Shown here one piece after another: positions 1 through 64,000 of a stretch of DNA of 64,000 nt. A program made the position numbers and the translations under genes. The stretch is from Bacteroidota bacterium (lineage in GTDB: Bacteria; Bacteroidota; Bacteroidia; Bacteroidales; JACABE01): contig JAPLDQ010000037.1 in assembly GCA_026391675.1 (NCBI GenBank), forward strand, positions 1-64,000, given 5' to 3'. The notes beneath the pieces were generated by a model that saw only the letters and a list, made by a program, of their open reading frames with translations, had not been told where the DNA came from and ran no database searches. The stretch's first letter is position 1; every line of letters begins with the position of its first letter.

Positions 1-180
1 AGGATGGGACAGAATTATCTAAAAGGCGAAAAATCACCAAGAATCAACGCATTCTTAGCTGCAACTGGTTGGAATTTGAAGAAATTGATGGTTAAACTTA
101 AAAATGAACTAAAAAATTTGCTCGATTTTATTTTCTTCAAAACATTCAAATTAGAATTAAAAGTTCTACTTTTGAATTAA
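1..180 (+). CDS. IS5-type transposase, C-terminal fragment (partial at window edge)
   Basis: Frame 1 is open from the first base to TAA at 178-180 and gives 59 residues. The first half (RMGQNYLKGE, then RINAFLAATGWNLKKL) matches the usual C-terminal end of IS5/IS4-superfamily DDE transposases, where an R-M-G-x-N/C-Y-L-K-G segment follows the catalytic Glu region and precedes an N-x-x-L/A-A-G-x-N-x-x-K/R-L helix. The catalytic DDE residues lie off the left edge. It reads towards the convergent exosortase gene, and its last 15 bases overlap the 3' end of that gene. The family call rests on this short tail only, so the exact IS group is unknown. Confidence 0.75.
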   Translation, partial: RMGQNYLKGEKSPRINAFLAATGWNLKKLMVKLKNELKNLLDFIFFKTFKLELKVLLLN

Positions 181-201
181 TAAGGAGCGACTAAATAAGT
201 C
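1..201 (+). mobile_element. right end of an IS5-type insertion sequence
   Basis: The window opens inside an insertion sequence. Bases 1-180 encode the end of a transposase, followed by about 20 bases ending in a short dyad (GACT-AAATA-AGTC, 189-201) that may be the terminal repeat. The exosortase gene on the other strand begins to lose family similarity at about this point, so I place the element boundary near base 201. The left end and the target duplication lie outside the window. Confidence 0.65.
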
Positions 202-750
202 GTGATGATTAAATTTTATTATCCCCATTAAATTATAATCATTAAATGTATATTTAAACCCATAGTGAATAAGCAAAGCCAGTGTACTCATCCGTAAAAC
301 ATTCAGAAACTGAATAATAAGTAATCCTAACGGAATATACCATAATTTATGCTTTACTTTACCCGGAAATGAAACAATTAAAGCAACAAAGCTACCCATT
401 AAGGATATCCCCAGACAGCTGATCCCCATAAAAACTGAACCGGAGCCATTTATTCCTATTGCATAAACTCCATATTTATAAATCGTTTCTGAATAGTAAA
501 TATAAGCATCGTAGCCGATAAAACTCAGAAAATAATAGCTGCAATAAATAATAATTTTATAAAAATCATAAATAAACTTAGCATGCTGTACTTTATATTT
601 TATTGAGTCAGGGTCTAATTCAGAACTGTTTTTTAAAAAGAATAAAATAATTGCACCCGAACCAATTAAAGCTAATAATCTTAAACCAAATTTTTTTAAT
701 AAGGGATTTTTGTTAATCTGAGTTTGTAAATTTAAAAAGTGTTTTTTCAT
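166..750 (-). CDS. exosortase family protein, C-terminus cut by an IS element
   Basis: This multi-spanning membrane protein of the exosortase/archaeosortase family would cut PEP-CTERM-like sorting tails and pass proteins to the cell surface. All three expected catalytic residues are present: Cys112 in SCLGISLMG, Arg153 in LNVLRMS, and His182/183 in KFNHHD, with the PGK-x-W-x-x-P-L-G-L segment between them. About five hydrophobic segments are visible. Family members normally continue past the His into another membrane helix; here the frame runs about ten residues into unrelated sequence and stops inside the transposon end. The product is therefore probably truncated and may be non-functional. 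It is the last gene of the minus-strand cluster, 25 bases after the DUF3473 deacetylase, a common partner. No substrate with a sorting tail was recognised here. Confidence 0.8.
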   Translation of the reverse strand: MKKHFLNLQTQINKNPLLKKFGLRLLALIGSGAIILFFLKNSSELDPDSIKYKVQHAKFIYDFYKIIIYCSYYFLSFIGYDAYIYYSETIYKYGVYAIGINGSGSVFMGISCLGISLMGSFVALIVSFPGKVKHKLWYIPLGLLIIQFLNVLRMSTLALLIHYGFKYTFNDYNLMGIIKFNHHDLFSRSLLIQK

Positions 751-775
751 TTAAAAAAATGTATAGTTTTTAGCG

Positions 776-1624
776 TTATAAGTTTACAATTTGTGCTTTT
801 TCCCAATCATATTTTTTATCAAATTCTCTGATATCCAAAAATTTAAAATCTGTTAACCAGCGGTTAAATTTATCTTCAGCAGTATGAAGCCCGTAATATG
901 ATTTGAATTTCCTGGAAAAAGTTAATTCCTTTATCATTGGTTGCATTGCATCAATATCACGTGGATGTAAATACGTCATCAGATAATCACTATTTTTGCT
1001 CCAATACTTAATAAGATAATAAGGAAAGAACCGAAAAAAACCACCTCCTGAATATACAATGTTTTGTCCTAAAAAACTAGCTTTTGTAATAGGCAATTCT
1101 TTCATTGTAATGCCATTATATTTCACTATGCAAGCTTTCTCTGAAGGAAAATTCTCATATCCTCCAAGAATTTTTAGTGAAGGAAATATAGAACTGTCAT
1201 GTGTAATTCCTAACTCTGCCAATATTTCATAAGCCCAGGATGTTTCGGGGGTAAAAGAAAAACAGGGAGCACGATATGAAGTTATCTTTTTACCAATAAT
1301 ATCTTCCAGACGAAGAACTGCTATTTCTGTATCTTTCTTAAATAATGCAGGTGTAAGGGTATTTACTAATTTATGCTGATCAGAATGGCATCCGATTTCA
1401 TAGCCTAATTGATCAATCTGTTTAATTATTTCGGGATATTTTTTGGCAATCCATCCCAAGCAAAAGAATGTTGCTTTAATATTTTTTTCGTCTAGTAATT
1501 TAAAGATCCGATCCATATTTTTATAAATCCGAACTTCAAACTTCTCCCAGCTTTCCTCTGTATTCGAAAGATTAGTGTCCAGAAGATGAAACCACTCCTC
1601 TATATCAAAAGTTAATATATTCAT
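776..1624 (-). CDS. polysaccharide deacetylase, DUF3473 / exosortase-locus subfamily
   Basis: A 282-residue NodB-fold carbohydrate esterase expected to remove N-acetyl groups from an exopolysaccharide. It opens with FDIEEWFH (6-13), typical of the exosortase-locus subfamily, where Asp7 is the presumed base; the metal-binding histidines are H80-x3-H84 in GCHSDQH; a SYRAPCFS segment (116-123) supplies the Arg. The C-terminal half (HPRDID, 220s) matches the DUF3473 extension. No signal peptide is visible, as is usual in this subfamily. Its ATG overlaps the stop of the upstream acetyltransferase (ATGA), so the two are translationally coupled. The pairing with an exosortase downstream supports a role in the exosortase-linked polysaccharide system. 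Confidence 0.88.
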   Translation of the reverse strand: MNILTFDIEEWFHLLDTNLSNTEESWEKFEVRIYKNMDRIFKLLDEKNIKATFFCLGWIAKKYPEIIKQIDQLGYEIGCHSDQHKLVNTLTPALFKKDTEIAVLRLEDIIGKKITSYRAPCFSFTPETSWAYEILAELGITHDSSIFPSLKILGGYENFPSEKACIVKYNGITMKELPITKASFLGQNIVYSGGGFFRFFPYYLIKYWSKNSDYLMTYLHPRDIDAMQPMIKELTFSRKFKSYYGLHTAEDKFNRWLTDFKFLDIREFDKKYDWEKAQIVNL

Positions 1625-2589
1625 CGTACGTCGTAGTTAAACAATCCAAAATCCCAATTGTTAATATTAAAAACGAGCTCTTTATCGATACTATCAGGAA
1701 TCAGGATATCAGCAGTTAAATATAAGTGTTTTGGCTCCAGTTTTAATGGTACTTTAATAAGCAATAACTGGAAAAAGCTCAATCTTCCTATAAAAACAAT
1801 TATTTCAACTTTTTCAAATAATATAATTCTTTTTATTGCTTTTGCTAATGAAGCAGTATCTTTAGCTGCTTTTTTCTTATTATAAAAATCAATCAAAAAA
1901 CAAGTGTTAACACTATCTTCATTTTGTATCCGGTAAGAAAAAAAATATTTTTTAGTGTTATGTTTAATATGCTCTTTATTATTATAGCGTTGTTTTTCAA
2001 TTACTTTTTTATTTCGGTTTATTTTAATCCTGCTCTGTTTTTCAGTTGAAAACGCAAAATAGGATATAAAGATCATCAGCCAGGTATAGCAAAAGCGCAA
2101 AGGATTTAAAAGGTATAAAAATTTTGTTTTTGCTGAACCAAATTTAACCGGTAATGCATGATAGGTGAGCAATCCAATATCATTCCATTTCACTACATTT
2201 TTCCAGTATGGATAAGCCATATCATTAGGAACTGCAATTACCATAACTATTTCACGCTGTATCAATTGATCTTTTAACACCTTATACATTTTAAACAATG
2301 CCAGAGGGTCAGTCCGATAATCCGGTAAAATAAAAACATCAACAGCCAGTCCAACTCTTTTTATTTCATTATCAAATAAATACTCAAATGGGATTACAGT
2401 AATTGCTCCTGCAATACCATCTTCAGATTCCAAAAAAACATGATAAGAATGGGAATCAACCGTATTGAAATATTTATGTTTAAAATAGTTTATTGTAAAA
2501 TCTTTCTCAAAGACCTGATTAAAGGCAGTTGAATAACATTCCCACTCTAAGTTAGTAATTTCAGAAGTTAATCGGATTTCTGTTTGCAT
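1621..2589 (-). CDS. GNAT-fold acetyltransferase-like protein
   Basis: A 322-residue protein whose first ~165 residues look like a GNAT domain: a core strand with GIAGAITVIPFEY, then AVDVFILPDYR, where the V-x-P-x-x-R/Y pattern marks the acyl-CoA pyrophosphate loop. The rest (about 165-322) is basic and hydrophobic and has no clear assignment; it may be a second, degenerate GNAT half as in FemAB-like proteins. No signal peptide is seen. It is followed by the DUF3473 deacetylase with a 4-base overlap and lies about 100 bases after the SDR gene. A role in acylating the polymer or an amino sugar is inferred from context; substrate unknown. Confidence 0.6.
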   Translation of the reverse strand: MQTEIRLTSEITNLEWECYSTAFNQVFEKDFTINYFKHKYFNTVDSHSYHVFLESEDGIAGAITVIPFEYLFDNEIKRVGLAVDVFILPDYRTDPLALFKMYKVLKDQLIQREIVMVIAVPNDMAYPYWKNVVKWNDIGLLTYHALPVKFGSAKTKFLYLLNPLRFCYTWLMIFISYFAFSTEKQSRIKINRNKKVIEKQRYNNKEHIKHNTKKYFFSYRIQNEDSVNTCFLIDFYNKKKAAKDTASLAKAIKRIILFEKVEIIVFIGRLSFFQLLLIKVPLKLEPKHLYLTADILIPDSIDKELVFNINNWDFGLFNYDVR

Positions 2590-2703
2590 TGGGCTGAGAG
2601 AGGTAATTTTTAATATTAAACAATAAAAATAGCGTTATAAACTCTGTCTAAATGATATATGATGTAAATGGGGAAACTTTATGAACTTTAATACTTTACA
2701 AAC

Positions 2704-3426
2704 TCATATTACACCAGAATCTACATGAATATTTTGTCCTGTAATGGATATTGCCTTTTCGGATAATAGAAATGCTATTGTTTCAGCAACTGATAATTTA
2801 TCTACAACTTTTTTTAAGGATGTCCGCTGATATATTTTGTTTTTTTGCTCTGATGTTAAGTCAGCACTCATTTCTGTTTCCATAAATCCCGGTACTACAC
2901 AATTTGAACGGATGCCGACTTCGCCCCATTCGCGGGCTGTATTTTTCGAAAATGCTTCCAGGGCACCTTTGGTTGAGGCGTACATAGATAAGCCTTTATA
3001 GCCGGTGTGAGCACTAATGGATGAAACATGAATAATACTGCCTTTTATTTTGTGCAATAAAAACTGCCGGATGATGTATTTGCATATGTTCATGGGGGTG
3101 AAAACATTTACTTTATACATATCTGTTAAACATTCTAAGTTTAAATTACTGATAATGTCATCATAAGCTATGGCTGCATTATTAATAAATGCATGAATAA
3201 CTACATCTTTGCCAATCCAGTTTTTAAACAGAACGGTTTTAACATTCTCAGTATCAGATAAATCATAAGAAAGATGCTTAAAATTATCCGGATATAAATG
3301 TATCAGATTCTGAAGTTCACTTGTTATACTCCGGCTTATTCCATAAACAGTCCAACCCTCTTTCAGTAAAACTTCTGATATACTCAGACCCAGTCCTTTT
3401 GATACTCCGCTTACTAAAATATTCAT
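2704..3426 (-). CDS. short-chain dehydrogenase/reductase (FabG-like)
   Basis: A classical SDR of 240 residues. The N-terminal NAD(P)-binding motif is GVSKGLG; an NNAA segment and the catalytic Ser and YASTKGA (Y-x3-K) follow, and the C-terminus carries GQNIHVDSG, typical of 3-oxoacyl-ACP reductases. I chose the ATG at 3426, because it begins immediately with the Rossmann strand (MNILVSG); the upstream ATG at 3468 would add 14 residues with no family counterpart. It lies after genes for an acyl carrier protein and an AMP-forming ligase, so it may reduce an ACP-bound ketoacyl group. That role is inferred from the neighbourhood. Confidence 0.8.
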   Translation of the reverse strand: MNILVSGVSKGLGLSISEVLLKEGWTVYGISRSITSELQNLIHLYPDNFKHLSYDLSDTENVKTVLFKNWIGKDVVIHAFINNAAIAYDDIISNLNLECLTDMYKVNVFTPMNICKYIIRQFLLHKIKGSIIHVSSISAHTGYKGLSMYASTKGALEAFSKNTAREWGEVGIRSNCVVPGFMETEMSADLTSEQKNKIYQRTSLKKVVDKLSVAETIAFLLSEKAISITGQNIHVDSGVI

Positions 3427-3473
3427 AATATTTAAATTTAAGGTTATCGCCTGAATTAAAATCTTCAAAAATC

Positions 3474-3540
3474 AACATTCGTTAATCGTTAATCGCTAAT
3501 AATTTTTATTTTAGAACAACGATTAACGATTTTAGATTTA
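3474..3540. repeat. hairpin repeat with CGTTAATCGTT / AACGATTAACG arms (copy 1)
   Basis: The stretch between the ligase and SDR genes holds CGTTAATCGTTAATCG, then a T-rich spacer with TTTTAGAACAACGATTAACG. The arms are complementary, so the RNA would fold into a hairpin. A near copy with the same order and the same TTTTAGAACAACGATTAACG block lies at 48402-48462, 45 kb away, which shows this is a dispersed repeat and not a local terminator. Confidence 0.75.
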
Positions 3541-3547
3541 TTTTTAC

Positions 3548-4774
3548 CTATCTTTTAATCTTTCCGCTTCTTGTTGTTTGAATGCCATCAACAAAATAAA
3601 TCATTCTGGGAATTTTAAATTCCTGTAACTTTGTTTGTAAATACATCCGGATAGTAGTTTCATCTAATTGCGGATTGTTTTTTTGCACTTCACAGCAAAT
3701 GATATTACCCAGAACAGCATTTGGTTTTCCATAAACTCTCACATCCGTAATACCTTTAAGTCCTCTTATTACCTCCTCAACTTCAACAGGGTTTACCTTA
3801 TAACCACCTGAATTAATCATTTCATTTTTACGTGAAACAAAACGGAATTGTAAAGGATTCGTATCAGTAATAGCTACCAAATCACCGCTGGCATACCATT
3901 CTTCTGCGTTAGAAGCTGATTCACCCATTAAATGATGATGTATAAATAATTCACCATTCACAATTTTAACCCATTTTTCAACTTCCGGTTTTAATGTAAA
4001 TATATCTCCTTCTGATGCAAACAATGAACCGGCTTCTGTTGATGCATAAATATTTGTAATTTTTGCATTTGGGAAAAATGGCTTTAATTGCTGAATTGTT
4101 TTTTTATCGAATTTTTCACCTCCGGAAGTAATTCTTTTTACTGTGCCATAATTTTTATTTAAAGGTAATAATAACCTGAAAAACGATGGTGTAGCTGAAA
4201 TATGCGTAATGCTGTAATTTTGTATTTCGTTGATTATCTGCTCTTTTTCTAAGTCAAATAAACGTACGATAGTGTTTCCATTTAAAATGGCCTGAAAAAA
4301 CACCTGTAATCCGGCAAAGTGAGTCGGGTTATAGGCAAATCCCCAGATATTTTCTGAGGTTGTAGTTTTTACGAATCGAGTAATGGATTCAAACCTATGT
4401 GAAACTTTTTTTGGTATTCCTGTTGTTCCGGAAGTAAATAAAGTAATTTTCCACTCAGTGCTTGATTTTTTAATCCTGTCTATTAAATGGGTTTTTGATT
4501 GTATTAATTCGAAATCCTTTTTATTGATAAGCTGTTCAAATGATCCAAAGTCACTGAATCCTGTTAAATTTACCAATTCATCAGTTGTAAAATCTGAGTC
4601 CAGTAAAACAATTTCTTTTTTTAAAATAATTGATAGTAAAATCTGTTTGAATACAGTATAGTAATTTTTTGAATAACAATATGAATTAAAGGATGCTGCA
4701 TTATTTAAATCTTCAATAAGCTCATGCCATGAAACTTCGCTTAGTAAAAGTGCATCTCTATAAAATAATTCCAT
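3548..4774 (-). CDS. AMP-forming acyl ligase (ANL superfamily)
   Basis: A 408-residue adenylate-forming enzyme, shorter than the usual 500-550 because the N-terminal part is reduced. Motifs in order: P-loop LFTSGTTGIPKK (112-123), YASTEAG (243-249), the ribose-binding Asp in ASGD (295-298), the hinge segment RKNEMINSGGYKV (315-327) and the C-terminal catalytic Lys in TTRSGKIKR (K406). It should activate a carboxylic acid as acyl-AMP and load it on a thiol. The acyl carrier protein gene ends 2 bases before its ATG, so that ACP is the likely acceptor. Acyl ligases with dedicated carrier proteins also occur in exosortase/PEP-CTERM exopolysaccharide loci. Substrate unknown. Confidence 0.85.
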   Translation of the reverse strand: MELFYRDALLLSEVSWHELIEDLNNAASFNSYCYSKNYYTVFKQILLSIILKKEIVLLDSDFTTDELVNLTGFSDFGSFEQLINKKDFELIQSKTHLIDRIKKSSTEWKITLFTSGTTGIPKKVSHRFESITRFVKTTTSENIWGFAYNPTHFAGLQVFFQAILNGNTIVRLFDLEKEQIINEIQNYSITHISATPSFFRLLLPLNKNYGTVKRITSGGEKFDKKTIQQLKPFFPNAKITNIYASTEAGSLFASEGDIFTLKPEVEKWVKIVNGELFIHHHLMGESASNAEEWYASGDLVAITDTNPLQFRFVSRKNEMINSGGYKVNPVEVEEVIRGLKGITDVRVYGKPNAVLGNIICCEVQKNNPQLDETTIRMYLQTKLQEFKIPRMIYFVDGIQTTRSGKIKR

Positions 4775-4776
4775 CT

Positions 4777-5001
4777 TTATTTCTCAAACTGTTGTAATAT
4801 TTCCCCTATAGTTGCAACAATTCCATTCTCAAAAATATCTATATCATATTTGTCTTCAATACGAACTGTTAATTCAGCTAAATCGAGAGAATCGAAGCCT
4901 AAATCTTTACGAAGATCTGTAGATACTGATATACTGTCAATTGTTTTTTTCCCTCTGTTTGAAAGGACAGTATTAATGAGTAATAATAATTCACTTAACA
5001 T
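4777..5001 (-). CDS. acyl carrier protein
   Basis: A 74-residue stand-alone carrier protein with the phosphopantetheine attachment site DLGFDSLDLAEL; Ser38 is the expected modified residue. It has the acidic four-helix pattern of the family (SVSTDLRKDLG before the Ser helix). It stands immediately before the AMP-forming ligase, so it is probably a dedicated carrier and not the housekeeping fatty-acid ACP, which is normally next to fabF. The next gene upstream in the operon is the FemAB-like acyltransferase, a possible user of the loaded acyl group. Confidence 0.9.
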   Translation of the reverse strand: MLSELLLLINTVLSNRGKKTIDSISVSTDLRKDLGFDSLDLAELTVRIEDKYDIDIFENGIVATIGEILQQFEK

Positions 5002-5032
5002 AATTATAATACAGTTTGATTGTTTAGTTAGT

Positions 5033-5902
5033 TTAGAATGTTAACGAAAAAATAATAAAAAGCGTATAAATATTTTTTGCAAAAACAGGACCGAGTAAAT
5101 TTGCTATTGACAAGGGAAGTGCTTTCCATAATATTCTTAAAATATGAATTTTTCTTATGTTTATTTTTGGTTTTTCAGAAAAGCTCCAGTATAAGGTGAT
5201 GTTTTCTGTATTCCATTGCTGTTTGTATTTAAGTACACTGCTGTTCTGGTTGCTTCTCCCGAATGAATAGATTCTAGCTTTATTTTCAATTGCAAACTTT
5301 ATCATTTCCCAATGTAAAAGGTAGGAAGTATATAATTTATTATATTTTCTAAGTGTTGCAAACCAGCAATTTTCATAAAATCCCAGATAGCTTATTAATA
5401 ATGCTGATCCTATGGGCTTATCATTTAAATATGCTACAAATATCTTGGCATTGCCATTAGAATATTTTGTAATAATTTCGTTAAAGAAACCAATTTTCAA
5501 AACAGGAGAACCCAGTTTGAGCATATTTTTACTATAAATCAAATAGTAATCTTTTAATAATTCTATACCACCGGATTTTATTTCAATATTATTTTTTAAT
5601 GCTTTTTTAATTTTGCGCTTTAGATTAGAACCCAATTGATTAAATTGATGGGTAATATCACAGTCTAATTTAATATAACTGGTTATTTTAGTGCTGGTAT
5701 AATATTCTGAAACAGGTTCAAATCCTCTGAATTCCCATTTCGGATAATTTTTAATTTTATTTTTAAAATTGATGTTTCCGTAGGAAAAAAAAGGTAAGCA
5801 GACATATTTTGAGCCAACCCAAACTCCATATTCGTCGTATTTATAATTATAATAATTACCTATAAGTCCGGGAAGACAAGGGTTATTTACAATTGTTTTC
5901 AT
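5033..5902 (-). CDS. FemAB-like / GNAT-fold acyltransferase of exosortase loci
   Basis: This 289-residue protein matches the FemAB-like layout seen in exosortase-associated polysaccharide loci. A first part contains a basic helix (NLKRKIKKALKNNIEI, about 93-108). A GNAT core follows (AKIFVAYLNDKPIGSALLIS, about 150-170), and then the hallmark segment ARIYSFGRSNQNSSVLKYKQQW (about 212-233), with the F-G-R-S and K-x-x-W positions. FemAB-type enzymes transfer amino-acyl or acyl groups to amines. Lying between a methyltransferase and an acyl carrier protein, it is a candidate for transferring an acyl group to the polymer. Substrate and donor are inferred. Confidence 0.75.
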   Translation of the reverse strand: MKTIVNNPCLPGLIGNYYNYKYDEYGVWVGSKYVCLPFFSYGNINFKNKIKNYPKWEFRGFEPVSEYYTSTKITSYIKLDCDITHQFNQLGSNLKRKIKKALKNNIEIKSGGIELLKDYYLIYSKNMLKLGSPVLKIGFFNEIITKYSNGNAKIFVAYLNDKPIGSALLISYLGFYENCWFATLRKYNKLYTSYLLHWEMIKFAIENKARIYSFGRSNQNSSVLKYKQQWNTENITLYWSFSEKPKINIRKIHILRILWKALPLSIANLLGPVFAKNIYTLFIIFSLTF

Positions 5903-5985
5903 TTGTTTTAATGTGAAAATGATGTAATAATTGGATGTTGTCTTTTCTTTCGATAAAAGTAATATAAGTTTAAGGGTTTATATTT

Positions 5986-6651
5986 CTAGAAATTTGAATA
6001 AATTCTAATAGGGATATTAAAATCTTTATTATATCCTGATTGTAGTATAAAATGCTGGTCAAATAAGAAGGAATGCAGTGGATTCAAATAAATAATCTGA
6101 ATTTTCCTGGGAAATTGCTTTAAAGAAGTATTGATATTTTCGATTATTTTTTCTGTAACTTTCTCTTTAAAAGGATTAAAAAGAAAAATTAATGTAACTT
6201 CTTTATCTATATTATAATCAACCACATCCGACAAAATGATATTGATATCAGTTTTGATTTTTGTATTTTTTTGCAGAAATCTTACTTTATTGTGTTCTGC
6301 AATGTTATATAATTCTTTAGCAAATTCAATTCCGATTGCTTTTCGGGCTCCATGAAAAGCTGAATAAAATAAGAATCTGCCTTTTCCGCAACCCAAATCA
6401 AGTATAGTCTGATTTTCAAGTTGAATTGAAAAACGTTGAAAAATTTTATTGAGTTTATAATAGGATGAAGGTTGATATTTCTCGCCCTGGGTTTTATTTT
6501 TACTATCAATGCTTAGCGATTTTAATTGTTTTTCTCTTATGGTAGATATTCCCAATTTGTAATCATAGTATAATTCATAATAAAAATGTTTGATTATGAA
6601 TAATATGCCATATTTTCGAAAAACACTATAAATCTTATGAATTATTTCCAT
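5986..6651 (-). CDS. class I SAM-dependent methyltransferase
   Basis: A 221-residue soluble protein with the SAM-binding motif ILDLGCGKGRFLFYS (around residue 83) followed by the acidic loop AIGIEFAKEL. A strand-4 motif (LIFLFNPF) follows. The first ~60 residues are basic and probably helical. It lies after the VanZ gene and before the FemAB-like gene in the same direction, so it may methylate a sugar or the acyl group of the polymer. The acceptor cannot be read from the sequence. Confidence 0.8.
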   Translation of the reverse strand: MEIIHKIYSVFRKYGILFIIKHFYYELYYDYKLGISTIREKQLKSLSIDSKNKTQGEKYQPSSYYKLNKIFQRFSIQLENQTILDLGCGKGRFLFYSAFHGARKAIGIEFAKELYNIAEHNKVRFLQKNTKIKTDINIILSDVVDYNIDKEVTLIFLFNPFKEKVTEKIIENINTSLKQFPRKIQIIYLNPLHSFLFDQHFILQSGYNKDFNIPIRIYSNF

Positions 6652-6686
6652 TGATGAAAATTTTAATAAAATAGTTGAATAACAAC

Positions 6687-7181
6687 TTAAATGGATTTTT
6701 GGATTTTTAGTCTATTCACTATTTTCCAGCTATAATAACCTGGAATAAAGCCAAATGTATTAGCTAAAGCATCAAAAAAATCAAACGAGCGACCAAAATG
6801 ACTCACGCCCTGAATAATTTCCATAAATAATCCCCATGCAAATACTATAAAAATAATCTGCAGTTTTTTATTCTTCCTTTTTTTCTCGTCCCAAAACCAT
6901 AATAACAAAAAACTTAATCCTGCGTACATGCATATATGAACTATTTTATCAAAATAAGGGAACACTATAATATCCGGCAGGTCAGAAGCAGGCATCACAC
7001 TCAGTGTTGTGATTAAGGCAGTATATAGTAGTAAAATTATTTTTTTATACAAAATGGGAAAATTTAACTTAAAATTTCTTCTACTGATAACACTGATTTT
7101 CCACTGATGTATTTTATTTGAGCTTATCTGTGGATGTTCTTTTGTCATGCTGTCTCGCTCCTGGCGAGAGAAGCATCTCAT
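6687..7181 (-). CDS. VanZ family membrane protein (start uncertain)
   Basis: The core matches VanZ: SVMPASDLPD, then FDKIVHICMYAGLSFLLLWF, GLFMEIIQG and FDFFDALANTFGF, with about four membrane segments. VanZ-like proteins accompany exosortases and capsule genes, but their reaction is poorly defined. The frame is open from ATG 7181, but residues 1-36 are encoded by two dispersed palindromic repeats (7081-7135 and 7142-7236), so the natural start is probably later. No internal ATG precedes the first membrane segment; a TTG at 7052 (L44, before YKKIILLLY) is a plausible start. Repeat insertion may have displaced the original start. Confidence 0.75.
   Translation of the reverse strand: MRCFSRQERDSMTKEHPQISSNKIHQWKISVISRRNFKLNFPILYKKIILLLYTALITTLSVMPASDLPDIIVFPYFDKIVHICMYAGLSFLLLWFWDEKKRKNKKLQIIFIVFAWGLFMEIIQGVSHFGRSFDFFDALANTFGFIPGYYSWKIVNRLKIQKSI
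7081..7135. repeat. partial copy of the CCACTGAT/ATCAGTGG palindrome (copy A1)
   Basis: CACTGATTTTCCACTGATG is followed by AGCTTATCTGTGGAT. This is a shortened copy of the ~88-bp palindrome found intact at 8627, 9055, 9547, 10793 and 12093. It underlies the proposed N-terminal extension of the VanZ gene. Confidence 0.7.
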
Positions 7182-7236
7182 ATTAATATGTATTCTTTAT
7201 TTTATTGAGATTCTTCGCTAACGCTACTAATGACAA
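7142..7236. repeat. dispersed palindrome GTCATGCTG...GAATGACA type (copy B1)
   Basis: The arms read TTGTCATGCTG and AAGCATCTCAT on the left and TTGAGATTCTTC ... TAATGACAA on the right, forming a long imperfect hairpin. The same design (GTCATGCTGACGAAGGAAGC ... GAATGACAAAA) is found at 46753-46820. It lies in the gap before the VanZ gene. Confidence 0.75.
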
Positions 7237-7307
7237 GTTTTGTTTTTTGTTGATTTTTAAGTATATATAAGAAACATGACAATGAAATTAAAACTAGTTG
7301 ATTCTTT

Positions 7308-7357
7308 AATCTTTGCGGTTCTCCGCGTAAAACTCCGCGGCAAGGACCGCAGAGATT
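7308..7357. repeat. GC-rich nested hairpin between VanZ and fcl
   Basis: AATCTTTGCGGT (7308) pairs with ACCGCAGAGATT (7346), and inside lies CTCCGCG / CGCGG. The GC content is well above the surroundings. It may act as a terminator or be another repetitive element; the rest of the 7182-7506 gap is repeat material without a gene. Confidence 0.6.
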
Positions 7358-7506
7358 GAAAAAGCAATGATTTTATATTTTTGTCATCGTACCTTCAAGC
7401 ATTTTTCTAAATGTTAAAACTCAGAATGACAAAACGAGCTGATAAAGTTCATTCGGCCCTTCATCTCTCACTTCTCTTCATCTCTTCGCTCACTCAATCA
7501 CAGGGA

Positions 7507-8610
7507 CTATTGCTTTAAATACCAGTTATACATTTTTTTCACGCCCTCTTCAATATCTATTTTATGATGCCAGCCCAGTTGATGGAGTTTAGCGGGATTG
7601 GTTAGTTTACGCATAGTACCATCAGGTTTTTCTGCATTAAAAAATAATTCTCCCTTGAAGCCAATATTTTCTTTAATTAACCGGGCAAGTGCTTTAATTG
7701 TTATTTCTTTGCCTGTGCCAATATTTATATGCGTATTGCGAATTTCTTTTTTTGAAGAATCAACGCTTTTCAGATCCTTAAAACTTACATTTTCCATGAT
7801 AAATATGCAGGCATCAGCCATTTCTTCACTCCATAAGAATTCACGTAATGGTGCTCCGCTACCCCATATTTCTACTTTGACAAAAGAGAGAGGGAGAGAC
7901 TGAGAGACTGAGAGACCGTATTTGGATAATATTGCAAGGATTTCCTCCTCTGAATTAGTTCCTGAAATACCTTCAATCGGGCGATCATTCAAATCTTTTC
8001 TGATGGCGCTCCAATTTTTTTCTTCCAGACATTTGCCCAAATGAATTTTACGAATCATTGCAGGTAAAACATGACTCTTTTCCAGATCAAAATTGTCGTT
8101 AGGACCATAAAGATTGGTAGGCATAACAGCAATAAAGTCTGTTCCGTATTGCAGATTATAGCTTTCACATAACTTTAAACCTGCAATCTTGGCAATAGCA
8201 TAAGGTTCGTTGGTATATTCCAGCACATCTGTTAACAGACAATCTTCAGGCATAGGTTGTTGAGCATCACGGGGATAAATACAGGTTGAACCAAGGAAAA
8301 GTAATTTTTTAACTCCATTCAGATAAGCCTGATGGATAACATTGTTTTGTATCTGAAGATTTTCGTATATAAACTGTCCTCGATAAGTATTATTGGCTAC
8401 AATTCCTCCAACTTTAGCTGCTGCTAAAATAACATATTCAGGTTTTTCAGTTTCAAAAAAATCTGTAACTGCCTGCTGATTCATTAAATCGAGCTCATCA
8501 ATAGTACGGCCAATTAAGTTGGTGTAGCCTTTTGATAATAAGTTGTTCCATAAAGCTGAACCAACAAGGCCTTTATGCCCGGCGATATAAATTTTACTGT
8601 CTTTATTCAT
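7507..8610 (-). CDS. fcl: GDP-L-fucose synthase (GDP-4-keto-6-deoxymannose 3,5-epimerase/4-reductase)
   Basis: An extended SDR of 367 residues that makes GDP-L-fucose from the gmd product using NADPH. The Rossmann motif is GHKGLVG (11-17); the catalytic triad is Ser108 (GSTC), Tyr137 and Lys141 (YAIAK); the family signatures AAAKVGGI and MPTNLYGPNDNF are present. It is ~50 residues longer than E. coli Fcl because of an insertion at about 193-247; part of it (YGLSVSQSLPLSF) is encoded by a GAGAGACTGAGAGACTG run at 7884-7917. An insertion here also occurs in other Bacteroidota, but the repetitive part looks recent. gmd lies two enzyme genes upstream in the same direction. Confidence 0.93.
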   Translation of the reverse strand: MNKDSKIYIAGHKGLVGSALWNNLLSKGYTNLIGRTIDELDLMNQQAVTDFFETEKPEYVILAAAKVGGIVANNTYRGQFIYENLQIQNNVIHQAYLNGVKKLLFLGSTCIYPRDAQQPMPEDCLLTDVLEYTNEPYAIAKIAGLKLCESYNLQYGTDFIAVMPTNLYGPNDNFDLEKSHVLPAMIRKIHLGKCLEEKNWSAIRKDLNDRPIEGISGTNSEEEILAILSKYGLSVSQSLPLSFVKVEIWGSGAPLREFLWSEEMADACIFIMENVSFKDLKSVDSSKKEIRNTHINIGTGKEITIKALARLIKENIGFKGELFFNAEKPDGTMRKLTNPAKLHQLGWHHKIDIEEGVKKMYNWYLKQ

Positions 8611-8626
8611 GTTTTTCTTTTTTTTT

Positions 8627-8714
8627 GTCCACTGATAAACACTGATGTTCCACTGATTTTCTCTGATAAATATTCGTGTTCATCAGTGAATTTTATCTGT
8701 GTACATCAGTGGAT
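8627..8714. repeat. 88-bp imperfect palindrome (copy A2)
   Basis: It starts GTCCACTGATAAACACTGAT and ends ATCTGTGTACATCAGTGGAT, with inner arms CCACTGATTTTC and CATCAGTGAATTTTATC. The two halves are complementary along about 35-40 bases. It fills the space between the rhaM-like gene and fcl. Five relatives lie within 7.1-12.2 kb. Confidence 0.85.
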
Positions 8715-8720
8715 ATTTTT

Positions 8721-9041
8721 CTAACAATGGAATATTTCTTTCATGTTATGCCACCATTCTCCGGGATTTATTCCCAGTGTTTCCTGACATGGATCGGTTT
8801 CTTTCCACCAGCGTTGTGTTTCTTTATCTTCAGCCATTCTTTTCATATCTGCTTCAAAATCATTACCAACATATTCAAAATAAGCAAATAACATCGAATC
8901 ATTAAATAGAAAAATGGAATAATTTCTGATATTACAATCCTCTATTTTTTTGATAACTGAAGGCCATGGATTAGCATGAAGCTCAAGATAATATGCTAAT
9001 TTCTCAGGTTTTACTTTAATAACTTGTCCGAATCTGCGCAT
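8721..9041 (-). CDS. L-rhamnose/L-fucose mutarotase-like protein (RhaM/YiiL family)
   Basis: A 106-residue protein of the RhaM family, which interconverts alpha and beta anomers of 6-deoxyhexoses. Family features: RRFGQVIKVKPEKLAYYLELH at the start with the catalytic His, NYSIFLF, LFAYFEYVG and RWWKETDPCQ near the end. Its position between GDP-fucose genes and next to a nucleotidyltransferase-kinase fusion suggests it supplies the anomer needed by the kinase, for L-fucose or a related 6-deoxy sugar. RhaM members usually occur in rhamnose catabolism, so the location is unusual. Both flanks carry the 88-bp palindrome. Confidence 0.85.
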   Translation of the reverse strand: MRRFGQVIKVKPEKLAYYLELHANPWPSVIKKIEDCNIRNYSIFLFNDSMLFAYFEYVGNDFEADMKRMAEDKETQRWWKETDPCQETLGINPGEWWHNMKEIFHC

Positions 9042-9054
9042 AAATTAATTTTTT

Positions 9055-9144
9055 GTCCACTGAATACCACTGATGTTCCACTGATTTTCTCTGATAAAAA
9101 TATTTGTGATTATCAGTGAATTTTAACTGTGTGCTTCGGTGGAT
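9055..9144. repeat. 90-bp imperfect palindrome (copy A3)
   Basis: GTCCACTGAATACCACTGAT opens and TTCGGTGGAT closes the copy, with the same CCACTGATTTTCTCTGATAA core and TTATCAGTGAATTTTAACTG return arm as the other copies. It separates the GxxExxY gene from the mutarotase gene. Confidence 0.85.
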
Positions 9145-9171
9145 AAGTTCTTATAATATTATTCTTTTAAT

Positions 9172-9531
9172 TTAAACCTTAGGAGTTCCGAAATTTATTA
9201 ATAAACCTAATTTGAAATCAGTTGCTTTTAAATAATTAAGAACCTGAGATGTATGTTCTGGGACAAGTCCCTCACAAGCTTTTAATTCAATTATTATATT
9301 ATCAAAGCATACAAAATCAGCATAATATGATTTTTGAAGTTGTTGTCCTTTATAAAATATTGCTAACTTTTTCTCAGATTCATAGGGTAAATTCATTTGA
9401 CTAAAACTAATACTCAAAGCCTCCTGATAAACTGCTTCCAAAAATCCATGCCCTAATTCATTATGTACTTCGAAACAAGCTCCTATAATTTTTCGGCATT
9501 CATCTTCATATAAGAATTTTTGAGTATCCAT
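9172..9531 (-). CDS. GxxExxY family protein (PD-(D/E)XK nuclease-like fold)
   Basis: A 119-residue protein with the naming motif in GHGFLEAVYQEAL (G-x-x-E-x-x-Y), preceded by IIGACFEVHNELG and followed by YADFVCFDNIIIELKAC, where D-x(n)-E-L-K matches a PD-(D/E)XK nuclease core. The C-terminus (SQVLNYLKATDFKLGLLINFG) is also typical. The biochemical role of the family is unknown; members are often found as single genes, including within 23S rRNA intervening sequences. This one interrupts a nucleotide-sugar operon and is bracketed by two copies of the 88-bp palindrome (9055-9144 and 9547-9636), suggesting a cassette-like insertion. Confidence 0.9.
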   Translation of the reverse strand: MDTQKFLYEDECRKIIGACFEVHNELGHGFLEAVYQEALSISFSQMNLPYESEKKLAIFYKGQQLQKSYYADFVCFDNIIIELKACEGLVPEHTSQVLNYLKATDFKLGLLINFGTPKV

Positions 9532-9546
9532 TATTTTTTATATTTA

Positions 9547-9636
9547 TCCACAGATTACCACTGATATACCACTGATTTTCTCTGATAAAAAATATCTGTG
9601 TCAATCAGTGAATTTTATCTGTGTTCATCAGTGGAC
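9547..9636. repeat. 90-bp imperfect palindrome (copy A4)
   Basis: It begins TCCACAGATTACCACTGAT and ends GTGTTCATCAGTGGAC, with the shared CCACTGATTTTCTCTGATAA core. It lies between the nucleotidyltransferase-kinase fusion and the GxxExxY gene. Confidence 0.85.
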
Positions 9637-9643
9637 AATTAAA

Positions 9644-10780
9644 TTAATCTCTTCGTATTCTTATTTTCAATGCATTAGGAATTTCAACTTCAGAAAATAA
9701 TACAAGATATCCGCCACCGCCGGCTCCGCTGAGTTTATATCCTAAAACATGTTCAGGAATTTCACGTATGGCATCTTCTACTGAAGAAGTAACCATATGA
9801 GGAAACATGGACGTTTGAGCATTAAAGGATGCGGTCATTGCTTTACCAAATGATTTGGCATCCTTCTTTAATATAGCTTCCCAAACTTGGTCGGCTGCCA
9901 CTGCAAGAGCTTTTGCTTTTATTAATGTAATATCTGTATTATCGGTTACACTAAATCCGCTTTCACGTGGTTGCAGTGCAAGTAAATAAATCCTTTCTTC
10001 AAGCCAGGATATAATTTCAGAATTTATTACTTTCTCAATTTTCGATGGCCAATATTCTTCATTATTATACCACAAATAGTTTAATCCCGGAATTACTATA
10101 CCCAGAGAGTCCTGAGATCCACTCACATATTCGGATCCCGGTGGATTTTCATAACAAAAAAGTATTTTTGCCAGTTTTTCTTTATCACCTTCAGGTATAT
10201 CTGTATGCCATAATTCTATCGCTTTTTTTCTGGTACTGGTCGACATTCCGCTTCTGTCGTTGAAATCGTAATCCGGTTCTATTGAAATTGTTATTACTGC
10301 TCCGGGGTAAAATTTTGAAACATAGGGTTGATCCAGCCAGCCACCAGCCAGATCAATACGATAGGGAATCAGGCATTCCTGACGCAAAGCGGTTGTACTT
10401 CTTGTTGGAAGATTTGCATGAGGAATTCGCTTACTGATTTTGTACTCAATACCCAATTCCTCACATAATTTAGCTTTTTCCGAAGTATGGCCATCTTCGT
10501 TTACAAAAAGTATATCAGGTCTTATCCGTATTAAATCTTCTTTGAAATCCAAAACTCCTGACCCGCTGTTAATCCAGGCTTGTTTTACAGTTTTCAGTGC
10601 CTTTATCATATACAAACGTTCCTGTTCAGTATTGATAGTGCTCCTGCCTTTCAGTTCTATAATGGTTTTATCAGAGCCTATCCCAACATAAAGCTCTCCA
10701 AGCGATGCTGCTTCCTCAAAAAAGGCAACATGTCCGGAATGCAGCATATCATAACAGCCGGAGACGAATATTTTTTTCAT
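9644..10780 (-). CDS. nucleotidyltransferase-GHMP sugar kinase fusion
   Basis: Two domains in 378 residues. Residues 1-135 form a cytidylyltransferase-like nucleotidyltransferase: H14-S-G-H17 (HxGH) and RSTTALR (127-133) for the second nucleotide-binding motif. Residues 138-378 look like a small GHMP kinase: IPYRIDLAGGWLDQP (138-152), a Gly/Ser-rich loop RSGMSTST (176-183) and the C-terminal SGAGGGG (351-357). The order and size differ from Fkp of Bacteroides (~950 residues, different pyrophosphorylase fold) and from HldE (ribokinase-type kinase). With the mutarotase, gmd and fcl nearby it may phosphorylate and activate a 6-deoxyhexose or heptose; the substrate is unknown. The kinase half is short, so activity needs testing. 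Confidence 0.75.
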   Translation of the reverse strand: MKKIFVSGCYDMLHSGHVAFFEEAASLGELYVGIGSDKTIIELKGRSTINTEQERLYMIKALKTVKQAWINSGSGVLDFKEDLIRIRPDILFVNEDGHTSEKAKLCEELGIEYKISKRIPHANLPTRSTTALRQECLIPYRIDLAGGWLDQPYVSKFYPGAVITISIEPDYDFNDRSGMSTSTRKKAIELWHTDIPEGDKEKLAKILFCYENPPGSEYVSGSQDSLGIVIPGLNYLWYNNEEYWPSKIEKVINSEIISWLEERIYLLALQPRESGFSVTDNTDITLIKAKALAVAADQVWEAILKKDAKSFGKAMTASFNAQTSMFPHMVTSSVEDAIREIPEHVLGYKLSGAGGGGYLVLFSEVEIPNALKIRIRRD

Positions 10781-10792
10781 ACTTTTTTTTTA

Positions 10793-10880
10793 GTCCACTG
10801 ATTAACACTGATGTTCCACTGATTTTCTCTGATAATTATCTGTGCTTATCAGTGAATTTTATCTGTGTACCTCAGTGGAT
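10793..10880. repeat. 88-bp imperfect palindrome (copy A5)
   Basis: It runs from GTCCACTGATTAACACTGAT to GTGTACCTCAGTGGAT with the common core. It fills the spacer between gmd and the nucleotidyltransferase-kinase gene and ends 4 bases before the gmd stop. Confidence 0.85.
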
Positions 10881-10884
10881 ATTT

Positions 10885-11964
10885 TTAAAAATCCACCTTA
10901 GAGTCATGCAGTTTCTTTACATACACAAAGTCATGTTTCATCATCAGTTTTACCAATTCTTTGAAGGGTGTTTGTATGGGATTCCAGCCGAGTAATGTTT
11001 TGGCTTTGGTTGGATCTCCAAGCAGTTGTTCAACTTCAGCAGGGCGGAAATATTTCGGATCAACTTCTACCAATACCTTGCCGCTTGCTTTGTCGAAACC
11101 TTTTTCATTCACTCCTTTTCCATGCCATTCAATCGTAATATTTACTTCTGAAAATGCCAGTTCAATAAACTCACGAACGGTGTGCATTTCTCCTGTAGCA
11201 ATCACAAAATCTTCCGCATCAGGATGTTGCAGCATCATCCACATACATTCCACATAATCTTTTGCATAACCCCAATCGCGTAATGAATCGAGATTTCCCA
11301 TATACAATTTATTCTGCAATCCATGGGCTATCCTGCTTGCTGCCAGGGTTATCTTACGGGTAACAAAGGTTTCTCCCCTTCTTTCGCTTTCGTGGTTAAA
11401 TAATATACCATTTACAGCAAACATGCCATAAGACTCCCTGTAATTTTTTGTAATCCAGAACCCGTATTGCTTGGCAACACCATAGGGGGAGCGGGGATAA
11501 AATGGTGTGGTTTCTTTTTGAGGAACTTCCATGACCTTGCCAAAAAGTTCTGATGTAGATGCCTGATATATCTTGCATTTCTTTTCCAGGCCTAAAATAC
11601 GGACTGCTTCTAAAATCCTCAAGGTCCCAACAGCATCAGCTTCTGCAGTATATTCAGGTACTTCAAAGCTTACCTGAACATGACTTTGAGCCGCAAGATT
11701 ATAAATTTCATCAGGCTGAACAGCTTGTATAATCCTTACCAATGAGCTGCTGTCTGTCATATCGCCGTAATGCAAATTGATGCTGCGTTTTTGTTTTGTA
11801 TCTTTTATCCATTCCTCAAAATAGAGATGTTCAATACGGCTGGTATTAAAATAGGAAGCACGACGCATAATGCCATGTACATTATATCCTTTTTCCAATA
11901 AAAATTCAGCTAAATATGAACCGTCTTGTCCGGTAATACCAGTTATTAGCGCTATTTTTGACAT
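10885..11964 (-). CDS. gmd: GDP-mannose 4,6-dehydratase
   Basis: A 359-residue extended SDR that turns GDP-D-mannose into GDP-4-keto-6-deoxy-D-mannose, the first step to GDP-L-fucose. The NADP motif is [12 protein letters not shown] (8-19), followed by GIMRRAS; the active-site segments are TSELFGKV and [10 protein letters not shown] (Tyr/Lys), and [14 protein letters not shown] and DWGYAKDYV are Gmd signatures. The length is normal. fcl lies about 2.3 kb downstream in the same direction, but three other genes and the palindromic repeats now separate them. Confidence 0.96.
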
Positions 11965-11992
11965 ATGTTGATTTATTAATTGTTATTTTTTT

Positions 11993-12092
11993 GTCCACAG
12001 ATTTCTCAAATTTATTTAATTCAAAATTTAAAATTCAAGAATTCAATAACCCCTTCGTCTCTTCGTCCCTTCGTTCGCCCCCTCGTATTCTC
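11993..12092. repeat. composite low-complexity spacer before gmd
   Basis: GTCCACAGATTTCTC (a fragment of the palindrome family) is followed by an ATTCAAAATTTAAAATTC block and by pyrimidine-rich repeats with CTTCGTC/CTTCGTT units. A similar mix of ATTCAAAATTC and CGCTAAGTTCGC units lies at 36000-36115. No gene is visible. Confidence 0.55.
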
Positions 12093-12179
12093 GTCCACTG
12101 ATAACTCTGATGTTCCACTGATGATGTGATTTTTTTATCTGAGTTTATCAGTGAATTTTATCCGTGTTAATCTGTGGAA
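12093..12179. repeat. 87-bp imperfect palindrome (copy A6)
   Basis: It begins GTCCACTGATAACTCTGATG and ends CCGTGTTAATCTGTGGAA. The central part is more diverged than in the other copies (an extra GATGATGTGA). It lies between the WbuB-like glycosyltransferase and gmd. Confidence 0.8.
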
Positions 12180-12199
12180 ATAGATGATTTATTTTTTTG

Positions 12200-13408
12200 T
12201 TAATCAATATTTTCAAGTATTTTTTTAATAATATTATTTTTATTAAAATGTTGTTGACTATAATTAAATCCATTTTCACCCATTTGATCTAAGACAGATT
12301 TAGGTTGTTTGGAAAGATCAATAATTTTTTCTGCAAAATCCTTATAATTTCCAGCATTAGAAACAATGCCACATTTTGAAAGCATTATAATTTCTGCAGA
12401 TTCCCCGTTTATCATACCTGCAATTGGCTTATGACAAGCCATGTAGGATTGAAGCTTGCTTGGAACAATATTGGAAAAAAGATCATCATCCCGTAATGTT
12501 ATAAGCATTGCATCAGCATGAGCATAAAAATGGGGCATTTCTTCAATTGGATAACTCCCCAATAAATAAATAGTGTCTTCTAAACCTAAGGATTTTATCT
12601 GCTCTTCTAATGATTTTTTTTCACTCCCATTGCCCAATATTACAAATTTAATATATTGTTGCGATTGAAGCAATTGTGCTGCTTTTACAATTGATAAACA
12701 ATCTTGTCCGAATCCTATATTTCCGGCAAACATTAAGATAAATCCATTGGGAATTAAAGTAGAATATTTATTAACTTCAATATTTTTCTCGAAAAAACTA
12801 TTTTCTGCCCAATTGGGTAAATATTTAATATCTTTTTTATGCTTATTATCTAACTTTTCAAGTATAGATTTTTCCATAAATTTTGATGAAATAAAGATTT
12901 TATCAGTTTGTTTATATATATATTTAACCAATATAAATATAAATTTTTTTATAAGGGAGGAGTTTAGTTTCCCGGATACTTCAACACTTTCCGGCCATAA
13001 GTCCTGTACCCAAATAATCATTTTTGTTTTATAAAAAATACGATGAATAATTGCAGGAAAGGCTGCAGTTATGGGTGAAACCCCAAATACAAAAGAAAAA
13101 TCATATTTTTTTTTATGAAACAATGAAAATAATGAACCCAGAATAGCAAATGATAAATAATTTAATGACAATCTTAATCCGGACCCATTTCCACGTGGTA
13201 TTACAGGAACACGAATAAGTTTAGCCCCTTCAAATGAATCTTTGAATTTTGAAAAAAAACTATAGCCTTTATAAAACTTACCTTGTGGGTAATTAGGTTT
13301 TCCTGTAATAACAGTTACTTCATGACCAAGTTTTACAAGCTCAATACACAAGTCATTTATTCTAAAATTTTCAGGCCAAAAAACCTGACTTACAATTAAT
13401 ATTTTCAA
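12200..13408 (-). CDS. glycosyltransferase family 4, WbuB/WcaI-like
   Basis: A 402-residue GT-B enzyme. The N-terminus, SQVFWPENFRINDL and ITGKPNYPQGKFY, is characteristic of the WbuB/WcaI group; VQDLWPESVE follows at mid-length, and the C-terminal domain has FAGNIGFGQDC and the acceptor/donor helix SKLQSYMACHKPIAG. WbuB-type enzymes often accompany L-FucNAc or L-QuiNAc synthesis genes, and here the three genes just upstream (dehydratase, 2-epimerase, reductase) make such a sugar nucleotide. It is therefore a good candidate for adding that residue. The start follows the reductase by 8 bases. Confidence 0.85.
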   Translation of the reverse strand: MKILIVSQVFWPENFRINDLCIELVKLGHEVTVITGKPNYPQGKFYKGYSFFSKFKDSFEGAKLIRVPVIPRGNGSGLRLSLNYLSFAILGSLFSLFHKKKYDFSFVFGVSPITAAFPAIIHRIFYKTKMIIWVQDLWPESVEVSGKLNSSLIKKFIFILVKYIYKQTDKIFISSKFMEKSILEKLDNKHKKDIKYLPNWAENSFFEKNIEVNKYSTLIPNGFILMFAGNIGFGQDCLSIVKAAQLLQSQQYIKFVILGNGSEKKSLEEQIKSLGLEDTIYLLGSYPIEEMPHFYAHADAMLITLRDDDLFSNIVPSKLQSYMACHKPIAGMINGESAEIIMLSKCGIVSNAGNYKDFAEKIIDLSKQPKSVLDQMGENGFNYSQQHFNKNNIIKKILENID

Positions 13409-13416
13409 GATAAATG

Positions 13417-14277
13417 CTAATATAGATAATTATTATACATTGATTTGTGATGTTCCATCCATTCAAATTGGTCTAAGAGCATTTGTTCATAAGAATTTAC
13501 TGAAAAATCAAAATCTTTACGTACAGATTTTAAACTTTTATCTGCAACTTTCCCTTCAAAGGGTTTAATTTCGATATCTTTTTTATTCCATATTTTCTTG
13601 AAAAGAGAGATTAATTCAAACTTTGAAATAGCTTGACCATTAGTTATGTGGTAGAGTCCGGTTAATTGATGATCTATTGCCTGATCTATTGCTTTAGCCA
13701 ATTCCAGTGTTGTTACTCCACCCCAAAATGCATTTGTATAACCTTTAATTTCTCCTTTTTGCGACATGAACCAATGGAAGAGACCTTCCCCTTTTTCTTT
13801 AAGTTCAGGTCCAATAATAGAAGTCCGGAACGTAAGATCCAAATCATTAACAATTTCACCCAATGCTTTACTTAGCCCATAAGTGTCGCGGGCATCTTTA
13901 AAATCTGTTTCTGTATAACTCCCTTTTTCGCCGCTGAATACACAATCTGTACTTATATGTATTAATTTACCTCCATGTTTTCTTTGCAATTTTGCTAATT
14001 GATGGGGAAGGTAAGCATTAAGATAGATTGCATTTGAAGGATCATCCTGTGAACCTTTAATAAGGATGCCTATACAATTGATGATAACATCGGGTTTAAT
14101 GTTTTCTATTGTTTGTTCAATTTGAATTTTATTGGTAACATCGAGCAACAGGCTTTCCGGTCTTACTTTTACAGGATAGGATGCATCTTTTATTTCATAC
14201 TTATTTAATTCGTTTAAATAGTTAAAAACGATATGACCCAGCATACCTGCAGAACCCAAAACTAATATTTTCTTCAT
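13417..14277 (-). CDS. RmlD-like NAD(P)H-dependent sugar-nucleotide reductase
   Basis: A 286-residue RmlD-type SDR with GSAGMLGH near the N-terminus, ISTDCVFSGEKG and the Y-x3-K motif in DTYGLSKALGE. It probably reduces the 4-keto group of a UDP-2-acetamido-2,6-dideoxy-L-hexose made by the dehydratase two genes upstream. FnlB/CapF, the reductase of the L-FucNAc route, is a larger two-domain protein with a C-terminal cupin; this one has a single domain, like the WbvR-type reductases of L-RhaNAc/L-QuiNAc synthesis. The spacing to the upstream epimerase gene is 5 bases. Confidence 0.8.
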   Translation of the reverse strand: MKKILVLGSAGMLGHIVFNYLNELNKYEIKDASYPVKVRPESLLLDVTNKIQIEQTIENIKPDVIINCIGILIKGSQDDPSNAIYLNAYLPHQLAKLQRKHGGKLIHISTDCVFSGEKGSYTETDFKDARDTYGLSKALGEIVNDLDLTFRTSIIGPELKEKGEGLFHWFMSQKGEIKGYTNAFWGGVTTLELAKAIDQAIDHQLTGLYHITNGQAISKFELISLFKKIWNKKDIEIKPFEGKVADKSLKSVRKDFDFSVNSYEQMLLDQFEWMEHHKSMYNNYLY

Positions 14278-14282
14278 TTTTA

Positions 14283-15407
14283 TTATTTTTTATGCCAAAC
14301 TGTACGATTAATATAATCTGTATATGAAAGTATGATTCTAACTACTTTTTTTGAAACATTAAGTGTTTCATAATCTTTGACTATTGTGGGTTTCCAGTTA
14401 TTTTTACACTGATCGGTTACCATTTTAATTGCTTCAATAATCCTTTCACTTTTCAAACCTGTCATAATAAGGGTTCCTTCATCCATACCTTCGGGTCTTT
14501 CATGTGCCTGACGTATTGTTATTGCAGGAAAACCCAGGATTGAACTTTCTTCTGTAATTGTGCCACTGTCTGAAATCACACAAAATGCGTTCTCTTGCAA
14601 TTTAATATATTCAGCAAACCCATAAGGTTTGGAAAATTGGACCAAAGGGTTACTTTCTGTATAGTTTAATTCTTCTAACTTTTTTCGGGTACGTGGATGG
14701 GTTGAAACAATAATCTTTTTACCAAACTCTTTGCATATACAATTTAATGATTCCAACAGATCCTTGAAATTCTCAGGTGAATCCACATTTTCTTCACGAT
14801 GGGTACTTAAAAGGAAATATCCTTTTTTTTCTAATCCTTCTTGTGCAAGGATATCATTTGCTCCGATTTTTATTTTTTGAAATTCCAGCACTTCGGCCAT
14901 TGGTGAACCGGTTTTAATTATGGTTTCAGGTCTTATGCCTTCATTTAACAAATAGGTTCTTGCATGTTCCGATAATGGCATATTGATATCACTCAAGTGA
15001 TCTACAATTTTACGATTGATTTCTTCGGGCACCCGTTGGTCGAAACAACGATTGCCGGCTTCCATATGAAAGATTGGTATTTTTCTGCGTTTTGCAGGAA
15101 TAACAACCAGACAACTATTTGTGTCACCATATATTAACATAGCATCGGGCTTAATGATTTCAAACAGATCATCAGCTTTTTTTATAACATTCGCAATGCA
15201 TGCAGCTGCAGTTGAGCCTGCTGCATCCATAAAGAAATCCGGTTTACGGATACCCATCCCCTTAAAAAAAATTTCGTTCAATTCATAATCAAAATTCTGA
15301 CCGGTATGAACGAGAATATGCTCTGTATATTTATCCAGTTCATCAATTACCCTGCTTAATTTTATTAACTCAGGTCTTGTCCCAACGATAGTAACTACTT
15401 TTAACAT
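14283..15407 (-). CDS. UDP-N-acetylglucosamine 2-epimerase-like enzyme (WecB/FnlC/WbvD type)
   Basis: A 374-residue non-hydrolysing 2-epimerase. Features: IVGTRPELIKLSRVI, the HTGQNFD segment, YGDTNSCL, the HMEAGNRCFDQRVPEEINRKI block broken into AGNR and PEEINR, STHREENVD, and SDSGTITEESSILGFPAI close to the C-terminus. The AGNR variant (AGLR in WecB) is typical of the L-FucNAc/L-QuiNAc pathway epimerases, not of ManNAc formation. It lies between the 4,6-dehydratase and reductase genes with short gaps, so it should act on the same UDP-6-deoxy-L-hexosamine. Confidence 0.88.
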   Translation of the reverse strand: MLKVVTIVGTRPELIKLSRVIDELDKYTEHILVHTGQNFDYELNEIFFKGMGIRKPDFFMDAAGSTAAACIANVIKKADDLFEIIKPDAMLIYGDTNSCLVVIPAKRRKIPIFHMEAGNRCFDQRVPEEINRKIVDHLSDINMPLSEHARTYLLNEGIRPETIIKTGSPMAEVLEFQKIKIGANDILAQEGLEKKGYFLLSTHREENVDSPENFKDLLESLNCICKEFGKKIIVSTHPRTRKKLEELNYTESNPLVQFSKPYGFAEYIKLQENAFCVISDSGTITEESSILGFPAITIRQAHERPEGMDEGTLIMTGLKSERIIEAIKMVTDQCKNNWKPTIVKDYETLNVSKKVVRIILSYTDYINRTVWHKK

Positions 15408-15419
15408 CTATATTTTTCT

Positions 15420-16433
15420 TTATAAATTTAAATCATTTCGTATCAATTCTAACTTAAGTAATAAGTTCTTCATTTCATCCAGATTTAGCCTATGTGTATT
15501 ATGGGAGTGGTAATCTTCGAATGCAGATACTTTTTCCTCTCCTTCAACAAAGTATTTATCATAGTTCAAATCTCGACTGTCGCATGGGATACGGTAATAT
15601 TCTCCAATATCTTCCGATTTAGCCATTTCTTCTCGGGTTACAAGGGATTCATATAATTTTTCACCATGACGCGTACCAATGATACGAATTTTTGCATCCG
15701 ATTGATACAAATCAATCAAAGCTTTTGCTAAAACATCAAGCGTTGCTGCAGGTGATTTCTGAACAAATAAATCACCATTTTTGCCATTTTGAAATGCATA
15801 CAATACCAAATCCACTGCATCATCCAATGACATCATAAAACGTGTCATTTTCTCATCTGTTATTGTGATGTCATTACCAGCTTTAATTTGGTCTATCCAT
15901 AATGGAATTACAGAACCACGGCTGGCCATTACATTTCCATAACGGGTACAGCATATAATGGTTGCTCCGTCTGAACCGAGATTACGGCCTTTTGCAATGG
16001 CTACTTTTTCCATCATAGCTTTACTGATGCCCATTGCATTAATCGGATAACAGGCTTTGTCGGTACTCAGAACAACTACATTTTTAACTCCATATTGAAT
16101 TGCAGCATCCAATACATTTTCCGTCCCCATAACGTTGGTTTTAACAGCTTGTATAGGAAAAAATTCACAGGATGGTACTTGTTTTAATGCCGCAGCATGA
16201 AACACATAATCTACTCCATGCATTGCACCATCCACACTCCGTTTATCCCTTACATCACCGATATAGAATTTTAATTTATTACTTTTAAACTCATGACGCA
16301 TATCATCCTGTTTCTTTTCATCACGGCTAAAGATTCTGATTTCCTTGATATCTGTATTGAGAAATCGATTCAATACAGCATTGCCGAAAGATCCTGTTCC
16401 CCCGGTTATTAAAAGCGTTTTATTATTGAACAT
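15420..16433 (-). CDS. UDP-GlcNAc 4,6-dehydratase/5-epimerase (CapE/WbjB/FnlA type)
   Basis: A 337-residue CapD-family SDR of the soluble short type. Motifs: ITGGTGSFGNAV for NADP binding, FSRDEKKQDDMR, AALKQVPSCEFFPIQAVKTN split around residues 80-100, and a catalytic STDKA plus the family-typical M-x3-K (MGISKAMMEK) in place of Y-x3-K. FnlA/WbjB enzymes dehydrate UDP-GlcNAc and epimerise it to L-configured 4-keto sugars. The 2-epimerase and reductase that follow make up a three-enzyme UDP-L-6-deoxy-HexNAc pathway. Confidence 0.9.
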   Translation of the reverse strand: MFNNKTLLITGGTGSFGNAVLNRFLNTDIKEIRIFSRDEKKQDDMRHEFKSNKLKFYIGDVRDKRSVDGAMHGVDYVFHAAALKQVPSCEFFPIQAVKTNVMGTENVLDAAIQYGVKNVVVLSTDKACYPINAMGISKAMMEKVAIAKGRNLGSDGATIICCTRYGNVMASRGSVIPLWIDQIKAGNDITITDEKMTRFMMSLDDAVDLVLYAFQNGKNGDLFVQKSPAATLDVLAKALIDLYQSDAKIRIIGTRHGEKLYESLVTREEMAKSEDIGEYYRIPCDSRDLNYDKYFVEGEEKVSAFEDYHSHNTHRLNLDEMKNLLLKLELIRNDLNL

Positions 16434-16513
16434 TTTTTTTGGTTATTTATTCAGAAAAGTTAAGAATATTTATAATTCATTAATAGAAGTTCTAAATTCA
16501 TACAATCTTATCT

Positions 16514-17542
16514 CTAGGTTTTATTTATACCGTTTATTTTATTTATCATTTCTATTATTATATCATTCCAAGATTTTAGGTTTGCACCGTTAATGTTATT
16601 TCTATAAATATGAATAATTGATCTTTTAATATTTGGTATCGAGACATTTTCAATAGTTAAATTTTTTAATAATTCTTGGTGTGGTTCTATATCAGAGATA
16701 AAAGATTCATCTGCAAAAAATATACCTTCAGATATAGCATTATATGAATTCTCAATCATAGTTGTTGAGATATAATACTTGCTTTTTTTTAAATAATTTA
16801 CTATTTCAATTCTATCTAAAAATTTGTTAATTATTTCGATATCTTTATCGTTTTTGATAAACGAAGGGATATATTTATCATTACCAATAATAACTAATTT
16901 TAATCTTGGTTCTTTTGATTTCAGCATTTCATAAATGTAATAAGAATCCTTAATAGCCTTATACCATTGAGTGCCAATAACTAATGCAATATCTTCTTTT
17001 TTTTCAATCAGTTTATTATTTAAATGTGATATCTCATCATCACCACCATTAACAGATAAAAATAATTTGGATTTATATTTTGGATTTATTAAATTTAATG
17101 AAAAATTTGATTCAGCTGAAATTATATCAGAATTTTTGAATCCATTTTTTGTAATAATTCCTAAATATATAAATTTTAATCTATTAGAAAATGACATTGG
17201 AATTTTAAATGGAATGATTGGCAATACATTGCTCAAATGAAACCAATTTACATCAGCTATTTTTTTGTAAATAGGAATTCCGTATGAATAATAAAAAACA
17301 GGCCTTTTTATGGTATTAATTACATCCTTTAGATAGTCATCATCATTAAATACTCTTTGAAATATATTTTGATCAACTAAAAAATATTTGTTGTTAGTAA
17401 ATTCATCAATAAGAAATGCACATCTATTATTAACTATAAAATAAGCGCCGCCATTTTCATTAAACCATTTTGAATATTCATATAAACGTTTATAACCTCC
17501 ACCTGAATATGATGCAGCAAAATTAAATAAATATTTTTTCAT
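16514..17542 (-). CDS. glycosyltransferase-like protein, GT-B fold
   Basis: A 342-residue protein with a weak glycosyltransferase pattern. The N-terminus has SYSGGGYKRLYEYSKWF, similar to the Gly-rich acceptor loop of GT4 enzymes. The second half holds IALVIGTQWYKAIKDSYYI, LVIIGNDKYIPS and the terminal helix SYNAISEGIFFADESFIS with a Glu in the GT-B E-x(n) position. It is very AT-rich, as are the neighbouring transferases. It lies 80 bases upstream of the dehydratase gene. Acceptor and donor are unknown; assignment is by pattern and context. Confidence 0.6.
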   Translation of the reverse strand: MKKYLFNFAASYSGGGYKRLYEYSKWFNENGGAYFIVNNRCAFLIDEFTNNKYFLVDQNIFQRVFNDDDYLKDVINTIKRPVFYYSYGIPIYKKIADVNWFHLSNVLPIIPFKIPMSFSNRLKFIYLGIITKNGFKNSDIISAESNFSLNLINPKYKSKLFLSVNGGDDEISHLNNKLIEKKEDIALVIGTQWYKAIKDSYYIYEMLKSKEPRLKLVIIGNDKYIPSFIKNDKDIEIINKFLDRIEIVNYLKKSKYYISTTMIENSYNAISEGIFFADESFISDIEPHQELLKNLTIENVSIPNIKRSIIHIYRNNINGANLKSWNDIIIEMINKINGINKT

Positions 17543-17621
17543 TTTATCTTTTTGTATTTGATTGATAATTTGGTTCTTTAATACATTTATTATAAAATTT
17601 TAGTAAGATAGTAAGAATAAA

Positions 17622-18728
17622 TTATAAACTTGTGTTCTGTATTTTTCTTAAAAATAGGGTTCCATGAGTATCTGGGTGATTATTCATAAAACTTGAAACT
17701 GTTTTAGTTGCTTCTTTTGCAATAGTCGAATATTCCTTATATGATTGAAGAAATAATTTCATTTTGGAAACAATGTCAGCGGGATCTCCTGTATTTATCT
17801 TATAACAATTTTTCCCTTCAATCATTAAGTAAGAAATACCCCCAACGAAAGTAGTAATAATTGGAATACCCATACCCATTGCTTCATAAATTACACGCGG
17901 AAAACCTTCATCATGACTGGGCAATATAAATACATCAGAATCTATATAAAACTGTTTCAAATTATGCCAATTTGAAACAGAACCATAAAATTGAAAATAA
18001 TTATTCAAATTAGCATCGTTAACAAGCTTTATAAAAGTCTCTTCATCTGGTCCATCACCTACAATTGCAACATGAAAATGGGTATAACCATCATGAACTA
18101 ACAATCGAACAGCATGCAATATGTCATAAATTCCTTTTCTTAATTCTAATCGACCAACAACTAAGAACGTGATTTCTTTTTTTTGAATATATTCTCGGTC
18201 TTGAATTATTTCTTCATCACGCATTGAAATCATCGGTCTTATTGATGAAACAGTATTACAATATTTTTTTATTTGAGGGTTAAAATAATCAGATACACTT
18301 AACACAAAACTTGATTTTTTCAAAAGAAATCGAGAAATATTTGAATTTAAGCCAATTTCACCCCTTACGTATAAGCCAATTTTCTTGTTAAAAATTTTTG
18401 TTAAAAATAAAAGCAATGGTGACAAACTTCCGGGATAAAATATATATACAAAATCAGTGCAATATACCAATTTTATTAATTTTATGAAGGATAATAAATA
18501 TGTTAATAATTTAAAATTCCTTACTTTAACAGTAGTTAAATCTATAGTATCAGGTATTGCATAGTCAGTCATATTTGATAAATTCTTAACGCTCTCACTC
18601 ATATAAAAGACGGATAAACGGACTTCTCCTTTTAAAATTTCTTCGAAAAAAGCACCAATTGTATTATTTACATAATAGATACCTTTCTTTTCTGCCAGGC
18701 CACCATTCAATACACATAATACTTTCAT
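17622..18728 (-). CDS. glycosyltransferase family 4
   Basis: A 368-residue GT-B enzyme. The C-terminal domain is clear: FLVVGRLELRKGIYDILHAV, VAIVGDGPDEETF, FYGSV, then SHDEGFPRVIYEAMGMGIPI, the E-x7-E signature of GT4. The N-terminal domain includes NNTIGAFFEEILKG and a hydrophobic stretch (YLLSFIKLIKLVY). It should add one sugar to the repeat unit on the inner face of the membrane. The previous transferase gene ends 30 bases upstream. Confidence 0.88.
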   Translation of the reverse strand: MKVLCVLNGGLAEKKGIYYVNNTIGAFFEEILKGEVRLSVFYMSESVKNLSNMTDYAIPDTIDLTTVKVRNFKLLTYLLSFIKLIKLVYCTDFVYIFYPGSLSPLLLFLTKIFNKKIGLYVRGEIGLNSNISRFLLKKSSFVLSVSDYFNPQIKKYCNTVSSIRPMISMRDEEIIQDREYIQKKEITFLVVGRLELRKGIYDILHAVRLLVHDGYTHFHVAIVGDGPDEETFIKLVNDANLNNYFQFYGSVSNWHNLKQFYIDSDVFILPSHDEGFPRVIYEAMGMGIPIITTFVGGISYLMIEGKNCYKINTGDPADIVSKMKLFLQSYKEYSTIAKEATKTVSSFMNNHPDTHGTLFLRKIQNTSL

Positions 18729-18758
18729 GTAATAACTTTAAATTTATCAATTAAATTA

Positions 18759-19934
18759 TTAGTCTTTTTTATTAATCAATTGTTCAAAGAAATTAATTAG
18801 ATGCTCTGATTGCTTCAAATAATCGAAATTTTCCATAGCTACTTCTTTCCCTTTCATTCCAACTTTATTTGCTAATTCAGTCTGATCTAAAATAAAATCC
18901 AGTTCTTTTGCAAATGATTCTTCATTTGGTTCTACAATAAATGCGGATATACGATGTTTTAAATAATCACAGGCTGTATCCACACTACTAAGCAATATTG
19001 GTCTTCCAGAACGTAAATATTCACCTATTTTTGTTGCTGAATTATATTTATTCTGCCGGTTATAATTTTTTGAAAGCACAAGTAGTTTAGCTGTATTAGT
19101 AAGATTTATCAATTCATCTTCAGGTAAATAACCTTTGAAAATAATTTTATCATCAAGTTCTTTTTCTTTTATAAAATCGATAACTTCCATCTTTACATCC
19201 GAAAATCTTAAATCCCCTGTTAATATTAGTTTTATAGTAGGATATTTGTAATTTATTGATGCAAAAGCTTTTATTATAGTTAATATTCCATCTTTTTTCT
19301 GGCTCAACGAACCGGTATATACCAGGTTATTACTAATCTCGGAAAAAACAGTTTCTGAGTTTGTTTTAATCTCTGTTATTATTGGTAAAACAATAATTTT
19401 TGCTTTTACAGGATAATCAAGAGTGAAAAAGTTTAACAGAGTTTCAGAAATAACTACAATTCCATCGAAAATAGAATATTTTACTTTTATCTTTATTTTT
19501 TGAAATATATTTAAGGATTCATTATTATAATATGGAACTTCATTAATCTCTAATACAAGTTTTGCTTTTATGATTTTTGACAAAAACTTCATTAAAATAT
19601 ACCGTTGTATTGAGTTACCTACAATTAATATGATATGAGGTTTTTGTTTAAAACACAAGAAAAAAGTAATAAAGTTGCCTAAAAAATCATGAATTCTACG
19701 TCCAAGAAAAAACCTGCTTCGAACAGTAGAATTCCATGCATATTGATATGCTATGCCTTCATATAAACCACTTGTTTTTTTATTATTAATATAGTTTTTA
19801 AATTCAGTTGGATAAGGAATAATTATTTTTACATCTTTTCCAAGTAAATTTAAACCTTTTGCCAGTAAGTGTACCCTTTTAGTTCGTGCCATTCCATTTG
19901 GGTAAGGCATATCAGGGATAATACATATTTTCAT
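18759..19934 (-). CDS. glycosyltransferase family 4
   Basis: A 391-residue GT-B protein. The N-terminus IIPDMPYPNGMARTKRVHL is a typical acceptor-side loop; the donor-side domain carries LVYTGSLSQKKDGILTIIK, LILTGD, IIFKGYLPEDEL and SATKIGEYLRSGRPILLS, where the usual E-x7-E is replaced by a K-x-x-E-Y-L-R-S-G pattern common in capsule GT4 enzymes. It probably adds one residue of the repeat unit. Substrate unknown. Confidence 0.85.
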   Translation of the reverse strand: MKICIIPDMPYPNGMARTKRVHLLAKGLNLLGKDVKIIIPYPTEFKNYINNKKTSGLYEGIAYQYAWNSTVRSRFFLGRRIHDFLGNFITFFLCFKQKPHIILIVGNSIQRYILMKFLSKIIKAKLVLEINEVPYYNNESLNIFQKIKIKVKYSIFDGIVVISETLLNFFTLDYPVKAKIIVLPIITEIKTNSETVFSEISNNLVYTGSLSQKKDGILTIIKAFASINYKYPTIKLILTGDLRFSDVKMEVIDFIKEKELDDKIIFKGYLPEDELINLTNTAKLLVLSKNYNRQNKYNSATKIGEYLRSGRPILLSSVDTACDYLKHRISAFIVEPNEESFAKELDFILDQTELANKVGMKGKEVAMENFDYLKQSEHLINFFEQLINKKD

Positions 19935-20047
19935 GAATCTGGTATTTAAGGTTTAATTTGGAGTATAGATGAAATAAAGAATCTCCTTAATTTATAATAT
20001 AAGTAAAACAGGGAAAAGTAAAATTAAATAAGAATATACAATTAAAA

Positions 20048-20674
20048 TTAATATTCAGTTTTATTTAAATTTGTTAAAGCTTGTATTACTTTACATGGAT
20101 TACCAGCGGCAATTACATTGGACGGAATATCTTTTGTAACAATACTTCCGGCACCAATAACTGAATTAGCACCTATTTTTACCCCTTTAAGAATTGTAAC
20201 ATTTACACCTAACCAAACATTATCCTCAATTATTATAGGCTTTGGTGATCCACTCCTCGGGTCAGTTGGATGCCAGTCTGAATCTGTAATAAGTGTATTT
20301 GCTCCACACATTACATTATTACCCAAGATAATACTTTTAAAACATCCTATTACTGTACCGCTTAAACCACAATTATCACCAATAATAATTGAAGCATTTT
20401 CCATTTGGGTTGAAATAATACAAGGTCTGTTTATACCTATATGATTTGATGTTGGGCGATTGTTGAATCTGCAATTATTTCCAATAACTATTGTACTTTT
20501 GGGGATTCTTTTAATGATTAATAAACCTCTGGTTGTTAAATTTACACCATAGATTACACGCCACCAACTCAGACTCCATTTACTCAATGTAGAACTAAAA
20601 ATAACATCTATTCTTCTTAAGAATGTATCAAAATACCATGAAATGTTATCTTTGTTAAGCAATAATATTTTCAT
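20048..20674 (-). CDS. left-handed beta-helix acyltransferase (WbbJ/WcaF-like)
   Basis: A 208-residue hexapeptide-repeat protein. Repeats begin about residue 55 (TIVIGNNCRFN) and run to about 195, with the catalytic-region marker DSDWHPTD (His) and the closing segment GVNVTILKGVKIGANSVIG and IAAGNPCKVI. Such enzymes O-acetylate sugars with acetyl-CoA. The first ~50 residues are hydrophobic/basic (WSLSWWRVIYGVNLTTRG). It lies between the wzy polymerase gene and a GT4 gene, so it probably acetylates the repeat unit. Confidence 0.88.
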   Translation of the reverse strand: MKILLLNKDNISWYFDTFLRRIDVIFSSTLSKWSLSWWRVIYGVNLTTRGLLIIKRIPKSTIVIGNNCRFNNRPTSNHIGINRPCIISTQMENASIIIGDNCGLSGTVIGCFKSIILGNNVMCGANTLITDSDWHPTDPRSGSPKPIIIEDNVWLGVNVTILKGVKIGANSVIGAGSIVTKDIPSNVIAAGNPCKVIQALTNLNKTEY

Positions 20675-20897
20675 TTTTAATCAAATTTTTATTATTAATT
20701 AGGCTGAAGACCATTTAAAAAATAATTATCACTGTTACAAAATTAATTCCAATAAATTTATCCTTAATAAATAAAATTTTTATAAATATTATTTTTTCTC
20801 TGCACAAATAATTGTTTTAATTTAGAGTGTTTTTGTTAAATTTATTTAACTTTGATATCTTAAGAAAGGTTCAATAGAAATTTTGGTGCTTAATAGA

Positions 20898-22262
20898 TTA
20901 TTCAATGATATTATTATTGATTATTTTATAGCCTTTATATTTTTTACTAAAATATAGAAGACCTAAGATGAAAGTAATAGATTCTTGAGGTTGTAATCCA
21001 TATGCAAAATTAGAGCCCATTAAAGAGAGAGAGAAAAATAATAGTAAAAGTAAAGAAAAAAAGTTAGTATTAAACAGAAAATAATTAACTATCTTTCTAT
21101 AAAAATAACCTTGTAAAATAGAAATAATTGCTATACCAAATACACCAAAGTCAAGATAAAATATCATGAATTGTGTATATGCATAATTAAAATTTTTAAA
21201 ATTCCCCCCAATATCTATTAAATCATTCTGTAAAACGCTACCGATTATATGATTGGCAGGAACATAAAGTTCTATTCTTAAATAAGCAAAAATAGTATAA
21301 ATCAAATTATCAACGGCTGCAAAGGTTCCCCTTCCATAAAGTTGGCCAATTTTCTCAATGTAATTATTTGAAAGTGCATAGTCAAATGCACGAAATGGGC
21401 CAATATTATAAGCAACTATTTGTTCAAAAAAAATGTTTAAGCCATCCAATGAGTTTTCAAAAGTGAAATCATTGTTTCCCAGTCTAATAGATGTAATATA
21501 ACCTAATGATAAAAATATAATTGAGAAAAGAAATAATAATTTTATCAAAAATTTAGGTTTCCTTAGAATTGACTTTAATATACTGTAATTATTTATTTTA
21601 AATAGATTTGTTTTAAGATTTATAAAATAAACAAAACATAACATTTCTATAAAAGTAATATAATTTTGTCTCCCGGCACCCACAAATCCATAAAAAACAA
21701 CAAACAATGTATATAACAAAGTTCTTAAATTTAAATATTTATTATTAATTATACGGATGCATATTAAAAGCATTAACAAATAAAATAGTGGACTTCCAAT
21801 CCAACCCCAAATCAATCCAAGATAACGATGTCCAAAAATTAAAGCTTTATTATCATAAAAATACATTGTACGAACATTACTTTCGCCAATTAATATCAAT
21901 GTTCTAAATGTCATAAAAACAGGAAAGGCATAAATTAAACTTATAATAAAAAATAATTTAAACCCATTAGATTTCTCAAATTCAAGATTTATTGATCTAT
22001 TAACATTATTAACCTTATTACGCATATTAGTATTAGGATGAATTAGAAATCCAATTACTAACATTCCCATTCCTAATAACTGGTATAAGTATACTTTGTC
22101 ACTAACTTCTTTCAAATTGTATAAATTAAATGTTGAAATACATAGCCAAAATCCATACCACAAAATATAAATTGTAATAAGTATGAATGCAAGTTTACTA
22201 CTGGCAGATTTTTTAGAAATTAGTATTAAAATAATAACTATAAGTATAATGAAATATATCAT
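20898..22262 (-). CDS. O-antigen/capsule polymerase, Wzy-like membrane protein
   Basis: A 454-residue protein with about 11-12 hydrophobic segments and few conserved sequence motifs, as is normal for Wzy. The pattern of short loops, one longer loop (about 265-350, containing FEQIVAYNIGPFRAFDYAL and GRGTFAAVDNLIY) and a C-terminal pair of helices fits O-antigen polymerases that join repeat units at the periplasmic face. It is the only polymerase-like protein in the cluster, which also holds one flippase. The gene is very AT-rich. A 473-base non-coding gap precedes it. Confidence 0.75.
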   Translation of the reverse strand: MIYFIILIVIILILISKKSASSKLAFILITIYILWYGFWLCISTFNLYNLKEVSDKVYLYQLLGMGMLVIGFLIHPNTNMRNKVNNVNRSINLEFEKSNGFKLFFIISLIYAFPVFMTFRTLILIGESNVRTMYFYDNKALIFGHRYLGLIWGWIGSPLFYLLMLLICIRIINNKYLNLRTLLYTLFVVFYGFVGAGRQNYITFIEMLCFVYFINLKTNLFKINNYSILKSILRKPKFLIKLLFLFSIIFLSLGYITSIRLGNNDFTFENSLDGLNIFFEQIVAYNIGPFRAFDYALSNNYIEKIGQLYGRGTFAAVDNLIYTIFAYLRIELYVPANHIIGSVLQNDLIDIGGNFKNFNYAYTQFMIFYLDFGVFGIAIISILQGYFYRKIVNYFLFNTNFFSLLLLLFFSLSLMGSNFAYGLQPQESITFILGLLYFSKKYKGYKIINNNIIE

Positions 22263-22735
22263 GTTTTATCCATATTTTGGTAAATTAGAAGATTAATTTT
22301 TAGCTTAAACAGTTCTTGTTATGGGAAACCATAAAGGTGTTTAATGGTAATAAATAGTTACAATCTTTATCTTTTTTGAAATAAATACTTAGAAGCCAAT
22401 CAGATTAATTATTTCAAAATGTACAACCAACTTTTCAAAAGTTTTAAATTACCAAATGAATTTATTTCCTTGTAAATTTTTATAAATTCTGTTCCAAACA
22501 TTTTATAAAATATCTTTTTTTAAAAACTTAAATGAATTATTTCAGAATCGAATTTCTTCTTATAAGTAGTTTGTAATTAACTATTAATAAATATATTGAA
22601 TTTTTCCCCCATTTTTATCAAATAGCGAAACTTTCAGCAACAACATAAATAAAAAGTTTATAAGTTGTAAAGTAATTTAAATTATTTTTAATAAAATTAT
22701 CAGCGATTATTTATAATTTAAAAAGAATAAAATAA
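22263..22735. other. 473-bp AT-rich gap inside the polysaccharide locus
   Basis: No gene is supported in this stretch between the nucleotidyltransferase and polymerase genes. It is strongly AT-rich with many stops in all frames. No clear hairpin or -7 box was identified. Since almost every other gap in the cluster is under 120 bases, a secondary promoter or a decayed gene could lie here, but I see no direct proof of either. Confidence 0.5.
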
Positions 22736-23794
22736 TTAAGAATCTTCATTAAGTATCTTGAAATATTCCTCCCAATTCCCAACATCTTTCCATGATTTTT
22801 CACTAACCGGGAAAACGCCAACTCTTCCACCTCTTGAGTTTACATTCTCAATTAATTGAGTAATGTGGAAAAATTCATTTGAAGGTATCTCAGCCAATAA
22901 ATGTGGCTCTAAAATGTACATGCCACTATTGATTTTTAAATTAAGTTCAGGCTTTTCAATCAATTTAAGTAATTTCCCATTTTCCCCTGTTTCGAGGGTT
23001 CCATAAATAATAGGTATATTTTTCAGGGCAGCAACTATAGTTATTTCGTTATTGTTTTCACGATGATATTTTAATACTTCTGAATAATCCTGATTAATGA
23101 GTATGTCACAATTACTTACAAAAAAAGTTTCAGTAATTTTGCCTTTAAGCAACGACAAACTCCCTGCTGTTCCCATTGGTTTATCTTCTTTGAAATAATG
23201 GATGGAATAGGGAAGATTTTGTTGTTTTAGATAGTATTCGATAAGTTCAGCTTTGTAGTTCACTGAAATGTAAAATGCATCACAACCATGATTGTTGAAT
23301 CGTTCAAAAATTTCTTCTAAGAATGTTTTATCATTGATGGGTATGAGTGGCTTGGGGAGAACATTAGTGAGTGGCTTTAACCTTGTCCCCAAACCACCTG
23401 CCATAATAACCACGGGTAAATTAAAACGGAACAAAGGCTCTTTTTTAATTTCACCAAATAAATCTTCCCAAAAATTAACATTCACCAAATTATTATTATT
23501 ATCCACAACCGGCATAAACTCAGCACGTAGTGTTAGCATTAGTTTTTTTACTTCCTCTATGCTTTCATTGGGTTTTGCGACAATATAATCATTCCGCATT
23601 ATGGATGAAACCTTGTCTGTAAGCTTATGGTTTTTAATCAAAGCACGCTGAATATCTCCAATTGAAAGTAACCCAACATATTTACTTTCGGAGGTTATAA
23701 TTAAAAGTTTACATTTTATCTCATCCATTAGCTTCATGGCAGTGATAATGTCTGAAGAAGAATCAATTATTAATGACTTTATTGAATTATTCAT
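22736..23794 (-). CDS. CBS-domain sugar-1-phosphate nucleotidyltransferase
   Basis: Two parts in 352 residues. Residues 1-115 form a CBS pair (LLIITSESKYVGLLSIGDIQ and FMPVVDNNNNLV). Residues 125-352 are an NTP-transferase: MAGGLGTRLKPLT (131-143), LPKPLIPI (146-153), SNCDILIN for the metal Asp and WKDVGNWEEY at the end. The same domain order occurs in PtmE-like guanylyltransferases of legionaminic acid synthesis. With the LegB-like dehydratase in this cluster it may activate a hexosamine-1-phosphate. CBS domains suggest control by a nucleotide. The actual NTP and sugar cannot be read from the sequence. Confidence 0.88.
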   Translation of the reverse strand: MNNSIKSLIIDSSSDIITAMKLMDEIKCKLLIITSESKYVGLLSIGDIQRALIKNHKLTDKVSSIMRNDYIVAKPNESIEEVKKLMLTLRAEFMPVVDNNNNLVNVNFWEDLFGEIKKEPLFRFNLPVVIMAGGLGTRLKPLTNVLPKPLIPINDKTFLEEIFERFNNHGCDAFYISVNYKAELIEYYLKQQNLPYSIHYFKEDKPMGTAGSLSLLKGKITETFFVSNCDILINQDYSEVLKYHRENNNEITIVAALKNIPIIYGTLETGENGKLLKLIEKPELNLKINSGMYILEPHLLAEIPSNEFFHITQLIENVNSRGGRVGVFPVSEKSWKDVGNWEEYFKILNEDS

Positions 23795-23850
23795 TTAAAG
23801 ATAATTAGTTAAAATATTTGATTAAAAAGTATACGAGCAATATAGAACAT

Positions 23851-24522
23851 TTATAAATATTGAATTATTTTTTCAAATTGGTACTGCGTAAAAATATTAT
23901 CTTCAGTTAAAGAATCATCTTTAAATAAATAAACACAAAATTCCCAGGGTAAATAATCATTTCTTAGAGCAACTCTTTTTGAAAGCGTTTTACAGAATGA
24001 GAATACCTCGCCTGGATCAGCCCTGAAAATATTTTCATGACGATTATCCCCATATATACTCACAAAATCTACAGAGACTCCTTTTTTAGATAATTTAAAC
24101 ATTGTATTAATCATACTCTTGACAAATTCCCAATGTTTTTCTCCAATATTAATATTTAATGTTCCCGATAAGACAACGTAGTCCCATTGTTCTATTGTAT
24201 TTTCTTCTATTATATCTAAAACACGAAAATCAAGAGTTGGATATAAGGATTTGCATACTTCAATAAAATCAGGTGTTATATCTATTCCTGTATATTTCCC
24301 TTCAAAATTAATAGCTTCCTTCAAATATTTATAGAGATCACCGAAACCACACCCCACATCAAGAATACTATCGTTATTTGTGATACCAATTTCTTTAATT
24401 ACATTAAAACGAACGTTTTGTTTTTGACCTGGGAAAAATAATGATTTATTATTTATACCATGCTTTTCAAATTGATTCATGTAATCTTTAATAATTTGCT
24501 TTTTTTCTAAGTTCCATTCCAT
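23851..24522 (-). CDS. class I SAM-dependent methyltransferase
   Basis: A 223-residue soluble methyltransferase. The SAM motif is ILDVGCGFGDLYKYL (about 56-70), followed by YTGIDITPDFIEVCK and DYVVLSGTLN at strand 4. It stands between the ATP-grasp and CBS-nucleotidyltransferase genes in a same-direction run, so it could methylate the amino sugar, or a group that the ATP-grasp enzyme adds. Acceptor unknown. Confidence 0.82.
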   Translation of the reverse strand: MEWNLEKKQIIKDYMNQFEKHGINNKSLFFPGQKQNVRFNVIKEIGITNNDSILDVGCGFGDLYKYLKEAINFEGKYTGIDITPDFIEVCKSLYPTLDFRVLDIIEENTIEQWDYVVLSGTLNINIGEKHWEFVKSMINTMFKLSKKGVSVDFVSIYGDNRHENIFRADPGEVFSFCKTLSKRVALRNDYLPWEFCVYLFKDDSLTEDNIFTQYQFEKIIQYL

Positions 24523-24594
24523 TATAAATATGTATTTGTATTTTTAAATTGGATTTATTGCTTTATTAATAGGGATAATGTACTAAAATCAAAA

Positions 24595-25776
24595 TCAATT
24601 AATTATAAATTCCTCAAGAAAATGTTGTATTTCATCCTTTTGTTTCAGTAATGTTTGAGAGTTATTGCCAGTTAAAACAAACTGTCCATAGCGGTTGAGA
24701 CTATTAGTTATAGGTCTAATGATTTCTCCAATTTTTAAATTAATATTAAGAGTCTCAATTGAAGGAAACTTTTTCATTAATTCAACTTCTGAAATTGTTC
24801 GTGTTACTTTTCCTCCAGAGGTAAAATTTAGATAAGAAACTAATGATGCTTTTTTAATAGGTTTATAATCAATTACATTTCCAACAGCTATATTAATTAA
24901 CAGATCTTCAATATTTACACCTGTTGAAAGTGGTACTAAATGAGAGGTAATAAAATCACCACCCAACCTTGGTCCAATTTCAATAATAGTTATTCTATCA
25001 TCAATAATCTTCATTTCGGGGTGTAACGCACAATTATCTAATCCTGATTTATCGACAATTTTTTGCAGTAAATTTAATATTGCTGGTTTCTGATTTTCAA
25101 ATTTTGAAGGTTGTAAATGTCCTAGTTCGACATTATAAGGTGGAAGCGTTACTATTTTATCTGTTATTTGTAAAATATGTACTTTACCCATCTGTACAAT
25201 TGCTTCAACGCTTATTTCATCACCTTCAATAAATTCTTCGATCAGATATCTTTCATCTTTACAATAGTAAAGTGATTCTTTAATCGAATTCTGAAAATTT
25301 TCAACTTTGTCACACTTTATAACTCCTCTACTTCCAGAATTCATTACAGGCTTGATAATTAATGGAAAATTTATGTTTGTAAGAGGACCTCTAATAATAC
25401 CTTTATACTCTTTACCATGTGCATGAGGAAAATCGTTCTCCTCTAAAAACTTTTTAAACTTTGCTTTATCCAAAACTGTTTCGCAACTTTTATAAGTTGG
25501 GAAAGGTAAGTCCAGTTCTTTTGCAATACGGCACATCATTAGAATTGGTTTGTCTGTTGCTGCAGTTATTATACCTTTAACACAATATTTCTTTGCAATT
25601 TGTATTGTTTTTTTATAATCATCACCTGCAACTTGAAAAAATAAATCGGAAGTTTTACTACCTGGGGCATTTGCATCAGGATCAATCACGATTGTATTAT
25701 AACCCATTAATTTAGCCCTATTAAGAAGTGATAATTGTAACAAACCACCACCAAAAACAAGAATCCATTCCTGCAT
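24595..25776 (-). CDS. ATP-grasp ligase of the polysaccharide locus
   Basis: A 393-residue ATP-grasp enzyme in the carbamoyl-phosphate-synthase/PurK-like group. The pre-ATP-grasp domain opens with WILVFGGGLLQLSLLNRAK; the ATP-grasp domain has FPLIIKPVMNSGSRGV (Lys and the flexible loop), RYLIEEFIEGDEISVEAIV, and the metal-binding IIEIGPRLGGDFIT. Such enzymes join a carboxylate to an amine or thiol through an acyl-phosphate. It abuts the aminotransferase gene upstream (start at 25776, stop at 25777), so coupling an amino acid or other acid to the new 4-amino sugar is a reasonable idea; this is inference. Confidence 0.85.
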   Translation of the reverse strand: MQEWILVFGGGLLQLSLLNRAKLMGYNTIVIDPDANAPGSKTSDLFFQVAGDDYKKTIQIAKKYCVKGIITAATDKPILMMCRIAKELDLPFPTYKSCETVLDKAKFKKFLEENDFPHAHGKEYKGIIRGPLTNINFPLIIKPVMNSGSRGVIKCDKVENFQNSIKESLYYCKDERYLIEEFIEGDEISVEAIVQMGKVHILQITDKIVTLPPYNVELGHLQPSKFENQKPAILNLLQKIVDKSGLDNCALHPEMKIIDDRITIIEIGPRLGGDFITSHLVPLSTGVNIEDLLINIAVGNVIDYKPIKKASLVSYLNFTSGGKVTRTISEVELMKKFPSIETLNINLKIGEIIRPITNSLNRYGQFVLTGNNSQTLLKQKDEIQHFLEEFIIN

Positions 25777-26982
25777 TTATAATAAATTTTTTAAAGTTTC
25801 AGCAATAAAAGAGACTTTTGATTCTGTAAGTTTTGAATACATGGGTAATGTAATCATATTCTCAGTCAAATAATCCGTTACAGGAAGGTCTAAATAATAC
25901 TCCTTATAAATTGTAAACTTATGAACAGCAGGGTAATGTACACTGGTTTGAATACCTGCTTCGGCCAATTGAGCACGGACATTATCTCTCTTTTCGAAAG
26001 TAGAGTTTTTTAAGACGATAGGGAAAATATAGTTAGATGAAAAGTAAGTCCATTCTTTAAAAGGAATAATTATTCCTTTAACTGACGAAAGTTTTTCAAT
26101 ATAATATTGTCGTATTATACTTCTTTGTTCAAGATCTGCCTCAATTTTGTCTAACTGAACCAGACCTATGGCTGCATGAATATCATCCATACGGTAATTA
26201 TATCCAAGTTCCACTACATCATAGTCTGTGGAGTGTCCTGTGGAACGTTCGAATGACATAGATGTCATTCCATGTGACCGAAGAAGTAATGCACGATTAT
26301 TTAACTCACTATTATTGGTAACCAACATACCACCTTCTCCAGTGCTGATATTTTTATTGGAGAAGAAACTAAAGCATCCAACATCACCAATGGTCCCTAA
26401 TTTTTTGCCTTTACCACTTTGAATCAGCTTAGTTGAACTGTTATATAATTGGGGATTCTTATCATTTATTGTATTGGGTGCATACTCTGATAATGGACCA
26501 TGACAAGCATCTTCAATAACTTTTAATCCATACTCATTGGCTATGCTCATAATGCTATTCATATCACAGGAAAACCCACCATAGTGCATAACCATAATTG
26601 CTTTGGTTCTGGGTGTGATTTTGCGTCGTATATCATCCGGATCAATTAAAGGAATTTCATAACTTGTAACATCGGCAAAAATTGGGATTGCATCCACATA
26701 GCGTATAGCATTTACTGTTGCCACAAAAGTCAATGAAGGACAAATTACTTCATCGCCAGGATTTACTCCAACAAGCTTAAGTGCAAGATGCAGACTAACA
26801 GTGCAATTTGAAGTTGAAACTGCATGATTCACATTTAGTAAGTTTGCAAAACGTTCTTCAAATGCTTTGCATCTTGGGCCTGTTGATATCCAATTATCCC
26901 CTATTACATTAGCAACTGCTTGTATTTCTCTTTCATCAAAATTTAGATCGAAAAGTGGAATTTTATAGTCTATTTTTATCAT
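25777..26982 (-). CDS. DegT/DnrJ/EryC1 family sugar aminotransferase
   Basis: A 401-residue PLP-dependent transaminase. The N-terminus reads PLFDLNFDEREIQAVANVI and NWISTGPRCKAFEERFA; the PLP pocket has ICPSLTFVATVNAI and VIEDACHGP, and the Schiff-base Lys lies in CFSFFSNKNISTGEGG. It should convert a 4-keto-6-deoxy nucleotide sugar to the 4-amino sugar, using glutamate. The LegB-like 4,6-dehydratase about 1.3 kb upstream would make its substrate. There is an insertion of about 25 residues before the PLP lysine (NTINDKNPQLYNSSTK), longer than in most relatives. Confidence 0.9.
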   Translation of the reverse strand: MIKIDYKIPLFDLNFDEREIQAVANVIGDNWISTGPRCKAFEERFANLLNVNHAVSTSNCTVSLHLALKLVGVNPGDEVICPSLTFVATVNAIRYVDAIPIFADVTSYEIPLIDPDDIRRKITPRTKAIMVMHYGGFSCDMNSIMSIANEYGLKVIEDACHGPLSEYAPNTINDKNPQLYNSSTKLIQSGKGKKLGTIGDVGCFSFFSNKNISTGEGGMLVTNNSELNNRALLLRSHGMTSMSFERSTGHSTDYDVVELGYNYRMDDIHAAIGLVQLDKIEADLEQRSIIRQYYIEKLSSVKGIIIPFKEWTYFSSNYIFPIVLKNSTFEKRDNVRAQLAEAGIQTSVHYPAVHKFTIYKEYYLDLPVTDYLTENMITLPMYSKLTESKVSFIAETLKNLL

Positions 26983-27052
26983 AATTTTATATACTAATAC
27001 ATAAATTAATTGATTATCATTCTATAAATTAAATAAATATTTATTAGTTTAA

Positions 27053-28258
27053 TTAATCATGGAATTCATTAAAAATTATTTGTTTGTAAGAATCAATCAA
27101 GAGTTCAGTATCAACCTTTATAGTATATTCACTTTGAGCATATTTATATGCCTTTTCTGATATGCTATTTCTAACCTTTTCATTATTTAATAAATAAATA
27201 GTCTTTTCCGCCATTCTCTTGTAATCACCAGTATCAACTAATAATATATTCTCATCATATTCATTAATGTATGGGATACCTCCTGTTGCATATGCAACAA
27301 TAGGAACCTTTAGAAACATAGCTTCTCTAATAGTAAGTGAAAGTCTCTCAAATAAGGGGGGTGCCAAAAAAACCTTTGCAGATTTGACCTTTTCAAAAAG
27401 TTCTTTTTGAGTAGGAATAAATCCAGCAAATTCAATGTTTTGCAAACAATCTAAATCATTGGCAAGCGTTTTATATGGAATCATATCACCATGACCAATC
27501 ATACAAGCTTTTATGTCTTTTTTGGTTTTTTTAAGCTCATGAACTACTTTAATAAAGTCTTCAGCACCTTTAAGTTTTTCAATTCTACCATAATAAATAC
27601 AATCGTATTTGATTATTTGGTCTGGGGTAGAATAAGCAATATCCTCGTTTATTGCTCCATAATGTTTAAAAAACTTATAATTATTATTATATAAAGAAAT
27701 GTATTTTGAGGAATCTAATTCTCCACAAAAGTATTTGAACTCTTTAAGTATTTTTTCTTCAATTTCAACCCTTTTCTTTTGCCCCTTTGTCATTATTAAT
27801 GAGTTTTTCATCTGGCTGATAAAACCTTGAATAGTAATCAAAATGGGATAGTTTTCTTTAAAATCTAAAATTGAAGAGCTATAATATGAATTTTCTGCAC
27901 CAATAAGGTTAATGAGATCAGGTTTGATTACTGATACAATATTTTTAACCTTTTGTCTGAATCCTGAGTAATTTGTATAGACATCAAAAGGAAAATAGCG
28001 AGGCCAACTACGCTTAATTATAGGAATCCCATAAGGAATAAAATAATAATAAACACCATTTTGAAAATAAGAGGTTTGTTTTCTAAGATAAAGGTGGGGA
28101 GAGATAATATGAAGTTCAATATCTTGATAATCAGAAAATCCTTTTATCATGTTTGGTATCCATGGTGCAAACATATCAATATTTTTAAGAAGTGGTAATT
28201 TAGATTGTACTTCAGAATTACTAAAGTGACAAATCCAGATTATTTTAAGTTTTGACAT
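27053..28258 (-). CDS. glycosyltransferase family 4
   Basis: A 401-residue GT-B enzyme. The donor domain shows IYYGRIEKLKGAEDFIKVV, ACMIGHGDMIPYK, FAGFIPTQKEL and APPLFERLSLTIREAMFLK, the last being the E-x7-E helix. The N-terminal domain includes INLIGAENSYYSSSIL. It probably transfers one sugar of the repeat unit at the inner membrane. It starts 3 bases after the LegB-like gene, so the two are likely co-translated. Confidence 0.88.
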   Translation of the reverse strand: MSKLKIIWICHFSNSEVQSKLPLLKNIDMFAPWIPNMIKGFSDYQDIELHIISPHLYLRKQTSYFQNGVYYYFIPYGIPIIKRSWPRYFPFDVYTNYSGFRQKVKNIVSVIKPDLINLIGAENSYYSSSILDFKENYPILITIQGFISQMKNSLIMTKGQKKRVEIEEKILKEFKYFCGELDSSKYISLYNNNYKFFKHYGAINEDIAYSTPDQIIKYDCIYYGRIEKLKGAEDFIKVVHELKKTKKDIKACMIGHGDMIPYKTLANDLDCLQNIEFAGFIPTQKELFEKVKSAKVFLAPPLFERLSLTIREAMFLKVPIVAYATGGIPYINEYDENILLVDTGDYKRMAEKTIYLLNNEKVRNSISEKAYKYAQSEYTIKVDTELLIDSYKQIIFNEFHD

Positions 28259-28261
28259 ATT

Positions 28262-29242
28262 CTATATATTGTAAATATTAGCTTTGTATTTTGTTAAGTT
28301 ATTTGCATTTTCAAACCACTTAATGGTCTCTTTTAATCCTTGTTCAATTGTATACTCTGGCTTCCATTCAGTCAAGGACGTAATTAATGTATTATCACCC
28401 CATAACCGAAAAACTTCAGAATTTTCTGGTCTTAGTCTTTGTTTATCTGTAATGAACTTAATATCGCTATTCATAATTTTTTTAATCAGATTCAGGGTAT
28501 CAGCCATTGAAATTTCAAAATTAGAGGCTATATTTATTTCTTTTCCAATGGTATCATTGCATTCTGCGATAGCAATAAATCCCCGGGCAGTATCCTTCAC
28601 AAAGTTAAAGTCACGAGTTGGAGAAATATCGCCAAGATTAATCTCTTTCATGCCATTCGCTATCTGAGTGATAATAGTTGGAATGATGGCACGTGCAGAT
28701 TGTCTGGGTCCATAAGTATTGAAAGGCCTTACGGTAGTTACCGGCAAATTAAAAGCATTATAAAAGCTCATTGCGATAGCATCTGCAGCAATTTTGGTTG
28801 CAGAATAGGGGGATTGAGCTTGTCTGGGATGATTTTCGTCTATAGGAACATATTTTGCAGTCCCATAAACTTCTGAAGTGGATGTGTTTAAAACGCGGAT
28901 ACCACCCAGTTCTCTGGCAGCCTGACAAACGTTTAGGGTTCCTTTTATATTGGTATCCACATAACTATCAGGAGCATGATAAGAATATGGGATTGCAATT
29001 AATGCAGCGAGGTGAAAAACAATATCTACATCTTTCATTATATGTTTTACAAAATGTGGATCTCGAACATCCCCTGTAACTACTTCCAGATTTGGATTAG
29101 CTGGAATATCTTCAAGCCAGCCCCAATAATTAAATGAGTTATAATAAGAAAGTGCTCTTACTTTATAACCTTTTTCGAGTAATAATTCAGTAAGATGTGA
29201 CCCTATAAAGCCATCTGCTCCTGTAACCAATGCATGTTTCAT
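28262..29242 (-). CDS. nucleotide-sugar 4,6-dehydratase, LegB-like
   Basis: A 326-residue extended SDR. The Rossmann motif is VTGADGFIGSHLTELL, followed by the LegB-typical YYNSFNYWGWLEDI; the active-site parts are NTSTSEVYGTA and SPYSATKIAADAIAMSF (Tyr/Lys), and RPFNTYGPRQSARAIIP closes the substrate pocket. LegB enzymes dehydrate UDP- or GDP-GlcNAc to the 4-keto-6-deoxy sugar that a DegT aminotransferase then aminates; one lies two genes downstream. The other legionaminic acid genes (neuB-, neuC- and neuA-type) are absent, so the end product is more likely a 4-amino-4,6-dideoxy-HexNAc. Confidence 0.88.
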   Translation of the reverse strand: MKHALVTGADGFIGSHLTELLLEKGYKVRALSYYNSFNYWGWLEDIPANPNLEVVTGDVRDPHFVKHIMKDVDIVFHLAALIAIPYSYHAPDSYVDTNIKGTLNVCQAARELGGIRVLNTSTSEVYGTAKYVPIDENHPRQAQSPYSATKIAADAIAMSFYNAFNLPVTTVRPFNTYGPRQSARAIIPTIITQIANGMKEINLGDISPTRDFNFVKDTARGFIAIAECNDTIGKEINIASNFEISMADTLNLIKKIMNSDIKFITDKQRLRPENSEVFRLWGDNTLITSLTEWKPEYTIEQGLKETIKWFENANNLTKYKANIYNI

Positions 29243-29252
29243 AACTGATATG

Positions 29253-30185
29253 TCATTTTTTTAAATACTTTTTTAAAGTAACACGAATAATTGATGGTAT
29301 CATTAATTTTATTTTTTCCATCAGCGGTAATTGGATTTGTTTTAATACATATTTCATGAGTTTCTTGTCTGGTTGAAGGTTTAATGGAAAATAAAGTTCT
29401 TCTAATTTTTCGTAAACCGGTTGATTCATATATGTTGTATTATCATTACTACAATGTTCCCCGGTCCCATCATGACCAGTATTTCGAACCCTGGATTTAG
29501 CAGGGTAAATAGAATACATTTTGTTGTGTAACAAATACAAAAATAAAAACCCATCAGCAGTAAAAACGCCTGTGTTTTTGATTTTTAATAACTGTGGAAG
29601 ATATCTTTGATAGTGTTTCTTAATAGTTTTATAGTTTCTTGGATTAGATAGCATTTCATTATAGCTATCTAATAACCAATCGACTTTCTCCCATTTTTCG
29701 CGCCATAGTCCAACACCCCAAGCTACGAACCCTAGTCGTAAATACGCTTCATGTTTATACCAATCAGGTATAGGAAATGGATTATTATAACCAGAAACAG
29801 CAAATATATCGTTCCTGTCTTTATAAATATCTAATCCTTTATTAACAAAATCAAGAAATGTAGGAGCAAAAACATTATCATCCTCAGTAAAAATCAGTCT
29901 ATCATATCTTTTAAAAACATATTTCAGCGATTCGAAAAAATTATCTACAACACCAAAGTTCTTTTCCCGTTCAATAATATTTATTGTTTTAAATCCTTTA
30001 ATATGAGGCAGAGATGCCTTTATTATTTCATACCCTTCCTTATGTATATCTTTTAAAGGATAATCCAGAAAAATAAAAAGATCGGTTTTATCGCTGTGGA
30101 CACATGCTGAAAGCGATTCCACACATCGTTTGAAATGCACATGACGATTTAGAGTTGGTATTATTACAGGAGCATAATTAGTCAT
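29253..30185 (-). CDS. glycosyltransferase, GT-A fold (family 2-like)
   Basis: A 310-residue protein with a GT-A pattern. VIIPTLNRHVHFKRCVESL opens the nucleotide-binding domain, and FTEDDNVF provides the acidic metal-binding motif (D-x-D type). The second half includes AVSGYNNPFPIP and GFVAWGVGLWREKW, a typical acceptor-loop pattern in Bacteroidota capsule transferases. The C-terminus is basic (KLMIPSIIRVTLKKYLKK), suggesting a loose membrane contact. It starts 8 bases after the flippase gene. Confidence 0.82.
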   Translation of the reverse strand: MTNYAPVIIPTLNRHVHFKRCVESLSACVHSDKTDLFIFLDYPLKDIHKEGYEIIKASLPHIKGFKTINIIEREKNFGVVDNFFESLKYVFKRYDRLIFTEDDNVFAPTFLDFVNKGLDIYKDRNDIFAVSGYNNPFPIPDWYKHEAYLRLGFVAWGVGLWREKWEKVDWLLDSYNEMLSNPRNYKTIKKHYQRYLPQLLKIKNTGVFTADGFLFLYLLHNKMYSIYPAKSRVRNTGHDGTGEHCSNDNTTYMNQPVYEKLEELYFPLNLQPDKKLMKYVLKQIQLPLMEKIKLMIPSIIRVTLKKYLKK

Positions 30186-30193
30186 AATAATAT

Positions 30194-31714
30194 TTACTTT
30201 CTTTTGATTATTTTTTTTACTATTTGGCTAATCATTTCTTTTTCTTTCTTTTCTAAACCTGCAAAATAGATTGATAAAAGTAGCCACCCCATAGCAAATA
30301 ATGAAAAAAAGATAAAGCGAGAAAAACCAGGTCTAAAAAAATCACGGATAAAAAAAAGTGGCAAAATAAGAGCTGATACATACATTACCTTTAAATATGC
30401 AGTTTTAAGGAAAAAACGCACATTAAAATTAATAATCGTTTTTAATAGAATTTGCCAAACAACCACATTAGTTGCAGCTGTTATAATAAATGTTATTAGA
30501 ATTGAATATGGAGGATAACCATTTTTAAATAAAATGTATGCAATTGGAAGGCTAAGGAGGGAAGTAGAGCTTAATATAATTTGGAAATATTTAATCTTTC
30601 CAGTAGCTTGAATTACTGAACCAAGGCCTCCTCCAAGACCACTAACTAATGCATTTATAATCATCAATTGGCAAAAAATAACAGTGTGTGCAGGGATTTC
30701 ACCCAACCAAAGTCTTAACAAAAAACTTGTCTCTAATAAGATAGGTAATGCTGGTAACAACATTAGAAAAGTTATGTATTTTGAAATATATGCAGCCAAG
30801 TTTATAGTTCGATCAATATTACCGCTACTGAAACTCATGGTTATTTGAGGAATAGCTGCTTGTCCAAGATTTCTCGCAAACATCAGGACAATGCTATTTA
30901 CAGAATTTGCTATGCCATAAGCCGCATTTAGAAGAGTCCCGAAAAATACATTAATAATTAAAGCAGATCCTGTTGTTTGTCCAACACTTGCGGCTGCACC
31001 AATCATTATCCAACCTGAAAAGCCTGCCATCTCTTTGTATTTACTCCTGTCATTTTGAAAATTCCATTTTATTATATCTGCATAATTCTTTTTACAATAG
31101 AAGTAAAATAATAAAGGTGGAACAATACTAATAATTGCAATTAGAAGTGAATATAATTTAAGTTTATTCCCTAAATAGTAAATCAGTGATAATGCAACTA
31201 AAAATGCTAGTATACTTCTCGTTATTTCAATAAAAGCCTGAGTTTTAAATTTTTCTTGCGCTGTAACTAATCCCTGAAAAGGAATACTTACAATAGATAA
31301 AACTGTTGCATAGGTTGAAAACCTTAAAACAAAAAGTGCATCGGAAATTTTTGCAGTATCAATATTTAAATAATGATTAACATAGTAGACTCCAGCTGTT
31401 TCTGTGAGTAAAAGAACTAAAAAAGCTAAGCAAAGATGAATAAACAGACTTATATTAAATACTTTGTTTACACTTTCTTTATTGCCTTTCCCCATTTCAA
31501 ACGCTATATATCTATATGTTGTTGAGGCCATAACAGTGTTAAGGAATGCCATCATAACCACGACCCCTCCAACTACACTGTAAAGGCCAAAGTCAGATGC
31601 CCCAAGGCTACGAATTACAAAACGTGATGTAAATAGTCCTATTACTGAAGTACAAAGCAAACGGAAAAAAAGAAAAGCACTGTTTTTTAAAATTAAGGTA
31701 TTTCCAGCTAGCAC
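30194..31714 (-). CDS. Wzx-like lipid-linked oligosaccharide flippase
   Basis: A 506-residue MOP-superfamily exporter with 12-14 hydrophobic segments. FVIRSLGASDFGLYSVVGG near the N-terminus is the family hallmark (L-G-x-x-x-F/Y-G-x-Y/W), and SVGQTTGSALIINVFFG and ALGSVIQATGK-like segments match others. It would flip the undecaprenyl-linked repeat unit to the periplasm, where the Wzy polymerase acts. It is the only flippase in the cluster. It is followed by a GT-A transferase 8 bases later. Confidence 0.92.
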   Translation of the reverse strand: MLAGNTLILKNSAFLFFRLLCTSVIGLFTSRFVIRSLGASDFGLYSVVGGVVVMMAFLNTVMASTTYRYIAFEMGKGNKESVNKVFNISLFIHLCLAFLVLLLTETAGVYYVNHYLNIDTAKISDALFVLRFSTYATVLSIVSIPFQGLVTAQEKFKTQAFIEITRSILAFLVALSLIYYLGNKLKLYSLLIAIISIVPPLLFYFYCKKNYADIIKWNFQNDRSKYKEMAGFSGWIMIGAAASVGQTTGSALIINVFFGTLLNAAYGIANSVNSIVLMFARNLGQAAIPQITMSFSSGNIDRTINLAAYISKYITFLMLLPALPILLETSFLLRLWLGEIPAHTVIFCQLMIINALVSGLGGGLGSVIQATGKIKYFQIILSSTSLLSLPIAYILFKNGYPPYSILITFIITAATNVVVWQILLKTIINFNVRFFLKTAYLKVMYVSALILPLFFIRDFFRPGFSRFIFFSLFAMGWLLLSIYFAGLEKKEKEMISQIVKKIIKRK

Positions 31715-31898
31715 TTATTAAAATTATTTGAGATTCTTATTAATATGCAGAAATTGAATTTTATTTTCATAGAAAATTATTGGTTTAAGGGTAAAATGCG
31801 ATTCCATTTTATCTATTATAATTGGTAGTATAAACGAATCAAGGGCCATTAGATTTTTAAATTAATCGTTTAAATGTTTTTTAGTACTAGTATAATTT

Positions 31899-32540
31899 TT
31901 AATAGATACTATCTTTAAAGTAAATTATACGAGCTGGGACTCCAATTGCAACAGCATTATCAGGTAGGTTTTTTGTAACTAATGCTCCTGCTCCAACAAC
32001 AACATTATTACCAATTATAATGTTAGGAAGTATTGTTGCATTAGTTCCAATATATGTGAAGGCACCAATTTTACATCCTCCTAACAATATAGCATGCGGG
32101 GACACTTCACAGAACTCTTCAATTATTACATCATGATGAATACTAACAAATGCATTTATTAAAGTTCCCATTTCCACTCTAACACTATTACTTATCATTG
32201 CATTTTGCATTATATTAATTCCATTTTCAAGCTGAACATCAAAATGACCAATACTGGATGACTTTGCTATAATTGATATCAATTTACCACCTTGCTCAAT
32301 CAATTTAACTGAAAGCATTTTCCTTAAAGAAGGATTACCAAGTCCAAGTATAAATTCAGGATTATTGATAAAGTGTTTTTGAACATCTTTTAATGATCTA
32401 ATAATAGGAAATTGACCAAATAAAATTTCACCTAAATCATCGGAAATATCATCATAAAAATATAATCCATTTAACTTATTTTGTTGATAAAGTAGCTCTA
32501 AAATTTCTTTAGCATGTCCTTTAGCTCCGACTACCAGCAT
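31899..32540 (-). CDS. NeuD/PglD-like sugar N/O-acyltransferase
   Basis: A 213-residue acetyltransferase. The first ~90 residues make the nucleotide-sugar binding Rossmann-like domain ([30 protein letters not shown]), and the rest is a left-handed beta-helix ([20 protein letters not shown], with the catalytic His in HHD, then [19 protein letters not shown]). PglD-type enzymes N-acetylate a 4-amino-4,6-dideoxy sugar. The gene overlaps the end of the aminotransferase gene by 20 bases, so the two act in sequence: amination, then acetylation. Confidence 0.9.
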
Positions 32541-33648
32541 TTTTAATAATATTTAATATTTGTAATTGATCATCTTTAGAAAGCAAAGGATAAATTGGCA
32601 AGCATATTACTTGTTCAGAAATCTTTGTAGCAATTGGTAGGTTTTCAGGTTTAGCTGATTGTAAACCACGATAAGTTGGAAACTGACTGATTAATGGGTA
32701 AAAATAGCGACGTCCATAGATATTGTGTTTTCGTAATTCTTCGTATAATTCATCTCTTTTTCTCCCATATATTTGTTCATCAATAAAAATCGGGAAATAT
32801 GAGTAAGAATGATTAACTCCTATCATGTCATTAAGGATTCGAATTCCGGGTATATTTGTTAATTGATTTCTGTATAACTCAGAGATAGATTTTCGTTTGG
32901 CAATATTTTCATCGATATATTTTAATTGTAACAAACCATAAGCTGCTTGGACTTCATTCATTTTTGCATTTATTCCGGGTGCAATAACTGTTATTTCGTC
33001 AGCAAAGCCAAAATTTTTCAAATAATCAATCCTCTCTTTAGTTTTTTTGTCAGGGCTAATAATAGCACCCCCTTCAATCGTGTTGAAAACTTTTGTGGCA
33101 TGAAAACTTAAAATTGACAAATCACCATAGTTTAATATTGAATTTCCATTAATTTTTACACCAAAAGCGTGTGCTGCATCATAGATTAATTTTAAACCAT
33201 AAGTATCTGCAATTTTTTGGAATCGTTCCAGTTTGCAGGGGTTACCATATACATGAACTGGCATAATAGCAGTTGTTTGTGGTGTAATAGCAGCTTCAAC
33301 TTTATCTGGATCTAAATTAAAATAGTCAGACTCTATATCAGAAAAAACAGGTTTAATATTGTTCCACCAAAGTGAATGGGTTGTTGCTACAAAACTAAAG
33401 GGAGTGGTGATTACTTCACCAGTAATATTTAAAGCTTGTAGTGCAGTTATTAAGGCTAGAGTTCCATTTGAAAAAAGAGAAATGTAATTAACTCCAAGGT
33501 AATCTGCCAACTCTTTCTCAAACTGTTGATGAAAGGGGCCGTTATTGGTTAATATTTTATTTTCCCAAATTTGTTTGAGATATTCTGTAAATTCATCTAA
33601 TGGAGGAAGTGCAGGTTGTGTTACATATATTTTCTTATTTGGACTCAT
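32521..33648 (-). CDS. DegT/DnrJ/EryC1 family sugar aminotransferase
   Basis: A 375-residue PLP enzyme. The N-terminus holds [19 protein letters not shown]; the PLP site includes [13 protein letters not shown] and [11 protein letters not shown], with the lysine in [17 protein letters not shown]. It resembles the dTDP/UDP-4-keto-6-deoxyhexose C4-transaminases (FdtB/VioA-like). The acetyltransferase gene overlaps its 3' end by 20 bases. The 4-keto substrate could come from the LegB-like enzyme or from an enzyme outside the locus. It starts 23 bases after the epimerase gene. Confidence 0.9.
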
Positions 33649-33671
33649 ATTTTTATCTCATTTAATATTGA

Positions 33672-34661
33672 TTATTTTAAATTCTCCCAATACCATTCAA
33701 CCGCTTCTTTTAAACCCATTTGCAAATTATGAGTAGGTTTATATCCTAAAAAAGTTTGAGCTTTTTCAATACTTGCCAGTGAATGTGGAATATCACCCTG
33801 TCGGTTAGGCCCGTATTTTATTTCAACATTGGCTATTGCAGTATCAAATTCGCTTAAATATTGTTTCAGATAATTAGCCAGCATATTTAAATCGTTTCTG
33901 TCGCCCACTGCAGTATTAAAAACCTGTCCTACGGCTGTTTTGTTTGCTGTTGTTGCTGCCAGATGGTTCATTTGTATTACATTGTCAATATAGGTAAAGT
34001 CACGGGAGTTAGTACCATCTCCATTAATAAGCGGAGATTCGTGAGCCATCAGCTGCATGGTAAATTTAGGTATTACAGCAGCATAAGCCCCGTTGGGGTT
34101 TTGGCGTCTGCCATACACGTTAAAATAACGTAAACCAATAACATCCAATCCATAATTCAAACCAAAAACATGTGCATAGAGTTCATTTACGTATTTGGTA
34201 ACTGCATAGGGTGAAAGTGGCTTTCCAATAATATCTTCAACTTTAGGCAAATTAGGAGAATCTCCATAAGTTGATGAACTGGCTGCATATACAAGCCTTC
34301 TAACTTTTAGATCACGGACTGCTATCAATATATTTAAGAACCCACTGATATTAACTGCATTGGTAGTTGCAGGATCATTTAAAGAACGTGGTACTGAGCC
34401 TAATGCAGCTTGTTGTAATACAAATTCGGCCCCTTCCATGGCTTTTTTACAATCATCCAGATTGCGGATATCTCCAACGACTAATTTAAACTTAGGATGG
34501 CTTAAGAATTCAGTTATATTTTCCACTCTTCCTGTAGAAAAGTTATCCAGACAAATAACTTCATTTTCATTTTTTAAAAGGTCTTCACAAAGGTTGGAAC
34601 CTACAAAACCTGCACCACCTGTAACAAGTACACGGGTATTTTTAATTTTAGGGTAATCCAT
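33672..34661 (-). CDS. UDP-N-acetylhexosamine 4-epimerase (WbpP/TviC type)
   Basis: A 329-residue extended SDR. VTGGAGFVGSNLCEDLL binds NAD; the segment QQAALGSVPRSLNDP is characteristic of the WbpP/TviC group that works on N-acetylated substrates; AASSSTYGDS and LSPYAVTKYVNELY supply Ser, Tyr and Lys. Together with the UDP-HexNAc 6-dehydrogenase just upstream it forms the TviB-TviC pair, which converts UDP-GlcNAc to UDP-GalNAcA. The gap to the dehydrogenase gene is 43 bases. Confidence 0.92.
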   Translation of the reverse strand: MDYPKIKNTRVLVTGGAGFVGSNLCEDLLKNENEVICLDNFSTGRVENITEFLSHPKFKLVVGDIRNLDDCKKAMEGAEFVLQQAALGSVPRSLNDPATTNAVNISGFLNILIAVRDLKVRRLVYAASSSTYGDSPNLPKVEDIIGKPLSPYAVTKYVNELYAHVFGLNYGLDVIGLRYFNVYGRRQNPNGAYAAVIPKFTMQLMAHESPLINGDGTNSRDFTYIDNVIQMNHLAATTANKTAVGQVFNTAVGDRNDLNMLANYLKQYLSEFDTAIANVEIKYGPNRQGDIPHSLASIEKAQTFLGYKPTHNLQMGLKEAVEWYWENLK

Positions 34662-34704
34662 TAATCAGTAAATTTTAATTGTATGTATATTTTGTGAATC
34701 AATT

Positions 34705-35982
34705 TTATAAGCGGCCATCTATAATTTCTATTGGTAATAATGATTTTATATCATAAAGTATTGAATCCTTTTTACGTTGAGTGAAATTTATTTTTTTGAA
34801 TTCATTGTGAGCAACAGCTAAAACAATTGTATCGTAATCTTCAATTTTATAAGATGTAATTAGCTCTTCGCCATATTCGTGTTTTACTTCTGCAGCATCA
34901 CCCCAAGGGTCAGTAATATCTACCTTGCAGCCAAATTGCCGGAGTTCGTTTACCACATCCAGAACCTTGGTATTACGCACATCAGGACAATTTTCCTTAA
35001 ACGTTATACCCAGCATCAATACACGGGAATTGTTTACAGCAATACTTTTTTTAATCATTAATTTAACGATTTGTGCTGCTATCCAGACCCCCATACCATC
35101 GTTCATCCTGCGCCCGGCAAGGATAATTTCAGGATGATATCCGTATTCCTGAGCTTTTTGAGCAATATAATATGGATCTATTCCTATACAATGTCCACCT
35201 ACCAGACCCGGTGAGAATTTCAGGAAATTCCATTTGGTTCCGGCTGCATCCAATACTGATTTTGTATCTAAGTCCATGTGTGCACAAATACGGGCCAATT
35301 CATTTACAAATGCAATATTAATATCCCGTTGTGAGTTTTCAATTACCTTAGCCATCTCTGCAATACGGATACTTGGAGCTTTGTGTGTTCCAGCCTTAAT
35401 TACTTTTTTATACAATTGGTCCACCACTTCAGCAATTTCTGTTGTAGAACCTGAAGTTACCTTATGAATGCTGGTAACAGTATGCTCTTTATCACCAGGA
35501 TTAATACGTTCTGGAGAATATCCCGCAAAGAAATCTATATTCAGTTTTTTACCTGATACTTTTTCAATAACAGTAATACAATCTTCTTCGGTACAACCCG
35601 GATAAACGGTAGATTCATAAATAACAATATCATCTTTTTTAATTACTTTCCCGATAGTTTCGCTGGCTTTGATAAGGGGTGTTAGATCAGGACAGTTGTT
35701 TTTATCAACAGGAGTAGGAACTGTTACAATATAAATATTGCAATTTTTTATTTCTTCAAGTACGGATGTCAGATATAAACCGTTTCCTTCAGGAATCTCA
35801 TTTTTTAAAACTGATTTCAGGTTTTCATCTTCTACTTCAAGTGTATTATCATGCCCTTGATAAAGTTCATCTATACGGTCTTTCTTAATATCAAAGCCGA
35901 TAACTGGATAATGTCCGGCAAATTCTACAGCTAAGGGTAAGCCCACGTAGCCAAGACCTATCATACATATTTTATGCTGCAT
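34705..35982 (-). CDS. UDP-N-acetyl-hexosamine 6-dehydrogenase (TviB/WbpO type)
   Basis: About 425 residues, oxidising C6 of UDP-GlcNAc or UDP-GalNAc to the uronic acid with NAD. ICMIGLGYVGLPLAVEFA is the N-terminal NAD motif; VPTPVDKNNCPDLTPL, YESTVYPGCTEE and SPGLVGGHCIGIDPYY (catalytic Cys in GGHCIG) are signatures of the Vi-type dehydrogenases; the C-terminal UDP-binding domain has GITFKENCPDVRNTKV. I chose ATG 35982 (MQHKICMIG) over ATG 36018, because family proteins begin just before the first strand. It is the first gene of the cluster in the reading direction. Confidence 0.93.
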   Translation of the reverse strand: MQHKICMIGLGYVGLPLAVEFAGHYPVIGFDIKKDRIDELYQGHDNTLEVEDENLKSVLKNEIPEGNGLYLTSVLEEIKNCNIYIVTVPTPVDKNNCPDLTPLIKASETIGKVIKKDDIVIYESTVYPGCTEEDCITVIEKVSGKKLNIDFFAGYSPERINPGDKEHTVTSIHKVTSGSTTEIAEVVDQLYKKVIKAGTHKAPSIRIAEMAKVIENSQRDINIAFVNELARICAHMDLDTKSVLDAAGTKWNFLKFSPGLVGGHCIGIDPYYIAQKAQEYGYHPEIILAGRRMNDGMGVWIAAQIVKLMIKKSIAVNNSRVLMLGITFKENCPDVRNTKVLDVVNELRQFGCKVDITDPWGDAAEVKHEYGEELITSYKIEDYDTIVLAVAHNEFKKINFTQRKKDSILYDIKSLLPIEIIDGRL

Positions 35983-36533
35983 ATATGCGTTAGTATATTT
36001 TAATAATTCAAAATTCAAAATTCAAAAATTCAATTGCACCTACGCTAAGTTCGCCTTATCGCTAAGTTCGCTTCTTCTCGCCCTCGCCCTCTTCGCTACT
36101 TTCACCGTTATCACCCCATCAAAGATTCAATTCGCGTAATTTGTGGATGACTTTTTTTTGCCGCTAATATTGCGAATTTTTGAGATTTTATATTGATAAC
36201 AGTTTTTTTGGCAGAGATGAAAACATATTTGATTATTAGTGAGTTATATGCAAATTTGTTGTGGACTATATACAGCTTCGCCTTGTCAGTTACATTTTTT
36301 ATATGCAATTAACAAGGCATTTTGAGATTACAAAAATAATCAATTCTTTTAACATATAATTTACTAAAATTGTTTAAAGTTTTTGTGAATAGAAGGAAAA
36401 TACTTATTGTATTGATAATTAAAGATAATCAACACAGTCTTTAATTAATGATGGATAATATTTAATGTTTTCTTAACCGCAAGTTTCTAATTGAAATGGT
36501 GTCAAAGATGAAAACACATTAAATTTTTAGATT
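35983..36533. other. intergenic region between the polysaccharide locus and the Cys-rich gene
   Basis: This divergent region should hold the promoter of the whole minus-strand locus. Bases 36000-36115 are repetitive: an ATTCAAAATTC run, two CGCTAAGTTCGC units and a CTCGCCCTCGCCC run, similar to 11993-12092. A CAAAAATA at 36331 would be a minus-strand TAnnTTTG box, but no TTG at the right distance is seen. A 65-codon minus frame at 36111-36308 has no recognisable features. No RNA leader or UpxY/NusG-like antiterminator gene, common ahead of Bacteroides capsule loci, is present. Confidence 0.5.
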
Positions 36534-36872
36534 ATGAAAAAGTTAATTTTAGTAACAGTCGCAATTATGGGCTTTTTGTTTTATACAACGAATGTTTCAG
36601 CCCAAACAAAGCCGGCTACAGAGAAAACTGTAGCAAAAACAGAGCAAACAGCAACAACTCAAGGCAAATTTGTTGATAAAAATAACAATGGTGTTTGCGA
36701 TAAACATGAAGGCAAAGGTGAAAAATGTAAAACTAATGCAAATTGCAAAGCTAATTCAAATTGTAAAGCTGCAGCTAAGGGAAATGCTCATCAATGTGGG
36801 CAGGCAAAAGGCAACGGAAACTGCAGCGGAACGCAGAAACGTGATGGCAGCTGTTGCGGCCAAAAAAAGTAA
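36534..36872 (+). CDS. secreted Cys-rich protein with EF-hand-like loop
   Basis: A 112-residue exported protein. A signal peptide (MKKLILVTVAIMGFLFYTT, cleavage near VSAQ-T, residue 24) is followed by a Thr/Lys-rich linker, then DKNNNGVCDKHE (about 49-60), a calcium-loop-like D-x-N-x-N-G-x-x-D-x-x-E pattern. The C-terminal half holds ten Cys in spaced C-K-x-N-x-N-C-K units and a CC pair near the end, plus His, which suggests metal binding. Function is not known. A terminator follows, then the ECF sigma gene, and a Spy/CnrX-like protein comes later, so it may be an effector of that stress circuit. Confidence 0.75.
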   Translation: MKKLILVTVAIMGFLFYTTNVSAQTKPATEKTVAKTEQTATTQGKFVDKNNNGVCDKHEGKGEKCKTNANCKANSNCKAAAKGNAHQCGQAKGNGNCSGTQKRDGSCCGQKK

Positions 36873-36903
36873 CAGATTTAAAATATCAGTTTATTTTTGA
36901 ATA

Positions 36904-36938
36904 AAAAACCTTGTAGTAATATGAGGTTTTTTTTATAT
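36904..36938 (+). terminator. rho-independent terminator after the Cys-rich gene
   Basis: AAAACCT (36905-36911) pairs with AGGTTTT (36924-36930) across a 12-base loop, followed by a T-run. It separates the Cys-rich gene from the sigma factor gene 30 bases downstream, so the latter may have its own promoter or be read through. Confidence 0.75.
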
Positions 36939-36967
36939 TTTTACATCACAAACCATGTAATACCCGA

Positions 36968-37537
36968 ATGTCAGAAAACGAGCTCGTAGAAGGAATTTTA
37001 AACAATCAGGAAACTGCATTTAAAGAATTGGTCCATTTGTACCAAAAGCAGGTTATTTCGTGCTGTTATGGTTTTACAGGAAATTATCCTGATGCCCAGG
37101 ATGTTGCCCAGGATGTTTTTATTGAAGTATATGAGTCCATCGGAAGTTTCAGGAGAGAAGCAAAACTATCAACATGGATTTACCGCATTGCTGTTAATAA
37201 ATCGATTAACTACAAAAAACAAATGAGCAGAAGACAGTGGGTGAAAAGCATAGAATCTTTTTTTGGAAAAGAAAATAATGAATCCCTAACGGTGAAGGCA
37301 CATAAAAGTGATGAAGCAAATTGCAATATTGAAGGAGAAGAAAGGAAAACGATATTACATATTGCTATTGATAAACTACCCGAAAATCAGCGGATTGCAT
37401 TTACATTAAGTAAATTTGATGAATTATCCTACCAGCAAATTGCTGAAGTTATGAAAACATCCCTGCCATCGGTCGAATCACTGTTACACAGGGCTAAAAT
37501 GAATTTACAGAAAAATTTGGTTCATTATTATAAGTAA
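36968..37537 (+). CDS. ECF RNA polymerase sigma factor (RpoE/CnrH-like)
   Basis: A 189-residue sigma-70 factor with only regions 2 and 4. Region 2: DAQDVAQDVFIEVYESIGSF followed by AKLSTWIYRIAVNKSIN (about 40-80). Region 4: QRIAFTLSKFDELSYQQIAE followed by TSLPSVESLLHRAKMNLQK (about 140-185), the helix-turn-helix for the -35 element. The linker is longer than usual and acidic (about 95-130). The anti-sigma factor gene comes 611 bases later, after an inserted four-helix-bundle gene; originally they were probably adjacent. Targets unknown; the Cys-rich gene upstream is one candidate. Confidence 0.93.
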   Translation: MSENELVEGILNNQETAFKELVHLYQKQVISCCYGFTGNYPDAQDVAQDVFIEVYESIGSFRREAKLSTWIYRIAVNKSINYKKQMSRRQWVKSIESFFGKENNESLTVKAHKSDEANCNIEGEERKTILHIAIDKLPENQRIAFTLSKFDELSYQQIAEVMKTSLPSVESLLHRAKMNLQKNLVHYYK

Positions 37538-37540
37538 AAG

Positions 37541-37570
37541 AGGCAATAGGCATTAGGCAATAGGCACTAG
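37541..37570. repeat. left inverted repeat of the four-helix-bundle cassette
   Basis: AGGCAATAGGCATTAGGCA followed by ATAGGCACTAG consists of three to four tandem AGGCA(A/T)T units. It is complementary to the TGCCTATTGCC-type tandem units at 38011-38062 on the other side of the gene, so the two can pair over about 30 bases. It begins 4 bases after the sigma factor stop codon. Confidence 0.8.
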
Positions 37571-37640
37571 TTAGTAGACAGCAGAAGATGAGTAATGGAA
37601 AAAAATAAAAATAAAAATCTAAATATTCAGTATATAGAAA

Positions 37641-38012
37641 ATGCAAAAAGACAGTACAACAATAAAAAGTTTTAAAGACTTGCTAGTATGGAAGCGAAGT
37701 ATGTCTCTGGTTGAAATAATTTATCGTATCACTGAAAATTTCCCTATTAAAGAAAATTATGGAATAACAAATCAAATGCGCAGATCGGCAGTTTCTATAC
37801 CATCTAATATCGCCGAAGGCTATGGAAGAAAATCAAGTGGAAGTTATTCTCATTTTTTATCCATTGCAAGGGCATCATTATTTGAGTTGGAAACACAAAT
37901 CGAAATATGTATTCGTTTAAAATATATTAAGGATACTGAATCTGAAAAATTGCTTACTGAAATTGAAGAAATCAGCAAAATGATTACTTCACTAATCTCA
38001 AAAATTCACTAA
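37641..38012 (+). CDS. four helix bundle protein (23S rRNA IVS / S23 family)
   Basis: A 123-residue protein of the family first described from intervening sequences of 23S rRNA. Hallmarks: SFKDLLVWKRSMSLVEIIY at the start, NQMRRSAVSIPSNIAEGYGR in the middle (about 54-73) and a helix with ELETQIEI. Bundles of this fold bind nucleic acid; related Avd proteins serve diversity-generating retroelements. Here it interrupts a sigma/anti-sigma operon and has inverted repeats on both sides; the right repeat begins at the stop codon. No rRNA or reverse transcriptase is nearby. Its role is unknown. Confidence 0.93.
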   Translation: MQKDSTTIKSFKDLLVWKRSMSLVEIIYRITENFPIKENYGITNQMRRSAVSIPSNIAEGYGRKSSGSYSHFLSIARASLFELETQIEICIRLKYIKDTESEKLLTEIEEISKMITSLISKIH

Positions 38013-38062
38013 TACCTAATACCTATTGCCTATTGCCTATTGCCTAATGCCTAATGCCTATT
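38011..38062. repeat. right inverted repeat of the four-helix-bundle cassette
   Basis: Seven or so tandem 7-base units (CCTATTG, CCTAATG and variants) run from the stop codon of the four-helix-bundle gene to base 38062. They are the reverse complement of the left repeat at 37541-37570. In RNA the two blocks could fold back and enclose the whole gene in a stem-loop. Confidence 0.82.
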
Positions 38063-38148
38063 ATTAGTATAAATATAGAAAGATTGTATTAATTAAATAA
38101 AAATAAGTCGCAAGAAATTGAATTATAAATTGTCATAACATTATTAAA

Positions 38149-38619
38149 ATGGAAAAAATGAACTGCAGGGATATAGAAAATAATGTATTGTTTTATGCTG
38201 AAAATGAATTATCAGCAGAAACTAAGGCTTTATTTGAATTGCATATAGCAGGCTGTAAACATTGTGCCTTACTTTGTGAGAATATAAAAGCTACTGTATT
38301 CTCAGTTGAAACAGTGCAACATACTGAGGAAGATTTTTATTTTTATACCCGTTTAAAACAACGGATGGAAAATGAAAAATTAAAACAAGCCAACATTAAA
38401 TTTATTCCGAAAAGAATACTGCAACCTATTGCAATTACAGTCCTGATTGGGATTGGTATTTTTACCGGAATTAAAATCGGCAGCCAGTTTAATGCAACTA
38501 AACTTACCCAAACTACCGAAGAAACACGTACATCTCAGCTTGATACCTATTCTGAAGAAACGTATATTGCTGATATTAACAATAAACAATTAGAAACATT
38601 ATATACTTCAAATCAATAA
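38149..38619 (+). CDS. zinc-finger anti-sigma factor (membrane-anchored)
   Basis: A 156-residue protein with the ZAS motif H32-x3-C36-x2-C39 plus Cys6, which binds zinc and holds the sigma factor; a hydrophobic segment at about 91-110 (PIAITVLIGIGIFTGIKIG) anchors it in the inner membrane with a short periplasmic C-terminus. It would sequester the ECF sigma factor encoded upstream and release it on an envelope signal. The Spy/CnrX-like periplasmic protein gene follows 3 bases later, and may be the sensor for it. Confidence 0.87.
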   Translation: MEKMNCRDIENNVLFYAENELSAETKALFELHIAGCKHCALLCENIKATVFSVETVQHTEEDFYFYTRLKQRMENEKLKQANIKFIPKRILQPIAITVLIGIGIFTGIKIGSQFNATKLTQTTEETRTSQLDTYSEETYIADINNKQLETLYTSNQ

Positions 38620-38622
38620 AAA

Positions 38623-39261
38623 ATGAACTACTTTACTAAAAACAGGATATTAATCTGGATTGTTATTGCAGTATTTGCAATTAATATTTCAGCCATAGTG
38701 ACTATTCTATATCATGCAAACAGGGGAAAGTGCAAAATGGAAAGGGAGGGATTCCATCAAAGATCGCATGAGTTTTTTAAAAATGAATTAAATCTTAGTC
38801 CGGAACAGGATAAGCAATTTAAGGATTTATTTGCTGCATCACGCGAAGAGGCAAAACCTATTGTAATAAAAATGCGTGAGCAACGTCAGTCGTTGATGAA
38901 AGTTCTGTTTGAAAAATCAATAGATACCGTAAAACTTAATTTAATTTCAGATTCAATTTTGCAGTCGCAATCTTTATTGCTGCAACATACCATAAAACAT
39001 TATTTATCGTTGAAAAAAATATTAAAAGAAGACCAACAGGATAAATTAAATTTGTTATATCAGGATTTATTTGGCTGCGAAAGGATGCAAATGGGTAAAA
39101 AATGCGGACGTGAATGTGAAAATGAAGCTGGTGATAAAAAAGGCAGAGGTGAAGGCGGTGGTAAAGGTGATGGCGGTGGTAAAGGTGATGGCAGCGGTGG
39201 AGGAAAAAGACATCATGGCGGAACAAGTTGTGAAACCAATGAAGGCTTTATGCTTTTTTAA
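38623..39261 (+). CDS. periplasmic Spy/CnrX-like metal or stress sensor, membrane-anchored
   Basis: A 212-residue protein with one N-terminal membrane segment (about 8-28) and a helical periplasmic domain: SHEFFKNELNLSPEQDKQFKDL, then FAASREEAKPIVIKMREQRQ and LKKILKEDQQDKLNLLYQDL, the pattern of the heavy-metal-resistance/Spy family (CnrX, CpxP, ZraP). In CnrYXH the X protein senses metal and triggers release of the sigma factor. The C-terminal tail (about 150-212) is Gly/Lys/Asp-rich with CER, CGREC and KRHHGGTSC, possibly metal-binding. It completes the sigma, anti-sigma, sensor set. Confidence 0.8.
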   Translation: MNYFTKNRILIWIVIAVFAINISAIVTILYHANRGKCKMEREGFHQRSHEFFKNELNLSPEQDKQFKDLFAASREEAKPIVIKMREQRQSLMKVLFEKSIDTVKLNLISDSILQSQSLLLQHTIKHYLSLKKILKEDQQDKLNLLYQDLFGCERMQMGKKCGRECENEAGDKKGRGEGGGKGDGGGKGDGSGGGKRHHGGTSCETNEGFMLF

Positions 39262-39332
39262 CCTAATGCTTCAGTTAAAGCTGTTACAACTTAATTTTAT
39301 TGATATCCCAAGTGTAATGTTATTAAGTTAAG

Positions 39333-39500
39333 AGGTTTTCTCCGTAGGAGAATAATATCATTAGAAAATAAATTAATAGTATGAAATATTTTCCCGTAGG
39401 GAATGAACATGCAAATTAATAGCTTTAATTATTAATGTCCTACTGACAAAAATGATGCCTATCATCTTTTTCTATTAATATTTATGCCCTAACGGGCAAA
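39333..39500. repeat. block of short CGTAGGGA-type hairpins
   Basis: TTCTCCGTAGGAGAA, TTCCCGTAGGGAA and GCCCTAACGGGC are three small perfect dyads spaced about 55-100 bases apart in an AT-rich spacer. The repeated CGTAGG core suggests a decayed repetitive element; the whole 39262-39567 gap holds no gene. It may also act as a two-sided terminator between the sensor gene and the convergent LOG-family gene. Confidence 0.55.
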
Positions 39501-39567
39501 TATTTTATAAAAATAAACCTTAACTTAATGAAATAGACTGTTGTTATAATAAACTATAATTTATTGG

Positions 39568-40158
39568 TTATTCTTTTATTTTCCTGATCCATTTTTCCTG
39601 CGAAGGAGCTTCGTAATGTCTTAATTTTTCGAGTAATTGATGCGGATTTTCATCATCCAGTAACATCTGACGGTGAACTGCTTTCATAAACTGATCTGTT
39701 TGCATGCGGTCGAGCTGGGCAATGAGTGCATCGTAATAACGGTTGGTATTTAAAATCCCGACAGATTTTTTATGTAAATCCAGTTGTGAAGCTGTCATCA
39801 TTTCAAACAACTCATCCAGTGTGCCAAAACCGCCGGGCATGGCAATAAAAGCATCAGAAAGATCTGCCAGAACTGCTTTGCGTTCAGCCATGGAAGAAAC
39901 GTATATTAATTCTGTAAGCTGGGTATGAGCTATTTCTTTGGTTGAGAAAAAATCGGGAATAACACCAATGGATTTACCTCCGTTAGCAATAACTTCATCG
40001 GCTATAATGCCCATTAATCCTACTTTTGCACCACCATATACCAATGTAATTTTTTCTTTTACAAATAGTTTTCCTAATTCTTTTGCAGCTTCAGCGTATA
40101 TTATATTTTCACCTGTACTTGAACCGCAAAAAACACAGATGGACTTTATCTTATTCAT
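39568..40158 (-). CDS. LOG-family nucleoside 5'-monophosphate phosphoribohydrolase (TIGR00730)
   Basis: A 196-residue Rossmann-fold protein with PGGFGTLDE (108-116) and SMAERKAVL (89-97, Arg and Lys), which form the active site of the LOG/YvdD family. These enzymes cut the N-glycosidic bond of a nucleoside 5'-monophosphate; in bacteria some make free cytokinins. The first strand CVFCGSSTG binds the phosphate. It is the last gene of a polA operon, starting 1 base after the nitroreductase stop, so it may help with nucleotide salvage. Confidence 0.9.
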   Translation of the reverse strand: MNKIKSICVFCGSSTGENIIYAEAAKELGKLFVKEKITLVYGGAKVGLMGIIADEVIANGGKSIGVIPDFFSTKEIAHTQLTELIYVSSMAERKAVLADLSDAFIAMPGGFGTLDELFEMMTASQLDLHKKSVGILNTNRYYDALIAQLDRMQTDQFMKAVHRQMLLDDENPHQLLEKLRHYEAPSQEKWIRKIKE

Positions 40159-40159
40159 G

Positions 40160-40672
40160 CTACCATTGATTTAAATGAATTCTTTCTTTCAAATAACGCT
40201 CCGGTAATTCTTTTTGTTCATCAGGATGACCAATGGCTATAATTGACAGAGGATGTATAGGTTGAGGTAAATTAAAAAGTTTTTTAATGGACAACATTCT
40301 TTCCTGGCGGGGATAAACACCCAGCCAAACCGAGCCCAGATCCATGCCATAAGCTGATAACATGATGTTTTGTATAGCTGCCGAACAATCCTGCACCCAA
40401 TAGCCTTCTGTTTTTTCTATTTGCTGGTCAGCACAAACCAAAATGGCCAGCGGAGCATTTTTCAGCATTTTGGCATAAGGGTGAATATCCATAATACTGT
40501 TCAGGAGATTCCTTTCAGTTACAACAACAAAATGCCAGGGTTGTAAGTTATTTGCCGATGGCGCATACATGGCTGCCTCTAAGAGTTTTTCTATCTGAGA
40601 CTGTGAAACAGCATCTGTTTTATATTTTCGTATGCTTCTGCGGTTAATAATGATATCCTGTATATCTTTCAT
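40160..40672 (-). CDS. nitroreductase family flavoprotein
   Basis: A 170-residue FMN enzyme. RRSIRKYKTD (12-21) binds the FMN phosphate, MYAPSANNLQPWHFVVV is the classical substrate/FMN segment, and GLGSVWLGVYP-like DLGSVWLGVYP follows. The length fits the small NfsA/NfsB-related group that forms homodimers. It reduces quinones or nitro compounds with NAD(P)H; the physiological substrate is unknown. It lies 13 bases after polA and 1 base before the LOG-family gene, in one transcription unit. Confidence 0.92.
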   Translation of the reverse strand: MKDIQDIIINRRSIRKYKTDAVSQSQIEKLLEAAMYAPSANNLQPWHFVVVTERNLLNSIMDIHPYAKMLKNAPLAILVCADQQIEKTEGYWVQDCSAAIQNIMLSAYGMDLGSVWLGVYPRQERMLSIKKLFNLPQPIHPLSIIAIGHPDEQKELPERYLKERIHLNQW

Positions 40673-40685
40673 TTTATAATTTTTT

Positions 40686-43481
40686 TTAGTGAGCTGCTAA
40701 CCAGTTATCACCGGTATTCATTTCCACTTCTATTGGCACTTTTAGCACCATTGCATTTTTCATTTCATTGTAAATAATGGGTTTCACAATGTCTATTTCT
40801 GATTTATGAACATCAAAAACCAATTCATCATGCACCTGCATTATCATTTTTGTCTGCAGGTTTTTATCAGTAAGTGCTTTGTAAATTTTAACCATGGCAA
40901 TCTTGATCATATCTGCAGATGAGCCCTGTATGGGTGCATTAATGGCATTGCGTTCGGCAAAACCTCTTACTGTAAAGTTACTTGAATTAATGTCTCTTAA
41001 ATAGCGTCGTCTGCCCAATATGGTTTCAACATAGCCATTCTGACGTGCATTGGCAATACTTTTATCCATGTATTCCTTTACTTTCGGATATTTCAAAAAA
41101 TATTGCTCAATAATCTGGGCTGCTTCTTTACGTGGAATACTCAGCCTTTCAGATAAACCAAAAGCAGAGATACCATAAATGATACCGAAATTTACGGTTT
41201 TGGCATTTCGTCTCATATCGGAAGTAACATCCTCTAATTTTACACCATAAACATTGGCCGCTGTGGCAGTATGTATATCCAGATTATTGGTAAATGCGGC
41301 CAGCATATTTTCGTCACCACTTAAACTGGCGATAATGCGTAATTCTATTTGGGAATAATCGGCCGAAAGCATTACGTAATCTTCGTTACGCGGAACAAAA
41401 GTCTTTCGTATTTCCCTGCCTTTTTCGGTTCTGATGGGAATATTCTGTAAATTCGGATTATTTGAACTTAACCTCCCGGTTGCAGCCACTGCCTGATTGT
41501 ATGAAGTGTGTATCCTGCCGGTCCTTGGATTAAACATGGTTGGCAAACTATCAACATAAGTGGATTTTAATTTGCTTAATGACCGAAAGTCGAGAATTTT
41601 CTGAATAATCGGATGTTTATTGAGTAATTTTTGCAAAACATCTTCACCGGTAGAATATTGTTTGGTTTTGGTATGCTTTGGATTATCAATTATTTTCAGA
41701 TGCTCAAACAGAATTTCGCCCAATTGTTTGGGTGAAGCAACATTAAAAGTAGTTCCTGCCAGTTCAAAAATTTCTTTTTCAGTTTGCTGAATTTCTGTTA
41801 AAAGTTCTATGGAATAAGCATTCAATATATCAATATCAACTTTTACGCCTTCAGCTTCCATGGCTGCCAATACAGGGATAAGCGGCATTTCAACATCTTC
41901 AAATAAAGAACTGATGTTGGCTGTTGCAAGCATTGGTTCGAAAATCTGTTTTAGCTGAAATGTAATATCAGCATCTTCTGCAGCGTATTCTTTGATGGTT
42001 TCTGTTTCTACACCACGCATATTCCCTTGATTTTTGCCTTTTTTCCCGATCAGGGTTTCTATTGAAACCGGTGAATAATTCAGATAGGTTTCAGCCAGAA
42101 TATCCATATTGTGTTTCATATCCGGTTGCAGTAAATAATGTGCAATCATGGTGTCAAATATCCTGCCTTTTACTTCAACGTCATACCATTTGAGGATAGC
42201 AATATCAAACTTAATATTTTGCCCTATTTTTTCTATATTTTCATTTTCGAATATCGGTTTTAAAAGACTAAGTATTTCCAGCGTTTCGCCATAAGCTTCA
42301 GGCAAAGGAATATAGTAAGCTTCACCTGGTTTAAAACAAAATGATATTCCTACCAGTTCAGAATTATTGGGATCAATACCGGTAGTTTCTGTATCAAAAC
42401 AAATACTCTTTTGCTGTAATAAGTTAACAATCATCCATTTTAGTTCAGCTTCGCTTTCAATTAACAAATAATGATGAGGTGTAGTGTAAATAGTTTTTTT
42501 TGTTGAAATTTCCGGATTTTCATCTGCAAAATTTTCGTTTAAACCTGAAAATAAATCAGGGATATTGGTATTTGTGTTTACAACATTATCAGATAATGAT
42601 AAATCGGTAAATACTCTTTTAGCAAATGCCCTGAATTCGAGTTCTTCCAGCAATTGTTTAAGTTCTTTTTCTTTAGGTCTTTCCAATCTGAGTTTTTCTT
42701 CATGAAACTCAACCGGAACATCTAATATAATGGTAGCCAGATCGCGGGAAACTTTTGCCTGATCGGCATAAGTAATAACTTTTTCCCTGAGTTTTGGATT
42801 TGCTATTTTATCGGCATTGGCTATAATATTATCAACATTATCAAATTCTTCGAGTAATTTACGGGCTGTAACTTCGCCAACACCCGGAATACCGGGAATA
42901 TTATCAGAAGCATCGCCCCAAAGCCCAAGCATATCGATAACCTGTGTCGTTCTTTTAATTCCGAACTTTTTACACACTGCTTCAATGCCCATGATCTCAG
43001 CTTTTTCGCCCATTCTGCCGGGCTTGTAAATAAAGGTTTTTTCACTTACCAGTTGTCCGAAATCTTTATCGGAAGTTACCATATAAGTGGTATATCCATT
43101 CTCTTCTGCTTTTTTTGCCAATGTTCCGATAACATCATCCGCTTCATAACCATCCATAAACAAAATGGGTATTCCAAAAGCCTCAATCAACTGCATGATA
43201 TAAGGTATTGATTTCAGTAAATCTTCAGGTGTTTCCTGGCGGTTTGCCTTATATGCAACAAAATCAATATGCCTTACAGTAGGTGCATGGGTGTCAAATG
43301 CAACACCGATATGGGTAGGCTTTTCGTTTTTAATCAGGTCGTACAATGTATTGGCAAATCCTAATATTGCAGAGGTATTCAGTCCTTTTGAGGTAATGCG
43401 CGGATTTTTGTTCATGGCATAGAAGGCGCGGTAAATCAGTGCCATAGCATCAAGTAAAAAGAGTCTTTTATCGTTTATCAT
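40686..43481 (-). CDS. polA: DNA polymerase I
   Basis: A 931-residue polymerase I with three domains. Residues 1-290 are the 5'-3' exonuclease (FLLDAMALIYRAFYAM; YEADDVIGTLA; MLGLWGDASDNIPGIPGVG). Residues ~330-520 are the proofreading 3'-5' exonuclease, which keeps its acidic residues (CFDTETTGIDP, GQNIKFDIAI, YAAEDADITF), so it should be active. Residues ~540-931 form the polymerase: SADYSQIELRIIAS (motif A), RRNAKTVNFGIIYG (motif B) and MQVHDELVFDVH (motif C). It works in repair and Okazaki-fragment maturation. It is the first gene of a three-gene unit. Confidence 0.98.
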   Translation of the reverse strand: MINDKRLFLLDAMALIYRAFYAMNKNPRITSKGLNTSAILGFANTLYDLIKNEKPTHIGVAFDTHAPTVRHIDFVAYKANRQETPEDLLKSIPYIMQLIEAFGIPILFMDGYEADDVIGTLAKKAEENGYTTYMVTSDKDFGQLVSEKTFIYKPGRMGEKAEIMGIEAVCKKFGIKRTTQVIDMLGLWGDASDNIPGIPGVGEVTARKLLEEFDNVDNIIANADKIANPKLREKVITYADQAKVSRDLATIILDVPVEFHEEKLRLERPKEKELKQLLEELEFRAFAKRVFTDLSLSDNVVNTNTNIPDLFSGLNENFADENPEISTKKTIYTTPHHYLLIESEAELKWMIVNLLQQKSICFDTETTGIDPNNSELVGISFCFKPGEAYYIPLPEAYGETLEILSLLKPIFENENIEKIGQNIKFDIAILKWYDVEVKGRIFDTMIAHYLLQPDMKHNMDILAETYLNYSPVSIETLIGKKGKNQGNMRGVETETIKEYAAEDADITFQLKQIFEPMLATANISSLFEDVEMPLIPVLAAMEAEGVKVDIDILNAYSIELLTEIQQTEKEIFELAGTTFNVASPKQLGEILFEHLKIIDNPKHTKTKQYSTGEDVLQKLLNKHPIIQKILDFRSLSKLKSTYVDSLPTMFNPRTGRIHTSYNQAVAATGRLSSNNPNLQNIPIRTEKGREIRKTFVPRNEDYVMLSADYSQIELRIIASLSGDENMLAAFTNNLDIHTATAANVYGVKLEDVTSDMRRNAKTVNFGIIYGISAFGLSERLSIPRKEAAQIIEQYFLKYPKVKEYMDKSIANARQNGYVETILGRRRYLRDINSSNFTVRGFAERNAINAPIQGSSADMIKIAMVKIYKALTDKNLQTKMIMQVHDELVFDVHKSEIDIVKPIIYNEMKNAMVLKVPIEVEMNTGDNWLAAH

Positions 43482-43594
43482 AGGTTATAAATTTCCGGAT
43501 AAAATTAGTCAATTTTTGCGATTTATAGTTTGGTTTTTAATTGCATTTTGAATATTACTTATCCGAATTAAACTAATTTTTAACATAAATAGCT

Positions 43595-43602
43595 TATATT
43601 TG
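43595..43602 (+). promoter_or_regulatory. candidate -7 box (TATATTTG) for the lipocalin gene
   Basis: TATATTTG fits the Bacteroidota -7 consensus TAnnTTTG and lies 23 bases before the lipocalin ATG. No clear TTG box was found at the -33 position, so the assignment is weak. Confidence 0.45.
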
Positions 43603-43624
43603 TTTAATTTTAAATTCATTAATA

Positions 43625-44140
43625 ATGCGGTTCACGAAAATTATATTAATTACAATTATTATGTTTGGATGTAAGCAATATCAGAAATTAGAAACAGTAG
43701 CGAGCGTAGATTTAGCCAGATATGCCGGCAAATGGTACGAAATAGCATCTTATCCTACTGTTTTTCAGAAAGGATGCACCAATACATCAGCAGAATATAC
43801 GCTAACAGATAAAGCTTATGTAAAAGTTTACAACAGCTGCAATAAAGACAGTGTGGAAGGTATTGCCAAATCAATTGAAGGCAAGGCTTTTGTGGTAAAG
43901 AATACGAATAATACCAAGTTAAAAGTACAGTTTTTCTGGCCTTTTAAGGGCAGTTACTGGATAATAGGACTTGCTGATGATTATTCATGGGCTGTTGTAT
44001 CACATCCAAGCCGTAAATATTTATGGATATTATCACGAACACCACAAATGGATGAAACGCTGTATAAAAAAATACTGGAATTGATTGTCAGTAAAGGCTT
44101 GGATCCTAATAAGCTCAGGAGGACAGCGCAAAAAATCTAG
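43625..44140 (+). CDS. blc: outer-membrane lipocalin (Blc-like lipoprotein)
   Basis: A 171-residue lipoprotein. The signal peptide ends with the lipobox IMFG-C16. The lipocalin core is clear: ARYAGKWYEIASYPTVFQKGC (G-x-W), the central strands GSYWIIGLADDYSWAVVS, and RKYLWILSRTP near the end. Blc proteins bind lysophospholipids or fatty acids and help maintain the envelope. It is a single gene; its stop overlaps the convergent response regulator gene by 4 bases, so both transcripts share their 3' ends. Confidence 0.92.
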   Translation: MRFTKIILITIIMFGCKQYQKLETVASVDLARYAGKWYEIASYPTVFQKGCTNTSAEYTLTDKAYVKVYNSCNKDSVEGIAKSIEGKAFVVKNTNNTKLKVQFFWPFKGSYWIIGLADDYSWAVVSHPSRKYLWILSRTPQMDETLYKKILELIVSKGLDPNKLRRTAQKI

Positions 44141-44874
44141 GAAACCGATGATTTATCGATAATACTCTGAAATTCCTGTTTATAATTGCTGCCAATAGGC
44201 AATTTTTCGTCTTTAATTTCTACCATATTTCCTTCAATAGATTTAATCTTTGAAATGGCAACAATATACGATTTATGTATTCTTGTAAAATTGGCAGCCG
44301 GTAATAATGCTTCAATTTTCTTCATGGATTGGTAGGTAACTATAACTTTATCGTTGGTGTGAATTTTTACGTAATCGCCCAACGCTTCTATATAGAATAC
44401 ATCTGAGATATTAACCTTGAAGGTTTTTTTATTCGATTTTACAAAAATAAATCCTTCTTCGTTATTGTGAGCTGAAACGACTTCATGCACAATTGTTTCC
44501 TTGCTTCCTTCTTTTACTCTTTCCTGTGCTTTCTGCACGGCTTTCAGGAAACGTTCGAAGGAGAATGGTTTTTTTAAATAGTCAATAACATCTAATTCAT
44601 AACCTTCCAGTGCATATTCAGAGTAAGCGGTGGTGAAAATAGTCAAAGGCGGATTCTTTAAGGTTTTCAGAAAGTTAATACCACTTAGTTTTGGCATATT
44701 GATATCCAGGAATAAGAGGTCAACATGATTATCATTCAGAAGCTGCAGGGCTTCAAAGGCATTTTTGCATTTGCCAATAATTTCGATGGTAGGTACATCT
44801 TCTGCATACTTTTCGATAATACGCTGTGCCAGCGGTTCATCGTCAACAATCAGACATTTTAATTTATGGCTCAT
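44137..44874 (-). CDS. LytTR-family response regulator
   Basis: A 245-residue regulator. The receiver domain has the acidic pocket DDE (11-13), the phospho-acceptor Asp57 in LLFLDINMP, the Thr (FTTAYS) and Lys (LKKPF); the LytTR DNA-binding domain (about 145-240) has VKIHTNDKVIVTYQSMKKIE and the RIHKSYIVAISKI motif. It would be phosphorylated by the LytS-type kinase whose gene precedes it with a 4-base ATGA-type overlap. The two small secreted protein genes on the other side are possible targets, but this is only suggested by position. Confidence 0.95.
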   Translation of the reverse strand: MSHKLKCLIVDDEPLAQRIIEKYAEDVPTIEIIGKCKNAFEALQLLNDNHVDLLFLDINMPKLSGINFLKTLKNPPLTIFTTAYSEYALEGYELDVIDYLKKPFSFERFLKAVQKAQERVKEGSKETIVHEVVSAHNNEEGFIFVKSNKKTFKVNISDVFYIEALGDYVKIHTNDKVIVTYQSMKKIEALLPAANFTRIHKSYIVAISKIKSIEGNMVEIKDEKLPIGSNYKQEFQSIIDKSSVS

Positions 44875-45929
44875 AACTCAATTATTAATTCAACTCTGAA
44901 AATATTTTGATTATCAGTAATAGTCAATGTACTTTTATTAGGATACAACAAAGATAATCTCTTTTTAACGTTTTCGATTCCGATTCCTGAATAAGTTTTA
45001 TCCACTGCTTTTTCTATGTTATCTTTTGTGTTTTCAATGGTGAATTTCAACCATCCGTGTTTTTCGAAATCAAATTGTATCTTGATAAAGGCATTTTCCA
45101 GCTGTTTATTTACGCCATGTTTAAAAGCATTTTCGATAAACGGGATAAAAAGTAAAGGGGAAACCTGTTGCGAACCGGCACTTCCAATAATTTTCATTTC
45201 AATTTTCCCTTTTTCGCCTATTCTTACTTTTTCGAGTTCCAGATAATTTTTAATAAAATTGAGTTCATTTTCTATCAATACGGTATTATCGCGGCATTCA
45301 TATAACATATACCGCATCAGATCCGATAAATGCAATATCATGTTCGGCGTTTTATCCGATTTATCCAAAGAGAGTGCATATAAATTATTCAGGGTATTGA
45401 ACAGAAAATGAGGATTGATCTGTCCGCGCAACAATTTAAGTTCAGCTTCGAGTTTCTGGCGTTGTGTTTCTTTAAAAATAATAGAATCTTTCTGAAAGTC
45501 AATCCATTCACGTAAGAATTTTAAAAAGGAAGTTATACTGATAAACAAACTGATTAAAACAAATTCATAGATAAATTCAATCAGCAACCATTTATAGTTT
45601 ATCACACTTATTTTGTATTCCAGCAATACGGAAGTAAAAAAGTTGAGCAGAAAGAATAAAATGATATTAAGTATCTGCAATAAAGCAAAACTGATATATT
45701 TTTTCTTTTTTAAGAAACGCGGAATCAGAAAAAAGAGGTTGATATATACTGCAACTGCTATATAAAATATGGTAATAAAAATACTGATAATACGGATGGT
45801 TGAGAATAAACTCATGGAAAATCCACCCAGGCCGAAGAATAATAAGAATACACTGAATATTAAAACTGCCCAAAAGACGAGATGTTGGAATAATATACTT
45901 TGTGCGAATTTTTTAGCTGTTGACTTCAT
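44871..45929 (-). CDS. LytS-type sensor histidine kinase (His_kinase family)
   Basis: A 352-residue kinase with four membrane segments in the first 140 residues, a short helical linker and the His_kinase domain: RGQINPHFLFNTLNNLYAL (168-186, His174 the phospho-site), then the ATPase domain with IPFIENAFKHGV (N box) and GIGIENVKKRL (G box). There is no recognisable input domain beyond the membrane part. It starts a two-gene unit with the LytTR regulator. A good -33/-7 promoter lies just upstream (45955-45985). Confidence 0.95.
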   Translation of the reverse strand: MKSTAKKFAQSILFQHLVFWAVLIFSVFLLFFGLGGFSMSLFSTIRIISIFITIFYIAVAVYINLFFLIPRFLKKKKYISFALLQILNIILFFLLNFFTSVLLEYKISVINYKWLLIEFIYEFVLISLFISITSFLKFLREWIDFQKDSIIFKETQRQKLEAELKLLRGQINPHFLFNTLNNLYALSLDKSDKTPNMILHLSDLMRYMLYECRDNTVLIENELNFIKNYLELEKVRIGEKGKIEMKIIGSAGSQQVSPLLFIPFIENAFKHGVNKQLENAFIKIQFDFEKHGWLKFTIENTKDNIEKAVDKTYSGIGIENVKKRLSLLYPNKSTLTITDNQNIFRVELIIEL

Positions 45930-45954
45930 AGGGATCAGATCTTTATTTTCAGTT

Positions 45955-45985
45955 CAAAAGTATTAAAAAATGCCAGATACTGCAA
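45955..45985 (-). promoter_or_regulatory. Bacteroidota-type promoter of the LytS/LytTR pair
   Basis: Read on the minus strand, TACTTTTG (45962-45955) fits the -7 consensus TAnnTTTG, and TTG (45985-45983) lies 20 bases upstream at the -33 position. The spacing matches the known Bacteroides primary-sigma promoter. The leader to the kinase ATG would be about 20 bases. Confidence 0.6.
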
Positions 45986-46062
45986 TTTTATAAGACAAAT
46001 TCATGGAAAAACGGGATGAAATTATAAAATCTGACGTCTTAAGGGGTTTTTTGCTATTTGTC

Positions 46063-46083
46063 GTTCAAAAAATGAGTTTGAAC
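46063..46083. promoter_or_regulatory. dyad GTTCAAA-n7-TTTGAAC, candidate operator
   Basis: A perfect 7-base inverted repeat with a 7-base spacer lies in the 258-base divergent region between the LytS gene and the first small secreted protein gene. It lacks a T-run on either side, so it does not look like a terminator. It could be a regulator binding site; which protein would bind is unknown. Confidence 0.35.
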
Positions 46084-46187
46084 CTGAAATAATTCATCCT
46101 TATCGAATAGGATATTTTTTTTGTAACAACTGAAATTTACTGTGCGTCATACGATAAAAATAAACAAAACCTTAAAAACATAATATC

Positions 46188-46535
46188 ATGAAAACATTAA
46201 AAATTATCAGTATCGCATTCGTTATCATAATGGTAACAGGATTTATTTCAGCAGCAAAAGACAATGACAAAACAGTTCAAAAAAGTGAATTAAAGAAAGT
46301 TTTACAAAAAGAAGTTTCTTATCCGGATTTTGTGGTTAATGATGAAAAAACCAGTACCGTTTTTGTTCAGTTTACAGTAACCGAAGAAGGTAAAATTGAA
46401 ATCAAAGCCATGAATTATCTTGATGTAAAGTTGGGTGACTATGTAAAAGAATGTTTACAAAAAGTAGTAGTGGATAAAAATGATGCCAGTGTTGGAAAAA
46501 CACATATTTATAAGTTTAATTTCAAAGAATTGTAA
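46188..46535 (+). CDS. small secreted protein, TonB-C-like pattern (paralogue 1)
   Basis: A 115-residue exported protein. The signal peptide (MKTLKIISIAFVIIMVTGF) ends near SAAK, followed by one folded domain with STVFVQFTVTEEGKIEIKAM and YVKECLQKVVV. The strand-turn-strand with E-E/D-G-K and the later helix look like a minimal TonB C-terminal domain, but the family is not certain. A second copy at 47134-47481 is about 70% identical. It is divergent from the LytS/LytTR pair, which might regulate it. Confidence 0.7.
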   Translation: MKTLKIISIAFVIIMVTGFISAAKDNDKTVQKSELKKVLQKEVSYPDFVVNDEKTSTVFVQFTVTEEGKIEIKAMNYLDVKLGDYVKECLQKVVVDKNDASVGKTHIYKFNFKEL

Positions 46536-46601
46536 ATGCATGATGAATTAAGCTGGCGTAGTAAAGCGCTTGCCCAGTTCTTTATATTAAGTTAAGTTAA
46601 A

Positions 46602-46634
46602 AGCAGGAGTCGGGATATTGACTCCTGTTTTTTT
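46602..46634 (+). terminator. rho-independent terminator after paralogue 1
   Basis: CAGGAGTC and GACTCCTG pair across an 8-base loop and are followed by TTTTTTT. It lies about 67 bases after the stop codon. The sequence before it (TATATTAAGTTAAGTT) is repeated before the terminator of the second paralogue. Confidence 0.88.
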
Positions 46635-46752
46635 ATTTAAATAACTTATTTAGAATCAAATCGGAATATATTGGGTCAAATTATGATCTAATGTTAGTAA
46701 TTTAGCATTTCGTTGGTAATTATTCTATTTTATAATATTACATCCTCTTCTT

Positions 46753-46820
46753 TTGTCATGCTGACGAAGGAAGCATCTCATTTATTTTATGAGATTCCTC
46801 ACTGCGTTCGGAATGACAAA
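46753..46820. repeat. dispersed palindrome GTCATGCTG...GAATGACA type (copy B2)
   Basis: The left arm TTTTGTCATGCTGACGAAGG with AAGCATCTCAT pairs with ATGAGATTCCTCAC and GTTCGGAATGACAAAA. The loop is TTATTTT. The copy at 7142-7236 has the same plan. It lies between the two paralogous secreted protein genes, in a 598-base stretch (46536-47133) that otherwise holds one terminator and no gene I can support. Confidence 0.82.
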
Positions 46821-47133
46821 ACTAGCATTGGTCATAACAAGAAAACCATTGCTGTTCCTGAGTTTTTAAATACAATATATTTTAATTTTCTTACACTTTT
46901 TAACGATAACCAATCAGCTAAAAAGGATAAATACATGTTTTTATGAGTCGAACACTATTATTTACCCGATGAAAATACAACATCAGAGGATATTGCATTA
47001 TTAATGGCAAAATCCCTTGATTTTAAGTGTTTAAGCAGTAAATTGATATTCACATCTAATAAAATTGTACATCTTTTTATATGAATGTAGTTTTGCTTCA
47101 TCAAATAAAATGAATAACAAACTTAAAAATAAA

Positions 47134-47481
47134 ATGAAAACTTTAAAAATTATCAGTATCGCAATCCTTATTATTATGGTAAGTGGATTTGTATCTTTTG
47201 CCAAAGACAATAAAAAAGATATTCAGAAAAGTGAATTAAAAACCGTTTTGGAAAAAGTGGTTACTTTCCCTGACTTTGCCATTGATCAGGATCAGGAAAG
47301 TACTGTATTGGTTCAGTTTACAATAACTGAAGAAGGTAAAGTTGAAATCAAAGCCATGAATTATCTTGATGTAAAGTTAGGTGATTATGTAAAAGAATGC
47401 CTGCAGAAAGTTGTGGTTGCTAAAGATGATACAAGTGTAGGTAAAACCCATATCTTTAAAATCAATTTCAAGGAATTATAA
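47134..47481 (+). CDS. small secreted protein, TonB-C-like pattern (paralogue 2)
   Basis: A 115-residue copy of the gene at 46188. Signal peptide MKTLKIISIAILIIMVSGF, then a domain with STVLVQFTITEEGKVEIKAM; the stretch AMNYLDVKLGDYVKECLQKV is identical in both. I chose ATG 47134 and not ATG 47065, since it aligns exactly with the start of the first paralogue and begins the signal peptide. The duplication includes the 3' untranslated part and the terminator position. Function unknown. Confidence 0.72.
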   Translation: MKTLKIISIAILIIMVSGFVSFAKDNKKDIQKSELKTVLEKVVTFPDFAIDQDQESTVLVQFTITEEGKVEIKAMNYLDVKLGDYVKECLQKVVVAKDDTSVGKTHIFKINFKEL

Positions 47482-47542
47482 AGAATGCTCAGATAAATCA
47501 GGCGTTAAAGCGCTTGATTTTTCTCTATATTAAGTTAAGTTT

Positions 47543-47578
47543 AAACAGGAATCTTTCTCAGGATTCCTGTTTTTTTTA
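47543..47578 (+). terminator. rho-independent terminator after paralogue 2
   Basis: ACAGGAATC pairs with GATTCCTGT across an 8-base loop, followed by a run of eight T. It stands at the same distance from the stop codon as the terminator of the first paralogue. Confidence 0.88.
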
Positions 47579-47584
47579 TTTTTT

Positions 47585-47820
47585 TTGTAATCATTACTTT
47601 TTGCTTGAACAAAAAGAAATCAAAAATTCAAGACTGCAAATACTTTACTTCAAAACTACGTCTTTTAAATACAGCGCAATACAAGCCGTAGCGAAATAAA
47701 CTTTTTTGCATTTATTTAATTACATTACTTCGCTACTTCTGTATTGCTTGCCAGTCACACCGCTATTTAAAAGCCTTGTTTTGTAGCGTAAAGTATTTGA
47801 GGTGTCCGGCTTCGTATTGA
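47585..47820. repeat. long imperfect inverted repeat (arms of about 65-80 bases)
   Basis: Bases 47637-47700 (starting CAAATACTTTACTTCAAAAC) pair with the reverse complement of 47723-47802, which starts CAAATACTTTACGCTACAAA; both continue with CTTTTAAATA and end with GTAGCGAAATAA/GTAGCGAAGTAA. A small hairpin (CTTTTTGCTTGAACAAAAAG) lies at the left edge. No open frame is present. The design suggests a non-autonomous repetitive element. The remaining 47820-47991 is AT-rich with two AAATC(A/G)C(A/C)AA-type direct repeats. Confidence 0.75.
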
Positions 47821-47991
47821 AATAAGTACTTGGAGAACTTAATCCCGAATCAGTGTTATTCAGTAAAATCAGAGTTATCTGTTTGCCATTTTAAATAAAT
47901 CACAAAATCACCAAATCGCAAAATCACCAAATTTTCCTTAGAACACTTCTGCTCTCGTCTTTTCAGCTTAATCAGCATAAAAAGAAATATC

Positions 47992-48342
47992 TCACTTACT
48001 CAATTTTTCTTTTTGCTTTTTTGTCAAAGATTGTACAATGAGCTGATAGGAATCATCAATCCATTCCTTTATCAATTTATCGTTGATTGAACCATCAATA
48101 TAAATGGTATTCCACATTTTCTTATTCATATGATAACCTGGGACTACAGCATGGTAATGTTCCCGTAATTCAACGGCTTTCTCGGGATCGCATTTTAAAT
48201 TAATGCTTAAATCGCTTTCCAGATTCGTCAATGCAAACATTTTACCGCTCACTTTAAAAACAAGGGTAACTTCATCAAAAGGAAAACTCTCGCTGCTTCC
48301 TTTTTTGCTTAAGCAATATTCGCGGATTTCTTCTATATTCAC
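47992..48342 (-). CDS. MmcQ/YjbR family DNA-binding-like protein
   Basis: A 116-residue protein of the YjbR fold. IEEIREYCLSKKGSSESFPF with D/EVTLVFKV is the family start; KMFALTNLESDLSINLKCDP and PGYHMNKKMWNTIYID follow. Structural relatives have a CyaY-like/double-wing fold, and DNA binding has been suggested but the cellular role is unclear. It is a single gene bounded by repeats on both sides (47585-47820 and 48402-48462). Confidence 0.9.
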   Translation of the reverse strand: MNIEEIREYCLSKKGSSESFPFDEVTLVFKVSGKMFALTNLESDLSINLKCDPEKAVELREHYHAVVPGYHMNKKMWNTIYIDGSINDKLIKEWIDDSYQLIVQSLTKKQKEKLSK

Positions 48343-48401
48343 GTCTTTTAGTTATAAGTTATGAATTATGAATTATAAGTTGGTTCTTTCACTACTTCTG
48401 C

Positions 48402-48462
48402 ATTCGGTAATCGTTAATCGTAATTTTTTTGATTTTAGAACAACGATTAACGATCTTAGAAT
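48402..48462. repeat. hairpin repeat with CGTTAATCG / CGATTAACG arms (copy 2)
   Basis: GGTAATCGTTAATCG, a T-rich spacer, and TTTTAGAACAACGATTAACG match the repeat at 3474-3540 almost base for base. It lies between the permease and MmcQ-like genes. Confidence 0.78.
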
Positions 48463-48510
48463 TTAGAAGAAAAAGATGGAACCTTAACTCCAAGTACTCC
48501 AAGTACTTTT

Positions 48511-49737
48511 TTACTCAGTAAGCTTCACATCCAGCGCATCGCGCAGACCATTTCCGGCTATCATAAAGGCAAGAACCACTATCATTATGGCAATGCCGGG
48601 TAAAATGGCCAGATAAGCTGCATCAAGGATAATATAACCATAGTTTTCTTTAATCATACTTCCCCACGATGGCATGGGTGGCTGAACTCCGATGCCTAAA
48701 AAGCTCAGTCCGGCTTCCATTAATATAGCCGATGCAAAATTGGCTGCCGAAATTACAATTACTGCTCCCATTACATTGGGTAAAATATGCCTGAAAATTA
48801 TTCGGCTATTGGTAAAACCCAGGGCTCTGCCTGCTTCAACATATTCTTTTTCGCGAATGCTTAATATTTGTCCGCGCACCACACGTGCTACCTCCACCCA
48901 CATGGTAAGCCCCACAGCAATAAAAACCTGCCAGAATCCTTTGCCCAAAGCAAAAGTGATGGCAATAACCAGCAATAAAGTCGGGATGGACCATATTACA
49001 TTAATAAACCAAACGATCAGATTATCGACCCAGCCTTTGAAAAAACCTGCCAATGCACCCAGTAATATCCCGATAAGCAGGGAAATAATTACCGAAATAA
49101 AGCCAACAGAAAGGCTTACACGGGTTCCGATGATTAACTGGCTTAAAATATCCCTGCCAAATCTGTCGGAGCCTAATATAAAATGCTTGAAAAAAAAACT
49201 TTCTTTAATCACCATCTTACGCATATCCGCAATTGCTGCCTGATGCAGGCTGCCATATACATCCCTGAAAAACAGCATACTGTCCTTTTGCATAACAGCA
49301 ATAGAATTATCTAACGGATAGATTATGTTTGCCAGATTTATTTTCTTTATTTCGCCTTCATTGGGCGTTGTTCCGGTATAAATTTCCACTTCAATATTTT
49401 CATCCTTAAACTGATAGCGGTAAACAGGAATACATACATAAGCTGATTTTTTACCAAATAGCATGGTTTTAATAATATTACCGGATTCCTCTTTTTCATT
49501 TTTCTTTACCCTGAGCATTTGAATGCTAAAACCGGGTTTTTTTGTACATAGTTCAAGGTATTGTTCATTTGAAAAAGGCGTCTGGTCTGGCGTAATTAAA
49601 TAGCCAAGTACAGCCATTAATGTAAATAAAGCAATGATTAACATAGCTGCAACGGATAATTTATTTCTTAAAAACCGTTTCCAGGCAATGGCAGAAAGTG
49701 AAGCCGAAGCAATGTATTTTTTCTTGCGATAAAACAT
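48511..49737 (-). CDS. ABC transporter permease, OppC/DppC type
   Basis: A 408-residue inner-membrane permease of the peptide/nickel importer group. One N-terminal segment (OppC_N type, about 25-48) is followed by a periplasmic stretch of about 150 residues, larger than in E. coli DppC, and five C-terminal segments. GSDRFGRDILSQLIIGTRVS, the coupling loop EAGRALGFTNSRIIFRHILP (EAA motif) and LSFLGIGVQPPMPSWGSMI are family signatures. The partner permease, ATPases and binding protein are not adjacent, as often seen in Bacteroidota. A TAGGTTTG -7-like box lies at 49771-49764. Confidence 0.92.
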   Translation of the reverse strand: MFYRKKKYIASASLSAIAWKRFLRNKLSVAAMLIIALFTLMAVLGYLITPDQTPFSNEQYLELCTKKPGFSIQMLRVKKNEKEESGNIIKTMLFGKKSAYVCIPVYRYQFKDENIEVEIYTGTTPNEGEIKKINLANIIYPLDNSIAVMQKDSMLFFRDVYGSLHQAAIADMRKMVIKESFFFKHFILGSDRFGRDILSQLIIGTRVSLSVGFISVIISLLIGILLGALAGFFKGWVDNLIVWFINVIWSIPTLLLVIAITFALGKGFWQVFIAVGLTMWVEVARVVRGQILSIREKEYVEAGRALGFTNSRIIFRHILPNVMGAVIVISAANFASAILMEAGLSFLGIGVQPPMPSWGSMIKENYGYIILDAAYLAILPGIAIMIVVLAFMIAGNGLRDALDVKLTE

Positions 49738-49832
49738 TAGAGATGTATTTCGTTTTATGACTACAAACCTAGAGTTTTTTTTGTAATAAACTTAAAAAAA
49801 TCTAAAAAAGCCATAATCAATCTAAACATTTG

Positions 49833-49840
49833 TATTTTTG
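49833..49840 (+). promoter_or_regulatory. candidate -7 box (TATTTTTG) for the YiiX-like gene
   Basis: TATTTTTG fits TAnnTTTG and lies 38 bases before the ATG at 49878. A -33 TTG at standard distance is not visible. Confidence 0.4.
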
Positions 49841-49877
49841 CATTATAAACTAAACTACAAAAGTAGAATTTCAATAC

Positions 49878-50582
49878 ATGATAAAAAAATTATATTTCCT
49901 CATTATTATTAATATCCTGCTGTTCAATTTTTTTGTGCATGCTCAGCATCAGGATTTTATTGTTAAAGAAGGTGATATTCTTTTTCAGGATCTGGATTGT
50001 GGCGAGTTTTGCGATGCGGTGGAAAAAGTTACTACTGCATATAAGGGTGCAAAATTTTCACATTTAGGTTTGGTTGCCAAAAACGAAAAAGGAGAAATGG
50101 TGATTATCGAAGCCGTTTCAAAAGGAGTAATCATGACCCCTTTGCAGCATTTTCTTGCTAAATCACACGATAAAAACAATAATCCCAAGGTTGTTGTAGG
50201 CCGGTTAAAACCGCAATACAGGCATTTGATACCTGCTGCCCTTAAAGCTGCGATAAAATTGCTGGGAAGTCCTTATGATGAGGTATTCTGTATGAATAAT
50301 AACAGCTACTATTGTTCTGAGCTGATTTACGAAATCTTTAAAACAGCAAATGCGGGTAAACCACTGTTTCAGTTATCCCCCATGACTTTTAAAGATCCTG
50401 ATACCAAACAAACTTTTCCTTTATGGGTAAAATATTACAAGGATTTAAACAAAGCTATACCGGAAGGCGATGCCGGCATTAATCCCGGCAGTATATCAAC
50501 ATCAGATAAGCTTGATATCATTTATGCGTATGGATTACCTGGAGGTTGGGAAACAAATAAAGTTGAACAAAAGAAAAAATAA
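49878..50582 (+). CDS. YiiX-like permuted NlpC/P60 cysteine hydrolase, secreted
   Basis: A 234-residue exported protein; the signal peptide ends around VHAQ (residue 23). The permuted papain-like core has GDILFQDLDC, the catalytic His62 in AKFSHLGLV, and the Cys146 in SYYCSELIYEIF, the order typical of the YiiX/YebB group. Such enzymes cut amide bonds in peptidoglycan peptides or acyl links; the exact substrate is unknown. The C-terminus contains a run of AGINPGSIST and ends with a Lys-rich tail. The Ig-like lipoprotein gene begins 1 base later. Confidence 0.88.
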   Translation: MIKKLYFLIIINILLFNFFVHAQHQDFIVKEGDILFQDLDCGEFCDAVEKVTTAYKGAKFSHLGLVAKNEKGEMVIIEAVSKGVIMTPLQHFLAKSHDKNNNPKVVVGRLKPQYRHLIPAALKAAIKLLGSPYDEVFCMNNNSYYCSELIYEIFKTANAGKPLFQLSPMTFKDPDTKQTFPLWVKYYKDLNKAIPEGDAGINPGSISTSDKLDIIYAYGLPGGWETNKVEQKKK

Positions 50583-50583
50583 A

Positions 50584-52290
50584 TTGAAGAGAAAATTCAA
50601 CATATCATTCACTTATTTAAGTATTTATACTTTCATTTTACTGGTTTTGGTATCCTGTGCCAATATTATTTCACCCAATGGCGGCCCAAAAGATATTACA
50701 CCACCCAAGTTGATTAAAAGCGAACCGCCAAATTATTCACTGCATTTTAATAAAAATAAAATAGAGCTGGTTTTCAACGAATTTATAGTGCTAAAAGATA
50801 TTAAAAATCAGATGATTATTTCGCCACCTTTTAACGAAATGCCCGAAATTAAGTTGAAAGGCAAAACCATGGTGATTGAGTTAGATGAAAAATTGAAAGA
50901 AAACACTACTTATACCTTGTATTTTGGTAATGCTATTACCGATTTAACCGAAGGAAATGCAATTCCTGCCTTTGAATATGTTTTTTCAACCGGAAATATC
51001 GTTGATTCCATGACGATAACAGGCCGTGTTGTGGATGCATTTAATTTAAAACCCGAGAAAGACTTTTTTGTGATGTTGTATGATAGCTATGATGATTCCA
51101 TTCCTTATAAAGAAAAACCTTATTATCTGGCCAAAACAAGTGAAACAGGCTATTATGCATTCAATAATTTAAGAAATATGCCGTATAAAATTTTTGTTTT
51201 GAAAGATGAAAACAATAATTATAAGTTTGATCAGCCGATTGAAAAAATTGCTTTTACCGATTCACTTGTTTTTCCACATATTAAACCAATTATTGTAATA
51301 GATACTTCTTTAACTGACAGTATGAAACAAGTCAGTTTAAAAGCAAAAACGGAAGATTTAAAGAAGCTATCATTGAAAGATTTACTGAGTTTTAATGAAA
51401 CAGATACCATGCAACGATTGCTCAGAGCAGAATTCAGCAGAAAAGGGCTGCTGTTTTTAGCATTTCGTTATCCTGTTAAGGATTTTGAACTTAATTTAAT
51501 GGATAGTCGTGATAATAAAGACTGGAAACTGGAAGAATGGAATACCGCTCATGATACGCTGCTTTGCTGGCTCTTAAAACCTGATATGGATACGTTGAAC
51601 CTGTTTATCAATGATAATAAAACGATAAAGGATACCCTCTTTCTTCAGTATAAGCAAAGATCATCCAAAAATACAAAAACAGAGATTCAACGGCTGTTCC
51701 CTGCCACAAATATATCCCAAACATTTGATTACAGTAATAAAATCAGTTTCACTTTTCCCAATCCTGTGCTTAAATACGATTCATTAGCTGTAAAATTTAT
51801 TGAAGCCAATGATACACTTCAGGTTTATGCTTTAAATACTGATGCCTTGCATAGAAAATATATGATTAACAGAAGCTTAAAAGAAGGTACTGAATATAAA
51901 TTAAGAATAAAGGAAGATTTAATTACAGACATTTTTGGTTTTAGTAATGATAGTCTGAAATTTAATTTTAAAACAAATACTGCCGAAGATGTTGGTAATT
52001 TTATTATTGAGGTAAGCTTAAAAGATACAAACAGCGCTTATATTATTCAGTTGCTGAATGAAAATGAAGTCGTTTTAAGTCAGAGATTAATCAATAAAAG
52101 CTCAAAAATTACATTCAGAAATCTAGCGCCTGCCACCTATCAGATAAAAGCTATTGTAGACAGCAACCATAATGGTAAATGGGATACCGGAAATTATTTA
52201 CAAAAGAAACATGCTGAAAAAGTTATCTATTTCCCAACAAAAATCAGCATCAGAGCAAACTGGGATTTAGAAGAAAAGTGGGATTTGTAA
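50584..52290 (+). CDS. Ig-like (SbsA-type) domain lipoprotein
   Basis: A lipoprotein of about 569 residues, common in Bacteroidota. I chose the TTG at 50584, directly after the upstream stop, since it gives a 24-residue type II signal peptide ending in VLVS-C; ATG 50530 would overlap the YiiX-like gene and add 18 basic residues. Residue 30 onwards shows SPNGGPKDITPPKLIKSEPP, the start of an SbsA/Big_5 Ig-like domain (IELVFNEFIVLKD; TTYTLYFGNAITDLTEGN). A carboxypeptidase-regulatory-like segment (TGYYAFNNLRNMPYKIFVL) and a second similar region near the end (AYIIQLLNENEVV; YQIKAIVDSNHNGKWD) follow. Probably cell-surface or periplasmic; function unknown. Confidence 0.83.
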   Translation: MKRKFNISFTYLSIYTFILLVLVSCANIISPNGGPKDITPPKLIKSEPPNYSLHFNKNKIELVFNEFIVLKDIKNQMIISPPFNEMPEIKLKGKTMVIELDEKLKENTTYTLYFGNAITDLTEGNAIPAFEYVFSTGNIVDSMTITGRVVDAFNLKPEKDFFVMLYDSYDDSIPYKEKPYYLAKTSETGYYAFNNLRNMPYKIFVLKDENNNYKFDQPIEKIAFTDSLVFPHIKPIIVIDTSLTDSMKQVSLKAKTEDLKKLSLKDLLSFNETDTMQRLLRAEFSRKGLLFLAFRYPVKDFELNLMDSRDNKDWKLEEWNTAHDTLLCWLLKPDMDTLNLFINDNKTIKDTLFLQYKQRSSKNTKTEIQRLFPATNISQTFDYSNKISFTFPNPVLKYDSLAVKFIEANDTLQVYALNTDALHRKYMINRSLKEGTEYKLRIKEDLITDIFGFSNDSLKFNFKTNTAEDVGNFIIEVSLKDTNSAYIIQLLNENEVVLSQRLINKSSKITFRNLAPATYQIKAIVDSNHNGKWDTGNYLQKKHAEKVIYFPTKISIRANWDLEEKWDL

Positions 52291-52300
52291 ATTCAAATCA

Positions 52301-54475
52301 TTAATCTTTTATCGTCATTTCATTAATTAAGTTGCCGGCTCCGGCAAACTTATCAATAATAAATAAACAATAACGGATATCCAGCGTGATATTCCTGCAC
52401 TGCGAAGGGTCATAGATAATATCACTCATGGTACCTTCCCAGTTGCGGTCGAAATTGAGACCTATTAATTGTCCGTAGGCATTCAAAACAGGACTTCCGG
52501 AATTTCCACCAGTAGTATGATTGGTTGCTGTAAAGGCTACAGGTAATTCACCGGCTTTATTGGCATAACGGCCATAATCTTTGGCAAGATAAAGCGATTT
52601 TAATTTGGGTTCAACTACATAATCATAAATGCTGCTGTCTTCTTTCTGCATAATCCCTTCAATGGTAGTGTAATGTAAGTAATGAACAGCATCACGGGGA
52701 TAATAATCATTTACTTTACCGTAAGCAACGCGTAAAGTTAAATTTGCATCCGGATAAAATCTTTTACCGGGCTGCATTTCCATCAATGCTTTCACATATA
52801 TACGATAAAGGCTGTCAGTTTTGTCATTCAACGCAATAATATTGTCCTGAATATTAGTAATATAATTATCATATATGCTTAATGCCAGTTGATAGGCAGC
52901 ATCTTTTTCAATTTTTTTATAATCTTTGGCTTTGTAGTTTTTTAAAAATTCAGCTGTTTTTTCCTGACTTACAAATATAGATGAACGATATACATCTTCA
53001 GCATATTGAGAAAAATCACCTTTATATTTACTGTTAATTTTACTAAAAATAGCCGGATGGAAATTTTTGTCGCAATCCTGATAATAGAGTTTAATCAGTT
53101 CAGCAAATATTTTTTTATCGGTATTCTGGTTGTAATTTTTATAAAAGCCGGCCAATCCTTTCTGAAAAGCATCAGCAGATTGTTTAATATCTTCAGCTTT
53201 ACTGTTTTTATCTTTGCATTTATCTATGAGTTTTTTAAAACCGTAGGCAAATCTGATAATTTCAGGTGCTAATCCTGCTTCCGAAAAATAAACATTGGCC
53301 ATGGTATAGGGTTTTAATTTCTGATAAGTTTGCGCAAATTCATTCATTAAATTACCATATTCTGATTTTCTTTTTTCATCTTTGCTTACCCATTCCATAA
53401 ATTCTTTTTCAAGTATTTTCTTTTTTGTAACAGCCTGCAGTCTTTGTATTCCTTTATCTTCACCCATCCATTTTTTCCATCCATTAGCAATGCCGGCATA
53501 TTTAGCAGAATATTGTATTCTTATCAGGCGGTCATTATTCATATCGTTTGCAATAATCTCCAGTCGTTTATCACGCATTTTAATACGTGCAGGATTATCG
53601 TAATTAGAAGTTAAATCAACAGCATGAGAAGTTAAAAATTGCTGCGTTCTTCCGGGATAGCCGAATACAAAGGTAAAATCGTTTTTTTCTGCACCTTTTA
53701 ATGAAATTTCCAGGTGTTTTTTAGGCTGATAAGGAACATTGGAAGCTGAATAATCAGCAGGCATATTGTCTTTTCCCACATAAATCCTGAATACCGAAAA
53801 ATCACCGGTATGGCGGGGCCACATCCAGTTATCAGTATCTCCGCCAAATTTACCGATATTTGAAGGAGGTGCACCAACCAGGCGTATATCTTTAAATATT
53901 TCTGTTACAAACAGATAATATTGATTACCATAGTAAAAAGGTTTAACACTGGCTGCATAATGTGTTCCTTTAACCGCATGCTGAGCAATTTCCTTGCTTA
54001 TTTTTTCAATCGCTTTATCACGTTGATCTTCTGTCATAGTAGTATTAACAACTGCTAATACTTTAGCTGTAACATCTTCCATTCGAACGAGCATAGTAGC
54101 TGTAAGCCCCGGATTGGTGAGCTCTTCAGATTGTTTCATGGCCCAGAAACCATGGGTAAGATAGTCTTTTTCAAGCGAACTGTGTGACTGAATACTGCTG
54201 TAACCACAATGATGATTTGTAAATATCAGCCCCTGATTGCTGACGATTTCGGCAGTACAACCGCTACCGAATAATAATATGGCATCTTTTAAACTGGAGT
54301 GATTAATACTGTATATATCTTCAGCTGTTATTTTCATTCCCATGGTTTGCATTTCCTTTTGATTCAGCTGTTCCAGGAGCATTGGAATCCACATTCCTTC
54401 ATCAGCTTTGGTTACAGAATAGAAAGACAAACTTATAATTAAAAATACTGTAAATCTTGATCTAAAAAGTTTCAT
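52301..54475 (-). CDS. S46 family dipeptidyl peptidase (DPP7/DPP11)
   Basis: A 724-residue periplasmic serine exopeptidase. Signal peptide to about residue 24 (VTKA-DEGMW). The catalytic His is in FTNHHCGYSSIQSHSS (His89 region), the Asp lies in GDTDNWMWPRHTGDFS, and the Ser in TGGNSGSPVLN (Ser659). S46 enzymes release dipeptides from peptides and support amino-acid feeding. The specificity position after GLNFD is Arg (near 677, FDRNWEG), as in DPP11 (Asp/Glu-specific), and not Gly as in DPP7. Single gene, convergent with the Ig-like lipoprotein gene. Confidence 0.93.
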   Translation of the reverse strand: MKLFRSRFTVFLIISLSFYSVTKADEGMWIPMLLEQLNQKEMQTMGMKITAEDIYSINHSSLKDAILLFGSGCTAEIVSNQGLIFTNHHCGYSSIQSHSSLEKDYLTHGFWAMKQSEELTNPGLTATMLVRMEDVTAKVLAVVNTTMTEDQRDKAIEKISKEIAQHAVKGTHYAASVKPFYYGNQYYLFVTEIFKDIRLVGAPPSNIGKFGGDTDNWMWPRHTGDFSVFRIYVGKDNMPADYSASNVPYQPKKHLEISLKGAEKNDFTFVFGYPGRTQQFLTSHAVDLTSNYDNPARIKMRDKRLEIIANDMNNDRLIRIQYSAKYAGIANGWKKWMGEDKGIQRLQAVTKKKILEKEFMEWVSKDEKRKSEYGNLMNEFAQTYQKLKPYTMANVYFSEAGLAPEIIRFAYGFKKLIDKCKDKNSKAEDIKQSADAFQKGLAGFYKNYNQNTDKKIFAELIKLYYQDCDKNFHPAIFSKINSKYKGDFSQYAEDVYRSSIFVSQEKTAEFLKNYKAKDYKKIEKDAAYQLALSIYDNYITNIQDNIIALNDKTDSLYRIYVKALMEMQPGKRFYPDANLTLRVAYGKVNDYYPRDAVHYLHYTTIEGIMQKEDSSIYDYVVEPKLKSLYLAKDYGRYANKAGELPVAFTATNHTTGGNSGSPVLNAYGQLIGLNFDRNWEGTMSDIIYDPSQCRNITLDIRYCLFIIDKFAGAGNLINEMTIKD

Positions 54476-54655
54476 ACTACTAATTTTAAAGTCTATTTAA
54501 CTGCAAAAATAAGTATTTATATTGAATTGATTGAGAAGCAAAATACTTATAAACCAAAATCTGTTAATAAAAATATAAAAAAAATAAACATTTTTAAAAA
54601 AAATGTGTTAATATTGCGAGGTTAATTAAAATTTATAAATTAAAATTAAAAAACT

Positions 54656-55204
54656 ATGAAAAAATTAATGACAATTGTATTGGCTATTGTTTTAATAGCT
54701 GGGTTTACTTCAAAATCAAGTGCACAAATTAGTATTGGTGCAAAAGCAGGTATAGCTCTTCCTATGGGTACATTCGGTGATGGTTATAAAATGGGTTTTG
54801 GTGGTGCTGCTTTAGGAGAATATAGCTTAAATGAAAACATGTCGATTGGATTAAGTATTGGATACTATTCATTTAGCGGAAAAGACTTTTTTGATGGTAT
54901 TTCATTGAGTATTATTCCTATCGTTGCAGATTTTAAATATTATTTTGCTGACAAAGGATTTATGCCATATGTTGGAGCAGGATTAGGAATGTATATGTCC
55001 AGTACTTCTGATTATTCTAAAACTGTCTATGGTGTAACAATTACTGTTCCAGGTGGATCAAGCAGTGATTTTGGGTTCTCTCCAAAAGTTGGTTTCTGGA
55101 TGGGAGATAGTTTTAAATGGGGCGCTTGCTTAGATTATAATATAGTATCTAATGCAAATCATTTAGGATTTAATGTAGGTATTCTTTATCCATTAGGAAA
55201 ATAA
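54656..55204 (+). CDS. outer-membrane beta-barrel protein (OmpW/PorT-like), paralogue 1
   Basis: A 182-residue protein with a signal peptide ending in SSAQ (residue 24) and alternating amphipathic strands typical of an eight-stranded barrel: ISIGAKAGIALPMGTFGDG, FKYYFADKGFMPYVGAGLGM and LGFNVGILYPLGK at the C-terminus. The function of this family in Bacteroidota is unclear; some members are structural or gliding-related. The next gene is a paralogue with the same start and end pattern. Own terminator downstream. Confidence 0.88.
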   Translation: MKKLMTIVLAIVLIAGFTSKSSAQISIGAKAGIALPMGTFGDGYKMGFGGAALGEYSLNENMSIGLSIGYYSFSGKDFFDGISLSIIPIVADFKYYFADKGFMPYVGAGLGMYMSSTSDYSKTVYGVTITVPGGSSSDFGFSPKVGFWMGDSFKWGACLDYNIVSNANHLGFNVGILYPLGK

Positions 55205-55224
55205 TTTTACTAAAATCTTATAAA

Positions 55225-55258
55225 AGAAGGAGTTCAATTTGAACTCCTTTTTTTTTAG
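55225..55258 (+). terminator. rho-independent terminator
   Basis: AAGGAGTTCAA pairs with TTGAACTCCTT and is followed by a run of T. The stem is nearly perfect and ends the first beta-barrel transcript. Confidence 0.92.
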
Positions 55259-55348
55259 TTTTTAATAAGCATAACTTTTTTTAGAGAAATTATAGATAAT
55301 TTGCAAAAAAAGTAGTATTATTGTACTCTGAAATAAAATTTTAGATAA

Positions 55349-55939
55349 ATGAAGAAAATATTGATAATTGTATCGGTAATTTTAATGATAAGTACTTATA
55401 CAACAAAATCTTATGCACAATTCAGTATTGGTGCAAAAGCAGGTGTGGCTATGCCTGTTGGTAGTTTTGGACAATTTGTTAATATGGGTTTTGGAGGCAT
55501 TATGAGTGTTACGTATTCAATTAATGATAGAATTGAAATAGGTTTCAATGCCGGAATGTATGTTTTTAAAGGTACTGATTACCCTGTTCATACTGAGCCT
55601 TCAGCAAATGTAATGCCTGTAGTAGCTGATTTTAAGTATTATTTATCAAGTGAGGGTTTTAAACCTTATGCCGGATTAGGTTTAGGCATGTTTTTAACCA
55701 GCAGTTCTATTACTACACCCGCTACACCTGCAGAATATGTTGGTGGTGCATTGAAATCTCCGGCAACAGATTTGGCGATTCACAAAACATCAAGTGCAAA
55801 ATTCGGAGTTGCTCCCAGTTTAGGTTTTATGATTGGAGATGAGCTTAAATGGGGTGCATGTGCTACATATAACATTACATTCTCAGATGCAAATTTCGTA
55901 TCTATTAATTTTGGAATAAGTTATCCGATAGGAAAATAA
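55349..55939 (+). CDS. outer-membrane beta-barrel protein (OmpW/PorT-like), paralogue 2
   Basis: A 196-residue barrel protein similar to the one at 54656. Signal peptide ends in SYAQ (residue 23). Shared parts: SIGAKAGVAMPVGSFG, VADFKYYLSSEGFKPYAGLG and INFGISYPIGK. It has a longer loop in the second half (SSITTPATPAEYVGGALKSP region, about 122-145). Tandem paralogues suggest duplication and divergence of surface loops. A terminator follows directly. Confidence 0.88.
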   Translation: MKKILIIVSVILMISTYTTKSYAQFSIGAKAGVAMPVGSFGQFVNMGFGGIMSVTYSINDRIEIGFNAGMYVFKGTDYPVHTEPSANVMPVVADFKYYLSSEGFKPYAGLGLGMFLTSSSITTPATPAEYVGGALKSPATDLAIHKTSSAKFGVAPSLGFMIGDELKWGACATYNITFSDANFVSINFGISYPIGK

Positions 55940-55958
55940 GATATTAAAAAAAGTATTT

Positions 55959-55992
55959 AAAAAGGAGTTCATGTCGTGGACTCCTTTTTTTA
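55959..55992 (+). terminator. rho-independent terminator
   Basis: AAAGGAGTTC and GGACTCCTTTT flank an 8-base loop and lead into a T-run. It ends the second beta-barrel transcript 14 bases before the lysozyme gene. Confidence 0.88.
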
Positions 55993-56006
55993 TTTAAAAT
56001 TTTAAA

Positions 56007-56819
56007 ATGACAAAAAAGAATTTAAAACGAAAGTTTCTTTTTTTTACCATTGGAATGATTCTATCCATTTTTATATTTTTCAATTACCTGGAAATTAGCC
56101 GGATAGCAATACGCACCTTTTACTATATTGAAAACAAATTTGGCGTTAATACAACAGATCAAAGTAAAAATTTAAAACATTTTGGAATTCCGATTCCACC
56201 GGAATATTCAGTTCATGGCATAGATGTATCAAAATATCAGGAACGTATCAATTGGGAAAATGTTAAAAAAATGAGAGTTGACAGTATTTGTATCTCTTTT
56301 GCTTTTATAAAAGCAACGGAAGGTAAAACTATTATTGACCGCTATTTTAGTATCAATTGGGAAAATGCTAGAAAAAATCACATTATAAGGGGAGCCTATC
56401 ATTTTTATCGTCCGGATATAAATTCAAAAATGCAGGCTGATAATTTTATCAGTAATGTTGTGCTTGAAAAAGGTGATTTACCTCCTGTTCTTGATGTTGA
56501 AACTATTGCAACAGATTATCCTATTGATAATACTGTAAAAGGAATAAAAAACTGGCTTACAATTATCGAAAAAAACTATCATATAAAACCCATTATTTAT
56601 ACAAATATTGATTTTTATAATAATTATCTTGCAGAACAGGGTTTTGAAGAATATCCGCTCTGGATAGCACATTATTATGAGAAAAAACTTAAGATAAATC
56701 AATCCTGGTATTTCTGGCAGCATAGCGACAGTGGAAAAGTAAATGGGATTAAAGGACTGGTTGATTTTAATATTTTTAATGGTAATATGACTGATTTAAA
56801 AACCATGTGCAAAAACTAG
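56007..56819 (+). CDS. GH25 family lysozyme-like hydrolase, membrane-anchored
   Basis: A 270-residue muramidase-like enzyme with one N-terminal membrane segment (about 10-28) and a short linker. The GH25 barrel begins at SVHGIDVSKYQ (Asp73), continues with FIKATEGKT, GAYHFYRPD and the catalytic PPVLDVE (Asp163, Glu165), then IYTNIDFYNNYL and WYFWQHSDSGKVNGI. It would cut the MurNAc-GlcNAc bond of peptidoglycan, probably in the periplasm for remodelling. It stands alone after the beta-barrel terminator. Confidence 0.95.
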   Translation: MTKKNLKRKFLFFTIGMILSIFIFFNYLEISRIAIRTFYYIENKFGVNTTDQSKNLKHFGIPIPPEYSVHGIDVSKYQERINWENVKKMRVDSICISFAFIKATEGKTIIDRYFSINWENARKNHIIRGAYHFYRPDINSKMQADNFISNVVLEKGDLPPVLDVETIATDYPIDNTVKGIKNWLTIIEKNYHIKPIIYTNIDFYNNYLAEQGFEEYPLWIAHYYEKKLKINQSWYFWQHSDSGKVNGIKGLVDFNIFNGNMTDLKTMCKN

Positions 56820-56910
56820 TTTAAGCCTCAATATTAATTTTATATTTTATCAAAATGACTAACTTTCAATAAAATATGAAATTATTTTACGGAAAGTCAA
56901 AGATTTAGAC

Positions 56911-56918
56911 TAATTTTG
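56911..56918 (+). promoter_or_regulatory. candidate -7 box (TAATTTTG) for the helicase gene
   Basis: TAATTTTG matches the TAnnTTTG consensus and lies 27 bases before the helicase ATG. No convincing -33 TTG was found. Confidence 0.45.
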
Positions 56919-56944
56919 CAAAATATAAATATTAATAAAAATAA

Positions 56945-58882
56945 ATGAAGACATTTGAAGAATTAGGCATTGATACACGCGTTTTGAAAGCAATTGCAGA
57001 ATTAGGTTTTGAAAAAGCAATGCCTGTTCAGGAAGAAGTAATCCCTGTTTTACTTGAAAAAGACACCGACTTAGTGGCATTAGCCCAGACAGGAACAGGA
57101 AAAACAGCAGCATTTGGATTGCCGCTTATTAACAAAATTGACAGCAGGAATTTATGCCCGGAAGCACTTATATTGTGCCCAACCCGTGAATTATGTATTC
57201 AAATTGCAGGAGATTTAAAATCCTATGCAAAATACATTGATACATTTAAGGTAATTCCTATTTATGGTGGTGCCAGTATCGATACACAGATCAGACAATT
57301 ATCCAGAGGGGTAAATGTTATTGTAGCCACACCCGGCAGAATGCTCGATTTAATGAGAAGAGGTAAAATTGACCTTTCAAATATCCGCTTTGCTGTATTG
57401 GATGAAGCTGACGAAATGCTGGATATGGGATTTCAGGATGAATTAAACGAGATACTTAAAGAAACGCCTAAATCAAAAAATACCTGGTTATTCTCTGCAA
57501 CTATGCCAACTCAGGTTGAAAGAATTGCAAGAGGGTATATGAATAAACCCGTCGAAATTACGGTAGGCAGCCGTAATTCAGGTTCAGATAATGTAAAGCA
57601 TTACTGCTATCTGGTTCATGCAAAAGACAGATACCTTGCCCTTAAAAGAATTGCCGATTATTATCCTGATATATATGCTATTATTTTCTGCCGTACAAGG
57701 AAAGAAACACAGGAAGTTGCCGACTGGCTTATAAAGGACGGTTATAATGCTGATGCTTTACATGGCGATTTATCGCAGGTGCAAAGGGATAGCGTTATGA
57801 ACAAATTCAGGGTGAGAAATCTTCAGATGCTTGTAGCTACTGATGTTGCGGCAAGAGGATTAGATGTTAACGACCTTACCCATGTAATTAATTACAACCT
57901 CCCTGACGAAATAGAAGCTTATACCCATAGAAGCGGAAGAACCGGCAGAGCTGATAAATCTGGTATTTCTATTGCCATTACCAATATGCGTGAAAAGCAT
58001 AAAATCAAAGATATTGAAAGACAGTTAGGGAAAAGTTTCAAAATGGCTAAAATTCCTAATGGAAAAGAAGTTTGTGAAAAACAACTCTTTTACATGATTG
58101 ATAAAATGGAAAAAGTAGCTGTAAATGAAGAAGAAATTGGCGATTTTTTGCCAGTTATCTTAAAAAAATTAGAAGAATTAAGCAAGGAAGATTTAATAAA
58201 ACGCTTTGTTTCGGTAGAGTTTAATCGTTTTTTAAATTATTACCGTAATGCTCCCGATTTAAATGTTTCTGAAAAAGGAAACGAACGTTCCGATAAACCT
58301 CATACATCAGATGGTTTCTCAAGATTATTTATCAACCTGGGCAAAATGGATAATTTGCAGCCACAACAATTAATAGGTTTGGTAAATGATGTAATGCAAA
58401 CAAAAGAAATAAAAATCGGTAAAATCGAAATACTGAAGACTTTTTCATTTTTTGAAGTGGAATCAAGTTACTTGGATATGATATTAGCTGCATTCAAAGA
58501 TATCAGGTATGGTGACAGAGCAGTTGCGGTTGAACAATCTTCACCCAGAAGAGATGGTGGTGGCTCCGGTGAGCGAAGAAGCAGCGGCGGGCGCAGAGAA
58601 GGCAGCTGGGGTGGCGACAGAAGACCGGCAAGAAGAAATGATGACAGAGGAAGCAGATATGGTGGCGAAAGAAGCGGTGGTGAAAGAAGTGGTGGTGAAA
58701 GAAGAGTCGGTGAAAAAAAAGAATGGAAAAAAGAAGGAGACAGCCGGTTTAAAAAGGAATCAAGCAGCCGTCCTCCAAGAGAATCAGGTGACCGGTTTAA
58801 AAAAGACCCCAATAAAGCGATCAATAAAAGAGATTCAGACAGAACCAGCAGAACAGGCAGGCCAAGTAAGAAAAGATGGTAG
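56945..58882 (+). CDS. DEAD-box RNA helicase with DbpA-like RNA-binding domain
   Basis: A 645-residue ATP-dependent helicase. Motifs: Q motif (Gln29), AQTGTGKT (47-54), PTREL, TPGR, DEAD (152-155), SAT (183-185), ATDVAARGLDVND and HRSGRTGRADKSG. A DbpA-type RNA-binding domain is likely at about 455-530 (RLFINLGKMDNLQPQQLIGL; FSFFEVESSYLDMIL). The tail (about 538-645) is Arg/Gly/Ser-rich with repeated GGERSGGE units and then Lys/Arg-rich, probably disordered and RNA-binding. It may help ribosome assembly or cold adaptation. Own terminator. Confidence 0.96.
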   Translation: MKTFEELGIDTRVLKAIAELGFEKAMPVQEEVIPVLLEKDTDLVALAQTGTGKTAAFGLPLINKIDSRNLCPEALILCPTRELCIQIAGDLKSYAKYIDTFKVIPIYGGASIDTQIRQLSRGVNVIVATPGRMLDLMRRGKIDLSNIRFAVLDEADEMLDMGFQDELNEILKETPKSKNTWLFSATMPTQVERIARGYMNKPVEITVGSRNSGSDNVKHYCYLVHAKDRYLALKRIADYYPDIYAIIFCRTRKETQEVADWLIKDGYNADALHGDLSQVQRDSVMNKFRVRNLQMLVATDVAARGLDVNDLTHVINYNLPDEIEAYTHRSGRTGRADKSGISIAITNMREKHKIKDIERQLGKSFKMAKIPNGKEVCEKQLFYMIDKMEKVAVNEEEIGDFLPVILKKLEELSKEDLIKRFVSVEFNRFLNYYRNAPDLNVSEKGNERSDKPHTSDGFSRLFINLGKMDNLQPQQLIGLVNDVMQTKEIKIGKIEILKTFSFFEVESSYLDMILAAFKDIRYGDRAVAVEQSSPRRDGGGSGERRSSGGRREGSWGGDRRPARRNDDRGSRYGGERSGGERSGGERRVGEKKEWKKEGDSRFKKESSSRPPRESGDRFKKDPNKAINKRDSDRTSRTGRPSKKRW

Positions 58883-58910
58883 TTTGTTGAAAATCAACAC
58901 TACCCAAATC

Positions 58911-58948
58911 AACCCTGTTATAGTTTAAAACTTTAGCAGGGTTTTTTA
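58911..58948 (+). terminator. rho-independent terminator after the helicase gene
   Basis: AACCCTG (58911-58917) and CAGGGTT (58937-58943) form a stem with a 19-base loop, followed by TTTT. It separates the helicase from the PBP2 gene. Confidence 0.85.
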
Positions 58949-58969
58949 TAAAAAATAAATTAAATTCAA

Positions 58970-58977
58970 TAAATTTG
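58970..58977 (+). promoter_or_regulatory. candidate -7 box (TAAATTTG) of the PBP2-RodA unit
   Basis: TAAATTTG fits TAnnTTTG, right after the helicase terminator and 15 bases before the PBP2 ATG. The leader would be very short. No clear -33 element. Confidence 0.45.
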
Positions 58978-58991
58978 CCTGATAAACTCAA

Positions 58992-60803
58992 ATGAAAAAA
59001 ACCTATAATAACAGAAAATACGTGGTAATTACCATTTTCCTGGTAGTAGGTTTTCTTTTTATTGCACGTTTATTTTTTCTGCAGATTTTCGATAACAGTT
59101 ACATTCTTTCAGCCAATAAAAATGCGTTGCGTTTTGTTACCAATTATCCGGCCCGTGGTTTAATTTACGACCGCAATAATAAACTCTTGGTATACAATGA
59201 AGCAGTTTATGATTTAATGGTTGTTCCCAAACATGTTAAAGAATTTGATACAGCTGAATTATGCAATCTGGTGGGTATTACCAAAGAAGATGTAATTCAG
59301 AAACTTCAAAAGGCAAGAGAATATTCTCCTTATGCAGCTTCTATTTTCGAAAAGCAGATTTCTAAAACTAATTATGGCTATTTACAGGAAAAACTCTATA
59401 AATACAGTGGTTTTTATGTACAATCACGTACATTGAGAAAATATCCATTATCTGTAGCGGCACATACTCTGGGTTATATTGGTGAAATAGGAACTGAAGT
59501 TACGGATAGTTATTATAAATCCGGTGATTATATTGGTATGAGCGGGCTTGAGAAATATTATGAACCCGTTTTAAGAGGACAAAAAGGTTCTAAAATAGTC
59601 ATGGTTGATGCTTTTAACCGTGAAAAAGGAAGTTTTCATAATGGAATATATGATACTGTAGCCATTGCCGGGGAGCCGTTATATTCAACATTGGATGTTG
59701 ATATTCAGGCTTATGCTGAGCAATTGATGAAAGATAAAGTAGGGAGTATTGTAGCAATAGAGCCTGCAACCGGTGAAATTCTGACTATGGTTTCCAGTCC
59801 CACTTACGACCCTAATTTATTGGTTGGCAGAGTTAGAGGCCAAAACTATAATAAATTGTTGGTTGATCCTACCAAGCCATTATTTGACAGGGCGTTGATG
59901 GCTGTTTATCCGCCCGGATCCATTTTTAAAATCATACAATCTCTGGTTGGTCTGGAAGAAGGTGTAATTAAGGAAAGCACTGCATTTCCATGTGATAAAT
60001 CATTGTTAGGTTGTCATAATCATCCAAATGCAACCAGTTTGAAAAGTGCAATTAAAATGTCCTGCAATCCTTATTTTTACCAGGTTTTCAGAAAAGAAAT
60101 ACAACACGGTCTTGCCAGTGACAGATTTACAGACAGCGAATTGGGTTTGAATTTATGGAGTGATAAAGTACTTAGTTTTGGATTGGGCCAACGATTGGGA
60201 GTTGACATACCCAATGTAAAAAAAGGCAGAATTCCTGATGCCAATTATTATGATAAAATATACGGACACCATGCCTGGGCATTCAGTACAATTTATTCCT
60301 TAAGTATCGGTCAGGGCGAAATGGGCATTATACCTTTACAGATGGCAAATATTGCAGCCATTTTTGCCAACAGGGGATATTATTACACTCCTCATTTTGT
60401 AAAAGCAATTGGTAAGAATAAAAGTATCAATCCATTGTATTTAAAAAAGAACCTAACCAAGGTAAGTGATAAATATTTTCAGGTTGTGGCTGATGCCATG
60501 TATGAAGTGGTTAACGAACCGGGAGGTACAGCATCACAGGCAAGAATAGACAGTATTATTGTATGCGGAAAAACCGGAACAGCGCAAAATCCTCATGGCG
60601 AAGACCATTCGATTTTTATTGCGTTTGCACCCATGCATAATCCCAAAATTGCAGTTGCTGTTTATATTGAAAACGCAGGTTTTGGTGGTGTATGGGCTGC
60701 ACCCATCGCAAGTTTAATAATAGAAAAATACCTTACAAAAAAGATTAAACGTAAAGATTTGGAAGAAAGAATGATAAACGCAAAATTAATGTCGAAACAT
60801 TGA
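58992..60803 (+). CDS. mrdA: penicillin-binding protein 2
   Basis: A 603-residue class B transpeptidase for cell elongation. One N-terminal membrane segment (about 9-30), then the dimerisation/pedestal domain with RGLIYDRNNKLLVYN and LGYIGEIG, and the transpeptidase domain with S310-x-x-K313 (PPGSIFK), S357-x-N359 (SCNP) and K527-T-G (GKTGTAQN). It crosslinks peptidoglycan with RodA; rodA follows with a 4-base overlap. mreBCD, often upstream in other bacteria, is absent here. Confidence 0.97.
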   Translation: MKKTYNNRKYVVITIFLVVGFLFIARLFFLQIFDNSYILSANKNALRFVTNYPARGLIYDRNNKLLVYNEAVYDLMVVPKHVKEFDTAELCNLVGITKEDVIQKLQKAREYSPYAASIFEKQISKTNYGYLQEKLYKYSGFYVQSRTLRKYPLSVAAHTLGYIGEIGTEVTDSYYKSGDYIGMSGLEKYYEPVLRGQKGSKIVMVDAFNREKGSFHNGIYDTVAIAGEPLYSTLDVDIQAYAEQLMKDKVGSIVAIEPATGEILTMVSSPTYDPNLLVGRVRGQNYNKLLVDPTKPLFDRALMAVYPPGSIFKIIQSLVGLEEGVIKESTAFPCDKSLLGCHNHPNATSLKSAIKMSCNPYFYQVFRKEIQHGLASDRFTDSELGLNLWSDKVLSFGLGQRLGVDIPNVKKGRIPDANYYDKIYGHHAWAFSTIYSLSIGQGEMGIIPLQMANIAAIFANRGYYYTPHFVKAIGKNKSINPLYLKKNLTKVSDKYFQVVADAMYEVVNEPGGTASQARIDSIIVCGKTGTAQNPHGEDHSIFIAFAPMHNPKIAVAVYIENAGFGGVWAAPIASLIIEKYLTKKIKRKDLEERMINAKLMSKH

Positions 60804-62059
60804 GAGAACAAAAAAACATATTAGGAAATATTGACTGGGTAATGGTTGGCATTTACCTTTTGTTGGTTTTATTGGGCTGGTTCAATATTTATTCGGCTAT
60901 TTTTAATGAAAACCATAAAAGTATTTTTGACATTACACAAAATTATGGCAAACAATTAATGTGGATACTTACTTCTGTGTTGTTGGCATTGTTTATCATG
61001 GCTATTGATTCAAAATTTTTCTCGCAGTTTGCCTTTGGCATATATGGTTTTTTTCTGCTGTTGTTAATGGTAGTACTGCTTGCCGGACAAACAACCAATG
61101 GGGCGAAATCGTGGCTTGGATTTGGAGGCTTTGGCATTCAGCCTTCAGAATTTGCCAAATTTGCCACCAATCTGGCATTAGCAAAATATCTTAGTTCATC
61201 TGATATCAATATAAAAGATTTAAAAACAAAGATATATGCCACATTAATTTTACTGATTCCTACAGCATTAATTTTATTACAGAACGATACCGGTTCTGCT
61301 ATTGTTTATGCAGCATTTATTTTGGTACTTTATCGTGAAGGCTTATCAGGAAATATATTGGTATTTGGGTTGATTGCAGCTATACTTTTCATATTGGTAT
61401 TATTGATTAACAAATTTATAATATCAGGTATAATTCTGGCTGTTGCGCTGATTTTTATTTATTTTATCAGGAAAAACAGACGGGGTATCATCACTGTTGT
61501 TATTTTTCTGGTGTTGACAATAGGTTTTGTTTTTACGGTCGATTATCTTTTTCAGCATGTATTGCAGGATCATCAGCGCCAGAGGATTAATGTGCTGCTG
61601 GGTAAGGAAATAGATCTGAAGGGTGCCGGATACAATGTAAATCAATCGAAAATTGCCATTGGCAGCGGTGGTTTCTGGGGTAAAGGTTATTTAAACGGAA
61701 CGCAAACCAAATTCAATTTTGTTCCTGAGCAAAGTACTGATTTCATTTTTTGTACTATTGGCGAAGAATGGGGCTTTCTTGGCAGTTTTATTATTGTAGG
61801 GTTATTAATAGGCCTGCTGATTAGAATAATTTTTATTGCCGAACGGCAACGCTCGCCTTTCAGCCGGATCTATGGCTATGGTGTGGCTTCCATACTGTTT
61901 ATGCATATTATGGTAAATATAGGTATGGCACTTGGTTTATTGCCGGTAATCGGAATTCCATTACCTTTCTTCAGTTATGGCGGTTCATCACTTTGGTCAT
62001 TTACGATTTTGCTGTTTATCTTTATTAAACAGGATTCCTACCGGCTGAATCTTTTGTAA
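60800..62059 (+). CDS. rodA: rod-shape determining SEDS glycosyltransferase RodA
   Basis: A 419-residue SEDS-family peptidoglycan polymerase with about ten membrane segments. WLGFGGFGIQPSEFAKFATN, QNDTGSAIVYAAF (with the catalytic Asp), GSGGFWGKGYLNGTQTKFNFVP split over residues 290-315, EQSTDFIFCTIGEEWGF and the closing GIPLPFFSYGGSSLW are classical. It extends glycan strands and works with PBP2. Its start is TTG, in the TTGA overlap with the mrdA stop, which suggests translational coupling. Confidence 0.97.
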   Translation: MREQKNILGNIDWVMVGIYLLLVLLGWFNIYSAIFNENHKSIFDITQNYGKQLMWILTSVLLALFIMAIDSKFFSQFAFGIYGFFLLLLMVVLLAGQTTNGAKSWLGFGGFGIQPSEFAKFATNLALAKYLSSSDINIKDLKTKIYATLILLIPTALILLQNDTGSAIVYAAFILVLYREGLSGNILVFGLIAAILFILVLLINKFIISGIILAVALIFIYFIRKNRRGIITVVIFLVLTIGFVFTVDYLFQHVLQDHQRQRINVLLGKEIDLKGAGYNVNQSKIAIGSGGFWGKGYLNGTQTKFNFVPEQSTDFIFCTIGEEWGFLGSFIIVGLLIGLLIRIIFIAERQRSPFSRIYGYGVASILFMHIMVNIGMALGLLPVIGIPLPFFSYGGSSLWSFTILLFIFIKQDSYRLNLL

Positions 62060-62116
62060 AATCAGTTTATAAAGTTATAAAGTTAAAAGGTTATAAAATA
62101 AATCCCCAAATAAAGC

Positions 62117-63208
62117 CTAAGCCAATTTATATACTTTTCCGGGCATGGCTTTGATTATACCTTCGAGTTCGAGATTTAACAGGGCTTCGGCTACTTTTGA
62201 AACATTAAGCCTGGCATTGATGCACAGTTCATCGATAGAACTTGATGCTTTCTGATTCAATAAATCATAAATAATCTGTTCCTCGGGCTTTAGTTCAATA
62301 AAAAGCTGACGTTGCGCTGTTTTTTTAGGCTTTTTATTCAATTCCCAGCCCATAATGTATAATAAGTCATTTGCAGATTCCAGCAATGCTGCTTTATTGA
62401 TTTTAATCAAATGATTGCATCCTTCGGAAAAGGTGTCGGTAAGTTTTCCGGGAACGGCAAATACATCCCGGTTATAAGAATTAGCAATATCAGCTGTAAT
62501 CAATGCACCACCTTTTTTAGCTGCTTCTACAACGATAACGGCATCGGCCATTCCTGCAATAATCCGGTTGCGTTTAGGAAAATTTTCACGGTCAGGGATG
62601 GTTTCGCTCATGAATTCTGTGAGCAAACCTCCGTTTTTAATCATTTTTTCGGCCAGGGCTTTGTTCAAATGCGGATATACCCTGTCAAGCCCGTGTGCCA
62701 GCACAGCTACAGTCGGCATATTGTTCTCATTTGCTGTTTTATGCGCACAGGTATCCACACCATAAGCCAGTCCACTGACAATTGTAATTTCCTGAGCAGC
62801 CAAATCCTTTACCAGTTGCTTACACATATCCTTACCATATTCGGTAATATTTCGTGTACCAACTACACTTACTATCTTGCTTGCATTTAAATCGGCATTA
62901 CCAATGTAATACAGCATCATCGGACTGTCGATGCATTGTTTTAAGCGGGCAGGATAAGCCGCATCAAGATAAAACAAAGGCTTGATATTGAATTTTTCAA
63001 TAAAGGCAATTTCCTTATCCACCCTGTCGAATAGATCATGATTTACAATGGAATTTACCAGCGTTTCGCCAATATTGGGAATTTTAAGCAGATTGGATTT
63101 TTTTTCCTTAAAGACAGCCTCAACACCACCGCAGTAGGAGACTAAGTTTTTCCCTATTATATCGCCCACTCCGGGAATTAAGCTGAGGGCTATTCTGTAT
63201 TGTAGCAA
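62117..63208 (-). CDS. dprA: DNA-processing protein DprA/Smf
   Basis: A 363-residue DNA-binding protein that loads RecA on incoming single-stranded DNA during transformation. An N-terminal helix-hairpin-helix/SAM-like part (IPGVGDIIGKNLVSYCGG) leads to the Rossmann-like core: VVGTRNITEYG, IVSGLAYGVDTCAH, AHGLDRVYP, FPKRNRIIAGM and GGALITADIA. The C-terminus is a DML1-like winged helix (EEQIIYDLLNQKASSSIDEL). The start is TTG at 63208, since no ATG lies between it and the family-typical LALSLIPGVG region. Convergent with rodA. Confidence 0.96.
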   Translation of the reverse strand: MLQYRIALSLIPGVGDIIGKNLVSYCGGVEAVFKEKKSNLLKIPNIGETLVNSIVNHDLFDRVDKEIAFIEKFNIKPLFYLDAAYPARLKQCIDSPMMLYYIGNADLNASKIVSVVGTRNITEYGKDMCKQLVKDLAAQEITIVSGLAYGVDTCAHKTANENNMPTVAVLAHGLDRVYPHLNKALAEKMIKNGGLLTEFMSETIPDRENFPKRNRIIAGMADAVIVVEAAKKGGALITADIANSYNRDVFAVPGKLTDTFSEGCNHLIKINKAALLESANDLLYIMGWELNKKPKKTAQRQLFIELKPEEQIIYDLLNQKASSSIDELCINARLNVSKVAEALLNLELEGIIKAMPGKVYKLA

Positions 63209-63227
63209 TTTTAGTATTTTTAGTTTC

Positions 63228-63260
63228 CAAAAATACCGTATTTATTTTTAATTTTATCAA
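63228..63260 (-). promoter_or_regulatory. candidate promoter for dprA
   Basis: On the minus strand TATTTTTG (63235-63228) fits the -7 consensus, and TTG (63260-63258) lies 22 bases upstream, slightly longer than usual. It is about 20 bases before the TTG start of dprA. Confidence 0.4.
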
Positions 63261-63274
63261 AAAATATAAAATAA

Positions 63275-64000
63275 TTGAACACAAATAAAAATGTATTGGT
63301 TTGCCCCTTAGACTGGGGTTTAGGACATGCTACAAGATGTGTTACTGTTATTGATGCATTTTTAAAGGCAGAATGCAATGTAATTATTGCTGCTGACGGA
63401 CGTCCTTTGGCCTTTCTGCAGAAAGAATTCCCGGCATTATCCTTCGTCAATCTCAGGGGTTACGGAATTTCTTACCAAAAAAAAGGCAACTTAGGCTTTA
63501 AGCTTATATTCATTATCCTTAAGATGATCAAAAGCATTTATGCTGAACATAAAAAGCTTAAAGACATTATTAAAGCGCACAATATTGACATAGTTTTTTC
63601 TGATAACCGCTATGGCTTGTGGAATAAAAAAGTGAAATGCATTTTTATGACCCATCAGCTTATAATTAAAAGTCCGGTTAAATCTAAAATAATTGAGAAG
63701 GTTTTATTTTTAATCAACAAAACATTAATACAGCCATTTGATGAATGCTGGATACCCGATTTTGAAGGAGAGGAAAATCTTTCAGGAGATTTGTCGCATA
63801 AAAATAAAATAAACATACCTGCTTATTTTATCGGGCCGTTGTCACGTTTTAAACCTATTGACAGCAATCCTGAAAATCTTAATAACGATATTCTGGTATT
63901 ACTTTCAGGTCCTGAGCCGCAACGGAGTATTTTCGAGGAAATCATCCTGAAAGAATTGGAAAAACAAAGCTTAGCTGCAGTAATTGTGAGGGGAGTGCCT
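63275..64000 (+). CDS. glycosyltransferase of the MurG-like/Glyco_trans_1_3 type (partial at window end)
   Basis: An open frame begins with TTG at 63275, directly after an in-frame stop, and runs off the window end after 242 codons. The N-terminus (MNTNKNVLVCPLDWGLGHAT) is the G-x-G-H acceptor loop of GT-B enzymes of the MurG/UGT-like group; IVFSDNRYGLW and the segment FMTHQL with FDECWIPDFEG also fit Bacteroidota glycosyltransferases of this kind. No ATG is available upstream of the first strand. The donor-binding C-terminal domain is outside the window. It is divergent from dprA. Acceptor unknown, possibly a lipid or glycan. Confidence 0.85.
   Translation, partial: MNTNKNVLVCPLDWGLGHATRCVTVIDAFLKAECNVIIAADGRPLAFLQKEFPALSFVNLRGYGISYQKKGNLGFKLIFIILKMIKSIYAEHKKLKDIIKAHNIDIVFSDNRYGLWNKKVKCIFMTHQLIIKSPVKSKIIEKVLFLINKTLIQPFDECWIPDFEGEENLSGDLSHKNKINIPAYFIGPLSRFKPIDSNPENLNNDILVLLSGPEPQRSIFEEIILKELEKQSLAAVIVRGVP

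Follow-up and report, generated by a model that had tools for sequence, protein, structure and literature searches.

A four-helix-bundle gene between inverted heptamer arrays in a sigma factor operon of a Bacteroidota bacterium: one copy of a widespread and probably mobile cassette class

Why should a small four-helix-bundle (FHB) gene, enclosed by inverted repeats, lie between the sigma factor and the anti-sigma factor genes of a single operon? This question is raised by positions 37541-38062 of a 64,000-nucleotide stretch of DNA (the window), which lies on contig C22 of a Bacteroidota genome of 4.04 Mb in 48 contigs (the home genome). An ECF-type sigma factor gene (36968-37537, forward strand; Sigma70_r2 and Sigma70_r4_2, both E=3e-16) is followed, 4 nt past its stop codon, by a left arm of tandem AGGCA(A/T)T units (37541-37571, forward strand), which runs AGGCAAT, AGGCATT, AGGCAAT, AGGCACT and a final AG, with its G-rich strand facing inward. 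The FHB gene (37641-38012, forward strand, 123 aa) is the sole substantial ORF between the arms, and its stop codon is overlapped by a right arm of ATTGCCT/ATTACCT units (38009-38062, reverse strand), the reverse complement of the left arm. The two arms are 80-86% complementary across 37-50 nt. By-eye comparison with two congeners (L042 and L044) showed that the CGCAAG anchor common to congeners resumes at 38109, and the insert probably extends about 46 nt past 38062, to about 38108, taking in an AT-rich stretch (38063-38108) whose boundary is inferred and inexact. The operon then continues on the forward strand with an anti-sigma factor gene (zf-HC2, PF13490, E=3.5e-8; 38149-38619) and a gene for a membrane-anchored Metal_resist/LTXXQ protein (PF13801, E=4e-9; 38623-39261).

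A preliminary description of this DNA, made from its letters, had placed an FHB gene between inverted AGGCAAT-type arrays and held that the surrounding genes are normally adjacent. The arrangement was confirmed by the sequence, by the inverted pairs and by the profile matches given below, and the sigma, anti-sigma and Metal_resist genes were found contiguous in three genomes of the same genus (L042, L043 and L044), in which the anti-sigma gene directly adjoins the sigma gene. The window unit is therefore an insertion in an otherwise contiguous operon, since the three congeners hold the same operon without the FHB gene, and conservation of an order with the bundle gene in the middle was not seen. 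Nor are the arms a product of chance, because the 18-mer WGGCAWTWGGCAWTWGGC occurs 27 times in the home genome and 0 times when read backwards, and because 49 period-7 arrays, most of them away from FHB genes, were counted against 0 in shuffled sequence, in a 460-kb home-genome sample whose regions were partly picked around arrays and FHB genes, so that array density is biased.

The supposed kinship of the encoded protein to the family known from rRNA intervening sequences (IVS) was upheld. The protein matched PF05635 (23S_rRNA_IVP; E=2.6e-41, 140.6 bits against a cut-off of 33.8, profile positions 1-105 of 106) and TIGR02436 (E=3.4e-40, 136.6 bits against 24), in both cases above the curated cut-off and over the full profile, and its nearest solved structure was PDB 2gsc, that of XCC0516 (E=1.5e-30). 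A homopentamer ring has been stated for this family (PMC4990558), and no catalytic family was matched in the profile search. The home genome contains 13 FHB matches, several of them with internal stops.

The 23S rRNA IVS that carry an S23p ORF in Coxiella and Leptospira share with the window unit the protein family, complementary ends, a sporadic distribution and residence in a transcribed unit; the window ends are likewise stem-capable, as judged from the repeat listing and the predicted fold. However, an IVS occupies an rRNA helix and is defined by excision through RNase III without ligation, whereas the FHB cassette occupies a protein-operon spacer, and its arms are built from tandem words of 7 nt that differ from one protein to another. 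No Rfam match was obtained in the window, and the unit, lying between protein genes and thus outside rRNA, is not classed as an rRNA intervening sequence. Avd, the accessory protein of diversity-generating retroelements (DGRs), is also a four-helix-bundle relative from a ring-forming family, and the scores of the window protein below the Avd cut-offs (30.2 bits against 80 for NF033474, 34 against 40 for bAvd, PF22296) suggest a distant relationship; neither a DGR template/variable repeat nor an adjacent reverse transcriptase was found at the window gene, and the sole reverse transcriptase match of the home genome is on contig C4. The terminal inverted repeats are also reminiscent of DNA transposons, although the window unit contains no transposase or recombinase, its only substantial ORF lacking a catalytic match.

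The organization seen in the window recurs at many FHB genes. Among 152 FHB loci of the phylum Bacteroidota, matching inverted arms, called at a left/right flank alignment score of at least 16, were present at 72 of the 148 that were testable, about half scoring under this threshold. Mismatched pairs of left and right flanks from different loci reached the threshold in 6 of 736 cases, and other genes sampled in the home genome in 10 of 272, some of these controls being themselves repeat-flanked genes (GxxExxY, Y1-like transposase). The FHB flanks displayed a 7-nt period, with autocorrelations of 0.39 and 0.37 versus 0.25-0.27 farther off. Most of the 13 home-genome matches lay between inverted short-unit arrays in varied words (GCTGTTG-, AGTTATTA-, TTATGAA-, AATTAGG-, AGTACTTGG-, AGTAAAC- and GGTAGAA-types, among others), and thus the expectation of repeats at further FHB copies held for the presence of comparable arms but not for the AGGCAAT word, which was mostly replaced by another. 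An FHB orthologue of ~146 aa, found at conserved positions (L011, L062, L066, L079 and probably L064), bore no arms and served as an internal control.

Although the words differ, they follow a common grammar. Expectation-maximisation over 167 arms placed a G at one position in 88% of the units, with A or G before it, mostly T, A or C after it, and variation at the remaining positions; in brief, there is one RG dinucleotide per 7 nt. The likelihood of this grammar was 278 versus 227-235 for permuted columns, and the G-rich strand faces inward in both arms. Moreover, the two arms of a cassette are in register, with an identity of 0.87 versus 0.60 at the best whole-unit shift, and shuffling the order of the units lowered the arm score in 45 of 50 loci. 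Outside the Bacteroidota, arms were observed at 32 of 50 FHB loci, from records titled Cyanobacteria, Acidobacteria, Chloroflexi, Verrucomicrobia and others, with a lag-7 autocorrelation of 0.416 over the first 30 loci; these genomes were reached through TAACTGA matches and the sample is not random. The window locus is one copy of a widespread class of cassettes of about 0.45-0.6 kb that spans phyla, in agreement with the earlier suggestion of a shared class of small insertion units.

The choice of word follows the protein. Among pairs of cassettes at unrelated positions, the fraction sharing a word rose with protein identity: it was 0.02 below 30%, 0.37 at 60-65% and 0.53 at 65-70%, and all seven pairs above 75% shared one. 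When a single locus was kept per site, 48 of 123 pairs with at least 55% protein identity shared the word, against a mean of 3.5 and a maximum of 13 in 2000 permutations. Between phyla the same fraction was about 0.02 below 45% identity and 0.42 at 55-60%. The window cassette itself shares AGGCATT with L106, a locus from another class of the same phylum whose protein is 62% identical. Part of this link is due to protein and arms being inherited together. In 14 pairs examined, however, the arms were 0.75-0.98 identical (best-of-four alignments, hence upper estimates) and the third codon positions 0.37-0.74, or 0.37-0.59 once the closest pair was excluded; since arm identity exceeds that of third codon positions, this comparison suggests a constraint on the arms beyond shared descent.

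The placement of the cassettes is also far from uniform. Between co-directional neighbours (taken as the longest ORFs), FHB genes of the Bacteroidota were in sense orientation in 112 cases and antisense in 11, the corresponding counts in other phyla being 26 and 7, and the median distance from the upstream stop codon to the start of the left arm was 2 nt (interquartile range -4 to 15.5, n=95). Gain and loss were apparent at individual sites. At one site between two operon genes in a single genus, the cassette was present in four genomes; the site was empty in two relatives, one of them from another genus, in which the stop and start codons overlap, and a further genome held a decayed remnant that keeps the FHB N-terminus. 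At a second site, four genomes had the FHB gene, and two lacked it but retained a small array built from another word. Some insertions were kept vertically between species and genera. No recent, near-identical cassette duplicates were seen within one genome, so transposition was not caught in action, and no target-site duplication was resolved, the relatives being too divergent or the sites altered. As a separate observation, at L361 (G139:C3:64100-68150) about 3.6 kb lie between flanks where relatives hold an FHB cassette.

The reading that best accommodates these observations, to which we assign a probability of roughly 0.6, is that the unit is an IVS-like mobile cassette and that its FHB protein reads the word found in its own arms. 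The cassette would consist of an array of a 7-nt word, the FHB gene and the same word inverted, and the protein would most likely read this word in DNA or in transcribed RNA, perhaps with one unit per subunit of its ring. The arms would then act as an identity tag of the cassette, in the manner of terminal repeats for a transposase, and the FHB protein would recruit machinery acting in trans. Cassettes may have been retained preferentially when they landed right behind a stop codon, within an operon and in sense orientation, where they would be transcribed without breaking a gene, and many of the gene-free heptamer arrays would represent relics or derivatives that have no gene. Among the candidates checked (reverse transcriptase, RAYT/Y1), none was identified as the mobiliser.

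Placement right behind stop codons and the 112:11 sense bias would also be in line with an intervening sequence that acts at the RNA level, in which the arms pair in the transcript, RNase III removes the cassette and so makes the insertion tolerable, as happens in 23S rRNA, the FHB protein being a passenger or a binder of the excised RNA. The cassette RNA is indeed predicted to fold with paired arms (z=-5.2), and FHB-family genes sit in rRNA IVS, which in Coxiella are cut out by RNase III (PMC4990558). Nevertheless, inverted arms fold in RNA regardless of their role, and pairing needs no tandem 7-nt units, no common grammar and no word tied to the protein. The solo arrays of the home genome, moreover, have no clear strand polarity (20:14), and such polarity was rejected as a sign of an RNA function. 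We consider this explanation unlikely. RNA-level tolerance or RNase III cutting of the cassette is in itself possible, because the arms can pair in RNA and the sense orientation is strong, while splicing, which the preliminary description had also entertained, is unsupported.

A somewhat less probable alternative shares with the mobile-cassette reading the binding of the arms by the FHB protein and differs in role alone. Here, FHB would be an autoregulated operon gene whose product binds the arms flanking that gene, whether in mRNA or in DNA, and sets its own expression or that of the operon, moving only by homologous recombination and horizontal transfer. An AG-containing unit at a fixed 7-nt spacing, a word tied to the protein and the sense placement behind a stop codon would suit such a regulator, as would the ring-forming family (2gsc; pentamer according to PMC4990558). 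Its presence, absence and decay among close relatives and its very diverse host operons are nonetheless unlike a stable regulator, and many arrays lack a neighbouring FHB gene. The trp RNA-binding attenuation protein (TRAP) is a ring protein that binds AG triplets spaced along RNA. By analogy, FHB would be a second ring protein with evenly spaced AG-containing units, but the fold and the spacing of TRAP are unrelated to those of FHB, whose binding is hypothetical.

The abundance of heptamer arrays without an FHB gene, together with the lack of a detected FHB gene in the DNA fetched for 109 of 110 TAACTGA loci, might instead point to neutral repeats, made by slippage in spacers in which FHB genes lie by chance. 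This is highly improbable, given that the arms match their own partner and not those of other cassettes, are in register and follow the protein lineage, and that control genes of the home genome rarely bear them. Within the window, solo period-7 arrays occur at 48346-48381 (TTATGAA-type) and 35998-36034 (AATTCAA-type), with no FHB gene nearby. Elsewhere, two inverted AGGCATT arrays that lie about 190 bp from each other and include no gene (L301:18457-18650; G000:C39) resemble a MITE-like derivative of the window cassette, and at L302:1514-2504 (G000:C15) a gene other than FHB, pirin-like by eye, lies between inverted AGGCAAT/AATTAGG arrays, which is perhaps a captured gene or perhaps two independent solo arrays.

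Least probable of all is that another enzyme mobilises the cassettes in trans, whether a reverse transcriptase (the arrangement of Avd in DGRs) or a RAYT/Y1 transposase. Although FHB is distantly related to Avd and FHB and Y1 counts are correlated (Spearman 0.54 over 148 genomes, uncorrected for phylogeny), 31 genomes with at least five FHB genes had no reverse transcriptase match, RAYT genes have their own palindromes with no 7-nt period, and Y1 was absent in five FHB-rich genomes. A reverse transcriptase was thus rejected as a required partner, the number of FHB genes being unrelated to its presence, and RAYT/Y1 is an unlikely mobiliser; old cassette copies may conceivably have had a mobiliser that was since lost.

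The preliminary description had also drawn a parallel with a GxxExxY gene elsewhere in the window. That gene (TIGR04256, E=9.5e-43) is indeed flanked by repeats, but it lies between two direct, ~97-nt palindromic copies of the CCACTGAT type (9052-9146 and 9543-9638) and not between inverted heptamer arrays, and its assignment to the same class was discarded in favour of an at most analogous one. A second GxxExxY-like gene, with inverted arms of the ACACAGAG type, was observed at L307:3500-3871 (G000:C40). The repeats at this second gene suggest a parallel class of cassettes with repeat words of its own.

Heptameric repeats have been described before in other contexts. TAACTGA arrays of Beggiatoaceae, Cyanobacteria and Bacteroidetes (PMC4679880) are intergenic tandem heptamers, as the cassette arms are, but were reported to be directly repeated and to lie mostly upstream of genes, with no link to FHB, whereas the window class is inverted; that study saw no evident transfer mechanism. 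A first scan did not reveal TAACTGA arrays as direct neighbours of FHB genes, which were detected at only 1 of 110 loci (fetched DNA of up to 8 kb, Bacteroidota-trained profile), and the link emerged on searching from FHB genes outward. In this way, one FHB subfamily proved to have TAACTGA as its arm word; its members come from Microcystis, a Nostocales genome, Anabaena azotica and Calothrix parasitica (arms at L409, L430, L433 and L435; proteins 70-86% identical). A Bacteroidota relative with 58-64% identity to this subfamily (L054) carries CAGTTAC/CAGTTAT arms and is counted among the carriers of the TAACTGA word. The window word, AGGCA(A/T)T, differs from TAACTGA, and the window unit is not a member of the TAACTGA class. 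The GGGAATC and GGGGA(C/T)T heptamers of Xanthomonas and Nostoc (PMC4692102) and the cyanobacterial STRR lie, like the cassettes, near stop codons between aligned ORFs, and many of the Xanthomonas heptamers form inverted pairs like the FHB arms; unlike the reading proposed here, they were explained by G-quadruplexes in that study, which noted that detailed literature on heptameric repeats was unavailable (PMC4692102). We found no earlier description of heptamer arms at FHB genes in the literature covered, in which subscription journals are thinly represented. A CRISPR-mining study (PMC10910872) places a 23S rRNA IVP domain among CRISPR-linked proteins, a signal to which heptamer arrays by FHB genes might contribute.

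A broader proposal can be put forward only tentatively. FHB proteins would read heptamers sequence-specifically, one word per subfamily, and would themselves propagate the cassettes that encode them; a large part of bacterial heptameric repeat DNA (TAACTGA, STRR, GGGAATC) would be made up of cassette arms and relics, and the rRNA IVS would be copies that landed in rRNA genes. If so, a family to which no function has been assigned outside rRNA introns would acquire a concrete and testable role, and the large natural collection of protein-word pairs would make a recognition code readable. The cassettes would also account for where heptameric repeats come from and how they travel, and FHB cassettes may be the origin of many of the puzzling 7-base repeats of bacteria.
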